This document shows, piece by piece, positions 1-64,000 of a DNA stretch of 64,000 nt. How positions within the stretch are numbered: position 1 is the first letter of the stretch; every line of letters starts with the position of its first letter. Location of the stretch: contig NZ_JALNTY010000001.1 in assembly GCF_023161965.1 (NCBI RefSeq), positions 62,001 through 126,000 on the forward strand. The letters run 5' to 3'. Source of the stretch: Anaerosoma tenue (GTDB lineage Bacteria; Actinomycetota; Coriobacteriia; Anaerosomatales; Anaerosomataceae). The notes beneath the pieces are model-generated. The model made no database searches. It saw nothing but the letters and a program-made list of their open reading frames with translations, and was not told the DNA's origin. A program made the position numbers and the translations under genes.

Positions 1-212
1 TCGAAACGAAGCTGCGCGCGGCATTCGATGAACTGTCCACGAGTGGCCCGGTCCGGGTGTCGGAGCTCGCGAAGAAGCTCAGAAAGGACCGGTCGTCGTT
101 GTACGGACGGCTTCCGAAGTACGGATTCAACATCACCAAAGGTGTTGTGACCCCCTCTGTTGTTGGTGTTGAGCCCGACCCAACAACAGATAACAACTCT
201 GGTGGTGTGTGA
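1..212 (+). CDS. C-terminal fragment of a helix-turn-helix protein (phage element), 5' end outside window
   Basis: An open frame runs in from the left edge (first full codon at 3) and ends at TGA 210-212, giving about 69 residues. The part beginning KLRAAFDELSTSGPVRVSELA resembles a winged-helix or HTH segment (helix, turn, then RKDRSSLYGRLPKYGF), as found at the C-terminus of phage replication or primase proteins. It is followed by a low-complexity tail rich in V, T, N and G. I cannot name the protein because its main domains lie upstream. The neighbouring tape-measure gene supports a phage origin. The family assignment is an inference. Confidence 0.5.
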   Translation, partial: ETKLRAAFDELSTSGPVRVSELAKKLRKDRSSLYGRLPKYGFNITKGVVTPSVVGVEPDPTTDNNSGGV

Positions 213-233
213 GGTCCGTTTGCGTGTGTGTGT

Positions 234-257
234 GGGCCTCTCTCTAAAGAGAGGTCC
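234..257 (+). other. Hairpin in the phage intergenic gap
   Basis: Inverted repeat: GGGCCTCTCT pairs with AGAGAGGTCC (one G-U) around a 4-nt CTAA loop. No T-tract follows, so it is a weak terminator candidate or an mRNA-stabilising structure before the next phage gene. Downstream the octamer GAAAGGAC is repeated in tandem just ahead of the ATG at 317 and supplies its ribosome binding site. Confidence 0.4.
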
Positions 258-316
258 CAACACAACACAGAACGCAACGGAGCGACCCACACACGAAAGG
301 ACGAAAGGACGAAACG

Positions 317-694
317 ATGGGACCCGACGAACACGCCATCATCGCCAAGCGGGTGATGGAGGCCGACATCGACTTCCTGGCCCCCGAAATCAACCGTGCG
401 ATGGACGATCTCAGCGAATGGCTCAAGATGCACCACGAGCTCGCGCAGGAGGGCGCGCTCAAAGACGACGAGCTGGTGATCCACAACGCCATCGCGCACC
501 GCATCCTGAAGGCGCTCATCGAGGTGTTCGGCCCGGACGACACGGAGATCTTCCGTGGCGTGGGGCTCGCGGTCTCGGGGCTCGTGGTGGCAGCGGCGAC
601 CGTCAACTACATGCGCTTCAGCGCCGAGGACGCGGTGGTCACGGCCGAGGCGATCGCACGCGAAGCGGCGAAGTGGGGTGACACCGATGTCTGA
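317..694 (+). CDS. Small phage protein of unknown function, upstream of tape measure
   Basis: 125 aa, ATG start preceded by a duplicated GAAAGGAC purine tract. The protein is mostly helical and acidic (MGPDEHAIIAKRVMEADIDF at the start), with one hydrophobic stretch around residues 80-95 (GVGLAVSGLVVAAATVNY) that could be a membrane or packing helix. The last 8 bp overlap the tape-measure start, implying translational coupling. By position it could be a tail-assembly chaperone-type or minor tail protein, since such genes commonly sit just before the tape measure. No diagnostic motif supports that, and I do not recognise a family. Confidence 0.6.
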   Translation: MGPDEHAIIAKRVMEADIDFLAPEINRAMDDLSEWLKMHHELAQEGALKDDELVIHNAIAHRILKALIEVFGPDDTEIFRGVGLAVSGLVVAAATVNYMRFSAEDAVVTAEAIAREAAKWGDTDV

Positions 695-2969
695 CGGCCA
701 GGTGGTCATCGACATAAAGGCCGACGACAAAGCCTTCCGGCGCGAGGTGGCCGACCTCGGCAAGAACGTCCAGCGCAGCCTCAAGGGCGTCGAGGGCGTG
801 TTCTCCAGGACGGGATCGGCGTTCACGCGGTACGTGACCGCGCCCATCGTGGCGGGGACCACGGCGGCCGTCGTGTTCGGCATCAAGACCGCCGCCAGCT
901 TCGAGCAGACCGAGGTGGCGCTGGAGACGATGCTCGGGAGCGCCGAGGCCGCCAAGCAGATGCTCGACGACCTCAAGACGTTCGCGGCCAAGACGCCGTT
1001 CGAGATCCCCGGACTCATGGACGCCACCAAGCGCCTGCTCGCCTACGGGTTCGCCGCCGAGGACGTGATCCCGATGCTCACGAGCGTCGGCGACGCGGCG
1101 GCCGGGCTCTCTCTCGGCACGGACGGGCTGAACCGCATCATCGTGGCGCTCGGCCAGATCAAGACGAAAGGCGCCGTGCAGGCCGAGGAGATGCGCCAGC
1201 TGGCCGAGGCCGGCATCCCGGCGTGGGACGCGCTCGCGACCAAGCTCGGCGTCACCATCCCCGAGGCGATGAAGCTCGTGGAGCAGCGGGCCGTCGATGC
1301 CGACGACGCGATCGCGGCGATCACCGAGCGCATGGACCGCGACTTCGGCGGGATGATGCTCAAGCAGGCCGACACGCTCTCCGGCCTGTGGAGCAACCTG
1401 AAAGACGTGTTCTCCATCAAGCTCGGCGAGGCTTTCCAGGAAAATGCCGAGCCCATCAAGCAGACCCTGCGCGAGCTGATAGAAGTCTCCGGACCGCTCA
1501 TCGACGCGCTCATGCCCGCGTTCGTCTCCGCGATGGACGCGCTAATGCCGATGCTCGAAGACGGCGCGGACCTGCTCCAGAAGTTCGCCGACGCCGACGA
1601 GGACACGCAGGAGGCCATCATCAAGATGGTCGCCGCTCTCGCGCTCCTCGGCCCCGCCCTCAAGATCACCGCAGGCGGGCTCGGCATGGTCAACTCGGCC
1701 ATCGGCGTCATGACGAGCGCACGAGTGGCGTCGGCCCTCGGCGAGTGGCGCACCGCGCTCAGCCTCGTGACGCAGAACGCGGGCACCTCGGCCACCGCGC
1801 TCGCGGGGCTGTCCACGCAGACCGCTGCGGTCTCGGCCGGGTACGTGGCGCTCGCCGGAGCGGTAGGCTACGGCGTCGGGACGCTCATCAACAGCATCCC
1901 GGCCGTGGAGCAGACCGCCGACGCGCTCGCCGAGGCGGCAGGCGAGGCCGACAGCCTCGGCGAGTACCTCGCGACAGCGGGCGAGCGGCAGAAGACGTGG
2001 GTGGACTACGTCGCGCCCGGCATCCCGGCGATACAGACGCTGGCGGGCGCGCTCGGCCACCTCGCGGGGCAGACGGAGGACGTGACGGGCCTCACGAGCG
2101 ACCTGGGCCTGGTGCTCGACGAGAACGGCGTACCGACCCAGGCGAGCATCGAGGCGGCCAGGGAGCGCAACGAGCTGTTGCGCCAGGCAGCGGAGGCCAC
2201 GCGTACGCTCATGGGCGTGACGGACGAGGGCACGCGAGCCTTCCGTGACTACGAGGACGCGCTGGTCAGCGTCAAGGACGAGCAGAGGGGCGCCGAGCGG
2301 GCTGACATCGACCTCGAGCGTGCCAAGCTTCGCCTCACCGAGTCGCAGCAGCGTGTGACCGACGCGCTCGACGAGTACGGGGAGAACAGCCCCGAGTACC
2401 AGCGCGCGGTGCTCGACCTGCGAGACGCGGAGCTCGACCTGCTCGACGCGGAGGAACGCGCGGCCCAGGCGGCGACAGACCTCAACGACGCGATAGCCGC
2501 GATACCCAAGCCCAACGGCGGCAGTCTGCAGGCTTGGATGGAGTACTACCAGAAGATCGGCGACAAGGCCGCATACGCAGCCGCTCAGGCGCTGCTCGCC
2601 ACCGGGGCGATGAGCAGCGACGGCAGAGCCCGCTCGTCGACCGGTGGCTACAACATCCCGGTCTACGGCACCGGAACTTTCGCCAGATACCCGCATCTCG
2701 CGATGGTCGGCGACGAGCCTGAGGTCATCATCCCGCTCGGCGACAAAGCCGCGGCCGACAAGTATCTGCCGATGGTGTTCGACTCGCTGCCTGGCGGCTC
2801 GACGGGCGGTCCATCCGTCGCCCCGTCCTCGGTGGCCGGACGCACGACGAACTACTACCTCGGCGACATCCAGGTCCCGCCGGGCGACGCGCAAGCCGAG
2901 CAGGTGTTCGCGGGGCTGATCGAGATGGCGGAGCGCTACGGGCGCATGGTCCCGGTAGAGGAGATGTAG
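687..2969 (+). CDS. Phage tail tape-measure protein
   Basis: 760 aa from the ATG at 687, chosen because it overlaps the preceding stop by 8 bp and gives a typical N-terminus (MSDGQVVIDIKADDKAFRRE). Residues about 60-220 match the conserved TP901-type tape-measure domain: SFEQTEVALETMLGSAEAAK, then KTPFEIPGLMDATKRLLAYG, then MRQLAEAGIPAWDALA. Long helical and coiled-coil segments follow, including a heptad-like region near residues 515-600, with a hydrophobic central part (about 340-420) and a Gly/Pro-containing C-terminus. Such proteins set tail length and are ejected with the DNA. By the usual length-to-tail relation it implies a long siphovirus-like tail. An in-frame ATG at 555 exists but lies inside the previous gene. 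Confidence 0.92.
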   Translation: MSDGQVVIDIKADDKAFRREVADLGKNVQRSLKGVEGVFSRTGSAFTRYVTAPIVAGTTAAVVFGIKTAASFEQTEVALETMLGSAEAAKQMLDDLKTFAAKTPFEIPGLMDATKRLLAYGFAAEDVIPMLTSVGDAAAGLSLGTDGLNRIIVALGQIKTKGAVQAEEMRQLAEAGIPAWDALATKLGVTIPEAMKLVEQRAVDADDAIAAITERMDRDFGGMMLKQADTLSGLWSNLKDVFSIKLGEAFQENAEPIKQTLRELIEVSGPLIDALMPAFVSAMDALMPMLEDGADLLQKFADADEDTQEAIIKMVAALALLGPALKITAGGLGMVNSAIGVMTSARVASALGEWRTALSLVTQNAGTSATALAGLSTQTAAVSAGYVALAGAVGYGVGTLINSIPAVEQTADALAEAAGEADSLGEYLATAGERQKTWVDYVAPGIPAIQTLAGALGHLAGQTEDVTGLTSDLGLVLDENGVPTQASIEAARERNELLRQAAEATRTLMGVTDEGTRAFRDYEDALVSVKDEQRGAERADIDLERAKLRLTESQQRVTDALDEYGENSPEYQRAVLDLRDAELDLLDAEERAAQAATDLNDAIAAIPKPNGGSLQAWMEYYQKIGDKAAYAAAQALLATGAMSSDGRARSSTGGYNIPVYGTGTFARYPHLAMVGDEPEVIIPLGDKAAADKYLPMVFDSLPGGSTGGPSVAPSSVAGRTTNYYLGDIQVPPGDAQAEQVFAGLIEMAERYGRMVPVEEM

Positions 2970-2996
2970 ATGCAGACCGACGGAAGGAGCACGACG

Positions 2997-3197
2997 ATGG
3001 GTCAAGAGCCTGTAGTGCACGTCTACGAGAACGGCGTGGAGGTCGGCAAACCGGTGGGCGAGGAGGCCGACGAGACCACCAAGGAGGGCTCGGCCGGCCT
3101 GCCTCCTCGCGGGGTCGGCCGGACGGAAGACGACGAACGCTACGCGGGTGTGAAGACGCTCGCGCTCGGAGGCTATGCTTCCGGGCTCATCGACTAG
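2997..3197 (+). CDS. Small phage-region protein, unknown
   Basis: 66 aa. The ATG at 2997 is preferred over the in-frame ATG at 2970 because GGAAGGAG lies 8 nt upstream of it. It starts MGQEPVVHVYENGVEVGKPV and is acidic and Gly-rich with no Cys and no membrane segment. It lies between the tape measure and another unknown gene, all on one strand with tight spacing, so it is probably part of the same late transcript. I do not recognise a family. Confidence 0.5.
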   Translation: MGQEPVVHVYENGVEVGKPVGEEADETTKEGSAGLPPRGVGRTEDDERYAGVKTLALGGYASGLID

Positions 3198-3207
3198 GAG
3201 GAGACAC

Positions 3208-3924
3208 ATGGAACCGACGCAGGTGATCGCGGATTTCGAGGAGCTGAGCGAGCGCGGGCACAGGACCGCCGCTACAGGCGAGTTGCTCACCATGATGCGG
3301 CTCGTCCGTGAGAAGCGGGTAGAGGACTCGGCTGTCGAGAGCATGCGGATAGCCGTGGCCAACCGGAACATGGCGGAGGTGGAGCGCGCCCGCCCGATCG
3401 TCACCGCGGCTTGGACGGCCGACGAGGAGCGCTTGCAGGCGCTCGTGGAGGCGTTCGTAGCAGAGGAGCTCGTGGCCGCGTGGAGGCCCCGGGAGACGTG
3501 GTCCAACCTTGTTGGGCAATACGACAACATGGCAGACGGCCTGACGCGCATCCTCCGCCGCGTGGACCCCGACAAGGCGATCGGCCCGGAGATGTTCGAC
3601 TTGGTCGACCCCGGTGTGCTCGACGACATCAAGAGCGTCCCTGAGGTCACAGGGCACATCGACCGATTCCTCGACACGATGTGCCTCGTGATCCGCATGG
3701 CAGGCGTTCCGGCGGGCTTCGACCGCACCGATCCCGCGCACATGATCGCGGCGTTCTGTGACACGTCAGAGGCCGCAGGAGCGGCGGACCTGCCCGCGCT
3801 GTGGCGAGCCACCGGAAGCTCGCGTGCGGGGCGCTGGAAGGCACTCGTGGCCGCAGGCTGCATCCCGAAGGCCGCGCCCTCCCTCTCGGCGATCGCTCTT
3901 CCGAAGAAGAAGGGCGGCCGGTGA
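3208..3924 (+). CDS. Phage-region protein of unknown function
   Basis: 238 aa, ATG with a strong AGGAGGAG site 6 nt upstream (an earlier in-frame start at 3175 lies in the previous gene). It is a soluble, largely helical protein starting MEPTQVIADFEELSERGHRT, with several Trp residues in the middle (RPRETW, LPALW) and a basic end (KKKGGR). Its stop overlaps the next start (TGATG). Its position downstream of the tape measure would fit a distal tail or accessory role, but nothing in the sequence proves that. Confidence 0.6.
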   Translation: MEPTQVIADFEELSERGHRTAATGELLTMMRLVREKRVEDSAVESMRIAVANRNMAEVERARPIVTAAWTADEERLQALVEAFVAEELVAAWRPRETWSNLVGQYDNMADGLTRILRRVDPDKAIGPEMFDLVDPGVLDDIKSVPEVTGHIDRFLDTMCLVIRMAGVPAGFDRTDPAHMIAAFCDTSEAAGAADLPALWRATGSSRAGRWKALVAAGCIPKAAPSLSAIALPKKKGGR

Positions 3925-4169
3925 TGGGCGTCCTCTCCAGGCGCAGCCGAAGCTTGCCGGATGTCACGATCCACGAGGCCCGGTACGAGCGCACCGGTCG
4001 GCACAGTTACTTCGACGTGTACGCCGTCACGATCGACGGCCGACAGACCATTCTCGAGCTCGACCGGCGCACCGGCGGCGCAGGCGCCATCGGCAGGCTC
4101 GAGCGCCACGTCGTCTCGGAGCTCGTGCGTCTCGGCTATCCGGAGTCTGGTGATCTCCGCTGGTGCTGA
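3924..4169 (+). CDS. Small basic phage-region protein, unknown
   Basis: 81 aa, ATG overlapping the preceding TGA, so probably translationally coupled. It is basic at the N-terminus (MGVLSRRSRSLPD) with a beta-rich body (HSYFDVYAVTIDGRQTILEL) and a single C-terminal Cys. No family was recognised. The coupling and strand match argue that it is a real gene of the element. Confidence 0.5.
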   Translation: MGVLSRRSRSLPDVTIHEARYERTGRHSYFDVYAVTIDGRQTILELDRRTGGAGAIGRLERHVVSELVRLGYPESGDLRWC

Positions 4170-4242
4170 CGCACTCGACACGGGGCCCCGCCCGTGTGAC
4201 TCCTCTCCGGACGGGGCTCCATCAGACGAAAGGACGTGCGGA

Positions 4243-4581
4243 GTGGAGGAGTACGACGAACTGTTCGGGTTGTTGCCGGTAGAAGCGCAGCAGACGATCG
4301 CGAGGGGCGACGTGACGCTCGAGGATCTGCTCGAACGCGTGACGAGCTCCGAGGGTGCGGAGCTGTGCCCACACTGCGCCAGGCGCCCGATACGGCACCC
4401 CCGGCTCGGACTGTGTACCGCGTGTGCCAGGAGGAGTCTCGCCGACGCACACAACGAGGCGTACGCGGAGCTCGAGGCCCAGCGTGAGTACGACGTCGCC
4501 AAGCAGCGTCTGAAACGTGTTCGCGAGGAGCTGGGCGTCACCGCGCCGAGGCAGCGGAACCGCCCCGCAACCTCCCCCTAA
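4243..4581 (+). CDS. Zinc-ribbon-like small protein of the phage region
   Basis: 112 aa with a GTG start, chosen because AAAGGA lies 8 nt before it. Residues about 40-62 carry two Cys pairs, CPHC and CTAC (consensus CxxC-x16-CxxC), a zinc-ribbon or rubredoxin-like metal knuckle. The N-terminus is acidic and helical and the C-terminus is a charged helix (KQRLKRVREELG). It is the last plus-strand gene of the element. Small zinc-knuckle proteins are common in phages as regulators or HNH-like fragments, but no nuclease motif is seen here. Confidence 0.55.
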   Translation: MEEYDELFGLLPVEAQQTIARGDVTLEDLLERVTSSEGAELCPHCARRPIRHPRLGLCTACARRSLADAHNEAYAELEAQREYDVAKQRLKRVREELGVTAPRQRNRPATSP

Positions 4582-4620
4582 TCTCGCCCCCTAACCTTGG
4601 GATAATCTTGGGGTAGCGAA

Positions 4621-4644
4621 GGGGCCGCCCCGAAGGACGGCCCC
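4621..4644. terminator. Bidirectional hairpin between convergent genes
   Basis: GGGGCCG and CGGCCCC form a 7-bp GC stem with a 10-nt loop between the 112-aa plus-strand gene and the small minus-strand gene. There is no long T-tract on either side, so termination is inferred from position and stem strength. Just upstream two near-copies of CTTGGG flank GATAAT. Confidence 0.5.
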
Positions 4645-4660
4645 TGCTCGTTCCGCTCTA

Positions 4661-4810
4661 TCAGCTGAGGCGCTCGAGAAGCTCGCCAGGCTCGAAGCCC
4701 AGCCGCTCCGCCAGCGCTTCAAACTCCGACACGCGCATCTTCTCGACGCCCGGCACCGAAGGCTCGTCTTCGCGTGCCTCGCGCGGATCCTGCGACGTGA
4801 TCTCCCTCAT
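4661..4810 (-). CDS. 49-residue protein at the end of the phage element
   Basis: A minus-strand frame of 49 codons plus stop, starting at the ATG complementary to 4808-4810. An AGAGAGGAA ribosome binding site lies 5 nt before the start. The protein begins MREITSQDPREARED and continues with an amphipathic helix (VSEFEALAERLGFEPGELLE), which reads like a small DNA-binding or protein-interaction helix pair. It is transcribed opposite to the phage genes and sits next to the attachment site, where small regulators or excisionase-like genes are often found. Function is unknown. The ribosome binding site and the acidic, well-formed product make it credible. Confidence 0.45.
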   Translation of the reverse strand: MREITSQDPREAREDEPSVPGVEKMRVSEFEALAERLGFEPGELLERLS

Positions 4811-4960
4811 GTCCGTTCCTCTCTCTCATGTAGCCAGCGGTGTAGCCACTGCGCTCTTACACTGTCTTACACTTCCATCCACTTTACAACGATACGGGCT
4901 ATCTGACCTGGGGTTTCCCTACATCAGCGTACTTCCACGGACGTGCCTCCGTTGGTTGAC
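4811..4960. other. Gene-free stretch before the tRNA fragment
   Basis: No gene is evident. It holds the upstream region of the minus-strand 49-codon gene and several short direct repeats (GTAGCCAG/GTAGCCAC; CTTACACTGTCTTACACTTC), which could be recombinase arm sites or a promoter-operator. This composition, less G+C-rich than its surroundings, is typical of an element boundary. Confidence 0.4.
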
Positions 4961-5000
4961 GCGGAAGGGGTCAGAGGTTCAAATCCTCTAGCGCCCACCA
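4961..5000 (+). other. 3' fragment of a tRNA gene, candidate attachment site
   Basis: The T-arm is complete: stem AGAGG (4973-4977), loop TTCAAAT, stem CCTCT (4985-4989). It is followed by the 3' acceptor strand AGCGCCC, discriminator A and CCA (4998-5000). No matching 5' acceptor (GGGCGCT) or D-arm lies within the preceding tRNA length, so this is only the 3' part. Phages that integrate into tRNA genes leave such a fragment at one end of the prophage and the intact tRNA at the other. Here it separates phage genes from chromosomal genes. The tRNA identity cannot be read because the anticodon arm is not preserved. Confidence 0.7.
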
Positions 5001-5010
5001 TGGAACACGA

Positions 5011-5048
5011 GACCCGCTCCGGCGATGCTGCCGGGGCGGGTCTTTTCT
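5011..5048 (+). terminator. Rho-independent terminator of the original tRNA gene
   Basis: A 13-bp stem (GACCCGCTCCGGC pairing with GCCGGGGCGGGTC, one G-U) has a 6-nt loop and is followed by TTTTCT. It lies 10 nt past the CCA of the tRNA fragment, so it is most likely the native terminator of the interrupted tRNA gene. Confidence 0.85.
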
Positions 5049-5133
5049 GTCGTTCCTCCAGCAAACAACGCGGGATGCCGATATGATGTCCCAAAGCAGG
5101 ATCGATGACAGCCTCCGTTCCGAGGGAGACTCG

Positions 5134-6840
5134 ATGTTCCGGATCACACACATGAGGCCCGCACTCTTCCTGATCACCGTGCTCCTGACACTCGGCGTTG
5201 CTGCGTCCGCAAGCGCTGCGACCTGGCCTGCAGACACCCACCAGGTGTCGCTCGCGGTCGACAGGGTCGAGGGCGCCGACCGGTACGCCACGGCGGTCGC
5301 TGTGGCCAAGGCCGGATGGCCCGGCTGGGCGGGGATCGATCGCGTGATCATCGCCTCGGGAGAGCCCCGTTCGTACGCCGACCCTCTCGCGGCGGGCTCA
5401 CTCTGCTGGGCGTACGACGCGCCGTTGATGCTCGTGGAGAGCGATCGTGTGCCTTCAGCGGTCAAGAGCGCCCTTGCCGCCATCCACTCGGCCAACGGTG
5501 GTGTGGATGTGACGATCGTGGGCGGCCCTGGCGCGGTAAGCGGCGCGGTGGTGAGTGAGCTGCGGTCGCTCATCACCTCGGGCACCGTCGAACAGCCGTG
5601 GACGGTGGGGGATAGGTACACCACCGCCGCGCGAGTGGCGGCACGCTCCGCACAGGTGGCCAGCGAGACGTCACGGACGGTCCCGGCACGCGCGTTCATC
5701 GCGAACGGCACGGATCGCTTCGGCTTCGTGGACGCGCTCGCGCTGTCCGCGGTCTCCGCGCGCACAGGTGTGCCCGTTCTGTTGGTGCAGCCGGGTGAGG
5801 TCCCCCTGTCAACGGCCTCTGCGTTGAGATCGCTTCCCATCGGGGATGTCATCGTTGCCGGCGGTACGACCGCGGTCACCAACACCGTGTACTCACGCGT
5901 AGGCGCCACGTCGCGCTGGGGAGGCCCCGACCGCTATGCCACAAGCGTCGCGATCGCCCGCGGAGCCCGCACCGAGGGGTGGCTGACCGGTGAGACGGTA
6001 GGTGTGGCCGCGGCGATCCCGGATGCGCTGACCGGATCGACTTACGCGGCGAAGCTGGGCGGGCCGCTGTTGTACTCGGAAAAGACGGCCCTTGCCCCGG
6101 CCACGGCGTACTACCTCGCAGGGATGCAGGGCACGGTCTCCTCGGCAGTGGTCTTCGGAGGCCCGAACGCGGTCTCCACGTCACAGGAGCGGGAACTGGG
6201 TGGTGCGCCGTCCGCGCCCTTGCTCGTGGCCCCTTCCGACAGCTCGTATGTGGCCAAGAAGGCGAACGTGCGAGTCCGCACGGGCGTGAACACCAGTGAG
6301 GTGAAGCTGTTCGTCGGGAGCACGCTGATCGCCACAAGGCCAGCGACTTCGTACGCGGTGGTGGACTTCGGACTCGTCGCGGTGCCTGCCGAAGGTATCT
6401 CGCTGCGGGTCGTCGCCACCAACCCTGACGGCAAGGTGACCGAGACGAGTGCGAAGTACCGGCGACTCGCGTATCCGGCGGCGACGTCGATCGTGATCGA
6501 CAAGTCGGACTTCCGCATCTACCTGGTACAGAACGATGTGCTCGTCGAGAGCTACCCGATCGCGATCGGCCGTCCGGGCATGGAGACTCCCACGCGGCTG
6601 TGGAAGATCAACTCCAAGTACTACACCGACCCGAACGGGGTGTACGGGCCGCGGAAGATGCGCCTCTACGCTCAGGCAGGTTCCACCTGGGTGTACACGG
6701 CGTACGGGATACACGGCACGAACGAACCGTGGGTCATCGGCACGAAGGCTTCGCACGGCTGCATCCGGCTGTACAACGAAGACATACTCGACCTGTTCCC
6801 GCGGGTGCGGCTCGGCACGCTCGTGCTCACACGCGAGTGA
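5134..6840 (+). CDS. Secreted cell-wall-binding L,D-transpeptidase (CWB2 repeats + YkuD)
   Basis: 568 aa from the ATG at 5134, which has GAGGGAG 5 nt upstream and opens a clean signal peptide (MRPALFLITVLLTLGVAASA, cut near ASA). Residues about 30-370 hold three cell-wall-binding repeats (CWB2 type; GADRYATAVAVAK, GDRYTTAARVAARS and GPDRYATSVAIARGA mark the starts). An Ig-like linker follows. Residues about 450-568 form the YkuD catalytic domain with the signature HGTN...SHGCIRL and nucleophile Cys543. The enzyme would cross-link or anchor material to peptidoglycan outside the membrane. The neighbour on the right is convergent. The gene sits just outside the phage element. Confidence 0.93.
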   Translation: MFRITHMRPALFLITVLLTLGVAASASAATWPADTHQVSLAVDRVEGADRYATAVAVAKAGWPGWAGIDRVIIASGEPRSYADPLAAGSLCWAYDAPLMLVESDRVPSAVKSALAAIHSANGGVDVTIVGGPGAVSGAVVSELRSLITSGTVEQPWTVGDRYTTAARVAARSAQVASETSRTVPARAFIANGTDRFGFVDALALSAVSARTGVPVLLVQPGEVPLSTASALRSLPIGDVIVAGGTTAVTNTVYSRVGATSRWGGPDRYATSVAIARGARTEGWLTGETVGVAAAIPDALTGSTYAAKLGGPLLYSEKTALAPATAYYLAGMQGTVSSAVVFGGPNAVSTSQERELGGAPSAPLLVAPSDSSYVAKKANVRVRTGVNTSEVKLFVGSTLIATRPATSYAVVDFGLVAVPAEGISLRVVATNPDGKVTETSAKYRRLAYPAATSIVIDKSDFRIYLVQNDVLVESYPIAIGRPGMETPTRLWKINSKYYTDPNGVYGPRKMRLYAQAGSTWVYTAYGIHGTNEPWVIGTKASHGCIRLYNEDILDLFPRVRLGTLVLTRE

Positions 6841-7788
6841 TCAGCGGTCCCGGCGCGCCGCTCCGAAGTCATCCGACGGAAGAACGTCATCATCGGCAAC
6901 GATGAAGGTGGCGGCACGGGGCAGGACGCGCGCGGTCATCGGCGTCGCTGCCGGTGTGACCTCGCCGTCGTACTGCACGGGGAGCGGCGGGTCGGCAAGC
7001 ACTCTCACCTGTGAGGCCGTATGGATCTCGAGCCCGGGCCGCTCCGGATGCGATTGGAGACGGTCGAGCAGAGCCGCCCAGATCGCGGGGAGCAGGCCCG
7101 CCGGGTGTGACGTTTTCACGACCACCACTTCGAAGAGACCGTCCTGGGCGTCGCTTCCATGGGTCACCTCGATGTCGAACTGGATGCGCGCCAGGTTCAT
7201 GATCATCACGGCGATACCCTCGGTGCGCACGGTGCCCTCGTCGAGATCGAGCGTGAATCGCGACACCCGTGGATTGAGGTTCTGCAGCGCTCCGAGCACG
7301 TATGCGCCCTCACCCAGGGTGGGCTTGAGTCCTGCGGCGGCCTCCATGATGGCAGCGTCGAAGCCCGCTCCCGCCGAGATGGCGAAACCGGCCGTCACTT
7401 CCTTGCGCGCTCCGGATCCGGGGAGGTGCAGCTCGCCGAGGTCGATCGTGACCGTGCGGCCCGCGATGAGGGCGACCGCCAGGTCCACGGGGTCAAGGGG
7501 GAGGCGGAGGTTGCGTGCGATCAGATTGGCGGTACCGGCGGGATACGCGAGAAGCGGGATGCCTGTGTCGCGGAGCGCGTATGCGATGGCCGAGACCGTG
7601 CCGTCGCCCCCGGCCGCGACAACGCGAGCGTAGTCCTTCACATCGCGCAGGAGGTGCGCGAGGTCCGCTCCCTCGTTCAGGAAGCGCAGCGTGACATCCA
7701 CGTGATGGGACCCCAGCTCGCGCACGAAATCATAGAGGCCGGGGTCTCCGAACCCCGAGCGCAGATTGGTGATCATGAGCACGTTCAC
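6841..7788 (-). CDS. Diacylglycerol kinase family lipid kinase
   Basis: 315 aa with a GTG start preceded by GAGGAG. The DAGK catalytic signature GGDGT is at residues 60-64, and a second nucleotide-loop motif (LLAYPAGTANLIARN, in place of the usual LPxGTxND) follows near residue 80. The C-terminal lobe is the beta-sandwich of YegS/DgkB-type enzymes (PLPVQYDGE). It would phosphorylate diacylglycerol or a related lipid at the inner membrane face. The stop codon abuts the stop of the convergent transpeptidase gene. A second family member is present at 39002-39904, so the two may differ in substrate. Confidence 0.85.
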   Translation of the reverse strand: MNVLMITNLRSGFGDPGLYDFVRELGSHHVDVTLRFLNEGADLAHLLRDVKDYARVVAAGGDGTVSAIAYALRDTGIPLLAYPAGTANLIARNLRLPLDPVDLAVALIAGRTVTIDLGELHLPGSGARKEVTAGFAISAGAGFDAAIMEAAAGLKPTLGEGAYVLGALQNLNPRVSRFTLDLDEGTVRTEGIAVMIMNLARIQFDIEVTHGSDAQDGLFEVVVVKTSHPAGLLPAIWAALLDRLQSHPERPGLEIHTASQVRVLADPPLPVQYDGEVTPAATPMTARVLPRAATFIVADDDVLPSDDFGAARRDR

Positions 7789-7883
7789 CGGCTGACTCCT
7801 CGTCTGAGCTTCACCCTTGGGCTACACTCGAACGACACACCCGAGACCTGCTCGGAACGATACCCGAGACCTTCGGAGACTCA

Positions 7884-9065
7884 TTGTACATCCGGGACAC
7901 TGAATCACTTGCCGACACGATCGAGACCCTTATGGCGGCGCCTGTCGTGGCGGTTGACACGGAGTTCATGCGCGAGCGCACGTACTATGCCCGGTTGTGC
8001 CTGGTGCAGCTCGGTACGGCCGAGGAGAGCTTCGTGGTGGACGCCGTGGCGCTGGAGGGCAAGCTCGAGCCCCTCGCGCGCCTGCTGACGGCTCCGCACG
8101 TCGTGAAGGTCGTGCATGCCGGCTCGCAGGACGTAGAGATACTGCTGCGGGCCACCGGCTCCACTGTGGCCCCGGTGTTCGACACGCAGATCGCGGCGAC
8201 TCTGGCGGGCTTTCCAGTCCAGGTGGGGTATGCGCAGTTGGTCAAGGACCTCCTCGGCGTACATGTGGACAAGTCGGATACGTTCACCGACTGGGCGGCG
8301 CGTCCGCTCACGCCGGAGCAGGTCGAGTATGCCGAGGCCGACGTGCGCTACCTGCCGGAGGTCTACGAGCGGCTGCACGAGCGACTCGAGCGCGAAGGCA
8401 GGCTCGCCTGGCTCGCCGAGGACTTCGAGCGCCTCGCGGACCCGAAGACCTATGAGGTCGACCCCCGCGAGCAGTATCGCCGGGTGAAGCGCGCCTCGTC
8501 GCTCGACCGCAGGAGCCTCGCGGTGTTGCGCGAACTCGCTGCGTGGCGAGAGACGGAGGCGCAGCGAAGGGACACGCCCAAGCGGTGGCTGATCTCCGAT
8601 GAGAGCCTCGTGGAGATCGCGAGGCGTACGCCGGGTTCCGCCGCCGAGCTCTCCGGGATCCGGGGTGTGAACGACAAGGTGGCGTCACGCAGCGGCGCTG
8701 CCGTCATCGCGGCCATCCGCGCGGGTCAGGCGGTCCCTGAGGACGAACTGCCCCGTCTGCCGCGCAAGGACCGTATCCCGTCGGGCGCCCAGGCGGTTGC
8801 GGACCTGCTGTCGGCGGTGTTGCGCATCAGGGCGCGGGAGCACAACGTGGCGACCACGCTGCTGGCCTCGCGCGACGAACTCGAGCGGTTCGCGGCAGGA
8901 GACCGGGACGGCCACCCCCTCTCCACAGGTTGGCGCCGCACGCTTGTGGGAGCCGAGCTGGCCGCGATAGCCGACGGCGCGACCGCAGTGCGCGTGAAGG
9001 ACGGTCGCCTGGCCGTCATCCCGGTCGATCCGCCCTCCGAAGCCTCCGGGAGCGATGATGCCTGA
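7884..9065 (+). CDS. rnd: Ribonuclease D
   Basis: 393 aa with a TTG start. GGAG lies 5 nt upstream, and the family N-terminus (MYIRDTESLADTIETL) is only complete from this codon. Residues 1-200 are the DEDDy 3'-5' exonuclease domain: DTEF with Asp25 and Glu27, HAGSQDVEIL in the middle, and YAEADVRYL at the third site. Residues about 205-290 form an HRDC RNA-binding domain (REQYRRVKRASSLDRRSLAV). A further C-terminal helical region follows. The role is 3' trimming of stable RNAs in the cytoplasm. The stop overlaps the next gene, starting a compact run of nucleic-acid enzyme genes. Confidence 0.93.
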   Translation: MYIRDTESLADTIETLMAAPVVAVDTEFMRERTYYARLCLVQLGTAEESFVVDAVALEGKLEPLARLLTAPHVVKVVHAGSQDVEILLRATGSTVAPVFDTQIAATLAGFPVQVGYAQLVKDLLGVHVDKSDTFTDWAARPLTPEQVEYAEADVRYLPEVYERLHERLEREGRLAWLAEDFERLADPKTYEVDPREQYRRVKRASSLDRRSLAVLRELAAWRETEAQRRDTPKRWLISDESLVEIARRTPGSAAELSGIRGVNDKVASRSGAAVIAAIRAGQAVPEDELPRLPRKDRIPSGAQAVADLLSAVLRIRAREHNVATTLLASRDELERFAAGDRDGHPLSTGWRRTLVGAELAAIADGATAVRVKDGRLAVIPVDPPSEASGSDDA

Positions 9066-10395
9066 CCAGAAGCAGGCGCTTTCGGTATCCGATGCGATGG
9101 CGCTTGCCAAAGGCGCGCTCGAAGGCCTGCGGCTCAAGGTCGTGGGCGAGGTCTCCGAGGCGACGATCAAACCCGGCTACAAGGCCATCTACTTCTCGCT
9201 GAAGGACGGGCAGGCCGTGATGCCGTGCCTGATGTGGCGCGACCAGTACGACGCATCCGGGGTGACCCTCGAAGACGGCGCACTGGTGGAGGTCACGGGG
9301 AACTTCACCGCGTATGCCCCCAAGGGACGGATGCAGTTCCAGGTGCGTTCCGTGGAGGTGGCGGGCGAGGGGATGCTCCGGTTGCAGGTGGCGCGGCTGG
9401 CGAAGGCCCTCGAGGCCGAGGGGCTGATGTCGCCCGACCGGAAGCGGCCGCTGCCACGGTACCCCGAGCGGATCGGCGTGGTCACATCGCCGCGAGGGAA
9501 GGCGGTGCACGACATCATCCGCACGCTGCGGCGCCGGTACCCTGTAGCCGAGCTGGTGATCGCAGGCGTCCAGGTGGAAGGAGATGGCGCCGCCGCCGAG
9601 ATCGTCCGCGCGCTGGAGGCGGTGGGGGCCGAGCCGGGTATCGAGGTGGTCATCCTTGGGCGCGGCGGGGGCAGCTACGAAGACCTCATGCCGTTCAACA
9701 CCGAGGAAGTGGCCCGCGCTGTGGCTTCGTGCCCCGTCCCAGTGGTGACGGGGATCGGTCACGAACCCGACACCAGCATCGCCGACATGGTGGCCGATGT
9801 CCGCGCATCCACTCCCACGGCCGCAGCCGAAGCCGTGGCTCCCGACGTTGCTGAAGTGGTCCGGACACTGGACGCAGGTGGGACGCGCCTCGGTCGTGCG
9901 CTCACACACCTCGTGGCAGGCCTGTCGCATCGCCTCGGACTCCTGGCCGACCGGCCCGTGTTCTCCTCGGCGGACGCGCTGCTCGCAACACCCGGGCAGA
10001 CGCTGGACATGCTTGCCGACGGGCTGGAGCGGGCGCTTCCGGGGTATCTCTCCCGCAGCGAAGAGGCCATCGTGCGTGCGCGGGAGGCTCTGGCGCGGGT
10101 CGGTCCGCGTCTCACGGAGCAGCACGCGTCCCGCCTGGAGCGTGAGCGCGATCGGGTGGTGTCGGCCGGCAGACTGCTCGTGGAGACAGCCGACCGCGAC
10201 GTCGGTCAGATGGCCGCCCGCCTGGAGGACCTGTCGCCGCTTGCGATACTGGGCCGCGGATACGCGGTATGTTACGAAGAGGATGGTGCGGTGCTTCGCT
10301 CGGCTGCTGATGTCGCGCCGGGCGACCGCGTGGATGTGCGTCTCGCCGAGGGGATCCTCGGCTGCATCGTTGAGTCAGTTGGATCGGAGGGGTAG
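9058..10395 (+). CDS. xseA: Exodeoxyribonuclease VII large subunit
   Basis: 445 aa. ATG 9058 is preferred over ATG 9055 because GGGAG then sits 5 nt away. It overlaps the rnd stop. Residues about 10-105 form the OB-fold ssDNA-binding domain (LKVVGEVSEATIKPGYKAIY). The nuclease core follows, with GVVTSPRGKAVHDIIRTLRR, VILGRGGGSYEDL and ITGIGHEPDTSI-like VVTGIGHEPDTSIADMVADV, then a long coiled-coil and a C-terminal GRGYAV motif. It degrades ssDNA to oligonucleotides together with XseB, whose gene starts immediately after. Confidence 0.95.
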   Translation: MPDQKQALSVSDAMALAKGALEGLRLKVVGEVSEATIKPGYKAIYFSLKDGQAVMPCLMWRDQYDASGVTLEDGALVEVTGNFTAYAPKGRMQFQVRSVEVAGEGMLRLQVARLAKALEAEGLMSPDRKRPLPRYPERIGVVTSPRGKAVHDIIRTLRRRYPVAELVIAGVQVEGDGAAAEIVRALEAVGAEPGIEVVILGRGGGSYEDLMPFNTEEVARAVASCPVPVVTGIGHEPDTSIADMVADVRASTPTAAAEAVAPDVAEVVRTLDAGGTRLGRALTHLVAGLSHRLGLLADRPVFSSADALLATPGQTLDMLADGLERALPGYLSRSEEAIVRAREALARVGPRLTEQHASRLERERDRVVSAGRLLVETADRDVGQMAARLEDLSPLAILGRGYAVCYEEDGAVLRSAADVAPGDRVDVRLAEGILGCIVESVGSEG

Positions 10396-10638
10396 ATGTC
10401 AGACGAGGTCGTTGCGCCGGCGGACATGACGTTCGGGGCCGCGTTGGCGGAGCTCGAGCAGATCGTGCGCGCGCTCGAAACGGGACAGCTCGAGCTTGAG
10501 GACAGTCTCGCCCGCTACGAGCGGGGGGTCGCTCTGCTGACCGCCTGCCAGAAGAAGCTGAGCGAGGCCAGGCAGAAGGTCACCGCCCTGATCGGCGAGC
10601 TCGAAGGAGCCGAGGCGGAGGAGGCTGACGGATCGTGA
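10396..10638 (+). CDS. xseB: Exodeoxyribonuclease VII small subunit
   Basis: 80 aa, ATG directly after the xseA stop with GGAGGGG upstream. It carries the family pattern FGAALAELEQIVRALETGQL, then LEDSLARYERGVALLTACQK, a helical hairpin that wraps the large subunit. The length is normal for the family. It ends in an acidic tail (EEADGS), and its TGA overlaps the GTG start of the next gene. It is clearly co-transcribed with xseA. Confidence 0.95.
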   Translation: MSDEVVAPADMTFGAALAELEQIVRALETGQLELEDSLARYERGVALLTACQKKLSEARQKVTALIGELEGAEAEEADGS

Positions 10639-10994
10639 CCGATGAGTGCGTTTTCTGCATGATCGCCAACGGGGAGATACCCGCCACAGCGGTGTACGAG
10701 GACGAGACGGTGTTCGCGTTCGACGACATCGCCCCGCAGGCCCCCGTGCACGTGCTCATCGTTCCGCGCGCCCATCACTCGGATATCTCCGACGACGTTC
10801 CCGATGATGTGTTGTTGGCGCTGATGCGCGCCGTGCCCAAGGTGGCTGCCGCCAAGGGCGTCGCCGCGTCAGGATACCGGGTGATAGCGAACACGGGGGA
10901 GGACGCCGGGCAGACCGTGCACCACCTCCACGTCCATGTGATCGGCGGGCGCCCGCTCGGCGAAGGCATGGTCCGTCCAATGGAAGGGGAATGA
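10635..10994 (+). CDS. HIT family nucleotide-binding hydrolase (HinT-like)
   Basis: 119 aa, GTG start overlapping the xseB stop. It contains the histidine triad HLHVHV (His97, His99, His101) near the C-terminus and the family N-terminus CVFCMIANGEIPATAVYEDE. The Cys5/Cys8 pair, with downstream His, could bind zinc as in many HIT proteins. The likely activity is hydrolysis of AMP-lysine-type phosphoramidates in the cytoplasm. The gene lies in the rnd-xse operon and is followed 4 nt later by a DegV gene. Confidence 0.93.
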   Translation: MTDECVFCMIANGEIPATAVYEDETVFAFDDIAPQAPVHVLIVPRAHHSDISDDVPDDVLLALMRAVPKVAAAKGVAASGYRVIANTGEDAGQTVHHLHVHVIGGRPLGEGMVRPMEGE

Positions 10995-10998
10995 CGCG

Positions 10999-11847
10999 AT
11001 GGGATCTCCACAGGGCGTGTGCATCGTCACCGACTCGACGTCGGACATACCTCGCGAGGTGGCGGCCGAGCACGGCATCACGGTCGTTCCGCTGAGCGTT
11101 TCGATCGAGGGTGAGACGTTCCCGGACGGCACCATCTCACTCGAGGAGTTCTTCCGCAGGATGGACGCGGCCAAGGAGCTGCCGAAGACATCGCAGCCTC
11201 CGGTGGGCGCATTCGTGGAGACGTTCAAGGAGAAGCTGGAGACGTTCTCCGACGTGGTATGCATCACCATCTCGAACCGCCTGTCCGGCACGTACGAGTC
11301 GGCGATGGAGGCTGCCCGCTCAGTGGGGGATCGCGTGCACGTGCTCGACTCGCTGAACCTGTCGTGGGGCGAGGGCTATCAGGTGGTGGAGGCCGCCAAG
11401 GCGGCAGCGTCGGGCGACACCGTGGCGCAGATCAAGGACCGCTTCGAAGCGCTTCGCGGACGTGTGAACATGATCGTCGGCCTGGACAGCGTCGACAACC
11501 TCGCCAAGGGCGGGAGGATCGGGCGCGTGACGGCTCTGGTGGGGGGACTCCTCAAGATGCGGGTCATGCTCACCGTGGCCGAGGACGGCGCTTTCGAGCC
11601 GGTGGGCCGCGCACGTGGAGCCATTGCCGCGCTCCAGGCCAGCGTGGACTGGGTCGCGACCCGCGTGGACGAGAAGCTGCCCGCCGACTTCGCGGTGCAG
11701 CACGCGCTGTCGCCGGACAAGGCCGAGTGGCTCGAGAACGCGATACGCAGCCGCTTCAACGTGCGTGAGCTGCGGGTCGTGGAGGCCGGCGCGGTGATCT
11801 CCACGCATACGGGCACGGGCTGGGGGATAACCGCCGTACAGGTGTGA
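10999..11847 (+). CDS. DegV family fatty-acid-binding protein
   Basis: 282 aa, ATG start. The N-terminus has the DegV hallmark VTDSTSDIPREVAAEHGITVVPL, followed by the conserved KTSQPPVGAFVETF and ISNRLSGTYESAMEAA segments, and the C-terminal lobe GTGWGITAVQV. Family members bind a fatty acid in a deep cleft and act as FakB subunits presenting it to the FakA kinase. No fakA gene is seen in this window. It is the last gene of the rnd-led operon and is followed by a strong hairpin. Confidence 0.9.
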   Translation: MGSPQGVCIVTDSTSDIPREVAAEHGITVVPLSVSIEGETFPDGTISLEEFFRRMDAAKELPKTSQPPVGAFVETFKEKLETFSDVVCITISNRLSGTYESAMEAARSVGDRVHVLDSLNLSWGEGYQVVEAAKAAASGDTVAQIKDRFEALRGRVNMIVGLDSVDNLAKGGRIGRVTALVGGLLKMRVMLTVAEDGAFEPVGRARGAIAALQASVDWVATRVDEKLPADFAVQHALSPDKAEWLENAIRSRFNVRELRVVEAGAVISTHTGTGWGITAVQV

Positions 11848-11880
11848 CGCGAGGTCCGGCATCACTGACGAGAATGGGAA

Positions 11881-11906
11881 CGGCCCCGACCTTCGGGTCG
11901 GGGCCG
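11881..11906 (+). terminator. UUCG-capped hairpin after degV
   Basis: An 11-bp perfect stem (CGGCCCCGACC / GGTCGGGGCCG) is closed by a TTCG tetraloop and starts about 34 nt after the stop. Only a weak pyrimidine tract follows, so it is a probable rather than certain terminator. Confidence 0.65.
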
Positions 11907-12338
11907 CCCTGATTCCTTCCCTGTTACCCCTGAGTCCTCAGGCGGCTATACACGGCGTGACCGCCGAGCATCGGGATGCCGGTCACCGATGAGCCGCAAC
12001 CGCGGTGGGGCGGATTCCCCGCGACACCGCATGTTAGGGAAGGGAAACTGTCAACACCGTCACGCTACCCGCTCGGCCGCCAGAATGCAACTTCTCCGGC
12101 CGCGAACGGTAGGTTTCGGACCGTGTGCGGCAGACACATCGGCGTACGCCGGACACCGGCCGGTGTATGCCGTCCACCGAAGCATGGGGGCCGTTCGGCC
12201 GCCTCGACGTCGCTGCAAGGGGGTCTAGCCCTTACGATTGTCGTACGTCGCTAGAGCGGCATCGGGCAGTTCGCGGGCAGTATCCATCTCCCGCGATCAC
12301 CGACCGTAAGCAGATGCCGAGGAGAGGAGACCGACCCT
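11907..12338 (+). other. Long structured leader or intergenic region before acs
   Basis: No convincing gene lies in these 432 bases. Open frames here lack a ribosome binding site and a protein-like composition. Several inverted repeats are visible: GGCGG/CCGCC near 11941-11966, CATCGG/CCGATG near 11970-11991, and GCGGTG/CACCGC enclosing GGGG/CCCC near 12002-12030. Two perfect palindromes follow (12140-12166). This density suggests a regulated 5' leader or operator array for acetyl-CoA synthetase. I cannot match it to a known riboswitch class. Confidence 0.45.
12140..12166. promoter_or_regulatory. Two adjoining palindromes upstream of acs
   Basis: CGGCGTACGCCG (12 bp, 12140-12151) is followed after one base by ACACCGGCCGGTGT (14 bp, 12153-12166), both perfectly palindromic. 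They lie about 175-200 bp before the acs start, a plausible place for binding of a dimeric regulator. No regulator can be named. Confidence 0.45.
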
Positions 12339-14330
12339 ATGACGGAATCGAATGCGATCGAGTCCCTGTCGCAGGAGTACCGCGTGGTCCAGCCGCCGGC
12401 CTGGGTGACCGAGCGGGCGCACATCCAGACCATGGAGGAGTACGAGGAGCTTTACAAGCGCTCGATCGAGGACCCCGAAGGGTTCTGGGCCGACATGGCC
12501 GAGCAGATGCTCCACTGGGAGAAGAAGTGGGACACGGTCCTCGAGTACGACTTCGACAAGCCGTACGTGAAGTGGTTCCAGGGCGGCAAGCTCAACGTCA
12601 CTCACAACTGCATCGACCGCCACCTGAACGGTTGGCGCCGCAACAAGGCGGCGCTCATCTGGGAGACGGACGAGGGCCGCACGAAGATGTACACCTACCA
12701 GTCGCTGTACTACAAGGTGTGCAAGTTCGCCAACGTCCTCAAGAAGCGCGGCATCAAGAAGGGTGACCGCGTCGCCCTGTACCTGCCGATGATCCCCGAG
12801 CTTGCGATCGCGATGTTGGCATGCGCGCGCATCGGCGCCATCCACTCGGTGATCTTCGCCGGGTTCAGCTCGGCGGCGCTGCGCGACCGTATCCAGGACT
12901 GCGGCGCCAAGATGCTCGTCACGGCCGATGAGGGTCTGCGCGGCGGCCGTATCGTCCCATTGAAGGCCGAGGCCGACGCGGCGCTCAACGAATGCCCTTC
13001 GATCGAGGCGGTCATCGTCGTTTCCCGTGCACGCACCCGCGTGGACATGGAGCCCGGGCGCGACTACTGGTACCACGAAGAGGTGCGCGCCGACGATATC
13101 TCCCAGCACTGCGATGTCGAGTGGATGGATGCCGAGGATCCTCTCTTCATCCTGTACACCTCCGGATCGACCGGCAAGCCGAAGGGCGTCCTGCACACGA
13201 CCGGCGGCTATCTCCTGTATGCCGCCACGACGTTCCGCTACGTCTTCGACTATCACGATGAGGACGTCTTCTGGTGCACGGCGGACATCGGTTGGGTCAC
13301 CGGCCACAGCTATATCGTGTATGGCCCGCTTGCAGTGGGCGCGACCACGCTGATGTTCGAGGGCGTCCCCACTTATCCCGACGCCGGCAGGTTCTGGGAG
13401 ATCGTGGAGAAGCACGGCGTCAACCAGTTCTACACGGCGCCTACCGCCATCCGCGCGCTCATGAAGCAGGGCGACGAGTGGCCAGCCAAGCACGATATGT
13501 CCACTTTGAGGGTGCTCGGCACGGTGGGTGAGCCGATCAACCCCGAGGCATGGATGTGGTACTTCAAGAACATCGGTCGGGAGAACGTGCCGATCGTGGA
13601 CACGTACTGGCAGACGGAGACCGGCGGACACATCATCACCAACCTGCCCGGCATCACTCCCATGAAGCCCGGCTCGGCCACGAAGCCGTTCTTCGGCATC
13701 GAGCCTGAGATCCTCAACGAGGACGGCACGCCGACCCCCACCGGTTCCGGCGGGCGCCTGTGCATCAACAAGCCGTGGCCCGGGATGATGCGCGGCACGT
13801 GGGGAGATCCCGAGAATGCGCTGATGAAGAACGTCTACTTCACCGCCTTCCCGGGTCGCTACTTCACCGGTGACGGCGCTCGTGTCGACGCCGACGGCTA
13901 CTACTGGCTCCTGGGCCGTGTGGACGACGTCATCAACGTGTCCGGTCACCGCATGGGTACCGCCGAGATCGAGAGCGCGCTCGTGAGCCACGCGTCGGTG
14001 GCCGAGGCCGCGGTCGTCGGCTACCCGCATGAGGTCAAGGGCGAGGGCATCTACGCCTACGTCATCCTCAAGACCGGCGTGGACATCCCCGACGGCATCG
14101 AGAAGATCCTCCGTGGCCACGTGCGCGAGGAGATCGGGCCGATCGCCAGCCCGGACTTCATCCACATCGTGCCCGAGCTGCCCAAGACACGATCCGGCAA
14201 GATCATGCGGCGCATCCTTCGCAAGATCGCCGGTGGCGACCGGAACGTGGAAGCCTTCGGCGACATCTCCACGCTCGCTGATCCCTCGATCGTGCAGACG
14301 ATCATCGATACGGCGCCACAGGTCGGCTAG
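12339..14330 (+). CDS. acs: Acetyl-CoA synthetase (AMP-forming)
   Basis: 663 aa, ATG preceded by GAGGAGA. It is a full-length ANL-superfamily enzyme: the N-terminal ACS domain ([20 protein letters not shown]), phosphate-binding loop [19 protein letters not shown], the WQTETGG motif, the [20 protein letters not shown] hinge and the C-terminal catalytic lysine in [18 protein letters not shown]. It converts acetate, ATP and CoA to acetyl-CoA and AMP in the cytoplasm. That lysine is the site of acetylation control in homologues. It is transcribed alone between a long structured leader and a strong terminator. Confidence 0.97.
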
Positions 14331-14350
14331 AACCGCCTGTGTCGGCAACC

Positions 14351-14378
14351 GCAAGGCCCCGCTTCGGCGGGGCCTTGC
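14351..14378 (+). terminator. Terminator after acs
   Basis: A 12-bp perfect stem (GCAAGGCCCCGC / GCGGGGCCTTGC) with a TTCG loop, 20 nt past the stop. The T-tract is poor. Stem strength and position make termination likely. Confidence 0.75.
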
Positions 14379-14525
14379 CGCGTCTTCGGGCTGGTGTGGG
14401 GTGCGAACTGTCGCGTCGCTCGAGTCGGGCCCGTGTGGAGCGTATGGCTGGTTCTCATGAGGCTTAGGCATGATAAACTGTCCCACGTCCCATGACGCCC
14501 CGTTGCATCGGAGGTACACCCCCGT

Positions 14526-15596
14526 ATGGCTTTCAACGACCTTCTTCTGCGCGCTGCGCGCCGCGAGCCCACTGAGAGCACGCCTGTCTGGATGATGCGG
14601 CAGGCCGGACGATATATGGCCGAGTACCGGGAGATCCGCGCGAAGCACGGCTTCCTCGAGATGTGCCGGACGCCCGAGTTGGCCGTCGAGGTGACGATGC
14701 AGCCGGTCGACCTCGTCGGCGTCGACGCGGCGATCCTCTTCAGCGATATCCTGGTGGTGTTCCCGGGCATGGGTCTGGACCTGGAGTTCGCCAAGGGCGA
14801 AGGCCCGGTCATCCACAACCCCGTCCGTACGGCCTCCGACGTGCACAACCTGCGCATCTCGGATCCGATCGCCGACACCGGCTACGTGATGGAGAGCCTG
14901 CGGATCCTCCGCGGCGAGCTCGAGCACAAGGTCCCGCTGATCGGGTTCGGCGGCGCACCGTTCACGCTTGCGAGCTACATGATCGAGGGTCATGGCACGC
15001 GCGATTATGAGTACACCAAAGCGCTGATGTGGGGCGAGCCGGCGCTCTGGGCCGAGTTGATGGAGAAGATCACCGAGACTGTCATCGCGTACCTCTCGGC
15101 GCAGATCGATGCCGGCGCGCAGGTCATCCAGGTGTTCGACAGCTGGGTCGGCTATGTGGCGCCGCGTGACTACGAGCGCTACGTCCTGCCGTATACCACA
15201 CGTGTGATCGAGGCCCTCACGGAGCATGGCCGCAAGGTCGTGCCCGAGGGCGTGCCGATCATCCACTTCCCCAATGGCGCCACCTCGATGCTCGATCTGG
15301 CCCAGAAGGCGGGCGGCGACGTCATCGGCGTGGACTGGCGCCTCGACATGAAGCGCGTGGTCGAGCAGGTGGACGAGCGTTTCGCCATCCAGGGCAACAT
15401 CGATCCCGTCGCCCTCTTCGCGCCCGATGACGAACTTGAGCGCATGGTCGTGGAGATCCTCGAGGCGGTGGGCACGCGTCCGGGACACATCTTCAATCTC
15501 GGCCACGGCATCCACAAGACGAGCGACCCGGAGAAGGCCCGCACGATGATCCGCTTCGTGCACGAGCACTCGGCCCGCATCCGCGGCGGTAAGTAG
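14526..15596 (+). CDS. hemE: Uroporphyrinogen decarboxylase
   Basis: 356 aa, ATG with CGGAGG about 10 nt upstream. The signatures are unmistakable: PVWMMRQAGRYMAEYR near residue 20, DAAILFSDILVV near 70, and FGGAPFTLASYMIEG near 140. The C-terminus has FNLGHGIHKTSDPEKARTMI. It decarboxylates uroporphyrinogen III to coproporphyrinogen III. It is the first gene of a haem cluster with the ferrochelatase gene 8 nt downstream. A possible sigma-70-like -10 (TAAACT, 14474-14479) lies upstream, with only a weak -35. Confidence 0.97.
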   Translation: MAFNDLLLRAARREPTESTPVWMMRQAGRYMAEYREIRAKHGFLEMCRTPELAVEVTMQPVDLVGVDAAILFSDILVVFPGMGLDLEFAKGEGPVIHNPVRTASDVHNLRISDPIADTGYVMESLRILRGELEHKVPLIGFGGAPFTLASYMIEGHGTRDYEYTKALMWGEPALWAELMEKITETVIAYLSAQIDAGAQVIQVFDSWVGYVAPRDYERYVLPYTTRVIEALTEHGRKVVPEGVPIIHFPNGATSMLDLAQKAGGDVIGVDWRLDMKRVVEQVDERFAIQGNIDPVALFAPDDELERMVVEILEAVGTRPGHIFNLGHGIHKTSDPEKARTMIRFVHEHSARIRGGK

Positions 15597-15604
15597 TCGT
15601 CGGC

Positions 15605-16600
15605 GTGCCGGTCCGAACAGGCGTGCTGCTCACGGCGTTCGGTGGCCCCGACTCGCTCGAGTCTGTGGGTCCGTTCATGTCCCGCTTCATGGGGCGTGAG
15701 CCGTCGCCGCAGATCGTGGCGTCCGCCCGGGAGAAGTACCGCGCCATAGGCGGGTACTCGCCGCTCCCCGGGGTCGCGGGCGGCATCGCCGTGTCGCTCG
15801 AGGCTCATCTGCGGGATTGCGGCCACGATGTCGTGGCGGCCGCGGGTATGCGGTACTGGGAGCCGTCGATCGATTCGGCGCTCGAGGACCTGCAAGCGCG
15901 CGGCGCGGAGCGTGTCGCGATGGTCTCTCTCTCGGCGTTCGAGTCGCAGGTCACGTGTGAGGCGTTCCGCACGTGCGCGCTCGAGGCCTCACAGGGTCTC
16001 GAGATCGAGGACGTGTGCGAGGCGCCGATGCTTCACAAGGCGCCGCAGTATCGGGCGTTCTTCGCGGAGGAGTGCGCCAGGGCGCTGGATTCGATCGAGG
16101 CGGAGCGACCGCTCGTGATGATGACCGCTCACAGTCTCCCGGTGGCGGACCTCGTTCCCGACGATCCGTACCCCGGCGGTCTCCGGGAGGTCGCCGGGGC
16201 GGTCGCGGCGAGCGCCGGGCTGGCCGAGGGGGCCGACTTCGTCGACGATGATAGGTTGCCGGGCGTGAGTGCGTTCGGGTCGCTCGAGGGTCCGGTGGCG
16301 TGGCTGCAGGGCTACCAGTCCAAGGGTGCGCGGCCCGGTGCGTGGCTCGGTCCCGATCTTGCGGGTGTCATGGCGATCGCGGCGGAGAACGGCTACGATG
16401 CCGTGGTGGTCGTGCCGATCGGTTTCGCCATCGACCACATGGAGACGCTGTGGGACCTGGACATCGAGGCCATGGAGCAGGCTGATGAACTCGGCCTACG
16501 CTTCACGAGGACACCCGTTCCCAACGACGATCATCGCTTCATAGAGGCGCTTTCCTGGGCGGTGGAGCCGCTGCTCTCCGTCGGCAACGATCCCGACTGA
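15605..16600 (+). CDS. hemH: Ferrochelatase (probably coproporphyrin ferrochelatase)
   Basis: 331 aa, GTG start 8 nt after hemE. The N-terminus has TGVLLTAFGGPDSLESVGPF. The metal-site histidine is His176 in TAHSLP. The QSKG...GAWLGPDL segment and the catalytic GFAIDHMETLWDLD (Glu280) complete the family pattern. It inserts Fe2+ into the porphyrin. In Gram-positive lineages this family usually acts on coproporphyrin III (CpfC), and the adjacent oxidases would fit a coproporphyrin-dependent route. No HemQ decarboxylase gene is visible in the window, so the final steps remain uncertain. Confidence 0.9.
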   Translation: MPVRTGVLLTAFGGPDSLESVGPFMSRFMGREPSPQIVASAREKYRAIGGYSPLPGVAGGIAVSLEAHLRDCGHDVVAAAGMRYWEPSIDSALEDLQARGAERVAMVSLSAFESQVTCEAFRTCALEASQGLEIEDVCEAPMLHKAPQYRAFFAEECARALDSIEAERPLVMMTAHSLPVADLVPDDPYPGGLREVAGAVAASAGLAEGADFVDDDRLPGVSAFGSLEGPVAWLQGYQSKGARPGAWLGPDLAGVMAIAAENGYDAVVVVPIGFAIDHMETLWDLDIEAMEQADELGLRFTRTPVPNDDHRFIEALSWAVEPLLSVGNDPD

Positions 16601-16661
16601 CACGAGAAGACGGTAGTGCGGCGGCCGGCACCGCCCGTGAAGGACGAAGGAGCCGTGCAGC

Positions 16662-18167
16662 ATGCATATCATCATCATCGGTGGCGGGATCGCGGGCCTT
16701 GGCGCCGCGTACAAGATCAGGCGGGCGGCCGAAGCCGGGCACGAGGTGACGTTCACCCTCGTCGAGCGTGACGATCGGATCGGCGGCAAGATCTTCACCG
16801 ACATCGCGGAGGACTCCGACGGGGGTCGCTACATCGCCGATGGCGGGTCCGACTCGTTCCTGACCGACAAGACCGCCGTGCATCGCGTGGCGAAGCTCCT
16901 CGGCGTGTTCGATCACGAGGTAGGGACGGTCGAGGAGACCAAGAAGACCTTCATCGTGAAGGACGGCAGGCTCGTGGAGATGCCCGATGGCATGATGATG
17001 TTCGCTCCCACCAAGCTCATCCCGCTCGCCACCACGTCGCTCTACTCGTGGCCCGCCAAGTTCCGCATGGCGCTCGACTGGTTCCTGCCCCGCAAGGTCC
17101 GCTGGGCGGACGGCGAGACCGCCGCGGACCACGACGAGACGCTCGAGAGCTTCGTGGTCCGGCGTCTCGGCAGGGAGGCGCTCGACCGGCTTGCCGAGCC
17201 GCTCGCGGCGGGCGTGAACGGCGATGAGCCGTCGGAGATGTCGGTGGCGGCGAGATACCCGATGCTGCTCGACATGGAGCAGAAGCACGGCTCGCTGATC
17301 CGGGGCTTCCTCGCCCAGCGCAAGAAGGTCGAGGAGATGCGCAAGAAGTATCCGCCGAAGCCCGGGCAGAGGCGCCGCACCATGTTCTCCTCGTTCCACG
17401 ACGGACTGCAGTTCATCTGCGACAGGATGGCGGATGCTGCGGGCCGCGAACATATCCGCACCGGGGTAGGTGCCGCCGCCATCGCTCAGGATGGCGACGG
17501 CTGGTCCGTGACGCTGAGCTCCGGCGAGACGCTCCGGGGTGACGCGGTGATCATGGCCACGGAGGTCTGGGCCGCGGCGGGACTCACCCGGCCGGTGGAT
17601 GGCTCGCTGGCGGACCTTCTCGAGACCATCCCGTGCTCCTCGTCGGCCACCGCGATCCTCGCCTTCGACAGGTCGGACTGTCCGTTCGATCTCAGCTGGC
17701 ACGGCATCCTCTCGCCGATGGTGGAGCGGCGACCCCTCACTGGTGTGAGCCTCATGAGCTCGAAGTGGCCGGATCGCGCGCCGGAGGACAGGGTGCTCTT
17801 CCGGGGCTTCCTCGGAGGACCGCGTGATGAGGCGGTGCTCGAGGCGAGCGATGAGGATCTGCTCGAGCTCGCGCGCACGCAGATGGTGGCACTCCTCGGC
17901 ATCAAGGCGGATGCCCGGCCGCGCTACGCCAAGCTGTTCCGGTGGGAGAAGGGCATGCCGCAGTACACGCTCGATCACCTCAAGCGTGTGGACGAGATCG
18001 AGCGGCTCGAGTGCGGAGTGCGTGGGTTCGCGCTTGCCGGAAACGCGTACAGGGGCGTAGGCGTGCCCAACGCGCTTGAGAGCGGTGAGCGCGCCGTTTC
18101 CAAGGTGCTCGGCGAGGCGGGCATCGCACTCGAGGAGGACGCGGTCGAGGAGAAGCGGGTCTACTAG
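16662..18167 (+). CDS. hemY: Protoporphyrinogen/coproporphyrinogen oxidase, first of a tandem pair
   Basis: 501 aa, ATG, with GAAGGAG about 12 nt upstream. FAD-binding starts at once with MHIIIIGGGIAGLGAAYKIR (GxGxxG) and the Glu-containing VERDDRIGGKI. The C-terminal dinucleotide motif GFALAGNAYRGVGVPNALES closes the FAD site. The mid-domain has TTSLYSWPAKFRMALDWFLP, typical of HemY/CgoX oxidases. It should oxidise copro- or protoporphyrinogen with O2 or another acceptor at the membrane face. The next gene is a close paralogue with the same domain order, suggesting local duplication and divergence. Confidence 0.92.
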   Translation: MHIIIIGGGIAGLGAAYKIRRAAEAGHEVTFTLVERDDRIGGKIFTDIAEDSDGGRYIADGGSDSFLTDKTAVHRVAKLLGVFDHEVGTVEETKKTFIVKDGRLVEMPDGMMMFAPTKLIPLATTSLYSWPAKFRMALDWFLPRKVRWADGETAADHDETLESFVVRRLGREALDRLAEPLAAGVNGDEPSEMSVAARYPMLLDMEQKHGSLIRGFLAQRKKVEEMRKKYPPKPGQRRRTMFSSFHDGLQFICDRMADAAGREHIRTGVGAAAIAQDGDGWSVTLSSGETLRGDAVIMATEVWAAAGLTRPVDGSLADLLETIPCSSSATAILAFDRSDCPFDLSWHGILSPMVERRPLTGVSLMSSKWPDRAPEDRVLFRGFLGGPRDEAVLEASDEDLLELARTQMVALLGIKADARPRYAKLFRWEKGMPQYTLDHLKRVDEIERLECGVRGFALAGNAYRGVGVPNALESGERAVSKVLGEAGIALEEDAVEEKRVY

Positions 18168-18175
18168 CACACGAA

Positions 18176-18203
18176 GCGCACCCGTGCGCTCCTCGGGGTG
18201 CGC
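18176..18203 (+). other. Hairpin between the two oxidase genes
   Basis: GCGCACCC (18176-18183) pairs with GGGTGCGC (18196-18203). A competing smaller hairpin GCGCAC/GTGCGC spans 18176-18189. It lies just before the second start and could tune its translation. Confidence 0.35.
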
Positions 18204-18224
18204 ATGTTACGAAAGGCGGGTCTC

Positions 18225-19733
18225 TTGAAGAGGATCATCATCATCGGCGGTGGAGCGGCAGGACTCGGCGCCGCCTACAAGGTGCGTCGGGCTGCCGAAG
18301 CCGGGCACGATGTCGACTGCGTCGTGATCGAGAAGGAAGAGCGTGTAGGCGGGAAGCTCGTCACCGACATCCTGGAAGATCCCGAGGGCGGGCAGTACGT
18401 CGTTGACGGCGGGAGCGACGCTTTCGTGTCGACCAAGCCGGCTGTCGGACGGATCGCGCGGATGCTCGGCATCGCCGAGGAGATGGTGCCCGCTCGCGAG
18501 GAGAACAAGAAGACGCTCATCGTGAAGGGCAAGCGTCTGGTCGAGCTCCCTGACGGCATCATGATGTTCGCGCCCACCAAGCTGCTGCCACTCGCCACCA
18601 CGTCTCTGTACTCGTGGCCCGGCAAGTTCCGCATGGCGCTGGACTGGTTCCTGCCGCGCAAGGAGCATTGGGCCGAAGGTGAGAGCGCGCAGGACCACGA
18701 CGAGACGCTTGAGGCGTTCGTGGTCCGGCGCATGGGTCGTGAGGCGCTGGACCGAGTGGCCGAACCGCTCGTGGGCGGCGTGCACGCGTCCGATCCCACC
18801 CAGATGTCGTTGGCGGCGACGTTCCCCAACTTCCTTGAGATGGAGCAGGAGTTCGGCTCGGTGATCCGCGGATTCCTCAATGAGCGCAAGAAGCGCGAGG
18901 AGATGCGCAAGAAGTACCCGCCGAAGCCCGGCGGCAAGCCCTGGGCGTTCTTCAACACCTTCCATCGCGGCATGCGGGACCTTACCGACGGGATGGCCGA
19001 CGCCGTGGGCCGCGAGCGCATCAAGACCGGCGTCGCGGCAACCATCATCGAGCGGGCAGGCGACGGGTGGAAGGTCACGTTGGACAGTGGGGAGGTCGTG
19101 GAGGGCGATGCGCTGGTCGTGGCGACCGAGGCCTGGGCGGCGACCCGGCTCATGCGCGACGTGGATGCAGCGATCTCCGACCTGCTGGCGTCGATCCCGT
19201 GTTCGTCCTCGGCCACCGTCTCGCTCGCGTTCCGCGAAGAGGACTGCCCCTTCGACACCCGGTGGTTCGGCATCCTCTCGCCGATGGTCGAGGACCGTCC
19301 GATCCTGGCGGTCACGTTGTCGTCCTCCAAGTGGCCGGATCGCGCACCGTCCGGGAGGGTGCTGCTCCGTGGCTTCATCGGAGGGCCCGGGAACCAGCAT
19401 CTGCTCGAGGCCACCGATGACGAGCTGGTGGAGACCATCCGCACGCAACTCGTTGAGCTGCTCGGCGTGCGTGCCGATGCGCAGCCGCTGATCGCCAAGG
19501 TCTATCGCTGGACCGGAGGCATGCCGCAGTACACGCTCGGCCATCTCGACCGCGTGGACGAGATCGAGCGGCGTAGCGCATCGGTACCAGGGCTCGCCCT
19601 CGCGGGCGGCGCCTTCCGCGGCGTAGGCATCCCCAACTGCATCGAAAGCGGGGAGCGGGCGGTCACCAAAGTGCTGACGGATCTGGGCCTGGAGTATGAC
19701 GAACCGAAGGAGACGCGCCGCGGACCGCGCTAG
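18225..19733 (+). CDS. hemY: Protoporphyrinogen/coproporphyrinogen oxidase, second of a tandem pair
   Basis: 502 aa from the TTG at 18225. This start aligns with the paralogue (MKRIIIIGGGAAGLGAAYKV), and a GAAAGGCGGG ribosome site lies just before it. In-frame GTG 18198 and ATG 18204 are alternatives. It carries the same FAD motif, the same SLYSWPGKFRMALDWFLPRK core and a C-terminal GLALAGGAFRGVGIPNCIES. Long blocks are identical to the upstream copy, while the loop after residue 195 differs. Its TAG shares the tetramer CTAG with the stop of the convergent inositol-phosphatase gene. Whether both copies act on the same substrate is unknown. Confidence 0.92.
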   Translation: MKRIIIIGGGAAGLGAAYKVRRAAEAGHDVDCVVIEKEERVGGKLVTDILEDPEGGQYVVDGGSDAFVSTKPAVGRIARMLGIAEEMVPAREENKKTLIVKGKRLVELPDGIMMFAPTKLLPLATTSLYSWPGKFRMALDWFLPRKEHWAEGESAQDHDETLEAFVVRRMGREALDRVAEPLVGGVHASDPTQMSLAATFPNFLEMEQEFGSVIRGFLNERKKREEMRKKYPPKPGGKPWAFFNTFHRGMRDLTDGMADAVGRERIKTGVAATIIERAGDGWKVTLDSGEVVEGDALVVATEAWAATRLMRDVDAAISDLLASIPCSSSATVSLAFREEDCPFDTRWFGILSPMVEDRPILAVTLSSSKWPDRAPSGRVLLRGFIGGPGNQHLLEATDDELVETIRTQLVELLGVRADAQPLIAKVYRWTGGMPQYTLGHLDRVDEIERRSASVPGLALAGGAFRGVGIPNCIESGERAVTKVLTDLGLEYDEPKETRRGPR

Positions 19734-20539
19734 GCGGTGTCCGCGTCCATGATGAGGCCGAGCAGGACCTCGTGGAGCGCAGGGTTGGCCGCCACCACGC
19801 AGCTGGTCTGAACCGACCAGGGGGATCCCTCGAGGTCGGTCACGCGACCACCCGCCTCGGCGACGATCAGGACGCCGGCCGCCATGTCCCAGGGCTTGAG
19901 CCCTGTCTCCCAGAAGCCGTCCACACGCCCGATGGCCACGTTGGCGAGGTCTATAGCGGCCGAGCCGTCGCGCCGCACGTCGTGCGACGGGCGCATGACC
20001 CGCTCGAAGATCCGGAGCTGCCGGTCAAGCGGCTCTCCTCTGTCGTACGGGAACCCGGTGGCGATGAGCGCCTCGGACATCCGCGATGCGCCCGTGCAGG
20101 TGAGCGGCCTGCCGTCGAGCGAAGCGCCGGCGTCAGCGGCGGCAGACGCCATCTCTCCCGCGGGGACGTTGAAGACCGCTCCGGCGACCGGAAGGCCCGA
20201 GCGGAGGCACGCCACGCTCACCGAGTAGCACGGGTAGCTGTGGACGAACGAGGTTGTGCCGTCGAGCGGATCGACGACCCAGACCTCGTCATCGCGGAGG
20301 TCCCCCTGGACCACCCCGGCGAGGTCGTAGACCTCCGGCTCCTCCACCACGAAGCGCGCATCCGGCAGGGCATCGGCTATTGACCGTGCCACGGCCACGC
20401 CGGAGGCGATGTCGGCCGCTGTGACCACGTCCGCTGCGCTGCTCTTCGTCCGGAGGCCGGTGATGTGGCCTGCATGTGCGGCAAGAGCGGCGCCGCCGGC
20501 GCGGGCGGCCTCCTCGGCGATCCGGCGTAGGTCGGGCAT
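19730..20539 (-). CDS. Inositol monophosphatase family protein
   Basis: 269 aa, ATG with GAGGAG about 6 nt upstream. Metal-site motifs are present: VVEEPEVYDL (a variant of GEE), DPLDGTTSFVHSYP near residue 95 and KPWDMAAGVLIVAEAGG near 215. It would hydrolyse inositol-1-phosphate or related sugar phosphates (possibly 3'-phosphoadenosine 5'-phosphate) using Mg2+. It is divergent from the transketolase gene across an 84-bp gap that must carry both promoters. It is convergent with the oxidase gene. Confidence 0.9.
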   Translation of the reverse strand: MPDLRRIAEEAARAGGAALAAHAGHITGLRTKSSAADVVTAADIASGVAVARSIADALPDARFVVEEPEVYDLAGVVQGDLRDDEVWVVDPLDGTTSFVHSYPCYSVSVACLRSGLPVAGAVFNVPAGEMASAAADAGASLDGRPLTCTGASRMSEALIATGFPYDRGEPLDRQLRIFERVMRPSHDVRRDGSAAIDLANVAIGRVDGFWETGLKPWDMAAGVLIVAEAGGRVTDLEGSPWSVQTSCVVAANPALHEVLLGLIMDADTA

Positions 20540-20623
20540 GTGGGCTCCTCGGGTATGGGTTCGGGTATCCTCAAGTGTAATGGTTGGCAGCGCGCATGCG
20601 CGGGTCTGTCGGGAGGAGGCGCC

Positions 20624-22540
20624 ATGGTGGAGCGTGGGTTCGCCGAGCCGTCGCTGGATGAGGATACGATCCGCGACATGGAGGCGCGTGCTCGCAGGCT
20701 GAGGGGCGCGATCCTCACGATGACCTCGCTTGCCGGATCCGGTCACCCCGGCGGGTCGATGTCGTCGCTCGAGATCTACCTCACACTCACGCACTTCGCC
20801 GCGATAGACCCTGCGCATCCCCGGGCCGACGGACGCGACCGCATCGTCATCAGCCACGGGCATACGTCACCCGGCGTCTACTGCGCCCTCGCCGACGCGG
20901 GGTTCTTCGACCTGGAGGACGCCGTTGCGCACTTCCGTCAGGCCGGCAGCGTTTTCGAGGGGCACGTGGAGCGTTCCGTTCCGGGCGTGGAGTGGGGCAC
21001 GGGAAACCTGGGACAGGGGCTCTCGGCCGGCGTGGGATTCGCGCTCGCTTCGCGGATCGCGGGCCATGCGAGCCGGACCTTCGTGGTGATGAGCGATGGC
21101 GAACAACACAAAGGGCAGGTGGCCGAGGCCCGTCGCCTGGCGGTCAAGGAGGGCCTGGTCGACCTGACGGTGCTGGTCGACTGCAACGGTATACAGATCT
21201 CCGGCCACACGGAGGACGTCATGCCGGTCAACATCGGCGGTGGTTTCGCCGCCGACGGCTGGCGTGTCATCGAGATCGACGGTCACGATCTCGGCGCGGT
21301 GTACGAGGCGATCGCCGAGGCGGTGGCCGATCGGGAGCGACCGGTGGCCATCGTCGCCCGGACGGTCATCGGCAAGGGGGTCTCCTTCATGGAGGGGGAC
21401 CACGAGTTCCACGGACGCGGGCTCACGGCCGAAGAGTACGAGCGGGCCCTGCAGGAGCTTGGTGTCGAGTCCACGATCGAGACCGCCCGTCGGCGACGGG
21501 GCGGTATGACGCTCACACCGGCGTTGCACCACGTGCGTGAGCCGCTGGACCTCGATGTGGGCGTGCCGCGCACGTACACGCGTGAGACACGTACGGACAA
21601 CCGCTCGGCGTGGGGCTCGGCGCTGGTCGATCTGGCCGAGGCCAACCCGGATATGCCGATGGCAGTGTTCGACTGCGATCTCGCCGCAAGCGTGAAGACC
21701 GGAGGGTTCTCCGATGTGCGTCCTGGGGGATTCGTACAGGCAGGCGTGGGCGAGCACAACGCCGCCACGGCCGCCGGCGCGCTCTCGACCACAGGTGTGC
21801 TTACGTTCCTTTCCGACTTCGGTGTGTTCGGTGTGGACGAGGTATACAACCAGCAGCGGCTCAACGACATCAACGAGGCGTCTCTGAAGCTCGTTGTGAC
21901 GCACTGCGGTCTCGACGTGGGGGAGGACGGGAAGACCCACCAGTGCCTCGATTACGTTGGCGCGTTCCGCAACCTCTTCGGGTGGCGCGTGATCGTGCCC
22001 GCAGACCCGAATCAGACCGATCGGGCGATCCGGGAGGCGGCGAGGATGCCCGGATGCGTCGCGGTCGCGATGGGCCGATCCAAGCTCCCGGTGATCCTGG
22101 ACGTCGCCGATCGCCCGCTCTTCGGTGACGGGTACGCGTTCGAGTACGGGGTCGCCACCTGGGCGAGACAGGGTGACGACGGCGTCATCATGACGATGGG
22201 GGCCGTGGCCGGGAGCGCGGTGGAGGCGGCCGACGAGCTCGCCCGAGAGGGTCTCTCGGTGGGTGTGTGCATCGTCTCCTCGCCGCTCGATCTGGACGAC
22301 GGGGCCATGGAGCTTGCGACTCGTGCCCCCTGGCTTCTCGTGGCCGAGGACCACGGCTGGCGGACCGGCCTATGGGCCTCCGTGGCCGAGTGGACTGCGC
22401 TCCACGCAAGCGTGGCGAGCCCGGTCCCGCATGGCGTTGAGGGCTACCAGAGCTCGGGCGCCGCAGAGGCGCTGCTCGCCCGGGCGGGCCTGGATGTCGC
22501 AGGCATAGCCGGGCGCGTCCGTGAGCTGGCGGGCAGGTAG
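20624..22540 (+). CDS. tkt: Transketolase family protein (single-chain)
   Basis: 638 aa from the ATG at 20624, chosen for GGAGGAGG 4-5 nt upstream (an earlier in-frame start lies in the promoter gap). Residues about 20-285 are the thiamine-diphosphate domain: SGHPGGSMSSLEI, HGHTSPGVYCAL, then SDGEQHKGQVAEA with DCNGIQISG. Residues about 320-500 are the pyrimidine domain (GVGEHNAATAAGALSTTG, FLSDFGVFGVDEVYNQQRL), followed by the C-terminal domain. Details resemble the split archaeal-type two-subunit enzymes joined into one chain rather than classical TktA. It transfers C2 units in the pentose phosphate pathway. Exact substrate preference is unproven. Confidence 0.88.
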   Translation: MVERGFAEPSLDEDTIRDMEARARRLRGAILTMTSLAGSGHPGGSMSSLEIYLTLTHFAAIDPAHPRADGRDRIVISHGHTSPGVYCALADAGFFDLEDAVAHFRQAGSVFEGHVERSVPGVEWGTGNLGQGLSAGVGFALASRIAGHASRTFVVMSDGEQHKGQVAEARRLAVKEGLVDLTVLVDCNGIQISGHTEDVMPVNIGGGFAADGWRVIEIDGHDLGAVYEAIAEAVADRERPVAIVARTVIGKGVSFMEGDHEFHGRGLTAEEYERALQELGVESTIETARRRRGGMTLTPALHHVREPLDLDVGVPRTYTRETRTDNRSAWGSALVDLAEANPDMPMAVFDCDLAASVKTGGFSDVRPGGFVQAGVGEHNAATAAGALSTTGVLTFLSDFGVFGVDEVYNQQRLNDINEASLKLVVTHCGLDVGEDGKTHQCLDYVGAFRNLFGWRVIVPADPNQTDRAIREAARMPGCVAVAMGRSKLPVILDVADRPLFGDGYAFEYGVATWARQGDDGVIMTMGAVAGSAVEAADELAREGLSVGVCIVSSPLDLDDGAMELATRAPWLLVAEDHGWRTGLWASVAEWTALHASVASPVPHGVEGYQSSGAAEALLARAGLDVAGIAGRVRELAGR

Positions 22541-22549
22541 TGCGGTACG

Positions 22550-22564
22550 GCCCGGCGTCCGGGC
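22550..22564 (+). terminator. Short GC hairpin after the transketolase gene
   Basis: GCCCGG / CCGGGC with a 3-nt loop, about 10 nt past the stop and without a T-tract. It is a weak terminator candidate ahead of the two-component operon. Confidence 0.35.
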
Positions 22565-22618
22565 GTTCACAGGTTCTTCATGCCGGGTGGATAGACTCCG
22601 TACCGGAGGTGGCGAGCG

Positions 22619-23305
22619 GTGTCCCGTGAAGTGCTGGTGGTCGATGACAACGACAAGATCGTCGAAGTGCTCACCGCATACCTCGAGCAAGAGGGTTTCG
22701 TCGTGAGGACGGCCTCCGACGGGCCGTCAGCCGTCGCGGAGGTGGAGCGCGCGGTCCCGGATATCGCGCTGCTGGACGTGATGTTGCCCGGCATCGACGG
22801 CATCGAGCTGACCAAGCGCTTCCAGAAGGAGCACGACCTGCCGGTGATCCTCGTCACCGCGAGATCCGATGAGGTCGACCGGTTGATCGGCCTCGAGGTC
22901 GGAGCGGACGACTATGTGTCGAAGCCGTTCAGCCCGCGCGAGGTCGTAGCACGAGTGAAGGCCGTTCTCCGGCGCGCTGAGGGACCGCGCTCGGCTGGCG
23001 AAGCGCTCCGTATCGGTGCGCTCATCATCGACCTGGGTCGGCGATCGGTGAGCGTGGATGGCGTCGTTGCAGACCTCACGCGCACCGAGTTCGACATCCT
23101 TGCGGCGATGGCGGCCCATCCCGGGCGCGTGTACACACGGCTGCAGCTGCTGGAGATAGCCACCGGCGACACGTTCGAGGGTTACGAGCGCACCATCGAC
23201 GCGCACGTGAAGAACATCAGGAAGAAACTCGGCGATGATCCCAGGCGGCCACGTTACGTCCACACCGTGTTCGGCGTCGGGTACAAGGTGGAGGCGCCGG
23301 AATGA
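22619..23305 (+). CDS. OmpR-family response regulator
   Basis: 228 aa, GTG start with CGGAGG 9 nt before it. The receiver domain (residues 1-120) has the acidic pair Asp9/Asp10, phospho-acceptor Asp53 in LLDVMLPG, Thr in VTARSDE and Lys in SKPFSPRE. The winged-helix DNA-binding domain (about 130-228) shows LTRTEFDILAAMAAHPGRVY and VHTVFGVGYKVEAPE. Its TGA overlaps the ATG of the histidine kinase gene, a classic coupled two-component pair. The target genes are not shown. The neighbouring hydrogenase operon is one candidate by proximity only. Confidence 0.95.
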   Translation: MSREVLVVDDNDKIVEVLTAYLEQEGFVVRTASDGPSAVAEVERAVPDIALLDVMLPGIDGIELTKRFQKEHDLPVILVTARSDEVDRLIGLEVGADDYVSKPFSPREVVARVKAVLRRAEGPRSAGEALRIGALIIDLGRRSVSVDGVVADLTRTEFDILAAMAAHPGRVYTRLQLLEIATGDTFEGYERTIDAHVKNIRKKLGDDPRRPRYVHTVFGVGYKVEAPE

Positions 23306-24435
23306 AGCGTTCGAGCCTCATCGTACAGGTCTTTCTCGCGATCCTTGCCGTGTCGCTCGCGGCGGTGCTCGCCTCCGGGCTTGTCACCCGCGGCACGCTG
23401 TCCGGCGCCTTCGAGCGGTATCTGTCGGGCGGTATGGGTCCGATGATGGGTCCCGGCAGCGGCATGGGACGCCAGGTGTTCTTCGGAACGGCCGAGCAGG
23501 CGTTCCTCACCGGCGTCGATCGGGGGATCATCGTCTCCGCGCTGGTGGCGGTCGCGCTGGCCGCTCTAGGCGCGTGGCTGCTTGCGCGCTATCTCGTGCG
23601 TCCGTTGCGAGACCTGACCGCGGCGTCGCGCGCGTTGGCGAAAGGCCGCCTTGAGCATCGGGTCGAGGAGGCCGGGCCCGAGGAGGTGGCCGGTCTCGCT
23701 TCCGCCTTCAACGAGATGGCCGACTCGCTCTCGGAGTCGGAGGAGCTGCGCAGACGGATGGTGAGCGATGTCGCGCACGAGCTTCGCAACCCTATCGCGG
23801 CGCTGCGGGCGCAGATCGAAGGCATCGCCGATGGCGTGCTCGTTGCAGACGACCGGCAGGTCGCCTCGCTCGTGGAGGATGTGGGCACGCTGTCACGGCT
23901 GGTGGACGATCTCCAGGAGCTGTCGGTGGCCGAGGCAGGCCGCTTGCGCTACGACCGTACAGTCATCGACATCCGCGACACCGTACGGACGGCGGTGGAA
24001 CGCGCGGGTGTCATCGCTCCCGCCTCCGTGGCCGTGACGACCCGGGTGCCGGATCAGCTGGTGAGCGTGGACGCTGACGAGTTCCGCATCGGACAGGTGG
24101 TGAGGAACCTGCTCTCCAACGCGTTGCGTCACACCGGCGAAGGGAGCGTGACCGTGAGCGTCGAGCTGGCGGACGGGAGCCGTGCGCGCGTGTCCGTCAC
24201 CGATACCGGCGAAGGCATACCCGCCGACGACCTGGCGCACATCTGGGAGCGCTTCTATCGCGCCGACGCCGCGCGCTCGAAGGGGACGGGCGGCACAGGG
24301 CTGGGACTGGCCATCTCGCGTCGCATCATCGAGGACCACGGCGGCCGCGTGTTCGCGAGCAGCGCCGAGGGGCAGGGGAGCACGATCGGCTTCGAGATCC
24401 CGCTTGCGGCAGGGGCTCCCGCCGAAGGACGCTAG
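23302..24435 (+). CDS. Membrane sensor histidine kinase with Met-rich extracytoplasmic loop
   Basis: 377 aa, ATG overlapping the regulator stop. TM1 covers about residues 8-28 and TM2 about 73-95. The short external loop between them contains the Met/Gly-rich run GGMGPMMGPGSGMG. A HAMP domain (RPLRDLTAASRALAKGRLEH), the phospho-acceptor His159 in DVAHELRNP, the N box NLLSNALRHT and the G boxes DTGEGIP and GTGGTGLGLAIS follow. Met clusters of this kind bind Cu(I) or Ag(I) in other sensors, so metal sensing is a reasonable inference but not shown. Its stop shares CTAG with the convergent hydrogenase protease gene. Confidence 0.93.
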   Translation: MKRSSLIVQVFLAILAVSLAAVLASGLVTRGTLSGAFERYLSGGMGPMMGPGSGMGRQVFFGTAEQAFLTGVDRGIIVSALVAVALAALGAWLLARYLVRPLRDLTAASRALAKGRLEHRVEEAGPEEVAGLASAFNEMADSLSESEELRRRMVSDVAHELRNPIAALRAQIEGIADGVLVADDRQVASLVEDVGTLSRLVDDLQELSVAEAGRLRYDRTVIDIRDTVRTAVERAGVIAPASVAVTTRVPDQLVSVDADEFRIGQVVRNLLSNALRHTGEGSVTVSVELADGSRARVSVTDTGEGIPADDLAHIWERFYRADAARSKGTGGTGLGLAISRRIIEDHGGRVFASSAEGQGSTIGFEIPLAAGAPAEGR

Positions 24436-25049
24436 CTCTGCGCCTCTTCGGTCGGTGGGGTGCCTGCAGCGGCGCGCTCCGCCTGACGACGGGCGATATC
24501 CTCCTTGGCCTCGGCCACTGTGTCCCGGAACGCGTCGTCCGCATCCGGGCCCTCCAGGGGCTGGACCTCCACGCCACGTTCCTCGAGCACGTACAGGACC
24601 GCGGCGACCGCGCGCGGCACCGCCGCTTCCACCGGCTCAGAGAGTCCGATCGTGATCTCGGCAGGGCTCATGTCCTGCACCTGGATGCCGATGCAGTCGG
24701 CCTCGGGCATGAGCCCGATCAGCTTGGCGGCCTCGAGCACGTCCACGAACCGGATGTCATGGAGGGAGTGCATCACCTGGTTGGGGGCGAAGTCTTCAGG
24801 AGCTATCCGTACCACCGTGCCGGGCGGGTGGCCGCTGCCGTCCATGGCGTCCACTACGAGCATGAATTCGACACCCCGGAAGAGGTGCATCATCCCGAGT
24901 CCCATGGTCCCGGCGTCCATGATGCGCACGTCGTCGGGGAACCGGTAGTTCTTCTCGAGGTCCACGGCGACGCGGTTGCCGATGCCTTCGTCGAGCATCA
25001 GGACGTTGCCGATGCCGAGAACGAGGATGCGGGGTTCGATATCAGGCAC
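24432..25049 (-). CDS. Hydrogenase maturation protease
   Basis: 205 aa, HyaD/HybD-type endopeptidase. It has ILVLGIGNVLMLDEGIGNRV with the first Ni-binding acid near residue 20, IMDAGTMGLGMMHLF with the second, and the conserved HSLHDIRFVDVLEAA carrying the third ligand (His). It removes the C-terminal peptide of the NiFe(Se) large subunit after the metal centre is built. The substrate peptide is the roughly 20-residue tail after the CxxH of the neighbouring large subunit, present only if the internal UGA is read through. The protein has a longer acidic C-terminal tail than usual. A 148-bp gap with two hairpins separates it from the cytochrome b gene. Confidence 0.92.
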   Translation of the reverse strand: MPDIEPRILVLGIGNVLMLDEGIGNRVAVDLEKNYRFPDDVRIMDAGTMGLGMMHLFRGVEFMLVVDAMDGSGHPPGTVVRIAPEDFAPNQVMHSLHDIRFVDVLEAAKLIGLMPEADCIGIQVQDMSPAEITIGLSEPVEAAVPRAVAAVLYVLEERGVEVQPLEGPDADDAFRDTVAEAKEDIARRQAERAAAGTPPTEEAQS

Positions 25050-25125
25050 GGTGCTGCTCCCTTTGGGGCGTGACGCCCGTCATGGTCGGCGCGGAGCGAG
25101 ATCCCACGCAGACCTCCGGTCAAGG

Positions 25126-25185
25126 GCCGGGCCCCGAAGCGCTCGGCTCCGGGGCCCGGCTGCCCGTGACGGCGGCGCCGTCACG
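25126..25185 (-). terminator. Two strong hairpins between cytochrome b and protease genes
   Basis: Stem 1 has 11 bp (25126-25136 with 25150-25160, GCCGGGCCCCG arm). Stem 2 has 9 bp (25165-25173 with 25177-25185) and a 3-nt loop. Both are perfect. On the minus-strand transcript they fall between hydrogenase and protease genes without a good U-tract, so partial termination or mRNA processing is likely. Confidence 0.55.
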
Positions 25186-25197
25186 CTGTGGCGGAGA

Positions 25198-25830
25198 CTA
25201 GTGCTCCGTCTCCTTCCACAGGAAGATGATCTTGCTCGGCGAGAAGTTGTAGATGTTTGCGAGATACGCATGGATCATCGTGAACACGATGAACACCCAC
25301 ATCATGAAGTAGTGGATGATCCGCATGTTCATGGGGCCACCGACCAGTGCGGTGCCGCCGCTGAAGAATCCCCAGTCAGCCGTCGGGCCGTACAGGGCGA
25401 AGCCCGTGTACGCCATCAGGTAGGTGAGGGGCACGGTCGCCAGATAGGCGATCTTCTGCAGTGAGCCGTACTTGGCCGAGATGACGCCTTCCTTGCGGAA
25501 GAACAGGTAGTACTTCACCGTCTGCCAGAGCTGGTGCCTGTTCTTCTCCTGCGGCAGCCAGTTCTTGATGTCCGTCTCCACCTCACGCGAGCCGAGGTCG
25601 GTCGCGGTCTTCACGAAGAAGGCTGCGATGACCCGGAAGGTGAGGTTGATGATGATCACGAACATCGCGACGAAGTGCATGCCGCGGGCAACGCCCATGA
25701 AGCCGTCGAAGAACGGATAGTGGATGTAGAACCCGGAGAAGGCGAGCATGATCATGCAGATCAGATTGATCCAGTGCGTGATCACGAACACCAACGGGTG
25801 CGCCTCACGATAATGCGCCTGGGACGACAT
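25198..25830 (-). CDS. Ni/Fe-hydrogenase b-type cytochrome subunit
   Basis: 210 aa with four predicted membrane helices: VFVITHWINLICMIMLAFSG, a second near residues 50-72, a third near 128-150, and NMRIIHYFMMWVFIVFTMIH. Haem-ligand histidines are in THWIN, GMHFVAMF, IIHYF and MIHAY, as in HyaC/HupC proteins. It accepts electrons from the small subunit and reduces menaquinone. The ATG follows the large-subunit TAG with no spacer, and its GGGGGTGA ribosome site lies inside the extended large-subunit tail. This fits a strict operon order of small subunit, large subunit, cytochrome. Confidence 0.95.
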   Translation of the reverse strand: MSSQAHYREAHPLVFVITHWINLICMIMLAFSGFYIHYPFFDGFMGVARGMHFVAMFVIIINLTFRVIAAFFVKTATDLGSREVETDIKNWLPQEKNRHQLWQTVKYYLFFRKEGVISAKYGSLQKIAYLATVPLTYLMAYTGFALYGPTADWGFFSGGTALVGGPMNMRIIHYFMMWVFIVFTMIHAYLANIYNFSPSKIIFLWKETEH

Positions 25831-27498
25831 CTACATCACCCCCATGGGTGAGGACATCACAGTCGCTTCCTTGCCGGTCGCCGGTTCAAACACGTGAACC
25901 GCACATCCGATTCAAGGATCGAAGCTGTGGGCGATACGAAGCGCCTCGAGCGGCTTCTCCGCGTCCGCGATGGGTGCACCGATAAGCGCCTGCTCCATCG
26001 GGCCGGGCGTGCCGCTGGCGTCACGGGGAGCGATGTCCCACGTGGTGGGAGCGACCACCTGATAGTGATCGATCTTGCCGCCGTTGATGCCGATCCAGTG
26101 CGCGACCGAACCGCGGGGGGCCTCCCATGCGCCGACGCCGTCGCCGGTGTCCTTCTCGGCTGCCTTCCAGAAGCTGAGGTCGGTACCCTTCATGGCTTCG
26201 ACAAGCTCGTTGACCCACACGAGCGCGAGGTCTGCCACGTACGCGGCCTCGAGGTTGCGTGCAGCAACACGGCCGAGCAGGGACACGAGCACCTCAGGCT
26301 TGCCGGCGACGCCGAGCGCCTCGAGGGTCGAGTCGATGAGCGCTGCAGGGGTACGAACGCCTGCGGCTCCACCGGTGAGGTCCTTGCCGCCCTTCTCGTG
26401 GAGGTACGCGACCACCATGCGGGCGAGAGGACCGGACTCGGTCGACTCTTCCTTGCAGCGAACAGCCTTGCCGTAGGAGTACTTGTCCTCGGTGTTGTAT
26501 TCGGTGAACTTGACCTTCGTCTCCCCGTCCTTGGGGTTGAGGCCGGTTCCCGACTCATACCAGGAGTGCTCCACGTACTCGGTGACATCGTCCGGGCTGA
26601 CGTCCTCGAGGGACAGGCCACGACCGAAGCCACGGGGCAGGAAGCGGTTGACCGGGTCGCGGTCGGCTGCTTCGAAGACACCCCAGCTGAGGAAGTTGCC
26701 GGTACCGCCGCCGTACGTCGTCGCATCCAGGATGAACGGCGCGATGGCAAGCGTGTCCGGGATCAGCGCGGTGTCGATGAACTCCTTCACGCGCACGAAG
26801 CGGTAAAGGATGTCGTCGAGCTTGTCCACGGTGGGGACGAACGCCGTGCCGCCGGGCACCGATGTCATCGGGTGCGAGAACTTGCCGGCGATGATGGCCA
26901 CGATCTCGTTGGCGACAGCCTGCACTTCGAGCGCCTCGAGATAGTGCGCAGTGGCGATCAGGTCCAGCTCCGGCGGAAGCACGTAGCCGGGGTGGTCCCA
27001 GTAGTGGCCGGTGAAGATGGAGAGCTGGCCGTTCTCCGCGAACGCGGCGAGACGGGCAGCCACGGCGCCGAAATCGGCGGGGCGGGTGCCCGCGGCCTGC
27101 GCCAGCGCGTACGTGTCGGCGATGTCCGCGCTAAGCGCGTTGATCGGGTTGACGTAGTCGAGCGCGGCGAGGTGGTAGAACCACAGGATGTGGCTGTGCA
27201 GGAACTGCGCTGCCTCGAGCAGGTTACGCACGAGACGTCCGCCTTCAGGGATCTCGATGCCGAGCGCATCTTCGGTAGCCTGAGCGGACGCGTGGCTGTG
27301 CGAGATCGGGCAGACGCCGCAGATCCGCTGCGTCACGTAGAACGCGTCTTCGGGGCTGCGGTCGAGCATGACCGTCTCCATGCCACGGTACAGCGTGCCG
27401 GAGACCCATGCATCCACGACCTTGTTGTCCTGGACCTCTACCTCCACGCGGAGGTGACCCTCGATACGGGTGACGGGGTCGATAACAGAGCGTGCCAC
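25831..27498 (-). CDS. [NiFeSe] hydrogenase large subunit with in-frame UGA (selenocysteine)
   Basis: 555 aa when TGA 25912-25914 is read as selenocysteine (residue 529); otherwise 528 aa. GTG start overlaps the small-subunit TAG. The N-terminal metal motif RICGVCPISH (Cys60, Cys63, His67) is complete. Before the TGA the protein ends ALRIAHSFDP, and after it the frame continues IGCAVHVFEPATGKEATVM to TAG at 25831-25833, abutting the cytochrome b ATG. With Sec the motif is DPUxxCxxH, exactly the [NiFeSe] form. Without it the enzyme lacks two Ni ligands. The tail after CAVH matches the usual cleaved propeptide. Readthrough is inferred. The sequence and its reading frame are direct observation. 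Confidence 0.93.
25882..25914 (-). promoter_or_regulatory. Candidate bacterial SECIS element at the hydrogenase UGA
   Basis: On the mRNA, CGGUUCA pairs perfectly with UGAACCG (7 bp) around a 6-nt loop CGUGUU. The stem starts 10 nt after the UGA, close to the roughly 11-nt spacing of the E. coli fdhF element. The loop carries a G-U as expected for SelB contact. It is an inference from geometry, and the stem also encodes residues VHVFEP. Confidence 0.75.
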
Positions 27499-28712
27499 TA
27501 CTTATCGCCTCCCTTCTTCATCCGCTTGCGGTCATGGACCTTCATGTCCTCCATGGGAGGACCGTCGCCGATGCGGCCGGCGGCCTTCATGCCGAGACCG
27601 TGTGCGACGAGGGCCGCGGCAGCGACGCCGCCGACGACAGCACCCACGCTGCCGGGCTGGACGTTGCCGAGGGTGTCGCCCATCTGCATGCTCGACAGGC
27701 GCTTGAAGAACGGAGCGTTGTTGTCGACCCAGTTCAGGCCGCCGCAGCCGATGCACGGGGCGCCCGACTGTACACACCAGCTGACCGAACGGTTCCAGCG
27801 GGTGATGGGGCACTGCGTGTAGGTCTGCGGACCCTTGCAGCCGACCTTGTAGAGGCAGTAACCCATGGCCTCTTCGGGGCTGCCGAACTCGGTGACGAAC
27901 TCACCGTTCTCGAAGTGTCCGCGGCGCGGGCAGTTGTCGTGGATCGTGGAGCCCACGATGTACTCCGGATACAGGAGTGTGACGTCCGCATCACGGTAGT
28001 TGTCGCGGTAGTCCTTTGCGAGCAGGGCTGTCTTGTCGAGGAACGTCGCCGGATCGTCTTCGGCGACGAGCAGCCACTGCACGACCATGGCGACGACCCA
28101 CTCGGGGCTCGTCGGGCAGCAGGGGAGGTTGACCACCGGGGTGGCCACCTTCACGCTGTCGAGGAACGACTGGACACCGATGCCGCCGGCGGGGTTCGGG
28201 TGGGCATAGACCCAGCCGCCGTCCACCGCGCATGCGCCCACCGCGAGGATCGCCTGAGCGCCTGCGGCGGCCTTCTCCAGGATGTCCTTGCCCTTGTGGC
28301 CGTTGACGAGAAGGGTGTTCCCGTCCTCGCCCATCATGACGGCGCCTTCGTAGATCAGCAGGTAGTTGCCGGCCTCGATGGTGTCGTCGACGTTCTTCTC
28401 GGCGTACTCACCGGCGGCGGCCATGATCGTCTCGAAGTAGTTGAGTGAGAGCAGTTCGAGCACGATCGTGGCAACGTCGGGCGAGTCCACCTGAGCCATG
28501 GACTCCGTGCAGCCGGTGCACGAGCCGCCGTTGAGCCAGAGCGCGGGCTTCAGCTTCGCGCCTTTCTCGACGGCCGCAGCGATCTGCGGAGCGGCTGCTT
28601 CGGTGAGCCCGAGCATCGCGGCGACGTAGCCGCAGTACTTCATGAAGTCGCGACGGCTGACACCGCGTACCGCAAGCAGGTCGTAAATCGCACCGTGCGC
28701 CTCTTGCGCCAT
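27498..28712 (-). CDS. Ni/Fe-hydrogenase small subunit, Tat-exported and membrane-anchored
   Basis: 404 aa from the ATG at 28712, which has AAGGAGG 8 nt upstream. An in-frame GTG at 28721 directly abuts that site and is unlikely. A Tat signal (SRRDFMKYCGYVAAMLGL, RR at 20-21) directs export of the folded complex. Fe-S ligands are visible: proximal GSCTGC (Cys65/68), GACAVDGG and LPCCPTSPE, distal STIHDNCPRRGHF with YCLYKVGC, and medial QCPITRW with SGAPCIGC. A C-terminal hydrophobic helix (VGAVVGGVAAAALVAHGLG) anchors it beside the cytochrome. It is a periplasm-facing (outside) uptake-type enzyme by this architecture. Confidence 0.95.
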   Translation of the reverse strand: MAQEAHGAIYDLLAVRGVSRRDFMKYCGYVAAMLGLTEAAAPQIAAAVEKGAKLKPALWLNGGSCTGCTESMAQVDSPDVATIVLELLSLNYFETIMAAAGEYAEKNVDDTIEAGNYLLIYEGAVMMGEDGNTLLVNGHKGKDILEKAAAGAQAILAVGACAVDGGWVYAHPNPAGGIGVQSFLDSVKVATPVVNLPCCPTSPEWVVAMVVQWLLVAEDDPATFLDKTALLAKDYRDNYRDADVTLLYPEYIVGSTIHDNCPRRGHFENGEFVTEFGSPEEAMGYCLYKVGCKGPQTYTQCPITRWNRSVSWCVQSGAPCIGCGGLNWVDNNAPFFKRLSSMQMGDTLGNVQPGSVGAVVGGVAAAALVAHGLGMKAAGRIGDGPPMEDMKVHDRKRMKKGGDK

Positions 28713-29224
28713 GCCATACACCTCCTTGGTGTTGGAACGTAGCCTACAGTGCGGTTGAAACTGAGTGACCGGGCCTTACGCCCGGCACGCGCGTATCCCT
28801 CCTCCCTCCTTTCGCGCGTACGGAAACGGGTAGCCTGAAACGCGGTACGCGGTGTCCCGGTGCGGGACGGTGCGGACCGCGAGGCCTTCTAAGAGAGGTG
28901 ATCGAGCCGATGTAGGGAGGGGTGGGTCGGAGAGCATGGACCGACCAGTGCCAGAATGAGGCGCTGGTCGTGCATCCGTGGTCCGTGATGGGTAGCACTG
29001 GATACAATGAGCGTGCAGGCGCATAGGTCCCGTTATCCCCTCACCAAGCCGCGTCCGGCTCCGATGCATAGGATACATGCACCCGCTGTCTCGCGTCCAT
29101 GCTCTTGGGGCAAGTGCTTCGTGTCACATATGTGTGCCGAGCGGGTCGCGGGACGGCAGGAATCGGCCCGCGCACGTCTAATAGTGACGTGTGGGCAACC
29201 GGCGGCGTGGAACGGGGTGAGCGG
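28713..29224. other. Divergent intergenic region upstream of the hydrogenase operon
   Basis: 512 bases without a convincing gene. On the hydrogenase side, CCGGGC/GCCCGG (5-nt loop, near 28770-28786) and ACGCGCG/CGCGCGT flank a purine-rich, GGAGG-containing stretch, so the 5' UTR can fold. Toward the plus-strand gene there is a -10-like TACAAT (29003-29008), a 10-bp palindrome CACATATGTG (29125-29134) and TGCAT/ATGCA arms near 29063-29079. Promoters for both directions should lie here, but no -35 is clear enough to call. Confidence 0.45.
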
Positions 29225-29485
29225 GTGGCGCAAGTGGCCAACGGGCTGGTCATCGATCTGCGGGGAGTGACGCCCTCGATGCGGCGCCCCCTCGTCTTCG
29301 CGGTCATCGACCGGATGGTCGACCTCGAGTGCGAGGACAGCATGGTGGTCATCTGCGACCACGACCCGTCCGGTCTGGGATATCAGCTCGACCTCAGACG
29401 CGAGTCCCGGGGCATGTTCGAGTTCGACTGCGATCAGCGGCTCGACGGCGCGTGGGTCGCGCTGATCCGACGCCGCCTCCGCTAG
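29225..29485 (+). CDS. DUF2249 domain protein
   Basis: 86 aa with a GTG start chosen for GGGGTGAG upstream and family length. The DUF2249 pattern is clear: LVIDLRGVTPSMRRPLVFAV, then VVICDHDPSGLGYQLDLRRE and a C-terminal WVALIRRR. These small TusA/SirA-like proteins often occur next to Crp/Fnr regulators and hemerythrin or nitrogen-oxide genes, and a Crp/Fnr gene lies less than 1 kb downstream. Molecular function is not established. An in-frame upstream GTG near 29207 is a possible alternative start. Confidence 0.75.
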   Translation: MAQVANGLVIDLRGVTPSMRRPLVFAVIDRMVDLECEDSMVVICDHDPSGLGYQLDLRRESRGMFEFDCDQRLDGAWVALIRRRLR

Positions 29486-29492
29486 TCTCCGG

Positions 29493-30188
29493 TCAGAGCA
29501 GACGCGGCAGCAGGTCTGCCAGGTCGTCCAGATCGCCGGTGAAATCCGCGGGAACACCCTTGTGCGGCCCCACGTAGAACGTCTGCATGCCGATGTCGGA
29601 CGCCGGCATGTCCAAGGCCCGGTCGTCACCCACCATCATGCAGTCGCGCGGATCGGTCTCGAGCATTTCGCATGTCTGCCGGTAGTACTCGGCAAGAGGC
29701 TTGCATGCCAGCATCTGCTCGTATGTGGTGACGACCTGGACGGGCAGGTCGTGGACGCCCGCCCAGCGCAGCCGGTGATCGATCGCCACGCGAGGGAAGA
29801 TGGGGTTCGTGGCTATGGCCACGCGCAGGCCGAGGTCGATCGCTGTGGAGACCGCCCGCCGCGCGCCCTTGGCGGGGCAGGCCGCGCCGACGAGCGTAGG
29901 GAAGACCTCGGCGTAGAACGACTCGAACACGGGCCAGTGCAGCTCCATGTCCACTCCGGACCGCTCAAGCATGTGCGCGAAGAAGACATCACGGTTGGTG
30001 CGTCCCGGGTGGGGATCCATCATCGCCCGGACAGAGTGCGTGAGGGACTCCATGAATACGGAGCGCTCTCCATCCGATGCGAATATCGGACGTGCGGCGT
30101 CCTCCAGCGCGACGAAGTACCTGCGCAGGAAGGCGTCGAGGTCCAGGTCGAGCAGGGTGCCGTCGAGATCGAACAGGACCGCGCGCAT
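29493..30188 (-). CDS. HAD family hydrolase
   Basis: 231 aa, ATG with GGAGG 8 nt upstream. Haloacid-dehalogenase motifs: I, FDLDGTLLDLDLD at the N-terminus (nucleophile Asp7, acid Asp9); II, AIATNP near residue 124; III/IV, a lysine in ACKPLAEYY and MMVGDDRALDMPAS. The cap is helical (residues about 15-95), as in phosphoglycolate-phosphatase-like enzymes. It probably dephosphorylates a small metabolite. The gene converges on the DUF2249 gene and diverges from the Crp/Fnr regulator gene. Confidence 0.87.
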   Translation of the reverse strand: MRAVLFDLDGTLLDLDLDAFLRRYFVALEDAARPIFASDGERSVFMESLTHSVRAMMDPHPGRTNRDVFFAHMLERSGVDMELHWPVFESFYAEVFPTLVGAACPAKGARRAVSTAIDLGLRVAIATNPIFPRVAIDHRLRWAGVHDLPVQVVTTYEQMLACKPLAEYYRQTCEMLETDPRDCMMVGDDRALDMPASDIGMQTFYVGPHKGVPADFTGDLDDLADLLPRLL

Positions 30189-30307
30189 AGAGAGAACCTC
30201 CGTTGGTGGTCGTGTGCCGTGCTCCGCGGGCCGCCAGAGCGGGTGCCCGGCAGACAGGCTGGCGTGCGTATCGCCCCGCCCTGCGCTTTGTGGACGAGCG
30301 CATCGTG

Positions 30308-30320
30308 TAGTGTTTCACTA
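30308..30320. promoter_or_regulatory. Inverted repeat upstream of the Crp/Fnr gene
   Basis: TAGTG-TTT-CACTA forms a perfect 5-bp dyad 36 bp before the regulator start and 120 bp before the HAD start. It could be a self-binding operator, though it does not match the Crp or Fnr consensus (TGTGA/TTGAT half-sites). Confidence 0.4.
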
Positions 30321-30355
30321 TGAAGCATTCGGCACAAACTGACGATGAGTAGGGT

Positions 30356-31054
30356 ATGTCAACGGCATCAGCGAGATCGGTCATAGTCGCCAGACTCCGG
30401 GAAGACCCCGTGTTCGCTCCGCTCAGCGAGGACGAGCTCGACTCGTTGGCTTCCGTGATGTCATATCGCGAGTACCCCAAGGGAGCGTTCATCGTCACCA
30501 AGGGCGACCTGTCGAACGCGGTCTTCATGCTGGTCGGCGGTCGTGTGAAGATATCGCTTGCCTCGCCGGAGGGCCGGGAGCTGGCCCTAGATTACCTCGA
30601 ACCGCCGTCGTACTTCGGCGAGATGGGAACCACGGACGTCGATGGGCGGTCGGCCGATGTGATAGCCACCACCGACGTGGAGGTGGTGATCATCGAAGAG
30701 AAGGACCTCGAGTACGTCTTCCGCATCCGTCCTCAACTCGCGGTGACCCTGGTCGCCTCGTTCTCTGACAGGCTGCGCGAGATGGTCACGCGTCTCGAGG
30801 GGATGGCGTTCCACGATGCGACCCACCGCGTCATGCGCGTGATGCTCAACGTGGCCACGGCCTCGTATGAGTCGCGGGGAGTCCCGGTCATCGAGGGCCT
30901 GACGCACTACGAGATCGCAACCTTGGCCGGGACGTCACGGGAGACCGCAAGCAGGGTCGTCTCGAACCTGGCGCGGGAGGGCGTCGTCGCCACGAAGGGC
31001 CGAAAGATCGTGGTCGACCTGTTCGGGTTGCGCGATCTCGTGGAGAAAGACTGA
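30356..31054 (+). CDS. Crp/Fnr family transcriptional regulator
   Basis: 232 aa, ATG with only a weak ribosome site. The cyclic-nucleotide-binding fold spans about residues 15-130 (FAPLSEDELDSLASVMSYRE, KGAFIVTKGDLSNAVFMLVG, YFGEMGTTDVDGRSADVIAT). A helical linker and a C-terminal HTH_Crp domain follow (THYEIATLAGTSRETASRVV, then LAREGVVATKGRKIVV). It has no N-terminal Cys cluster, so it is not an Fe-S FNR. The GEM motif is present, but the usual R-S of the cAMP site is altered (RSADV), so the ligand is uncertain. Neighbours are DUF2249, HAD and cytochrome b5-like genes. Confidence 0.93.
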   Translation: MSTASARSVIVARLREDPVFAPLSEDELDSLASVMSYREYPKGAFIVTKGDLSNAVFMLVGGRVKISLASPEGRELALDYLEPPSYFGEMGTTDVDGRSADVIATTDVEVVIIEEKDLEYVFRIRPQLAVTLVASFSDRLREMVTRLEGMAFHDATHRVMRVMLNVATASYESRGVPVIEGLTHYEIATLAGTSRETASRVVSNLAREGVVATKGRKIVVDLFGLRDLVEKD

Positions 31055-31143
31055 GCGTATCCGCTCTCATGGCGTGTCGCGTCCCATGTGTGCCTCGCGG
31101 GTATGAACCTTAGGTGTCCGGACCACATCCGAAGGGAGTCGCC

Positions 31144-31371
31144 GTGAAGGAGTTCACGCTCGAGGAGCTGAAGAAGTACGACGGCCAGGATGGGAGGCCC
31201 GCCTACGTGGCGTACGACGGCGTCGTCTACGACGTGTCGGACAGCGCGATGTGGGACGATGGCGATCACATGGGGGCGCATTCGGCGGGGGAGGACCTCA
31301 CCGAGGCGCATGACGAGGCGCCGCACGACGTCCACATCCTCGACTACCCCAAGGTGGGGACGCTGGTCTAG
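31144..31371 (+). CDS. Cytochrome b5-like haem/steroid-binding protein
   Basis: 75 aa, GTG with GAAGGGAG upstream. The fold signature is FTLEELKKYDGQDGRPAYVA, then YDVSDSAMW. Candidate haem-ligand histidines lie in GDHMGAHSAGED and EAPHDVH. It is soluble with no signal peptide and represents the small bacterial clade of this family found in anaerobes. It may carry electrons or bind haem. The stop TAG overlaps the convergent methyltransferase stop in the tetramer CTAG. Confidence 0.87.
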   Translation: MKEFTLEELKKYDGQDGRPAYVAYDGVVYDVSDSAMWDDGDHMGAHSAGEDLTEAHDEAPHDVHILDYPKVGTLV

Positions 31372-32672
31372 GAGCGGCGCAGGACCGTGATCGTCTCCAG
31401 GTGGTACGTCTGAGGGAAGAGGTCGACCGGGACGAACCTGTCCGCCACGTATCCTGCCTCGGCGAGTCTGGAGACATCGCGGGCAAGCGTGGCGGGGTCG
31501 CACGATACATACACGATCGAAGGGATGCGGGCGCTCACGAGCGCTCGCATCCCGCGTTCGGAGAGGCCGGAGCGCGGCGGGTCGATCAGCGCCGCATCGA
31601 GATGGCCAAGGTCGGAGAGGGCGTATGCGGCATCGCCGGGCACGATGTCGGCGTCGAGATCCGCATTCTCGAGGTTCTGGCGGAGGTCGCCGAGCGCGTA
31701 CTTCGACGCCTCGACCGCGACGACCTCACCCGCTGCCCTGGCAAGCGGTAGCGTGAAGGTGCCCACGCCCGCGTAGAGGTCGGCGACGCGCATCGTGCCG
31801 TCAGCGGCCAGGGCGGTCACCGCCTCCTCCCGGAGGAGGGCTGCCGCCGCGGTGTTCACCTGGAAGAAGCTGGGGGACGACACTTGATAGGCGTCGCCAG
31901 CGAGCTTCTCATGCCAGACTCCCTTGCCCGCGAGGACTTCGACCTGCGACACGTCCCTCACGTCGGATCCGAGCCTGACGATGGTCCGGGTCACGGAGCG
32001 CGCGCCGGTGGACTCGGCAAGGATCCTTGCGCCTATGGCACGCGGGAACGGACCGGGTGCGGTGCGAACATCCACGGCCACGTCACGCGATGATGATGCG
32101 CGTATGGATGCGCGGAGGATGTCGGTGGCGCCACGCGATGAAAGGAACGTGAGCGCGCCGGCCAGAGACTTGGGGAGCTTCGCGTGCGGTTTGGGGAGAA
32201 GCAGGCACGTATCGACCCTCACCACGTCGTTGGTGCCGGCCTTCGTGAAGCCGACCACAGGTCTGCCGCCGGCGCTGGCCACCGAGAGCTCGATCTTGTT
32301 GCGATAGCCGTACTCCTGTGGCGATGCGACCGTCTCGGCCACCTCGGGCCCGGTGAGGTGTCCGATGCGCGTCAATGCGTCGACGAGGATACGGCGCTTC
32401 TCGGCGAGTTGCCGATCGCGACTCACGTGCTGCCAGTGGCACCCGCCACAAACGCCGAAGTAGGGGCACGGCGGCTCGACCCGATCGGGTGAGGGGTCGT
32501 GGATCTCCGCGATGGAGGCGCGCACCCATCGGCCGTGATCCTCGACGACCTCGACCGTCGCTTCATCGCCGGGGCAGCCGAGCCTGACGAAGGCGGTCCG
32601 CCCGTCGGGAAGTCTCGCCACGCCGTCCCCGCCGTGTGCTAGGCTCTTTATCGTTACGCGCGCACGATCCAT
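31368..32672 (-). CDS. 23S rRNA/tRNA uracil-C5 methyltransferase (RlmD/TrmA family)
   Basis: 434 aa from the ATG at 32672, preferred over ATG 32696 because GAAAGGA lies 5-6 nt upstream. Residues 1-60 form a TRAM domain (VTIKSLAHGGDGVARLPDGR). Fe-S cysteines are at 69, 75 and 78 (CPYFGVCGGC). The AdoMet domain shows VADLYAGVGTFTLPLA and LIDPPRSGL, with the catalytic cysteine in VSCDPATLARD. It methylates a uridine at C5 in rRNA or tRNA. The exact target cannot be told from sequence alone. Confidence 0.93.
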   Translation of the reverse strand: MDRARVTIKSLAHGGDGVARLPDGRTAFVRLGCPGDEATVEVVEDHGRWVRASIAEIHDPSPDRVEPPCPYFGVCGGCHWQHVSRDRQLAEKRRILVDALTRIGHLTGPEVAETVASPQEYGYRNKIELSVASAGGRPVVGFTKAGTNDVVRVDTCLLLPKPHAKLPKSLAGALTFLSSRGATDILRASIRASSSRDVAVDVRTAPGPFPRAIGARILAESTGARSVTRTIVRLGSDVRDVSQVEVLAGKGVWHEKLAGDAYQVSSPSFFQVNTAAAALLREEAVTALAADGTMRVADLYAGVGTFTLPLARAAGEVVAVEASKYALGDLRQNLENADLDADIVPGDAAYALSDLGHLDAALIDPPRSGLSERGMRALVSARIPSIVYVSCDPATLARDVSRLAEAGYVADRFVPVDLFPQTYHLETITVLRRS

Positions 32673-32796
32673 TCGCGTCCTTTCCGTCCGCACCATGATA
32701 GCCGGAGACCCGGGGGAACGGGTTGACCGTCGGACGGCCGAAACGGCCGCGCCCGATGGGCGCCGTGTGGTCTCACGAACGAGGAGGTTCCGTCAG

Positions 32797-34509
<1,713 letters not shown>

Positions 34510-34532
34510 GGACGCACGCGCCGCAAGGCGTG

Positions 34533-34559
34533 ACAGGCGGGGTCGCGGATCCCGCCTGT
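34533..34559 (+). terminator. Hairpin between pilT and osmC
   Basis: ACAGGCGGG pairs with CCCGCCTGT (9 bp, 9-nt loop), 24 nt after pilT. There is no T-tract. It is a likely but unproven terminator. Confidence 0.55.
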
Positions 34560-34579
34560 GTCGTCACCAGGGAGGTCGC

Positions 34580-35020
34580 ATGATGGATACCGTCAAGGTC
34601 AAGTGGAACGGCAAGCGCCGGTTCGTCGGGTGGGATGAGGCCGGTCACGGCCTGGTGATGGACGCGAAGGCCGAGTACGGCGGCGATGGCAGCGGTGCGT
34701 CTCCGGTGCAGCTCGTCCTCTACGGACTCGCGGGCTGCACGGCGATGGACGTGATCTCAATCCTCGAGAAGAAGCGACAGACGGTGCTGGACCTCGAGAT
34801 CGAAGTGCGTGGGACGAAACGCACCGACGACTATCCCAAGATATACGAGCACATCGAGGTCGAGTACATCGTGACGGGTATCGGCGTGAAGCCCGAGGCC
34901 GTCGCCCGAGCCATAGAGCTCTCCGAGGAGAAGTACTGCTCCGTGAAGGGCATGCTCGGCCCCCAGGTGGAGGTCGTCACGTCGTACCGGGTGATCGAGG
35001 CGGACCTTGCCGGTGACTGA
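34580..35020 (+). CDS. OsmC family peroxiredoxin-like protein
   Basis: 146 aa, ATG with GGGAGG upstream (the next codon is also ATG). The two redox cysteines are Cys53 in GLAGCTAMDV and Cys120 in EEKYCSVKG, the usual OsmC/Ohr arrangement that uses a low-molecular-weight thiol as reductant. It would detoxify organic hydroperoxides. The glycosyltransferase start lies inside its last codons, so the two are coupled. Together with the LmbE-type deacetylase and the BshC-like protein downstream this hints at thiol metabolism (inference). Confidence 0.9.
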   Translation: MMDTVKVKWNGKRRFVGWDEAGHGLVMDAKAEYGGDGSGASPVQLVLYGLAGCTAMDVISILEKKRQTVLDLEIEVRGTKRTDDYPKIYEHIEVEYIVTGIGVKPEAVARAIELSEEKYCSVKGMLGPQVEVVTSYRVIEADLAGD

Positions 35021-35723
35021 TGCCCGCCGGGGCGTGGTGGTCCTGCCTGTCTACAACGAGGTCGAGACCGTCTCCGGGGTCGTGGACGCCGTCAGGAAGG
35101 TCTTCCCCGGTGAGGTGATCGTGGTCGACGACGGTTCGACCGATGGAACGTCGTCGTTGCTCGCCGGGCGGAGCGACATCCGCGTCATCACGCATGACAC
35201 GAACCTCGGCTATGGCAGATCGCTCATCGACGGCTTCGACGCGGCGCTGAAGGCCGACGCCGGCGCCGTGGTGACCATGGACTGCGACGGCCAACACGAG
35301 CCCGCACACATCCCGGAGTTCCTTGCGGCGCTCGATGAGTGCGCCATCGCCTCGGGAAGCCGCTATCTCCCGGGCAGCCGGAGAGTGGGCACCGCGCCCC
35401 CGGAGCGGCAGGACGTGAATCGCCGCGTGACCGCGGTGATCAACGAGGTCACCGGATGGTCGATCACCGACGCCTTCTGCGGCTTCAAGTCGTACCGCGC
35501 CGAAGCGCTCTCGCAGCTCAGTCTGACGGAGCCCGGCTACGCGATGCCGCTCGAGCTGTGGGCGCAGGCGTACCGGGCAGGTCTATGCGTGGTGGAGCGT
35601 CCGGTGGAGCGCATATACTTCGACGGTGACCGCTCGTTCGGACAGGACCTCGACGACCCGGACCGGCGGTTCCGCTACTACCTCCGCGTGTGGGAAGAGG
35701 CGCTTGGGAGGGACGATGGCTGA
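35007..35723 (+). CDS. Glycosyltransferase family 2
   Basis: 238 aa with a TTG start (GTG 35013 is an alternative), overlapping the osmC stop. The GT-A fold is clear: VVVLPVYNEVETVSGVV, IVVDDGSTDGT, MDCDGQHEPAHIPEF (metal-binding DxD-like) and an acceptor-side segment GFKSYRAEAL. It is most like dolichol/polyprenol-phosphate mannose synthases but lacks a membrane tail. The stop overlaps the deacetylase start by 8 bp. The donor and acceptor are unknown. In this operon a glycosyl step before deacetylation is plausible. Confidence 0.88.
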   Translation: MPVTDARRGVVVLPVYNEVETVSGVVDAVRKVFPGEVIVVDDGSTDGTSSLLAGRSDIRVITHDTNLGYGRSLIDGFDAALKADAGAVVTMDCDGQHEPAHIPEFLAALDECAIASGSRYLPGSRRVGTAPPERQDVNRRVTAVINEVTGWSITDAFCGFKSYRAEALSQLSLTEPGYAMPLELWAQAYRAGLCVVERPVERIYFDGDRSFGQDLDDPDRRFRYYLRVWEEALGRDDG

Positions 35724-36396
35724 CATCGTATGCGTGGGTGCGCATCCCGATGACGTGGAGATCGGGATGGGTGGGGTAGCGGCGACCATGGCGCGCCGGG
35801 GCGCGGACGTGCTCATCGTGGACCTCACCGACGGAGAGCCGACGCCGTTCGGGACACACGAGCGGCGCATGGTCGAGGCCGCCGCCGCGGCCTCGACCCT
35901 GGGATGCCGTCGCATCACGCTCGGACTGACGAACCGCCGTCTGGCCGACGGCCCGGAAGCGCGCCAGGCGCTGGCCGAGGTGTTGCGCGCCGAACGTCCG
36001 GGTATCGTCTTCGCGCCGTATCCCGAAGACGCGCATCCCGACCACGAGGCTGCCGCCCGGATCGCGGAGGCCGCGCGGTTCTACGCGAAGCTCACCAAGA
36101 GCGCCATGGCGGGCGAGCCGCACTACCCGGCCCGTCTCTACCGCTACATGGCGGTGCATCTCAGGCTCTTGCGCGAGCCGTCGTTCCTTGTGGACGTCTC
36201 GGACACGCTCCCGCTCAAGCTCGAAGCCTTGCGGCGGTACGAATCGCAGTTCTCCGACAATCCGGCGAACGCGTCGCTGCTCGAACACGTCGAGCGCACC
36301 GCCCGTCACTGGGGCGACATCGCACGGGTCTTCGCAGCCGAGCCCTTCTTCTCCGCCGAGCCGCCGGTGGTGGCCTCGGTATCGGACCTGGTGTGA
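35716..36396 (+). CDS. PIG-L/LmbE family deacetylase (BshB1-like)
   Basis: 226 aa, ATG overlapping the upstream stop. Zinc-site residues: AHPDD (His10, Asp12, Asp13) and HPDHEAA (His107, Asp109, His110). The body matches BshB1-type GlcNAc-malate deacetylases (VLIVDLTDGEPTPFGT, ITLGLTNRRL, YMAVHLRLLREPSFLVDVS). Such enzymes deacetylate N-acetylglucosaminyl conjugates in bacillithiol, mycothiol or GPI-type pathways. The next gene has BshC-like features. No BshA-type (GT4) enzyme is present here, so the substrate may differ from bacillithiol. Confidence 0.9.
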   Translation: MADIVCVGAHPDDVEIGMGGVAATMARRGADVLIVDLTDGEPTPFGTHERRMVEAAAAASTLGCRRITLGLTNRRLADGPEARQALAEVLRAERPGIVFAPYPEDAHPDHEAAARIAEAARFYAKLTKSAMAGEPHYPARLYRYMAVHLRLLREPSFLVDVSDTLPLKLEALRRYESQFSDNPANASLLEHVERTARHWGDIARVFAAEPFFSAEPPVVASVSDLV

Positions 36397-36400
36397 AGCG

Positions 36401-37981
36401 ATGAGCGTACATGGCAGGATCGCACCCCCTGAGGGTCATGGCGAGGTCCTGTGCGACCCCCCGTACGCCGACTGGGCGGGGTTGATCCTGGCGAATCGCG
36501 CATCCGCCGAGGACTGGCCGGATACGTTGCGTTCGCTGCGGGCGGAGGCTCGCGCCGATGTGCTCGAGGCGGCGGACGCGTACTCGCGTGCACGTGGTAT
36601 CGCCGACCTGGTGGACAAGGATGCCGCCCGGCCTATCGTGATGACCGGCCACCAGCCGGAGCTCTATCATCCCGGCGTGTGGGTGAAGGACTTCCTGCTC
36701 GATCTTCTGGCGTCCGAGGTGGATGCCGCGGCCATCGACCTGGTGGTGGACACCGACAAGGCATCGGCGTTGTCGCTCGGCATCCCGCGCCTGGGTCCGC
36801 CGGTGGACGTGCAGACCGCGACGCTGGCGCCCGAAGCGGCGGGTTCGTTCTGTCAGGCGTCCGTTCCCGACGAAGCCGCACGCGCTGCGTTCCGCGTCGA
36901 AGGCGTACGGGCGCTCTCGGAGCTGCCCGCCCCTGCGCTGGCGCACCACTTCGAGTCCTTCTGCGACGCGATCGATGAGGCCGCCGCCGTGGCGGAGGAC
37001 CAGGCCGATCTCATGACGATCGCACGCCGCGTCTTCGAGAGCGCTGCGGGGAGCGCGTATCTCGAGCTTCCCGTGTCACACATGGCGCGCATGCCCTCGT
37101 TCGGCCGTTTCGCGGAGAGTATCGTGGCCGAGGCGGAGCGTTTCCGCTCGGCGATGAACGCTGCGCTCGGCGCCTATAGAGAGAGGACCGCCACCCGCTC
37201 CGCCGCACAACCGTTCCCGGACCTGGAGGCGGACGGCGACTTGGTGGAGCTGCCGTTCTGGCTGCTGCGTGACGGTCGACGGGAGCGGGTGTGGGCCCAC
37301 GCCGCCGGGGGGCTGCACGCCGGCGAAGGCGAGGACCGCCAGCCGGTGTGGATGCCCGGTGACACGGGGGCGGTCGAGGGACTGTCCGCGCACGGGTGGG
37401 TGCTTGCCCCCAAAGCGCTCACGCTCACGCTCTTTGCCCGGCTGTTCGCCTCGGATCTGTTCATCCACGGTACCGGGGGCGGACGGTACGACCGTGTGAC
37501 CGACGCGGTGATCAGGGCGTACTACGGGGTGGAGCCTCCGCGGTACGTGGTGGCATCCATGACCCTGCTGCTGCCGCTCGGCGCGCACGTGGCCACGGCC
37601 GAGGAGGTCTCAGCGCTCACCCAGGCTCTGCACCGGCTCGAGCACAACCCGGATGCGATGCTTGACGAGGTTGAGTTCGACGACGATGACGAGTATCGGG
37701 CGGCGCGTGCCCTGGCGGAGGAGAAGACGGCGCTCGTTGAGGCGATCGGCCAGCCCGACGCCGACCGCAAGCGGATCGGCACACGCATCCGTGAGGTGAA
37801 CGCCTCGCTTGCGGAGCTGCTCGAGCCTGTGGCTGCAGACCTGCGCCTACGGCTCGACCGGGCACGTTCTGCGCACGATGCGGCTGAGGTGCTCATGGAC
37901 CGTACCTACGCTTACTGCCTGTGGGACCCACGGGAAGTGATGGACAAGGTGCGCTGGCCTCGACACCCCGCACGGGGTTAG
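36401..37981 (+). CDS. Uncharacterised protein with distant BshC (bacillithiol ligase) features
   Basis: 526 aa, ATG 4 nt after the deacetylase stop. The length matches BshC (about 540). VMTGHQPELYHPGVWVKDFL near residue 80 parallels the GGQQAGLLTGPLYT-type motif of BshC. ASDLFIHGTGGGRYDRVTDA near residue 350 parallels its FIAGPGEINYW region, and a helical coiled segment closes the protein. It may ligate cysteine to an amino-sugar, but overall similarity is weak and I base this on motif order and operon context only. It is otherwise a conserved hypothetical protein. Confidence 0.65.
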   Translation: MSVHGRIAPPEGHGEVLCDPPYADWAGLILANRASAEDWPDTLRSLRAEARADVLEAADAYSRARGIADLVDKDAARPIVMTGHQPELYHPGVWVKDFLLDLLASEVDAAAIDLVVDTDKASALSLGIPRLGPPVDVQTATLAPEAAGSFCQASVPDEAARAAFRVEGVRALSELPAPALAHHFESFCDAIDEAAAVAEDQADLMTIARRVFESAAGSAYLELPVSHMARMPSFGRFAESIVAEAERFRSAMNAALGAYRERTATRSAAQPFPDLEADGDLVELPFWLLRDGRRERVWAHAAGGLHAGEGEDRQPVWMPGDTGAVEGLSAHGWVLAPKALTLTLFARLFASDLFIHGTGGGRYDRVTDAVIRAYYGVEPPRYVVASMTLLLPLGAHVATAEEVSALTQALHRLEHNPDAMLDEVEFDDDDEYRAARALAEEKTALVEAIGQPDADRKRIGTRIREVNASLAELLEPVAADLRLRLDRARSAHDAAEVLMDRTYAYCLWDPREVMDKVRWPRHPARG

Positions 37982-38039
37982 AATGCACGTCACCTGCCGA
38001 TGAGGACCGGCACAACCGCTGAAGGAAAGGACCGTGACC

Positions 38040-38216
38040 ATGGGTAAGCCTGTCGTCGATCCGGATCTGTGCACCGCGTGTGGCATCTGCGTGGATGAAT
38101 GCCCCACCAGCGCCCTCGACCTCGGGGACATCGCCGTCCTGGCTCGTCCCGACGACTGTACCGAGTGCGGCACCTGCGCCGACGTGTGCCCTAACGAGGC
38201 CATCACGCTGCAGTAG
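38040..38216 (+). CDS. 2[4Fe-4S] ferredoxin
   Basis: 58 aa from ATG 38040 (GGAAAGG lies 9 nt upstream; GTG 38034 is too close to that site). Two cluster motifs are complete: CTACGICVDECP and CTECGTCADVCP. It is a small soluble clostridial-type electron carrier. It could be a donor to the Rnf complex encoded downstream or to other redox enzymes here, but no direct link is visible. It is followed by a strong terminator. Confidence 0.95.
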   Translation: MGKPVVDPDLCTACGICVDECPTSALDLGDIAVLARPDDCTECGTCADVCPNEAITLQ

Positions 38217-38247
38217 CGCCCTACTCCAGAACGTTCGCACCGCCGAT

Positions 38248-38277
38248 CGATGCCGGGCCCGCCGTGGCCCGGCATCG
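38248..38277. terminator. Bidirectional terminator between ferredoxin and plsY
   Basis: A 12-bp perfect stem (CGATGCCGGGCC / GGCCCGGCATCG) with a 6-nt loop between two convergent genes. It can serve both strands. Confidence 0.75.
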
Positions 38278-38282
38278 GCGCC

Positions 38283-39005
38283 TCAGCCCCTCGGCCCCCC
38301 GCGGTCGTGGATGTAGAACCGCGGCTCCTGACCTTTGAGCAGCCCCACGAACCGCCGGTGGTGTGCCGCGTAGACAAGGGCGCCCATGAGCACTGCGAAC
38401 GGCAGGTCGGGAGAGCGGAGCACGAGTGCCGCGACAGGAAGGGTCACCGCGGCAACGACCTGGCCGGCCATCATGTAGCGTGTGAGGGCTATGACGGCGA
38501 GGCCGATGACGACGACGGCGACGAAGTAGCGCAGGTCGTATGCCAGCAGCGCACCCGCCCCGGTGGCGAGACCCTTTCCCGAACGGCCGAACCGCTTCTT
38601 GAGCAGCGCCATGAACGCCGAGTAGTTGTGACCGACCACCGCGCCCGCGACTGCCGCCATCGGCACGAGCCCGACACCGGCGTCACCGGTGAGCATCGCA
38701 ACGCCGACCGGGGTGAGGATGTCTCCTCCGGTGAGGATCTTGGCCGCGGCCACCGGGGTCACTCCCTTGAGGATGTCGGCGAGCATGGCGACCACGAACC
38801 ACCCCCAGGACCCCGTGGTGCGCCGCACGTTCATCGCCCCGACGTTGCCCGTGCCATGTGTCGTGATGTCCTCGCCGGTGACCGCGCGGACGATGATGTA
38901 GGCGAACGGGATCGAGCCCAGGACGTAGGAGATCGCGAACCAGGCGACGGCGAGCGGGAGGACCGAGGTCCATGCGGATGACGAGGTGAGCGCGTCGATG
39001 TTCAT
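38283..39005 (-). CDS. plsY: Glycerol-3-phosphate acyltransferase PlsY
   Basis: 240 aa from the ATG at 39005, which overlaps the stop of the upstream lipid-kinase gene (ATGA). Several membrane helices are predicted. The three PlsY motifs are recognisable though divergent: SYVLGSIPFAYII, GTGNVGAMNVRRTTG (usual GSGNPGATNV) and GHNYSAFMALLKKRFGRSGKG (usual GHxFPVFLKFKGGKG). It acylates glycerol-3-phosphate from acyl-phosphate, the first membrane step of phospholipid synthesis. Translational coupling to the lipid kinase fits a phospholipid role. Confidence 0.88.
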   Translation of the reverse strand: MNIDALTSSSAWTSVLPLAVAWFAISYVLGSIPFAYIIVRAVTGEDITTHGTGNVGAMNVRRTTGSWGWFVVAMLADILKGVTPVAAAKILTGGDILTPVGVAMLTGDAGVGLVPMAAVAGAVVGHNYSAFMALLKKRFGRSGKGLATGAGALLAYDLRYFVAVVVIGLAVIALTRYMMAGQVVAAVTLPVAALVLRSPDLPFAVLMGALVYAAHHRRFVGLLKGQEPRFYIHDRGGPRG

Positions 39006-39904
39006 CGCTCGGCCGGCACGATGCACTCGACGGCTTCGGGCAGTATGGAGATCTCGAATCGGCGTTCCACCAGCACCTCGCCGTCGATCTGGGCGGGCAT
39101 GGGCTCATCGGATTCGATGAGCACCGAGCGCCGCCGGGACATGTGCACGACCTTCATCCCCGTGTGCTTGCCGATGATCACGAACGGCAGGCGCAGCAAC
39201 GCCTGTGGCAGTGAGAGGGGGTCGATCGTGCACACCTCGAGCAGGCCGTCATCGGGTACCGCATCAGGGGTGATCTTGAAGCCGCCCCCGTATGTGGCGC
39301 CGATGGTCGCCGCCACGATGAGGAGATCGGCCTCCTCGGTCTCGCTGCCGTCCCAGGTGATGCGAACGTGGTGGGGATACAACTCGTTCAGCAGCACGTG
39401 GATGAGCGCGGTGAAGTACAGCCAGAGGCCCGAGCGCTTCGTGGTGGCCTTGTACTCGACCGCCTTGGCGGTCACTCGTGCGTCGAGGCCAGCGGCGAAC
39501 GAGTTGTTGAAGTACACGCCGTTGCATACGCCTACGTCGAACCGCCGTCTGCGCCCCGAGACCACCGCGAGGGTCGCCTCGGCGATATCCTCGGGAACGC
39601 CCAACGTGCGCCGGGTATCGTTCCCGCTGCCGGTGGGGATGAGCCCGAGGGCGGGGCGGTCGTGTTCTGGACGGGACATGATGCCGTTGAGCACCTCATG
39701 GACCGTGCCGTCGCCGCCCACGGCCACTATGGTGTCGTAGCTCGATGCTTCTCGCGCGATCTGTGCGGCGTGCCCCGTGTGCTCGGTCAGCCGGAGATCG
39801 TATTCGACGCACTGCAGCAACTGCTCGATCGCAGGGACGAGGGGGCCGGTCTCCCCGTGCCGCGCGGCGGGATTGACGATCAGGAGCATGCTGCCGGAGG
39901 TCAT
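39002..39904 (-). CDS. Diacylglycerol kinase family lipid kinase (second copy)
   Basis: 300 aa from ATG 39904 (GTG 39913 is an alternative). Signatures: LLIVNPAARHGETGPLVPAI at the N-terminus, VAVGGDGTVHEVLNG (GGDGT), LGLIPTGSGNDTRRTLGVP (the nucleotide loop) and AQIDGEVLVERRFEISILPE at the C-terminus. This copy is closer to classical YegS/DgkB than the one at 6841-7788, whose GTGND loop is altered. It is coupled to plsY, so lipid phosphorylation for phospholipid recycling is likely. Confidence 0.92.
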   Translation of the reverse strand: MTSGSMLLIVNPAARHGETGPLVPAIEQLLQCVEYDLRLTEHTGHAAQIAREASSYDTIVAVGGDGTVHEVLNGIMSRPEHDRPALGLIPTGSGNDTRRTLGVPEDIAEATLAVVSGRRRRFDVGVCNGVYFNNSFAAGLDARVTAKAVEYKATTKRSGLWLYFTALIHVLLNELYPHHVRITWDGSETEEADLLIVAATIGATYGGGFKITPDAVPDDGLLEVCTIDPLSLPQALLRLPFVIIGKHTGMKVVHMSRRRSVLIESDEPMPAQIDGEVLVERRFEISILPEAVECIVPAER

Positions 39905-39962
39905 GGTGGCCACCTGGTGTCGTTGCGGGTCTTGGCCGAAAGCATAGCGGGCGGGAATCCTC

Positions 39963-39992
39963 TTGGAAACAGCACAGGCCGTGTGCTACTGT
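39963..39992 (+). promoter_or_regulatory. Promoter of the tRNA-Arg gene
   Basis: A -35-like TTGGAA (39963-39968), 18-bp spacer, extended -10 TGCTACTGT (39984-39992). Transcription would begin about 7 nt before the tRNA. Confidence 0.6.
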
Positions 39993-40005
39993 TCACGGGC
40001 GCCAC

Positions 40006-40081
40006 GCCCTCTTAGCTCAGGGGATAGAGCGTCTGCCTCCGGAGCAGAAGGTCGTAGGTTCGAATCCTACAGAGGGCGCCA
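40006..40081 (+). tRNA. tRNA-Arg (anticodon CCG)
   Basis: A complete 76-nt cloverleaf with encoded CCA: acceptor GCCCTCT/AGAGGGC (40006-40012, 40071-40077), D-arm GCTC/GAGC, anticodon stem TCTGC/GCAGA, 7-nt loop CTCCGGA with CCG at 40039-40041, and T-arm GTAGG TTCGAAT CCTAC. CCG reads the arginine codon CGG. It has its own promoter and terminator. Confidence 0.98.
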
Positions 40082-40092
40082 CCGGGATACCA

Positions 40093-40122
40093 GAAGGGCC
40101 GGTCCATATGGACCGGCCCTTC
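40093..40122. terminator. 30-bp perfect palindrome after tRNA-Arg
   Basis: GAAGGGCCGGTCC pairs with GGACCGGCCCTTC around ATAT. It lies between tRNA-Arg and the convergent EF-G-like gene and should stop transcription from both. A strong T-tract is absent. Confidence 0.7.
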
Positions 40123-40162
40123 GTGTATGCGCCTGGTGCGTGGCGGGCGGGAGACAGCGGGT

Positions 40163-42226
40163 CTAGTGGCCCTCGGCCTTCTCCTTCTGGTACTCCTCGA
40201 CGAGCTTCTTCTGTACGTCACCGGGCACCTGCTCGTAGCTCTCGATCGAGAGGGTGTAGGTGCCGGTACCGCTGGTGATCGAGCGCAGATGCGGCGAGTA
40301 GTGCACGACCTCGGCATATGGCGCTTGAGCGTGGATCACCTGGACGCCCGCCTCCGGCGCATCCATGCCGAGGATGCGTCCGCGGATCGATGAGATGTCG
40401 CCCATCACGGCGCCGGCGTGCTCGTCGGGCACCTCGATGGAGAGCGTGGCGATCGGCTCGAGGATCACCGGGTCGGCCTTCTCAGCAGCGGCGCGGAATC
40501 CGATGCGGGCGGCGGTCTTGAACGCCATCTCGTTGGAGTCCACGGAGTGCATCGAGCCGTCGTAGACCGCCACTTTGACATCCACGACGGGGTAGCCGGC
40601 GATGGCGCCGGAGGTCATCGTATCCTGCACGCCCTTGTCGATGGCCACGATGAACGGCTTGGAGATCCTGCCGCCCACGATCTCGTCGAGGAACTCGTAG
40701 CCGGCGCCGGGATTCGGCTCGAGGCGGAGCCAGCAGTCAGCGAACTGACCGCTGCCGCCGGTCTGCTTCTTGTGGCGGCCCTGGGCCTGGGCGGTCTTGC
40801 GGATGGTCTCCCGGTAGGGGATGCGGATATCCACCAACTCGGCTTCGACGTGGAAGCGGTCGTGGAGCCGGTTGAGGAGAACGTCGATCGCCGCGTCGCC
40901 ATACGAGGTGATGACCGTCTGATGGGTCTCCTCGTCGCGGCGCAGGATGAGCGACGGATCCTCCTCGACGATGCTCTTGAGTGCGCTGCCGAGCTTGTCC
41001 TCGTCCGCCTTCGTCTTGGCGACGATGGCCACAGGGTAGAGGGGTTCGGGTAGCGGGAGCGGTGCGAACGCGACGTCGCCCTTTGCGGACAACGTGTCGT
41101 TGGTGAGGGTGTCCGAGAGCTTGGTGAGGACCGCGATGTCGCCGGCGGGTGCTGCTTCGATGTCGGTCGTCTCCTTGCCGGTCATCTTGTACACGTGCGC
41201 AACGCGCTCCTTTTTGCCGGTGCGCGAGTTCACGAGCTCGTCTCCCGGCTTGAGCGTGCCGGACACGACCTTGACGAAGTTCATCCGGCCCACGTACGGG
41301 TCGGAAAGGGTCTTGAAGACGTGCGCGGCGACTTCGCCACCGGTGGTGATATGCATCTCGGAGCCGTCCACTGTGGTGAGCGGTCCGTGCGCGGTGGGCT
41401 CGGGGAAGAACGTCACGATGTCGTCGAGGAGGTCTTCGACTCCCTGCATCGCGGTGGCCGAGCCGACGAAGACGGGTATGAATGTCGACTGCGCGATCGC
41501 CTTGTCGAGAAGCGTCTCGAGCTCCTCCTGGGTGAGGCGCTCGCCCTCGAGGTACTTCATCATGAGGTCGTCGTCGGCCTCCGCTACGAGTTCGCACAGC
41601 TTGTCGCGCGCGGACTCGGCGGCATCCTTGAGATCGGCGGGGATCTCGAGGACCTGTTCCTTGTCCTCCTCGTGGTGATACGCCTTCATGCGGATGATGT
41701 CGATGACCCCGCGGAAATCCTCCTCGGCGCCGAGCGGTATCTGGACAGCGCCCACGCGGTGGCCGAACGCTTCCTCGAGCGACTTCATCGCGGCCGCGAA
41801 GTCGGCGTGCTCCTTGTCCATGCGGTTGATGAAGATAGCCTTGGCGATGCCCATCTCCGTGGCGAGCTTCCAGAGCTTGCGCGTCTGCACCTGGGGACCG
41901 GCAACGGCATCCACCACGAACAGCGCCATCTCCGCCGCCTCCATGCCGGCGATCGCGTCGCCGATGAAGTCGGCATAGCCCGGGGTGTCGATGATGTTGA
42001 CTTTCACACCGTTGTGCTCAAGGGGGGCGAGCGCGAGATTGAGCGTGATCTTGCGTTTGACCTCTTCGGCCTCGTAGTCGAGGTTCGAGTGGCCTTCAGC
42101 CACGCTGCCGAGGCGCTTCGTCTGTCCTGCCATGAAGAGCATCGCCTCGGCGAGCGACGTCTTACCGGCATCTCCATGGCCAAGCAGGACGACGTTGCGG
42201 ACCTTGTCGGTGCTGGGTGCTCCCAT
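40163..42226 (-). CDS. Elongation factor G-like GTPase (EF-G paralogue)
   Basis: 687 aa from ATG 42226 (GAGGAGG lies 8 nt upstream; the earlier ATG at 42232 is too close). GTPase motifs: G1 GHGDAGKTS at 16-24 (canonical EF-G has AHIDAGKTT), G3 DTPGYADFIG, G4 NRMDKE and G5 GSAT. Domains II-V follow, including RHKKQTGGSGQFADCWLRLE of domain IV and the C-terminal fold. It belongs to the EF-G-II type found beside the true EF-G in actinobacteria, Thermotoga and others. Its exact role in translocation or ribosome recycling is unsettled. It is a single gene, divergent from the cyclophilin gene. Confidence 0.9.
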   Translation of the reverse strand: MGAPSTDKVRNVVLLGHGDAGKTSLAEAMLFMAGQTKRLGSVAEGHSNLDYEAEEVKRKITLNLALAPLEHNGVKVNIIDTPGYADFIGDAIAGMEAAEMALFVVDAVAGPQVQTRKLWKLATEMGIAKAIFINRMDKEHADFAAAMKSLEEAFGHRVGAVQIPLGAEEDFRGVIDIIRMKAYHHEEDKEQVLEIPADLKDAAESARDKLCELVAEADDDLMMKYLEGERLTQEELETLLDKAIAQSTFIPVFVGSATAMQGVEDLLDDIVTFFPEPTAHGPLTTVDGSEMHITTGGEVAAHVFKTLSDPYVGRMNFVKVVSGTLKPGDELVNSRTGKKERVAHVYKMTGKETTDIEAAPAGDIAVLTKLSDTLTNDTLSAKGDVAFAPLPLPEPLYPVAIVAKTKADEDKLGSALKSIVEEDPSLILRRDEETHQTVITSYGDAAIDVLLNRLHDRFHVEAELVDIRIPYRETIRKTAQAQGRHKKQTGGSGQFADCWLRLEPNPGAGYEFLDEIVGGRISKPFIVAIDKGVQDTMTSGAIAGYPVVDVKVAVYDGSMHSVDSNEMAFKTAARIGFRAAAEKADPVILEPIATLSIEVPDEHAGAVMGDISSIRGRILGMDAPEAGVQVIHAQAPYAEVVHYSPHLRSITSGTGTYTLSIESYEQVPGDVQKKLVEEYQKEKAEGH

Positions 42227-42351
42227 GAGCATCGCCTCCTCGCACAACACACGGACGGGCCTATCGTGCAGATAAGGCCGGACCCGTGGTGCCCGTGCGC
42301 CGCGGGAGGCGACGACGGCCCGAATCAGGGCCCGGTGCACACATCCCGCCT

Positions 42352-42367
42352 CCGCCGGTACCGGCGG
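42352..42367. promoter_or_regulatory. 16-bp perfect palindrome
   Basis: CCGCCGGTACCGGCGG lies midway between two divergent genes, about 125 bp before the EF-G-like start. It is a candidate operator. The regulator is unknown. Confidence 0.4.
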
Positions 42368-42422
42368 TGACGTGATGCTCACGATAGCATATGGAGGCGG
42401 GGCGAAAAGCGGCTCTCTCGCG

Positions 42423-42451
42423 CTGACGTGCCGGGTGGTCACTGCTAGAAT
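42423..42451 (+). promoter_or_regulatory. Sigma-70-type promoter for the cyclophilin gene
   Basis: CTGACG (-35), 17-bp spacer, TAGAAT (-10) with an upstream TG making it extended. It lies 90 bp before the ATG. Confidence 0.6.
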
Positions 42452-42540
42452 GAACCGGTCATGTCCCAGGGAATCTCCGGCAAGCGCCGTGGATGTCTTC
42501 CGTATCGTCCGGGGGCGTGGCCACACACGAGGAGGATCCG

Positions 42541-43038
42541 ATGCACGAATCTACCGTGAAGGTCGCCGGTACCGAGAAGGCCGTGATGGTCACGTCCAAG
42601 GGCACGGTCACGCTGGAGTTCTATCCCGATGATGCGCCCAACACCGTGGCGAGTTTCATCGAGCTCGCCGAGTCGGGCTTCTACGACGGGCTGAAGTTCC
42701 ACCGGGTCATACCGGGGTTCGTCGCGCAGGGCGGGGATCCGCTGACGCGCGACATGTCGCCACAGGAGGTCATCGCCGGAGGCCGCGGCGTGGGTACGGG
42801 TGGTCCGGGGTGGAACCAGCGGGCCGAGTTCAACAGCAGGCCGCACGAGACCGGGACGCTCTCGATGGCGCGGGCCCAGCACCCGGACTCGGCCGGGTCA
42901 CAGTTCTATATCTGTCTTGCGCCCCAGCCGGCGCTCAACGGCCAGTACACGGTCTTCGGTCGTGTGGTGGACGGGATGGACGTGGTGATGGACATCGCGG
43001 TGGGTGACCTTATCGAGTCGGTCACGATCACCCGCTAG
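42541..43038 (+). CDS. Cyclophilin-type peptidyl-prolyl isomerase
   Basis: 165 aa, ATG with GAGGAGG 5 nt upstream. The cyclophilin fold is complete: GTVTLEFYPDDAPNTVASFI, YDGLKFHRVIPGFVAQGGDP (active-site Arg and Phe), TLSMARAQHPDSAGSQFYIC and VFGRVVDGMDVVMDI. No signal peptide, so it is cytoplasmic. It catalyses cis-trans isomerisation of prolyl bonds. The TPR membrane protein gene starts 13 nt later, so the two form an operon. Confidence 0.95.
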   Translation: MHESTVKVAGTEKAVMVTSKGTVTLEFYPDDAPNTVASFIELAESGFYDGLKFHRVIPGFVAQGGDPLTRDMSPQEVIAGGRGVGTGGPGWNQRAEFNSRPHETGTLSMARAQHPDSAGSQFYICLAPQPALNGQYTVFGRVVDGMDVVMDIAVGDLIESVTITR

Positions 43039-43051
43039 GAAGGGGAGCGCA

Positions 43052-44341
43052 GTGGACGAGGCCCGCCTGGCGGCAGGAGAGAAGGCGTACGCGGCGCAGG
43101 ACTGGACGGTGGCGGCCCGGGAGTTCCTCGGCGCCGCCGCAGGGGCTGTCGAGGGCAGCGGCTATGCGTTCCACCGTGCGGGGAACGCGCTCATGAAGCT
43201 GAGGCGCATCGAGGACGCATGCGCCGTCTATGAGCGTGCGCTGGGGGATCCCGGCTACCAGGATGCGGCCGCTGTGGCCCGCAACCTTGGAACGGCACGG
43301 ATGTCCCTCGGGCAGCATGATGAAGCCGCGCATGCGTTCGAGCGAGCGCTTGCGGGGTCCGACGAGGCGTCGCGGCACAAGGCGCTGCAGGGTCTTGCCG
43401 GAGCGCTCTACGAGATGGGCAGGATCGAGGAGGCCGCCGAGATGTACCGGCAGGCCGCGATCGATCCGCGCAACCCCGCCCCGGGGAAGGCGCTCAACAA
43501 TCTCGGGCTGTGCTTCATGGCGCTCGACCGGCCCGAGGACGCGGTGGAGGCGTACCGCGCCGCGGTGGAGGTTGCCGGCTACCAGGGCCGCGGACGCGCT
43601 GCGGCGAACCTCGGGATGGCGTATGCGGCGCTCGGCATGCACGACCGTGCCGTGGCTTCGTTCGAGCGGGCCCGTGCCGAGTTCGGGCACGAGTTGTCGC
43701 CGCAGGTGGAGGCCGCATATCGGGCGAGCAAGGCGGCGAGGACCCCCGCCGAACGGGTGGAGGGGTGGTCGACCGGTGAGATGCCGCCGGTCGCGCAGGT
43801 ACGACCGGCCGTGGGCATCTTCGAAGACGACGGCAGTGAGGCCGATGACGGCGACACGCAGTTCTTCACGATGACCGACGAGGAGATGCGCGCCGCCGAC
43901 CGCGAGGCACGGCGGCTCGACCGCACGGCGAAGCGCGAGAGCAAGCCGGTGTGGGTGAGTATCCTCGTGTGGGGTGCGGTCGCCGTCGTGGTGGCTGGCC
44001 TCCTCGTGGGAGCGTATCTTCTCGGCTTCGGGTATCCCACGCAGCAGATGACCGTGAACGGGGCGCTCGGAGCTTACTCGGCCGGTGAGGCGGTGGACCC
44101 CTACTGGGTAGCGGTTCCGGCTGCCGATGTCGACAAGGCGATGTCGAGCCTGCCTCCGACGTGGCAGTCGTACACCGTGGGCGCGATCGAGCGTTCGGCG
44201 CGCGCGTCGACCGTCGAGGTTTCCATCGTTCACGAGCAGGGCGGCGAGATCGCATACCAGTTCTCGCTCGCACGTGAGGGTGTGGGCTGGAAGATCAACG
44301 GCGTCGTCACGGCGTTCGATTCAATGGAAGGCGGTATCTGA
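43052..44341 (+). CDS. TPR-repeat membrane protein
   Basis: 429 aa with a GTG start (GGAAGGGGAG upstream). Residues about 1-230 are tetratricopeptide repeats (for example GKALNNLGLCFMALDRPEDA and RAAANLGMAYAALGMHDRAV), facing the cytoplasm. A linker with an acidic patch (EDDGSEADDGDTQFFTM) follows. One membrane helix covers about 300-325 (VWVSILVWGAVAVVVAGLLV). The last 100 residues would be outside and have no recognisable family. It likely scaffolds a membrane complex. The partner is unknown. Confidence 0.8.
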   Translation: MDEARLAAGEKAYAAQDWTVAAREFLGAAAGAVEGSGYAFHRAGNALMKLRRIEDACAVYERALGDPGYQDAAAVARNLGTARMSLGQHDEAAHAFERALAGSDEASRHKALQGLAGALYEMGRIEEAAEMYRQAAIDPRNPAPGKALNNLGLCFMALDRPEDAVEAYRAAVEVAGYQGRGRAAANLGMAYAALGMHDRAVASFERARAEFGHELSPQVEAAYRASKAARTPAERVEGWSTGEMPPVAQVRPAVGIFEDDGSEADDGDTQFFTMTDEEMRAADREARRLDRTAKRESKPVWVSILVWGAVAVVVAGLLVGAYLLGFGYPTQQMTVNGALGAYSAGEAVDPYWVAVPAADVDKAMSSLPPTWQSYTVGAIERSARASTVEVSIVHEQGGEIAYQFSLAREGVGWKINGVVTAFDSMEGGI

Positions 44342-44446
44342 CCTTCCTCTCTTCCGGCGGCTGCGCAGGAGAACGCGGCCCTCTGGTCGAATCACTGTTG
44401 GAATAGCCTCACAAGGGCTTGGTAGTCATCTAACGAAGGAGCGAGC

Positions 44447-44851
44447 GTGGATCAGAAGACCTACTGCATGATCAAACCCGACGCCGTCGCGCGGGGCCTC
44501 ATCGGCCGCATCGTGGGACGCTTCGAAGACGTGGGGCTCATCGTTGAGCGGATGGAGCTCGGCGTGGTAACGCCGGAACAGGCGGCCGCCAACTACGCGG
44601 AGCACGAAGGCAAACCGTTCTACAACGGACTCGTGGAGTACATCACCTCCGGGCCGGTCGTGAAGATGGTGCTGTCCGGCCCCGACGCAGTGCCCGTGGT
44701 ACGCAAGCTGATGGGTGCGACGAATCCCAAGGAGGCGGCGCCGGGCACGATCCGTGGCGACTACGGCCTCACTCTCGATGCGAACATCGTGCACGGATCC
44801 GACTCGCCCGAGAGCGCCGAGAGGGAGATCGCGATCTTCTTCGGCCAGTGA
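44447..44851 (+). CDS. ndk: Nucleoside diphosphate kinase
   Basis: 134 aa, GTG with GAAGGAG 5 nt upstream. It has the NDK signature MIKPDAVARGLIGRIVGRFE at the N-terminus and the catalytic His116 in NIVHGSDSPESAEREI. The length is normal for the family. It transfers the gamma-phosphate between nucleoside di- and triphosphates. It lies between the TPR gene and the Rnf operon with its own leader. Confidence 0.97.
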   Translation: MDQKTYCMIKPDAVARGLIGRIVGRFEDVGLIVERMELGVVTPEQAAANYAEHEGKPFYNGLVEYITSGPVVKMVLSGPDAVPVVRKLMGATNPKEAAPGTIRGDYGLTLDANIVHGSDSPESAEREIAIFFGQ

Positions 44852-44909
44852 TCGTGGGCCTGTGATGATCGCGCTGCAGTGAGCGACCCGTACCGGGGAA
44901 GGGGTATGC

Positions 44910-46208
44910 GTGGGCAGGTCTGCGTTCATGGGCGGAGTACACCCGCCCGGACACAAGGAGAGGACGGCGGCGTCCGCCGTCGAGCGGGCGCCGGTGCCGG
45001 AGCGCCTCGTGGTGCCGCTGAGCCAGCACCTTGGCGCTCCGTGCGCTCCGCTGGTGGGCAAGGGCGATCGGGTGGAGCGAGGCCAGATGATCGGGGATGT
45101 GGACGCCATGGTGTCCGCGCCCGTTCATAGCCCGGTATCCGGCGTGGTGACCGAGGTGGGCGTCACGCTCACGGCCGGAGGCCAGCGCGTAGCCGCGGTG
45201 ACGATCGAGCCAGACGCGCCGCAAGATCTGGGGTCTTTCGTGCCGGTGGAGGACAACGGCGATGCGCGGGCCAGAGTGCGAGCAGCCGGCATCGTGGGTA
45301 TGGGCGGTGCGACGTTCCCCAGCGTGGTGAAGCTGAGCCCACCCAAGGGTATGGCCATCGATACCGTGATCCTGAACGGCTGCGAGTGCGAGCCCTTCCT
45401 CACCTGCGACCATCGCCTGATGCTCGAGGAACCGGAACGCGTGGTCGCGGGTGCGCGGCATATACGCGATATCGTCGGCGCGTCACGTGTGATCATCGGG
45501 CTCGAGGACAACAAGCCCGACGCTGCGGCCGCGCTGCGAAAGGTCGCAGGTTCGGACATAGAGGTCACCGAGCTTCCCACCATGTATCCGCAGGGCGCCG
45601 AGAAGCAGCTGATCTACGCGCTGCTCAAGAAGGAAGTGCCTCACGGGAAGCTGCCGGCGGCCACCGGAGCGCTGGTCCATAACGTAGCCACGGCAGCGGC
45701 CATCGCCGATGCCCTGGAGCATGGACGGCCGCTGATGGAGCGCATCGTGACGGTCACGGGTGCCGTCGCCCGGCCCGGCAACTACCGGGTGCTTCTCGGA
45801 ACGCTTGTGAGCGATCTGATCGAGCACGCGGGCGGCTTCGTCGGCGATGTGGAGCGCGTGATCGCCGGCGGACCGATGACGGGGCAGGCGCTCGGGACGC
45901 TCGACGTGCCGATCGCGAAGGGGTCGTCCGGCGTCGTCGCCCTGGAGAAGGGAGTGGCCGCACGGGCCATCTCCGACGACCAGCCGTGCATCCGTTGCGG
46001 GCGTTGTCCCGAGGTATGTCCGATGGGACTGGAGCCGTACATCCTGGCGACCTACTCGGGGCGCAGGATGTGGGATGCGGCGACCGCGAGGAACGTCATC
46101 GACTGCATCGAGTGCGGCGCATGCTCCTACGTGTGCCCCACCAAGCGCCCGTTGCTGCAACTCATCAGGGTCGGCAAGTCCGCGGCGATGTCGAAGGGGG
46201 CGAAGTGA
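44910..46208 (+). CDS. rnfC: Rnf complex subunit C
   Basis: 432 aa, GTG with GGAAGGGG 5 nt upstream. N-terminal Rnf barrel/SLBB features appear (APVHSPVSGVVTEVGVTLTA). The NADH/FMN-binding domain has GIVGMGGATFPSVVKLSPP and VILNGCECEPFLTCDHRLM. Two [4Fe-4S] motifs lie near the C-terminus (CIRCGRCPEVCP, CIECGACSYVCP). It is the peripheral NAD-binding subunit of the ferredoxin:NAD oxidoreductase. The TGA overlaps the rnfD start, opening a six-gene rnfCDGEAB run. Confidence 0.96.
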   Translation: MGRSAFMGGVHPPGHKERTAASAVERAPVPERLVVPLSQHLGAPCAPLVGKGDRVERGQMIGDVDAMVSAPVHSPVSGVVTEVGVTLTAGGQRVAAVTIEPDAPQDLGSFVPVEDNGDARARVRAAGIVGMGGATFPSVVKLSPPKGMAIDTVILNGCECEPFLTCDHRLMLEEPERVVAGARHIRDIVGASRVIIGLEDNKPDAAAALRKVAGSDIEVTELPTMYPQGAEKQLIYALLKKEVPHGKLPAATGALVHNVATAAAIADALEHGRPLMERIVTVTGAVARPGNYRVLLGTLVSDLIEHAGGFVGDVERVIAGGPMTGQALGTLDVPIAKGSSGVVALEKGVAARAISDDQPCIRCGRCPEVCPMGLEPYILATYSGRRMWDAATARNVIDCIECGACSYVCPTKRPLLQLIRVGKSAAMSKGAK

Positions 46209-47209
46209 TGAGCGATCCCCGGGTTCAACAGCACATCGTCGGCCCCTCGCCGCACATCACATCGAAGGCGACATGCTCGGGCATCATGCTGTGGGTGGTC
46301 GCCGCCCTCGCCCCCGCGGCGATATGGGCCATCGTGAACATGGGTCTCGTGGCCGTGCAGCTGCTGGTCGTGACGATCGGCGTGGCCATCGGGACGGAGG
46401 CGGCATGGAATGCCATCGCGCGCCGTCCGCAGACCATCCTCGACGGCAGCGCGCTTGTGACGGGACTTCTGCTTGCGCTGGCCCTGCCGCCGCGCACGCC
46501 GTGGTGGATGGCGGCCGTGGGCGCCTTCATCGCCATCGCGCTCGGCAAGATGGTCTTCGGCGGGCTCGGACACAACCTGTTCAACCCCGCGCTCGTGGGA
46601 CGGGCCTTCGTGGCGCTCTCGTGGGCGGGAGTGCTTGCCGGGGTCGAGAACCGCGGTTGGTTCCGCACTCTCGCCGATGTGAGCGCCGAGGGATACGACA
46701 CGATCTCGGGCGCGACGCGCCTTGCAGTGGCGGCCGCCGATCGCGCGGCGTCAGGCGGCTACGGTTTCGACCTGGCCGCGCAGTACGAGCCGCTGTTGCT
46801 CAAGAACCTCGAAGGCTCCCTCGGAGAGATCTCGGCCGCGCTGCTGATCCTGGGCGGGGCGGTTCTGATCATCAAGGGCATCATCGACTGGCGCATCCCT
46901 GCCGGTTACATCGGCACCATGGGGATCGTATCGTGGGCCTTCGGCTCCGATCCCGTCTTCCATGTGCTCGCGGGCGGTGTTCTGTTGGGCGCCTTCTTCA
47001 TGGCCACCGACTATGTCTCGTCGCCGATGTCCAAGAAGGGGCGCCTCATCTACGGCATCGGTTGCGGGCTCTTCAATGCGCTGGGTCGATTCGTGGGACC
47101 GATGCCCGAGTCGACAACCTTCGCCATCCTGTTCATGAATGGCCTGGCGCCGCTGATCGACCGGATGACGCGTCCGCGGGTGTTCGGGGTGGTGAAGAAC
47201 GATGAGTAA
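46208..47209 (+). CDS. rnfD: Rnf complex subunit D
   Basis: 333 aa, ATG overlapping the rnfC stop. It is a polytopic membrane protein starting VGPSPHITSKATCSGIMLWV. The covalent-FMN motif SGAT has Thr170 (DTISGATRLA). The core includes FGGLGHNLFNPALVGRAFVA and FFMATDYVSSPMSKKGRLIY, both typical of RnfD/NqrB. It forms part of the ion-translocating membrane core. The next start is 8 bp inside its end. Confidence 0.96.
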   Translation: MSDPRVQQHIVGPSPHITSKATCSGIMLWVVAALAPAAIWAIVNMGLVAVQLLVVTIGVAIGTEAAWNAIARRPQTILDGSALVTGLLLALALPPRTPWWMAAVGAFIAIALGKMVFGGLGHNLFNPALVGRAFVALSWAGVLAGVENRGWFRTLADVSAEGYDTISGATRLAVAAADRAASGGYGFDLAAQYEPLLLKNLEGSLGEISAALLILGGAVLIIKGIIDWRIPAGYIGTMGIVSWAFGSDPVFHVLAGGVLLGAFFMATDYVSSPMSKKGRLIYGIGCGLFNALGRFVGPMPESTTFAILFMNGLAPLIDRMTRPRVFGVVKNDE

Positions 47210-47801
47210 TCTGTTGAAACTCGTGATACCGGTGCTCGTGACATGCGTGGTGGCTGCGGCCGGGCTGTCGGTCACATACGCGGTCACGGCGCCCAAGATC
47301 GCCGAGCAGGACCGCCTGGCCGAGGAGCGTTCGCTGCAGGCGGTGCTCCCGGACGCCACGTTCACATGTCTCGAGGACTCGCGGATCGCCACCGAGATGG
47401 ACGATGCATCCGATCCGGTCGAGGTGCTCGACGCGTTCTACGCTGCTGCCGATGGTGAGCAGGTGGGCTGGGCGCTCAAGGTCTCGTCGCGCGGATACGG
47501 TGGTCCGATGGTGGTCGTTATAGGAATGGATACATCCGGTTCAGTGACGGGTGTCAGCATCCTGTCCCATAACGAGACCGCGGGGCTGGGGACCAAAGTC
47601 ATGAGCGAGGAGTGGTTCCTGCAGCAGTTCGCGGACCTCGGCGCGGGCTTCGCCGATGACGATGTCCGCTCGCTGGACGTGATCAGCGGTTCGACGAAGT
47701 CGTCCAACGGCGTGCGGAACGGCGTTGCGGCCGCGGGACGCGTGTACACCGGTGTCCTGAGCGGATTGGACGTGGGCGGATTGGAGGGGGGTTCTCAATG
47801 A
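47202..47801 (+). CDS. rnfG: Rnf complex subunit G
   Basis: 199 aa, ATG overlapping rnfD by 8 bp. One N-terminal membrane helix (LVIPVLVTCVVAAAGLSVTY) and an outward domain with the flavinylation motif SGST at Thr165 (DVISGSTKSSNGV). ILSHNETAGLGTKVMSEEWF is characteristic of the NqrC/RnfG family. FMN would be attached by an ApbE transferase, whose gene is not in this window. Confidence 0.95.
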   Translation: MSNLLKLVIPVLVTCVVAAAGLSVTYAVTAPKIAEQDRLAEERSLQAVLPDATFTCLEDSRIATEMDDASDPVEVLDAFYAAADGEQVGWALKVSSRGYGGPMVVVIGMDTSGSVTGVSILSHNETAGLGTKVMSEEWFLQQFADLGAGFADDDVRSLDVISGSTKSSNGVRNGVAAAGRVYTGVLSGLDVGGLEGGSQ

Positions 47802-48436
47802 GCGAGTGGCTTCGCGTGTTCCGCCGCGGGATCGGCATCGAGAACCCGCTGACCGTGCTGATGATCGGGCTCTGCGCCACACTCGCGGTCTCCACGCAGT
47901 TCCAGAACGCACTGTTCATGGGCTTCGCGGTGATCTTCGTCCTTGCGATGAGCAACGTGCTCGTGTCGCTCTTCCGCAAGGTCATCCCAAGCCAGGTGCG
48001 CATACCGATATTCATCGTCGTCATCGCGTCGTTCGTGACCATCGTCGACCTCGTGATGAAGGCTTTCGTCCCGAGCATCTACAGCGTGCTCGGCATCTGG
48101 ATCCCTCTTATCGTCGTCAACTGCATGATCCTGGGTCGTGCCGAGGCGTTCGCGTACCACAACAAGGTGGGCTTCGCGATCGCCGATGGTCTTGGCATGG
48201 GCATCGGGTTCTCCACCGTGATAGTGCTCCTTGCGTTCATCCGCGAGATCCTCGGCACCGGCAAGATCGTCTGGTTCGATTCGACGCTCATCAGTCTCCC
48301 GGCGGGTTTTGCACCGCCGAGCCTGTTCCTGTTGTTCCCGGGGGCGTTCCTGGTGTTCGCGTTCATGATCGTGGGCGCGCGATGGATCAATGAACGTCTC
48401 GATGCACGGAAGGAGGGTCCGGCATGTCGGGTGTGA
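47798..48436 (+). CDS. rnfE: Rnf complex subunit E
   Basis: 212 aa, ATG overlapping rnfG. It has about six membrane helices and the family segments NPLTVLMIGLCATLAVSTQF and IYSVLGIWIPLIVVNCMILG (membrane Fe-S cysteines Cys26 and Cys108 as in RnfE/NqrD). It pairs with RnfA in the membrane. The last 13 bp overlap rnfA. Confidence 0.96.
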   Translation: MSEWLRVFRRGIGIENPLTVLMIGLCATLAVSTQFQNALFMGFAVIFVLAMSNVLVSLFRKVIPSQVRIPIFIVVIASFVTIVDLVMKAFVPSIYSVLGIWIPLIVVNCMILGRAEAFAYHNKVGFAIADGLGMGIGFSTVIVLLAFIREILGTGKIVWFDSTLISLPAGFAPPSLFLLFPGAFLVFAFMIVGARWINERLDARKEGPACRV

Positions 48437-49050
48437 GTCAACTCGCGCTGTTGTTCATCGGTGCGGCGCTCATCAACAACATCCTGCTCACCCGTTTCAT
48501 CGGCCTGTGCCCCTTCTTCGGCGTGTCGGGCAACATGGAGACGTCCATCGGCATGAGTCTCTCGGTGATCTTCGTCATGGTGATGGCGTCCACGGCCACC
48601 TGGGTGGTGTGGGAGTTCATACTCGACCCGCTCGGCGTCGGGGAGTTCCTGTACATCCCGGCGTTCATCCTGATCATCGCTTCGCTCGTGCAGTTCGTTG
48701 AGATGTACCTGCGCAAAGCCAGTCCGGTCCTCTACCGTGCGATGGGCATCTACCTGCCGCTCATCACCACGAACTGCGCTGTGCTCGCCACCGCCACGGA
48801 GGCGGCCAAGCCGGGATTCTTCAAGATGAACATCGCACTCGGCGCCTCGTTGAGCCTGGGTGAGGCGCTCGTCTACACGCTGGGCGTCTCGGTCGGTTTC
48901 GGCTTCGCGCTGATCACCTTCGCGGCGCTGCGGGAGCGCCTCGAGCTCGTGCCTGCGCCGCGGCTGATGAAAGGCACTCCCATCGCGTTCATCACCGCGG
49001 GACTGCTTTCGCTGTCATACCTGGGGATGTCCGGCTGGTTCGGTCTGTGA
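48424..49050 (+). CDS. rnfA: Rnf complex subunit A
   Basis: 208 aa, ATG inside the rnfE end with AAGGAGG upstream. Six membrane helices are predicted. ALINNILLTRFIGLCPFFGV and MGIYLPLITTNCAVLATATE hold the conserved cysteines that bind the intramembrane cluster with RnfE. It is homologous to RnfE in inverted topology. Confidence 0.96.
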   Translation: MSGVSQLALLFIGAALINNILLTRFIGLCPFFGVSGNMETSIGMSLSVIFVMVMASTATWVVWEFILDPLGVGEFLYIPAFILIIASLVQFVEMYLRKASPVLYRAMGIYLPLITTNCAVLATATEAAKPGFFKMNIALGASLSLGEALVYTLGVSVGFGFALITFAALRERLELVPAPRLMKGTPIAFITAGLLSLSYLGMSGWFGL

Positions 49051-49059
49051 GGTAACGAC

Positions 49060-49956
49060 GTGGATCTGATGCTCATACTCAAAGCCGTCGGCGCCCTGTC
49101 GGTGATCGGCGTGATCACCTCGACCATCCTGGCTACCGCAGCGAAGCGCTTCTACGTCGAGGTTGACCCCCGGGTCGAGGCAGTGGCGGCCGCGCTACCC
49201 GGCTCGAACTGTGGTGCGTGCGGGAATCCGTCATGCTTCATGTCGGCCGAGAAGATGGTCTCCGGAGAACTGGAGCCTAACGCGTGTGTGGCAGGCGGAC
49301 AGTCCGTGACCGATGCCGTGGCGGCGATACTCGGCGCCGACACGTGTGATGCGATCGCCATGATCTCGGCGCGACACTGCGGCGGTGGCGATCGCGCGGT
49401 GCGGGCGTACGAGTATGCCGGGGTGCGTTCATGCGCCGCGGCCAACCGCCTCGCGGGCGGTCCGCTCGCGTGCTCTGCCGGCTGCCTCGGCTATGGCGAC
49501 TGTGTACGCGCGTGTCCGTTCGATGCCATCCACCTCGACGAGCGGGGCCTGCCTGTCGTGGACCCGGCCAAGTGCACAGGGTGCGGCATCTGCGTGAAGG
49601 AGTGTCCGCGCGGCCAGATCACCCTGCTCGAGATGGTGCCCGAGAGCGCACCGGTCGTCGTCCGCTGTAATGCGCACGACAAGGTGAAGGCGCGCAAGGC
49701 CAACTGCTCGGCATGTTGCATCGCCTGCAGGAAATGCGAGCGCGAATGCCCGGCGGACGCGATCCACGTCATCGACATGCTGGCAGTGGTGGACTACACG
49801 AAGTGCACCGGTTGCGGTACGTGCGTCGAGGTGTGTCCGCAGGACTGCATCGATCTCTACGGACGTGCGGCCGCGGTCGACACCATGGCCGCTGACGGCC
49901 GGGGCGGCGGCGCCATCACGAACGTGACGGGCAAGCGCATCGAGGCCGGAGCCTGA
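49060..49956 (+). CDS. rnfB: Rnf complex subunit B (ferredoxin-like)
   Basis: 298 aa, GTG with TGAGGT upstream. An N-terminal membrane helix (residues about 5-27) is followed by the Fe-S domain PGSNCGACGNPSC and many 4Fe-4S motifs: CLGYGDCVRACP, CTGCGICVKECP, CIACRKCERECP and CTGCGTCVEVCP. It accepts electrons from reduced ferredoxin and passes them to the membrane core. It is the last classical rnf gene. A NusG-II gene starts 3 nt after the stop. Confidence 0.96.
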   Translation: MDLMLILKAVGALSVIGVITSTILATAAKRFYVEVDPRVEAVAAALPGSNCGACGNPSCFMSAEKMVSGELEPNACVAGGQSVTDAVAAILGADTCDAIAMISARHCGGGDRAVRAYEYAGVRSCAAANRLAGGPLACSAGCLGYGDCVRACPFDAIHLDERGLPVVDPAKCTGCGICVKECPRGQITLLEMVPESAPVVVRCNAHDKVKARKANCSACCIACRKCERECPADAIHVIDMLAVVDYTKCTGCGTCVEVCPQDCIDLYGRAAAVDTMAADGRGGGAITNVTGKRIEAGA

Positions 49957-49958
49957 CG

Positions 49959-50318
49959 ATGACGCGCGCCGACAGGATCCTGATAGCCGTACTCGCGTGC
50001 GCAGCGCTGCTGGCGTGGCCGTTGGTCGCCAGTGCGGGTGTCGCTTCCGGCGAGGCGGTCATCGAGGCGCCTGCTGGCCGCACCACCATCGCGCTGGCGG
50101 ATGACGCCATCTACCAGGTCGCCGGAGCCCGGGGTACGGTCGTCGTCGAGGTCGCTGACGGCAGCGTCCGGGTGCTCGAGTCGGACTGCCCGGACCAGGT
50201 GTGTGTGCGCACGGGCGCGGTGTCCGCCTCCGGATCTGTGATCGCGTGTGTTCCCAATGGTGTCGTCGTGCGGGTGGGGGGAGGCGGGAGCGATGGACTC
50301 GATGCTCGCGTCCGTTAG
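49959..50318 (+). CDS. Secreted or anchored NusG-II domain protein
   Basis: 119 aa, ATG 3 nt after rnfB. An N-terminal signal or anchor (RILIAVLACAALLAWPLVAS) precedes a beta-rich NusG domain-II-like module with cysteines in ESDCPDQVCVRTG and IACVPNGVVV, as in the small proteins that accompany Rnf operons in Firmicutes and Coriobacteriia. The role with Rnf is not established. Stability or assembly at the outer face is an inference from context. It overlaps the next gene by 26 bp. Confidence 0.8.
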   Translation: MTRADRILIAVLACAALLAWPLVASAGVASGEAVIEAPAGRTTIALADDAIYQVAGARGTVVVEVADGSVRVLESDCPDQVCVRTGAVSASGSVIACVPNGVVVRVGGGGSDGLDARVR

Positions 50319-50838
50319 CACCTCCGTCACCCGCGGGTCTGTGGTGTCGCGCCGGGTGGCCGTCGGTTCCGGGCTCCTGGCCGTAGCCTGCGTCCTCGGG
50401 CTGATCGAGGCTGCGATGCCGGGCCTGCCGCTCGCTCCATGGTTGAAGCTGGGGCTCGCCAACATCGCCGTGGTGGTGGCGTTGGCGGTGGCCGATGGGG
50501 CCACGGCGGCAGTCGTCAGTCTTGGCCGTGTGGTCATCGTCGGTCTTGCCACGGGCACTCTCGGCACGCCTGTCGGATTGATCGCCGCCGCTGGCGCGAT
50601 CGCATCCCTTGGCGTGATGTGGGCGCTCTCCAGTCGTGGCGATGCATTCTCGCTCGTGGGCTGGTCCGCCGCAGGGTCCGCCGCCCACGTGCTCGCACAG
50701 TTGGTCATAGCCGGGCCGCTGGTCGGATCCTGGTCGTTGATGGCGCTTGCGCCGGCATCGGTCCTCATCGCGCTTCCCCTCGGTGCGCTCACGGGCTATC
50801 TCGCTCGCACGATCGTCTCCCGCCTCACTGAACGGTGA
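50293..50838 (+). CDS. Gx transporter family membrane protein
   Basis: 181 aa from the ATG at 50293 (GCGGGAG upstream), overlapping the NusG-II gene. Five or so membrane helices; LKLGLANIAVVVALAVADGA and VVIVGLATGTLGTPVGLIA fit the Gx_transp family, once annotated as heptaprenyl diphosphate synthase component I. It is an ECF-transporter S-component-like fold. Families of this type follow NusG-II genes at the end of Rnf operons. The substrate is unknown. Confidence 0.82.
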   Translation: MDSMLASVSTSVTRGSVVSRRVAVGSGLLAVACVLGLIEAAMPGLPLAPWLKLGLANIAVVVALAVADGATAAVVSLGRVVIVGLATGTLGTPVGLIAAAGAIASLGVMWALSSRGDAFSLVGWSAAGSAAHVLAQLVIAGPLVGSWSLMALAPASVLIALPLGALTGYLARTIVSRLTER

Positions 50839-50859
50839 TGTGACGGGGGAGGAGGCGCG

Positions 50860-51522
50860 GTGGCGCCACGATTGGTGGGTATGGGGCCACAGGCACGTGA
50901 ACTGGTGCTGTGCGGCCGTCCGGACGCAGTATCCGACGCGGACCTGCTGGCACTGGTCCTCGGGTGCCGTGAGGGGTCGGCCGCGCGGACGCTCCTTGAG
51001 CACCACCCGATGCCCGACGGCCTGTGGCGGGCGAGCGCCGAAGACCTGTGCTCCCAGCACGGCATAGGTCCCGCGGCCGCTGCCCGGCTGCTTGGTTCCC
51101 TGGAGCTCGGACGTCGGGCATCGCTGCGGAGCCCGCACGTGCGCCCGGTCGTCTCACGGCCGGATGACGTTGTACGGCTGTGTGCGCCGCAGTTTCGCGG
51201 ATCGGATCGCGAGCACTTCTGGGCGCTCGCGCTCAACACGAAGAACCAGCTGCTGCGCACGATAGAAGTGTCGGTCGGCAGCCTGAACGCGTCGATCGTC
51301 CATCCCCGCGAGCTGTTCAAGGAGGCCGTCAAGGTATCGGCCGCGTCGGTGGTGGTGGTCCATAACCACCCGAGCGGTGACCCCACCCCGTCCGGCGCGG
51401 ACATCCAACTCACGCGTCGGCTGGTGAAGGCGGGGGATGTCCTCGGCATCGAGGTGCTGGATCACGTCGTCATCGGAGACGGGGGCGACCACACGAGCCT
51501 ACGCGACCTCGGACTCATGTGA
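50860..51522 (+). CDS. radC: RadC family JAB-domain protein
   Basis: 220 aa, GTG with GGGGAGGAGG upstream. Residues about 1-95 hold a helix-hairpin-helix region (CSQHGIGPAAAARLLGSLEL). The C-terminal MPN/JAB domain (about 100-220) has the metal motif VVVHNHPSGDPTPSGADIQL with both His and Asp. The name is historical, and a direct repair function is doubtful. Its position just before mreBCD is a conserved neighbourhood in many Gram-positive genomes. Confidence 0.95.
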   Translation: MAPRLVGMGPQARELVLCGRPDAVSDADLLALVLGCREGSAARTLLEHHPMPDGLWRASAEDLCSQHGIGPAAAARLLGSLELGRRASLRSPHVRPVVSRPDDVVRLCAPQFRGSDREHFWALALNTKNQLLRTIEVSVGSLNASIVHPRELFKEAVKVSAASVVVVHNHPSGDPTPSGADIQLTRRLVKAGDVLGIEVLDHVVIGDGGDHTSLRDLGLM

Positions 51523-51761
51523 GCGGCGCCGTGGCGTGGCCCGATAGCACCGCTCCGGCGGGAGCGCGGGTGCGCGACACCCGCATCTACCTGCGGTGTT
51601 ATCGAACCGCAACCGCTTGTCGTGATGCCCGCGGGGGATATCTCTGCTACACTCTCTCGGGATATGCGGTTGCGCCGCATATCTAGTCGTGCGCGCACGA
51701 TGTGAACGCGGCTCCGGGGGTCGCTCCCGCATCCCTCGGCCGCTGTGAGAGGAGCAGCGAC
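51523..51761 (+). promoter_or_regulatory. mreB promoter and leader with inverted repeat
   Basis: An extended -10 TGCTACACT (51645-51653) precedes a 9-bp perfect inverted repeat, GATATGCGG / CCGCATATC (51661-51683, 5-nt loop), placed right at the predicted transcript start. It could be an operator or a 5' hairpin that stabilises the mre mRNA. GAGAGGAG (51747-51754) is the ribosome site of mreB. No other gene is present. Confidence 0.55.
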
Positions 51762-52802
51762 TTGTCGCTTCTGGATATGTTCTTCGACTCGTGGGGCGGA
51801 GATATGGCGGTCGATCTCGGGACCGCCAACACACTCGTGTCCGTCCGCGGCCGGGGGATCGTCCTCATAGAGCCGTCGGTGGTCGCCGTTGAGCGCGACA
51901 CCAAACGCGTGCTCGCCGTTGGTGTTGACGCCAAGCGGATGCTTGGCCGTACGCCGGGAAGCATCGTGGCGATCCGGCCCCTCAAGGACGGCGTCATTGC
52001 CGACTTCGAGGTCACCGAGGCGATGCTCCGGTACTTCATCAGCAAGACGCGTGTGAAGCGCTTCCCGTGGCAACCCAAGCCGCGCGTCGTCGTGTGCGTC
52101 CCATCAGGGGTCACCGAGGTCGAGAAGCGGGCCGTGTTCGAAGCCACGATGACCGCCGGAGCCCGCAGCGCGTACCTGATCGAGGAGCCGATGGCGGCGG
52201 CGATCGGCGCCGGTCTCCCGATCCAGGAACCCACGGGGAACATGGTCGTGGATATCGGCGGCGGCACGACGGAGGTGGCGGTCATCTCGCTCGGCGGGAT
52301 CGTCGTTGCCGAGTCGATCCGCATCGGCGGCGACGAGTTCGACGAGTCGATCATCTCCCACATCAAACGGGAGTACAACGTCCTCATAGGCGAACGCACG
52401 GCCGAGGAGATCAAGTTCGAGATCGGATCCGCGTTCCCGCTTACCGAGGAGCTCGACGTAGAGGTGCGGGGCCGGGATCTCACCACCGGGCTGCCGCGCA
52501 CCTTCCAGGTGTCCTCGGAAGAGGTGCGCACGGCCATCGAGGAGCCCACGCTCGCCATCATCCAGGCGATCAAGTGGACGCTCGAGAAGACGCCGCCGGA
52601 GCTCGCCAGCGACATCATGGAGTACGGCATCGTGCTCACCGGTGGCGGCGCACTGCTCAGGTCGCTGGATGAGCGCCTTCGCGCCGAGACCGGCATGCCG
52701 GTGCATGTGTCGGAGAATGCGCTCATCAACGTGGTGTTGGGCTCGGCGCAGGCGCTCGAGGAGATCGACGTCCTGAAGAAAGTCCTGACAGTCTCCCACT
52801 AG
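51762..52802 (+). CDS. mreB: Rod-shape-determining protein MreB
   Basis: 346 aa with a TTG start, chosen because GGAG lies 7 nt upstream and the N-terminus ([20 protein letters not shown]) is of family length. Actin-fold phosphate loops are present: [20 protein letters not shown] and [20 protein letters not shown]. The adenosine motif [17 protein letters not shown] is near residue 300. It polymerises at the membrane and guides lateral wall synthesis. It heads the mreBCD-PBP2-rodA operon. Confidence 0.97.
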
Positions 52803-52817
52803 CGGCGGAGGACGCTC

Positions 52818-53675
52818 ATGCGCATCGGGCAGTCCGAGCCGAGACGGCGCAAACCGATACTCCTCATCGTCCTGGTGGCGATCTCACTGGTGATGCTCAC
52901 GATGTACTTCCGTGAGAGCGACGCCGGTCTGCTCCACACTGCCCGTCGGGTCACGCTCGAGGTCACCTCTCCGATCGCGCGTCTGGGGACGATCATCACC
53001 TCGCCGGTGCGCGCGGTGGGCGACTACTTCGAGGACGTCGGCGCATCGCGGGAGCGCGTTCTGGCGCTCGAGCAGCAGAACGAGGAGCTGCGGGCCCGGC
53101 TCGCCGAGCTGGAGGAGGCGCGTCAGGAGAACGAACGCCTCCGCGCCCTCGTGGACTTCGCCGAGGAGCGCAAGTTCGCCAAGCTCGGCGCCGAGGTCAT
53201 CCGCCGTCCGGTGAGCATCTGGGAGGGTGTCATCGTCATCGACCGCGGGTCGGACGATGACGTCGAGCCCGGTATGCCGGTCATCGCCGCGCAGGGGCTC
53301 GTTGGCCAGGTGGCCGATGTGTCCTCGAACTCGGCCACGGTACGTCTGATCAGCGACCAGCAGAGCGGTGTGTCCGTGATCGTGCAGTCCACGCGCACAC
53401 CGGGCGTCGTCCGTGGGTCGCTCGACGGGTCCCTGTCGCTTGACTTCGTGGACCGGGCGTACCTGCCTGTCGAGGGTGACGTGGTGATCACGAGCGGGCT
53501 CGGCGGGGTGTACCCCGGCGGCATCGTCGTGGGCGACGTGATCTCGGTCGATGATCGTCACGGAGAGCTGTATCCGCGCATCAACGTGGCCTCTCGCGTG
53601 CCGATCGGTTCCATCGAGGAGGTCTTCGTGCTCGTGGGTGCAGTGGTGGAAGCCGATCCGGGGGAGATCGAATGA
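52818..53675 (+). CDS. mreC: Rod-shape-determining protein MreC
   Basis: 285 aa, ATG with GCGGAGG upstream. One membrane helix (about residues 12-32, PILLIVLVAISLVMLTMYF), a coiled coil (about 75-115, EQQNEELRARLAELEEARQE) and two beta-barrel domains (IVIDRGSDDDVEPGMPVIAA, VVITSGLGGVYPGGIVVGDV). It bridges MreB to PBP2 outside the membrane. mreD overlaps its stop. Confidence 0.96.
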   Translation: MRIGQSEPRRRKPILLIVLVAISLVMLTMYFRESDAGLLHTARRVTLEVTSPIARLGTIITSPVRAVGDYFEDVGASRERVLALEQQNEELRARLAELEEARQENERLRALVDFAEERKFAKLGAEVIRRPVSIWEGVIVIDRGSDDDVEPGMPVIAAQGLVGQVADVSSNSATVRLISDQQSGVSVIVQSTRTPGVVRGSLDGSLSLDFVDRAYLPVEGDVVITSGLGGVYPGGIVVGDVISVDDRHGELYPRINVASRVPIGSIEEVFVLVGAVVEADPGEIE

Positions 53676-54184
53676 CGCGCTGGTGGACGACCGCGGGTGC
53701 GCTTCTCGGCGCACTGGTCTTGCAGGTGATGATCGCACCGCACATCGCCGTGTTCGGCATATCCCCGAACCTGCTGCTCCTCGTGGTGATCACCCTCGCG
53801 TTCGTGGAGGGGCCGTCCGAGGGAGCCACGGCGGGTTTCGTTGCGGGCCTGCTGCTCGATCTTCTGTCGACAGGCCCTATCGGCGCATGGGCGCTCGTGA
53901 TGTCTGTCACCGGTTACCTCAGCGGGTCGCTGAAGGAGAACCTGTTCGCGGAAGGATGGCTCGCCCCGGTGACGGTGGGGATCGTGGCGGCTCTGACGGC
54001 CGACCTGGCGTACCTCGTGGTGGTATCCGTGCTCGGCGTGGGGCCCGCGTTCGGGAGCGCGATCGTGCGACTGGTGCTCCCACGCGCGGTGTACAATGCG
54101 GTCCTGGTCATGCTCGTGTATCCGTGGTTGGCGCGCTTCTTGCGCACGGACCGTTCGATGAAGTCCTTCCGCCGCCTCGCCTGA
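53672..54184 (+). CDS. mreD: Rod-shape-determining protein MreD
   Basis: 170 aa, ATG overlapping the mreC stop. It is a polytopic membrane protein of usual MreD length with VTLAFVEGPSEGATAGFVAG-type (ITLAFVEG..) and GPIGAWALVMSVTGYLSGSL segments. It completes MreBCD. The PBP2 gene follows after 40 bp. Confidence 0.92.
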   Translation: MTRWWTTAGALLGALVLQVMIAPHIAVFGISPNLLLLVVITLAFVEGPSEGATAGFVAGLLLDLLSTGPIGAWALVMSVTGYLSGSLKENLFAEGWLAPVTVGIVAALTADLAYLVVVSVLGVGPAFGSAIVRLVLPRAVYNAVLVMLVYPWLARFLRTDRSMKSFRRLA

Positions 54185-54224
54185 GGCGGTCTTCCAACCG
54201 GCGTCTCTGGAGTGTCGCGTACCT

Positions 54225-56147
54225 ATGCCTACTGTCCGTGAGGAGCACAGGTCCCGGTTCGGTGTCCTCGGCATCGTCATCATCGTCGTGCTCTCAGCCC
54301 TGCTCGTACGCCTCTGGACCATGCAGGTCCTGAACGGCGAGTCTTTCGCGGCGCAGGCCGAGAACAACCGCGTGCGTGAGATCTCGCTCGAGGCCCCCAG
54401 GGGGCGGATACTCGACAGGAACGGGGAGCCGCTGGTCACCAACCGCTCCGCGCTCGCGGTGAGCGTGGATCCGTCCCACGACGATGTGCGTGCGCTTCTT
54501 GTGCGCACATGGACCGAGGACACCGCCGATGACCCCACGTCCAGCGAGATCACGGAGATGTTCGGTGAGATCGCTGACCTGCTGGGCACGACACCGGCTG
54601 AGATCTACACGCAGGTGACCGACGTGCAACAGGAGGCGCTGCGCCCCCGGGTCATCGCGATCGACGCGTCGATGGAGGCGGTGGCGCAGATCCTCGAGCG
54701 CCAGACCGACTTCCCGTGGGCGCTTGTGGAAGAGACGGCCGTGCGTGAGTATCCGAATGGCACGCTCGCCGCGCATCTGCTGGGCTACACGGGGGTCATC
54801 TCTCAGACCCAGTACGAACAGTCCGACGAATACGCCGGATATGAGCCGGGCGACACTGTGGGAAAGAGCGGCGTGGAGCGGCAGTACGAAGGCGTGCTCC
54901 AGGGAGACAAGGGCTGGCGCCGTATCGAGGTGAACGCCTCGGGCAAGTCGCAGGGCGTGGTGAGCGAGCAGGCGCCGCGGCCCGGCAACGACATCAGGCT
55001 CACGATCGACGTCGAGGTGCAGCGCGTCGCCGAGGAGCAGTTGGAGCTCGCGCTCGCCGAATCGCACCGGCAGGGCTACACCAGCGCGAAAGCGGCGGCG
55101 GCGGTGGTCCTCGACGTGCAGACCGGCGAGGTGCTGGCATCCACCAGCCGGCCGACGTACGATCCGGCGGCGTTCCTCGGCGGGATCAGCACTGCCGAGT
55201 GGGAGGCGCTCACCGCCAAGGGGAGCGAGTACCCGCTGAACGACCGAGTGGTGATGGGCGCCTATCCGCCCGCGTCCACCTTCAAGGTGGTCACCGCGAT
55301 CTCCGGGCTGGAGGCGGGCATCACCTCGGAGAACAGCACCTACAACTGCACCGGCCGCTGGACCGAGATGGGCAAGCAGTGGCCCAAGCGTTGCTGGAAA
55401 CGGACCGGCCACGGCACGCTGAGTCTGCGGGCCGGCATCAAGCACTCGTGTGACGTCGTCTTCTACGAGATCGGTTACGAGCTGTACAAGCGCGAGCTTG
55501 AGGAGCTTCAGGCGACCTCCCGGCTGTTCGGCCTGGGCGAGAAGTCGGGGATAGACCTGCCGGGCGAGGTCTCCGGGCGCGTGCCGGACGCCGCCTGGAA
55601 GAAGCGGTACAACGAGAACTACCCCGAATACCAAATGTGGCTTCCCGGCGACACCGTGAACATGTCCATCGGACAGGGCGACATGCTCACCACGCCGCTC
55701 CAGATGGCGCTCGTGTACGCGGGCATCGCTAACGATGGCGTGGTCATGAAGCCGCACGTGCTGAAGGACGTTCTCGGTAGCGAGGGCGAGGTCGTAAGAA
55801 CGATCGCGCCGGAAACGCTGCATGACACCGGCGTCTCCAGCGAGGTGCTCGGGGTCGTCGAGCGCGGCCTCGTGGACGTGACGGAGACAGGCACGGCCAA
55901 GGGAGCGTTCGCCGGTTTCGGCCCCACCGTTGCCGGCAAGACCGGCACCGCTGAGGTGAAGGGCAAGGACGACTACGCGTGGTTCTGCGCGTACGCCCCG
56001 GCCGAGGAGCCGCGGTATGCGGTGGCGGTGGTCGTGGAGCAGGGAGGTCACGGCGGCTCGGTGGCCGGTCCGGCGGCGCGGAACATCCTCGCGCAGCTGC
56101 TCGGCGAGCCGATCGAGACGGTCCGCGCCACGGATGTGTCGAGGTGA
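54225..56147 (+). CDS. mrdA: Penicillin-binding protein 2 (peptidoglycan transpeptidase)
   Basis: 640 aa, ATG. One N-terminal membrane helix (VLGIVIIVVLSALLVRLWTM). A PBP dimerisation domain with RGRILDRNGEPLVTNRSALA follows. The transpeptidase domain has the catalytic Ser351 in STFK, an SxD-type motif (HSCDVVF) near residue 411 and KTGT at Lys572. It is a class B monofunctional enzyme that cross-links wall peptides during elongation with RodA, encoded next. No unusual truncation. Confidence 0.95.
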   Translation: MPTVREEHRSRFGVLGIVIIVVLSALLVRLWTMQVLNGESFAAQAENNRVREISLEAPRGRILDRNGEPLVTNRSALAVSVDPSHDDVRALLVRTWTEDTADDPTSSEITEMFGEIADLLGTTPAEIYTQVTDVQQEALRPRVIAIDASMEAVAQILERQTDFPWALVEETAVREYPNGTLAAHLLGYTGVISQTQYEQSDEYAGYEPGDTVGKSGVERQYEGVLQGDKGWRRIEVNASGKSQGVVSEQAPRPGNDIRLTIDVEVQRVAEEQLELALAESHRQGYTSAKAAAAVVLDVQTGEVLASTSRPTYDPAAFLGGISTAEWEALTAKGSEYPLNDRVVMGAYPPASTFKVVTAISGLEAGITSENSTYNCTGRWTEMGKQWPKRCWKRTGHGTLSLRAGIKHSCDVVFYEIGYELYKRELEELQATSRLFGLGEKSGIDLPGEVSGRVPDAAWKKRYNENYPEYQMWLPGDTVNMSIGQGDMLTTPLQMALVYAGIANDGVVMKPHVLKDVLGSEGEVVRTIAPETLHDTGVSSEVLGVVERGLVDVTETGTAKGAFAGFGPTVAGKTGTAEVKGKDDYAWFCAYAPAEEPRYAVAVVVEQGGHGGSVAGPAARNILAQLLGEPIETVRATDVSR

Positions 56148-56151
56148 TGCA

Positions 56152-57267
56152 GTGAACAAGACGCTCGGACAGCGCATCCTCGACAAGGTGAACGTGCCGC
56201 TCGTGCTGTGGGTCCTGGCACTTCTCGTGTACGGCAGCATCGTTGTGGCATCCGCCACGTCGGAGATGGCGGGCGGCGCAGGGCTGTTGCGACGCCACAT
56301 CCTCGGTGCGGTCGTGGGCCTCGTTCCGCTCGCGCTCGCGTGGGCGTTCGATTACACCCGGCTCCGTGGGTGGCATGGCGTGCTGGTCACCATGGGCGCA
56401 CTGCTCCTCATAAGCCCCCGCCTTCCGGGCATCGGCTATGAGGCCGGCGGCGCCACGTCGTGGATCCAACTCTTCGGTGTCCGTCTGTTCCAGCCGTCCG
56501 AGCCCGCGAAGCTGATCTTCATCGTCGTGGCGGCAGCGGTGATCGCGTCGTTCAAGGGGAGGATCGACTCGCCGCGTGAGGTAGGCGTGGTGGGCGCATA
56601 CGTCGCGGGCGCCGTGGGACTCATCCTGCTTCAGCCCGACCTGGGTACCGGCCTTGTCTTCGTGGCCATCGCGTTCGTCATGCTCATCGTGGGCGGGATG
56701 AAGGGTCGCTACTTTGCGATCGCCGCGGGCCTGCTCGTGGTGGCCACGTTCGTCGTCCTGCAGTTCGGCCTGCTGGCCGACTACCAGGAGGACAGGCTCC
56801 TGGTCTTCGTCGATCCCTCGCGTGATCCGGCCGGGGCCGGATACAACCTCGCGCAGTCGAAGATCGCTATCGGCTCGGGAGGGCTGGCGGGCAAGGGTCT
56901 CGGCTCCGGCACGCAGTCCAACCTGCACTTCATCCCAGCGCGTCACACAGACTTCATCTTCTCGGTGCTGGGGGAGGAACTGGGCTTCATCGGTGCCGTG
57001 ACATTGCTCGGTTTGTATCTTGCCCTGCTGCTCACGGCTCTTGCGATCGCCACATCGTCGCGCGATCTGTTCGGCGCCCTCATCGCCGCGGGGGTGCTGG
57101 GGATGTGGCTGTTCCAGATTCTGGAGAACGTGGGCATGACGGTGGGTATGATGCCTATTACAGGCATCCCTTTGCCGTTCATGAGTTTCGGGAGCTCGGC
57201 GATGGTGACGAATCTCGGCGCTGTCGGGCTGCTGCTCTCGGTATGGTCGCGCCGTTACGGGGCCTGA
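56152..57267 (+). CDS. rodA: Peptidoglycan polymerase RodA (SEDS)
   Basis: 371 aa, GTG 4 nt after the PBP2 stop, whose region supplies GAGGTGAT. Ten or so membrane helices. SEDS motifs: SWIQLFGVRLFQPSEPAKL, LLQPDLGTGLVF, SNLHFIPARHTDFIFSVLGE and GIPLPFMSFGSSAMV. It polymerises glycan strands from lipid II as the partner of PBP2. Its length is normal for the family. Confidence 0.95.
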   Translation: MNKTLGQRILDKVNVPLVLWVLALLVYGSIVVASATSEMAGGAGLLRRHILGAVVGLVPLALAWAFDYTRLRGWHGVLVTMGALLLISPRLPGIGYEAGGATSWIQLFGVRLFQPSEPAKLIFIVVAAAVIASFKGRIDSPREVGVVGAYVAGAVGLILLQPDLGTGLVFVAIAFVMLIVGGMKGRYFAIAAGLLVVATFVVLQFGLLADYQEDRLLVFVDPSRDPAGAGYNLAQSKIAIGSGGLAGKGLGSGTQSNLHFIPARHTDFIFSVLGEELGFIGAVTLLGLYLALLLTALAIATSSRDLFGALIAAGVLGMWLFQILENVGMTVGMMPITGIPLPFMSFGSSAMVTNLGAVGLLLSVWSRRYGA

Positions 57268-57290
57268 CCGCGAAGAAAGGAGTGCTCGCC

Positions 57291-58283
57291 ATGGGTCTGA
57301 TCAAGGGCGGGATGGGACTACCGGTGGACGTCCGCGACGTGACCAGGTCGGGTTCGCGCTACACCGAGGAGCGCGAGCTCCCGGTGCGGGTGGCCGTGTA
57401 CGTGGAAGTGGACGCGCCGGATCCGCTGATCGATGAACTCCGGGAGGCGCTGCGGCCACGGACGGCGCGCGCATCCCTGCAGATCGAAGTTGCCGAGCTC
57501 GGACAGACGCCGTCTCTGGCGCCGCTCACCGACGTGGCGATAGCGATCGCCGGTACGGGGAACGTGGGTCTGCAGCAGGCGGTGGCCTCGATCCGGCAGG
57601 CGCGCGTACCGCTCGTGGTCACCGGTATCGGCGACGGCGTGCGGAGCCGTGAGCTCGCCGACGCGCTCGGCCAGCCTACCGACGATGTGATCGTCTCGTA
57701 CGACCCTGTCGAGGTGATCGAGCGTGTGGGGTCGTGGCTGTCGGACACGCTGGGCACCAAACGGCTCGCACTGGCGCACAACTTCGCTTTCATGCGGCGG
57801 GCCGTTGCCGAGGACGCCGTCAAGACCACCGCGTGGCAGAACGCGCTGGTGGGGACGGTGACGCCTATCGCCGGGGCGGACATGCCGATCATGACCGCCA
57901 ATCAGGTGAAGATGCTGCTGCAGATCGCGGCGGCGTACGGCGAGCCGCTCGGCATGGAGCGGGTGAAGGAGCTGCTGGCCGTGGTGGGCGGCGGCTACCT
58001 CATGCGTACGATCGCGCGCCAGGCGCTGACCGTCGTGCCGGTCCTTGGGTGGGCGATCAAGGGCGGCGTGGCGTATACCGGTACGCTGGCCATGGGCAAG
58101 ACCGCCGTGCAGTACTTCGAGGACGGAAGCGACCTCGGGCAGCTCATAGCGCACTACAAGGGAGTGGTGGCGGAGGCGGCGACCAAGGTGCCGAAGCGCC
58201 GCAGGACCGCGTCCCTTCCCGTGGAAGAAGTCGGACAGATGGCGTTGCCGGTCGACGAGGGGACAGGTCCGGCCGGTGAATGA
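57291..58283 (+). CDS. DUF697 domain protein in the rod-shape operon
   Basis: 330 aa from ATG 57291 (GAAAGGAG upstream). N-terminal half: an alpha/beta region (VAIAIAGTGNVGLQQAVASI, PLVVTGIGDGVRSRELADAL) that looks Rossmann- or GTPase-adjacent but lacks a complete P-loop. C-terminal half: DUF697 with hydrophobic helices (VGGGYLMRTIARQALTVVPV, LGWAIKGGVAYTGTLAMG), likely membrane-associated. The last 8 bp overlap the radical SAM gene. Its function is unknown. Position downstream of rodA suggests an envelope link. Confidence 0.8.
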   Translation: MGLIKGGMGLPVDVRDVTRSGSRYTEERELPVRVAVYVEVDAPDPLIDELREALRPRTARASLQIEVAELGQTPSLAPLTDVAIAIAGTGNVGLQQAVASIRQARVPLVVTGIGDGVRSRELADALGQPTDDVIVSYDPVEVIERVGSWLSDTLGTKRLALAHNFAFMRRAVAEDAVKTTAWQNALVGTVTPIAGADMPIMTANQVKMLLQIAAAYGEPLGMERVKELLAVVGGGYLMRTIARQALTVVPVLGWAIKGGVAYTGTLAMGKTAVQYFEDGSDLGQLIAHYKGVVAEAATKVPKRRRTASLPVEEVGQMALPVDEGTGPAGE

Positions 58284-60123
58284 CGTGTGGGAGCGCGTCG
58301 AGCCGCTGCTCCGGCAGGTGGAGCGGCCGGCGCGCTACGTGGACCGTGAGTGGGGCGTGGTCCGGCGGCCTGACGCCGGTTACCACGTGGCGCTCATGTA
58401 TCCCGACACATACGAGGTGGGGATGGCCAATCAGGCGCTGCAGGTCCTCGCCGCACGGCTGTCCACTCTCGATGATGTCGCGTGCGAGCGGGTGTTCATC
58501 CCCTGGGTGGACATGTCGGCCGCCATGCGCGCGCACGAGGTCCCGCTGTTCACTCTGGAATCGTGTACGCCTGTGGCCGAGATGGACATACTCGGCATCA
58601 CGCTCCCCAACGAACTCACTTACACGAACGTGCTCGAGGCGCTCGATCTCGCGGGGATCCCCCTGCGGGCCCACGATCGCGGTGAGACCCACCCGCTGGT
58701 GGTCGGCGGGGGTCCGTGCTCGCACAATCCGGAGCCCATGGCGGCGTTCTTCGACGCGATCCTCGTAGGAGACGGCGAGGAGGCGCTGCTCGAGATCGTC
58801 GCGTCGCATCGCGCCTCGATGGCCGCCGGACTGTCGCGGGAGGAATCGGTGCGCGCTCTCGCCGGTATCGACGGCGTGTATGTGCCGTCGCTCTACCTCG
58901 TAGGAGACGATGGGGTCGTCCGGCCCGTGGACGACGCGCCTGCCCGGGTCACACGTCGCGTTCTCGCAGACTTGGACACGTACGTGTCACCCACATGTCC
59001 GGTGGTCCCCTATGCCGACGTCGTGCACGATCGGGCGACCGTGGAGGTGCTGCGGGGGTGTTCGAGAGGGTGCCGGTTCTGTCAGGCGGGCATGGTGTAT
59101 CGGCCGGTGCGCGAGAGGCCTGCCGACTCGATCGTGCGTGACGCCATCGCGAGTCTGCGGTGCACAGGTTACGAGGAGCTCTCGCTCACGTCGCTCTCCA
59201 CGGCCGACCATTCCCAGCTCGAAGAGGTTCTGCGACGGCTCGCGAACAGGCTGGAGGGCACCGGGACGGCGATCTCCGTGCCCTCGTTGCGCCTGGACTC
59301 GTTCACCGTCCCCCTGGCGCGTCTGCTGGGTGACGGACGTAAGGCCGGGCTCACATTCGCCCCCGAGGCCGGCTCGCAGAGGCTGCGGGATGCGATCAAC
59401 AAGAACATCACCGAGGAGGAGATCCTCACCGCCGTGGACCAGGCGTTCACGGCGGGGTGGCGACGGGTGAAGCTGTACTTCATGATCGGGCTTCCCACGG
59501 AGACCGACGAGGACGTGACTGCGATCGCCGCGCTCGTGGAGCGCGTGTTCGCCGCGGCGCGGGCAGCGACCCCTCCCGGCGAGCGCGGCGGGTTGCGCGT
59601 GGCCGTGTCGGTGTCGACCTTCGTGCCCAAGGCGCACACGCCGTTCCAGTGGGACGGGCAGCTGCCGATCGAGGAGGTCCGGCGCCGCCAGGTGATGCTG
59701 CGGCAGGCGATGCCGCGCAAGGGTGTCGAGCTGTCGTTCCACGACGCGGGGTCGTCGCTGCTCGAAGCCGTGCTGGCGAAGGGCGGCCGCGAGGCCGCCG
59801 CGGGCGTGGAGGCGGCGTGGCACGCGGGGGCGGTCTTCGACGCGTGGAGCGAGCACTTCTCGCTCGCGCGGTGGACCGAGGCGCTCGCCTCGGCAGGGAT
59901 CGACGCCGCTGCCTATGCGGCGGAGGCACGGGATCGCCACGGCGCGCTTCCGTGGGACCACATCGACAGCGGTCTCTCACCCGCATTCCTGCGCGCCGAG
60001 CGGGAACGCGCCGATCGCGCGGAAACGACCGCCGACTGCACGTTCGGCGACTGCACCGGGTGCGGGGTCTGCCCCGGGCTGGGTGTCGATGTCGTGGTCG
60101 CGGGAGGTGAGCGCCGTGGCTGA
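58276..60123 (+). CDS. B12-binding-type radical SAM protein (TIGR03960-like)
   Basis: 615 aa, GTG start overlapping the DUF697 stop. N-terminal cobalamin-binding-like domain (VALMYPDTYEVGMANQALQV, VVGGGPCSHNPEPMAAFFD). The radical-SAM motif is CSRGCRFC (Cys262, Cys266, Cys269). The core continues with LTFAPEAGSQRLRDAINKNI. The C-terminus has a further Cys cluster (CTFGDCTGCGVCPG), which may bind another Fe-S centre. It is paired with the next gene, as in many actinobacteria and Firmicutes. The reaction is not established. Confidence 0.9.
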   Translation: MNDVWERVEPLLRQVERPARYVDREWGVVRRPDAGYHVALMYPDTYEVGMANQALQVLAARLSTLDDVACERVFIPWVDMSAAMRAHEVPLFTLESCTPVAEMDILGITLPNELTYTNVLEALDLAGIPLRAHDRGETHPLVVGGGPCSHNPEPMAAFFDAILVGDGEEALLEIVASHRASMAAGLSREESVRALAGIDGVYVPSLYLVGDDGVVRPVDDAPARVTRRVLADLDTYVSPTCPVVPYADVVHDRATVEVLRGCSRGCRFCQAGMVYRPVRERPADSIVRDAIASLRCTGYEELSLTSLSTADHSQLEEVLRRLANRLEGTGTAISVPSLRLDSFTVPLARLLGDGRKAGLTFAPEAGSQRLRDAINKNITEEEILTAVDQAFTAGWRRVKLYFMIGLPTETDEDVTAIAALVERVFAAARAATPPGERGGLRVAVSVSTFVPKAHTPFQWDGQLPIEEVRRRQVMLRQAMPRKGVELSFHDAGSSLLEAVLAKGGREAAAGVEAAWHAGAVFDAWSEHFSLARWTEALASAGIDAAAYAAEARDRHGALPWDHIDSGLSPAFLRAERERADRAETTADCTFGDCTGCGVCPGLGVDVVVAGGERRG

Positions 60124-60787
60124 GGGATTCCGTCTGCGGGTGTGCTTCCGCAAGGCCGGACGCCTGCGCTACCTGTCGCACCTCGAGACCGGACGGGCAT
60201 GGGAGCGTGCTGCGCGGAGGGCAGGCTTGCCGTATGCTGTGACCCAGGGATACAACCCTCGCATGAAGGTCGCGTTCGGCCCGGCGCTTCCCGTGGGCAC
60301 GGCCGGTATGCGCGAGTACCTCGACATCACGTTGACGCGTTTCGTCCCGGTGGCGCAGGTGCAGGAGGGGTTGGGGGCGTCGATAGCGGAGGAGCTCGCG
60401 CCCGTGGAGTGTGGATACGTCTCGCCGGCTGAGCCCTCGCTCGCGTCGAGACTGACCATAGCCGAGTATGAAGTCGAGTTGGAGAGGGGGGTCCCGCCGC
60501 AGGAATTGGAGCGCTCGCTGGACGCGTTGATGAGGACCGGCGGTTTCGAGACCGAGCACAAGGGCAAGCAGAAGTTTTTCGACCTCGCCGTGGCGCTCCC
60601 GAAGGAGCCCGAGGTGATGTCGGACGCAGGTCGTGCCGCCGTTCGCATGTGGGTGAGGATGGGTCCACACGGATCCCTCCGGCCCGAGACGTTCATGAGC
60701 GCAGCCATCGGCCCCGGCCGGCCGGTCGCGGTGACACGTACGGAGCTGTTCATCGAGGACGAGCAGGGCTGGATCCGCCCACTGTAG
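60116..60787 (+). CDS. Radical SAM-associated protein (DUF2344, TIGR03936-like)
   Basis: 223 aa, GTG overlapping the radical SAM gene (GGGAGG upstream). It shows the family start FRLRVCFRKAGRLRYLSHLE and YAVTQGYNPRMKVAFGPALP. It is the usual partner of the preceding radical SAM protein, which in some lineages is fused to it, and commonly sits before the RNase E/G gene as here. The joint function is unknown. RNA modification or processing is a reasonable guess from the neighbourhood only. Confidence 0.9.
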   Translation: MAEGFRLRVCFRKAGRLRYLSHLETGRAWERAARRAGLPYAVTQGYNPRMKVAFGPALPVGTAGMREYLDITLTRFVPVAQVQEGLGASIAEELAPVECGYVSPAEPSLASRLTIAEYEVELERGVPPQELERSLDALMRTGGFETEHKGKQKFFDLAVALPKEPEVMSDAGRAAVRMWVRMGPHGSLRPETFMSAAIGPGRPVAVTRTELFIEDEQGWIRPL

Positions 60788-60799
60788 CGGGCACGCGAC

Positions 60800-62287
60800 G
60801 TGCCTGACATCACACGCGAGATGCTGATCTCGCACGACATGCACGAGACCCGGGTCGCGGTGGTAGAGGACCGGCGCCTCGTGGAGCTCTACATCGAGCG
60901 TCCCAAACGGAGCGTGGTGGGCAACGTCTACCTCGGCAAGGTCAGGGACGTCCTTCCCGGCATGCAGGCGGCGTTCGTCGATATCGGCCTGGAGAAGAAC
61001 GCGTTCCTGTACGTGGACGAGGTGGTCTCCCCCGAAGGGGTCACGGGCGCCCCGCGGCGGGACATACAGCAGCTCCTCAAGCCGGGGCAGCAACTGATGG
61101 TGCAGGTGCTCAAGGACCCCATGGGCACCAAAGGCGCCCGGGTGACCACGGAGATCACGCTTCCCGGCCGGTTCCTCGTGCTGATGCCGTTCTCGCCGTT
61201 CGTGGGTGTGTCACGCAAGCTGCCCGATGGAGAGCGAGAGCGCCTGGGCGAGATCATCGAGGCTATCGTGCCCGATGGCGTAGGGGTCATCGTGCGCACA
61301 GCGGCCACCGGCGCCAGCGAGAAGGACCTGCGGGGCGACATGGAGTTCCTCATGCGGCTGTGGCGGCGGGTCCAGGCGCAGTCGCGCGAAGGCCTCGCCC
61401 CGGAGGTCGTCTACACGGAGATCGACCTTGCCTTGCGGCTGGTACGCGACGCCTTCGGCGAGTCGTTCAGGCGTCTCGTGGTGGATGACAAGCGGGTGTA
61501 CGAGAAGGTCATCTCGTTCCTGCGCAAGTCGGCGCCCAAGCTCGCGAAGCGCGTGCAGATGCATAAGGACAAGCAGTCGCTTTTCCAGTCGTACGACCTG
61601 CAGACCGACATGGAATCCGCACTGCTGCGCGACGTTCCGCTTCCCTCGGGCGGGCGGATCACGATCGATATTGCCGAGGCGCTCACGGCGATCGACGTGA
61701 ACACGGGGAGCTATGTGGGGCGCAAGAACCTTGAGGACACCGTCCTGCGCACGAACCTGGAGGCCGCGACCGAGGTGGTCCGGCAGCTACGGTTGCGTGA
61801 CATCGGCGGGATCATCGTGATCGACTTCATCGACATGGAGGATCCGCGCAACCGCCAGGAGGTGGTGGCGCGGCTCGCCTCGGCCCTCGAGCGGGATCGC
61901 ACCAAGACGCGCGTCTCGGATATGTCGCGCCTCGGCCTGGTGGAGATGACGCGCAAGAACGTCACCGACGGCCTCTTCGGCGTCCTCACCGAGCCCTGTC
62001 CCACATGCCGGGGGGAGGGAAGGGTGCTCTCGGACACGACCAAGCGGATCATGGTGGAGCGCAGCCTCAGGGAGCTGCTCATGACCGGCCGCTCGTCGGC
62101 GTACCTGATCGGCCTCAACCCGCAGACGTACGCGCTCGTCAGCGCTCCGGGCAACAACACGCTCACGCTTCTGCGGTCCGAGACGGGCAAGCAGGTGAGC
62201 GTCATCGCCGACCCCGACGTGGGGCCCGTCGAGGTGCGCGTGCTCATCGAGGGCAAGGCGGGGATGCTCGGTACCGACGGGCTCTGA
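60800..62287 (+). CDS. rng: Ribonuclease E/G family endoribonuclease
   Basis: 495 aa from GTG 60800 (ATG 60821 is an alternative; ribosome sites of both are weak). S1-like domain: VGNVYLGKVRDVLPGMQAAF, VDIGLEKNAFLYVDEV. The catalytic DNase-I-like core has AIDVNTGSYVG and IGGIIVIDFIDMEDPRNRQE (metal-binding Asp). A zinc-link CPTCRGEG lies near residue 400. The length is that of RNase G, without the long RNase E tail. It processes rRNA and mRNA. It precedes the L21-L27 operon. Confidence 0.95.
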   Translation: MPDITREMLISHDMHETRVAVVEDRRLVELYIERPKRSVVGNVYLGKVRDVLPGMQAAFVDIGLEKNAFLYVDEVVSPEGVTGAPRRDIQQLLKPGQQLMVQVLKDPMGTKGARVTTEITLPGRFLVLMPFSPFVGVSRKLPDGERERLGEIIEAIVPDGVGVIVRTAATGASEKDLRGDMEFLMRLWRRVQAQSREGLAPEVVYTEIDLALRLVRDAFGESFRRLVVDDKRVYEKVISFLRKSAPKLAKRVQMHKDKQSLFQSYDLQTDMESALLRDVPLPSGGRITIDIAEALTAIDVNTGSYVGRKNLEDTVLRTNLEAATEVVRQLRLRDIGGIIVIDFIDMEDPRNRQEVVARLASALERDRTKTRVSDMSRLGLVEMTRKNVTDGLFGVLTEPCPTCRGEGRVLSDTTKRIMVERSLRELLMTGRSSAYLIGLNPQTYALVSAPGNNTLTLLRSETGKQVSVIADPDVGPVEVRVLIEGKAGMLGTDGL

Positions 62288-62314
62288 CGAAGTGGATGGA
62301 CACGCCCGGAACCG

Positions 62315-62344
62315 TTGACGCTCTCGGCCGGACTCTGTTAGCAT
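62315..62344 (+). promoter_or_regulatory. Promoter of the L21-L27 operon
   Basis: TTGACG (-35, 62315-62320), 18-bp spacer, TAGCAT (-10, 62339-62344), 40 bp before the L21 start. It is the clearest sigma-70-type promoter in this stretch. Confidence 0.7.
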
Positions 62345-62384
62345 TGCGCTTCGCGTGTATCCCCTTTCGACTGGAGCGACATCC

Positions 62385-62948
62385 ATGTATGCAGTGGTGA
62401 ATACCGGCGGTAAGCAGGCCAAGGTCGAGGTCGGCACCATCGTCGCCGTAGAGAAGCTCAACGACGAGGTCGGCGCTACGGTGTCGCTCCCGGTCATGTT
62501 CATCGCCGATGGCGATCGGGTGCTGGCCACGCCGGCGGAGATCGCCGGCGCGACGGTGACCGCGGAGGTCCTCGAGCATTTCAAAGGCGAGAAGCAGATC
62601 GTCTTCAAGTTCAAGAAGCGCAAGGGCTACAAGCGCAAGACCGGCCACCGTCAGAGCCTGACCGCGGTGCGGATCCTCGACATCACGGCAGGTGACGGTT
62701 CGAAGCCTGCGAAGAAGGTCGCGGAGAAGCCCGCCAAGGCGGAGGAGAAGCCGGCGAAGGCCGCGGACGAGAAGCCCGCGAAGAAGGCCGAGAAGGCCCC
62801 CGTGGCAGAACCGGCCGCCGCGGCGCCAGCCGCCGAAGAGACGCCTGAGACGTGCGCTGCCCTGAAGGCTGATGGCACCCGGTGCCAGAACAAGCCGAAG
62901 GAAGGCTCGAAGTACTGCGGTGTGCATGCGAAGAAGAACGAAGGCTGA
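62385..62948 (+). CDS. rplU: Ribosomal protein bL21 with zinc-knuckle C-terminal extension
   Basis: 187 aa, ATG with TGGAG upstream. Residues 1-105 are a normal bL21 (MYAVVNTGGKQAKVEVGTIV, FKKRKGYKRKTGHRQSLTAV). A roughly 50-residue Ala/Lys/Pro-rich linker with KPAKKAEK-type repeats follows. A terminal Cys/His motif ends the protein: Cys157-x9-Cys167-x10-Cys178-x2-His181 (CAALKADGTRCQNKP and SKYCGVHAKK). Such motifs resemble DUF5763-type zinc fingers. A tail like this is absent from the E. coli protein. It may bind RNA or zinc on the ribosome, which is an inference. Confidence 0.95.
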   Translation: MYAVVNTGGKQAKVEVGTIVAVEKLNDEVGATVSLPVMFIADGDRVLATPAEIAGATVTAEVLEHFKGEKQIVFKFKKRKGYKRKTGHRQSLTAVRILDITAGDGSKPAKKVAEKPAKAEEKPAKAADEKPAKKAEKAPVAEPAAAAPAAEETPETCAALKADGTRCQNKPKEGSKYCGVHAKKNEG

Positions 62949-62992
62949 TAGACTATCCGGGCACTGCCCGACGGATGCGAGGGTGAACTGAG

Positions 62993-64000
<1,008 letters not shown>

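Follow-up and report, generated by a model that had tools for sequence, protein, structure and literature searches.

The hydrogenase locus of Anaerosoma tenue raises the question of whether the in-frame TGA near the end of its large-subunit gene is a stop codon or is read as selenocysteine (Sec), the latter being the proposal of a preliminary description made from the DNA letters alone. Anaerosoma tenue is a mud-volcano bacterium whose genome (99% complete) spans 2,107,022 bp on 6 contigs. Its strain M08DHB belongs to the order Anaerosomatales, formerly OPB41, of the class Coriobacteriia, and grows on H2 with thiosulfate or S0 (PMC9686372); this host agrees with the "probable actinobacterium" to which the DNA had first been attributed. 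The species description places the enzyme in HydDB group 1i [NiFe], has no word beginning with 'seleno' in its text, and gives four gene products under three accessions (PMC9686372). We analyzed a window of 64,000 nucleotides, in which the following features were located:

24432-25049, minus strand: hydrogenase maturation endopeptidase of the HyaD/HybD family (Pfam PF01750; TIGR00072 above cut-off)
25198-25830, minus strand: hydrogenase b-type cytochrome subunit (Pfam PF01292; TIGR02125 match slightly under cut-off)
25831-27498, minus strand: hydrogenase large subunit, GTG start and TAG stop, 555 aa with the TGA read as Sec (U529)
25831-25893, minus strand: C-terminal tail past the conserved His (VFEPATGKEATVMSSPMGVM) plus stop codon, putative propeptide
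25868-25911, minus strand: predicted bacterial SECIS element directly 3' of the TGA, with a 7-bp stem CGGUUCA / UGAACCG
25912-25914, minus strand: in-frame TGA, predicted to encode Sec as the Ni ligand in DPUxxCxxH
27498-28721, minus strand: hydrogenase small subunit carrying a Tat signal (RRDFMK) and, at its C-terminus, a hydrophobic anchor

The gene order of small subunit, large subunit, cytochrome b and maturation protease is backed by profile matches, and the matches to PF01750 and TIGR00072 bear out the earlier claim that a maturation protease is encoded beside the large subunit. The GTG start of the large-subunit gene (27498) overlaps the stop of the small-subunit gene, and the frame is open for 528 codons up to the TGA at 25914-25912. 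This TGA is the only internal stop between 27498 and 25831 and lies in the context HSFDP-U-IGCAVH; the frame after it reads IGCAVHVFEPATGKEATVMSSPMGVM and ends with a TAG at 25833-25831, which adjoins the cytochrome b ATG at 25830. Re-reading the sequence thus reproduced the frame first described (HSFDP-TGA-IGCAVHVF up to a TAG right before the cytochrome b gene) and the 81 bp between the TGA and the next gene, TAG included. The count of 20 codons past IGCAVHVF has to be corrected to 18, while the tail past the conserved His does comprise 20 residues.

The large subunit matched Pfam PF00374 with 510 bits over residues 38-535. In an alignment of 41 sequences the Ni-ligand positions C60, C63, C/U529 and C532 are invariant; the TGA falls on the codon for the third of these ligands, where a Sec or Cys side chain binds Ni, so that the protein has Cys at three positions and the Sec codon at the terminal one of DPUxxCxxH. 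Two of the four invariant residues lie at or after the TGA, in line with the earlier remark that stopping there costs two Ni ligands. An AlphaFold model of the large subunit (pLDDT 88.6, pTM 0.90) was confident outside the tail and aligned end to end with known large subunits, with Z-scores of about 50 for [NiFe] and about 49 for [NiFeSe] enzymes; the 20 residues past His535 showed pLDDT values below 50.

The preliminary description had made the Sec reading depend on selA, selB, selD and tRNA-Sec, and would have abandoned it had the whole machinery been missing. All four were found in the host genome above cut-offs: SelA (1e-156), SelB (6e-114) and SelD (1.5e-111) by profile search, and tRNA-Sec with 72.5 bits, which ARAGORN also calls as tRNA-SeC (UCA). 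They form one cluster, selD-selA-selB-tRNA-Sec, on contig 4 (C4:155460-160440). SelD has an in-frame TGA of its own (STKAG-U-AAKWG; L010:3490-3492), as does the formate dehydrogenase alpha subunit FdhA (ARI-U-HSATVQGLG; L170; C1:892384-893169), and a short G-containing stem-loop follows each of the three TGAs. Other organisms are able to read UGA as Trp or Cys, and a suppressor tRNA could be imagined to insert one of these residues here instead of Sec. We consider this very improbable, given the full machinery with its UCA tRNA, the TGAs where SelD and FdhA have their catalytic Sec, and a SECIS that follows the hydrogenase codon only where that codon is TGA (see below).

Next, we considered how far the TGA is conserved. 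The ten relatives found first in the public genome collection, 78-99% identical, all have TGA at the same codon, and within the window's clade the 55 Sec sequences keep it even where identity falls to about 50%. We also surveyed 248 genomes of Coriobacteriia, taking the full-length best homologue of each. One TGA was present in practically every such homologue of the window's family and in most of those of its order, and was absent from homologues in several other families. Extraction yielded 70 distinct Sec-type genes (TGA) and 44 Cys-type genes (TGC or TGT at that codon). Resequencing that showed TGC or TGT in the window's gene had been named as grounds for giving up the Sec reading; numerous independent assemblies have TGA here. 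Although translation table 11 ends the frame at the TGA, a true stop or a sequencing error, leaving a 528-aa truncated protein or a pseudogene, is therefore extremely improbable: an error is refuted by the recurrence of the TGA in 70 distinct genes across separate assemblies, the frame past the TGA is open, conserved and under codon-level constraint, and a protein ending there would be without half of its invariant Ni ligands.

SelA was found in 61 of 75 Sec-type genomes versus 66 of 173 other genomes (Fisher p 2e-10, with kinship ignored and counts tallied by hand from the survey listings). The association is one-sided, as would be expected; many Cys-type genomes probably retain SelA for other selenoproteins. 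In a member of the order that has only a Cys copy (G019, 99% complete), SelA and SelB were not found. The profile search also found no SelA in several assemblies with a Sec-type gene, and in the most complete of them, G045 (L038, 98%), G049 (L037, 96%) and G073 (96%), neither SelA nor SelB exceeded the cut-off. These are draft assemblies, and loss of contigs is the likely cause, since one missing 5-kb cluster would suffice. Three Anaerosomatales genomes (G028, G043 and G123) encode Sec and Cys hydrogenases of group 1i type together (L089, L090, L091; L054, L057, L070), and each pair may possibly represent selenium-dependent isoenzymes. One Sec-type gene (L068 in G091) has the motif DPUVGCGVQ, in which the His is replaced by Gln, and an altered SECIS loop.

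To examine the SECIS element, we compared the 44 nt past the codon among the 70 Sec and 44 Cys genes; a search of the window with the Rfam library had given no SECIS match. In the window, the apical loop is CGUGUU, with the loop G 19 nt past the UGA. A stem-loop directly downstream was found in 70/70 Sec genes and is lacking in the 44 Cys genes, and the mean folding z-score of the 44 nt was -2.0 in Sec genes against -0.1 in Cys genes (p 3e-17; the z-scores rest on simple shuffles of related sequences). The core stem pairs columns 11-17 with 24-30 in 54 Sec genes, with 6-7 of 7 positions paired; the remaining 16 have it one register over, with 5-7 paired positions. Cys genes have at most 6 stem pairs and mostly 2-5. 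In one Cys-type gene (L160), 6 of 7 stem positions still pair downstream of the codon; this stem is possibly the remnant of a SECIS from a Sec-to-Cys change.

Among 36 distinct main-register sequences, 98% of the cells pair, and both sides have changed in 24 cells. The covariation score of these sequences was 0.237, against 0.054 when shuffled (0/500), and it also exceeded that of all slid registers. Pair 12-29 is GC in 26 sequences and CG in 10, with no mispairs, whereas pairs 13-17 are invariant in the main register and so are uninformative for covariation. Compensation links codons of different residues: where GCG-GTT (Ala-Val) precedes the His, the tail has CCG (Pro); GGC-GTT (Gly-Val) is matched by CGC (Arg), and GCC-GTT by CGG. 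Synonymous codons are frozen in the same stretch. The His codon is CAC in 70/70 Sec genes, while CAC and CAT are equal in Cys genes; the Glu codon is GAA in 54/54 Sec genes against a background GAA use of 26%, and GAG in 22/25 Cys genes; and main-register genes hold to GTT although they otherwise prefer GTC or GTG. Since the 3' strand of the SECIS stem lies in the tail, the compensating changes and the frozen codons suggest that a tail expected to be removed in maturation appears to be shaped by RNA pairing. Taken with the machinery, the clade-wide TGA and the invariant Ni ligands, this covarying element upholds the proposal made at the outset, and it is nearly certain that the TGA at 25914-25912 encodes Sec.

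If this is so, then it introduces the question of what kind of hydrogenase this is. [NiFeSe] hydrogenases, described mostly from sulfate reducers, are prized for H2 evolution and for their recovery from O2. One rival reading is a HysA-type (group 1a) enzyme gained from sulfate reducers. The active-site motif is as in D. vulgaris HysA (DPULGCAVH), with Sec in DPUxxCxxH and Cys at the other three ligands; the fold is alike (Z about 49, rmsd 1.7-1.8 over 466 residues); and the NCBIfam models NF033181 and NF045518 match the large subunit strongly. Their scores, however, lie under the curated cut-offs (497/600 and 410/780 bits), and in a PDB search with the large subunit the D. gigas [NiFe] enzyme (436 bits) outscored HysA (322 bits). 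The window enzyme also differs from HysA of Desulfovibrio and Desulfomicrobium in length (555 versus about 500 residues) and tail (20 versus 15 residues), and its locus includes a gene for a cytochrome b subunit and a small subunit with a hydrophobic anchor.

We then computed a tree without the Sec motif and the tail, in which HysA was represented by one reference whose sequence is that of PDB 5jsu. The window's clade comprised 27 Sec rows and one Cys row and was joined, with 99/97 support, by a sister clade of Cys enzymes from the same class; both lie within a Coriobacteriia branch of 42 rows (100/100). HysA-like enzymes were placed elsewhere, among Cys enzymes. Forcing the window's Sec clade together with the HysA-like Sec rows cost 385 log units (AU p 5.8e-67), which leaves an origin from the HysA of sulfate reducers with scarcely any probability. 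The Sec reading of the preliminary description thus stands, with the qualification that the enzyme groups with those of group 1i. On the tree and the published HydDB classification of the locus, the enzyme is assigned to group 1i (Coriobacteriia type), and by its predicted active-site composition the large subunit is a [NiFeSe] enzyme, not a HysA orthologue. The group 1i Cys enzymes (PMC5037454) share with it a 20-residue type of tail ending in GVx and a medial-cluster Cys (SWC) in the small subunit; unlike it, they mostly have DPCTACAVH and no SECIS stem.

A second Sec family, found in other Anaerosomatales and Actinomycetota (L093-L097, L118, L142-L149), has a near-identical SECIS stem but differs in its motif (DPUMACSVH), its 15-residue tail and a clade of its own. 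Forcing the window's Sec clade together with this family cost 63 log units (p 3e-4), so that a single clade with either other Sec group was rejected by the AU test. At least five Sec/Cys changes are required on the tree, through either independent gain or repeated loss of an old Sec. HysA-like Sec hydrogenases also occur in other Actinomycetota (L152, L153, L154), and L153, though placed in the HysA branch, has the stem GGTTCACGTGATTGAACC seen in many genes of the window's clade. We lean slightly towards a Sec origin independent of HysA (or an old one, lost in the Cys sister), with a propeptide dictated by pairing and with Sec/Cys pairs in some genomes that are possibly switched by selenium.

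Based on these results, we propose that the hydrogenase of this locus is very probably a respiratory H2-uptake enzyme, exported by Tat and anchored in the membrane, that belongs to the Sec branch of group 1i and has a selenoprotein as large subunit. SelB with tRNA-Sec would decode UGA 529 as Sec, guided by the stem-loop directly 3' of it, and Sec would take the place of the terminal Ni-ligand Cys in the C-terminal CxxC pair to give a [NiFeSe] centre. Hyp proteins would insert the metals into the large subunit. As in known families, the HyaD/HybD-type protease would then cut after His535, removing the 20-residue tail together with half of the SECIS, and the large subunit would be exported through Tat together with the small subunit; three Fe-S clusters would relay electrons from H2 to cytochrome b. 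The gene order supports the predicted respiratory H2 uptake by way of cytochrome b, and the strain grows on H2 (PMC9686372). A cytochrome b subunit (25198-25830) is encoded, yet no quinones were detected according to the species description (PMC9686372).

In HydDB, [NiFeSe] variants appear under groups 1a, 3a and 3c only (PMC5037454), and such enzymes are known outside deltaproteobacteria, for example in Nautilia (PMC2628731). In the open-access literature, a scope that makes for weak evidence, we found no paper linking selenocysteine and hydrogenase to Coriobacteriia, none linking NiFeSe and selenocysteine to Actinomycetota, and none linking a selenoprotein to OPB41. Given this and the HydDB listing, the enzyme is apparently a widespread [NiFeSe] variant of group 1i that has so far gone unreported; in our survey of homologues, Sec-type hydrogenases were widespread in Actinomycetota. 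Much of an actinobacterial class, including a cultured hydrogenotroph, thus appears to use [NiFeSe] enzymes, although that of Anaerosoma counts as [NiFe] in HydDB and in the species description, and annotation with table 11 drops two active-site ligands across a clade. The Sec and Cys sister clades, at times within one genome, offer a natural test bed for what selenium buys.

The small subunit has a Cys (SWCV) at the medial cluster where the D. gigas [NiFe] enzyme has Pro. Such a Cys instead of Pro is known of [NiFeSe] enzymes; a tie between this residue and Sec was rejected, since the Cys-type relatives share it. Upstream of the hydrogenase operon, the window also encodes a Crp-family regulator (30356-31054) and a small cytochrome b5-like protein (31114-31371).
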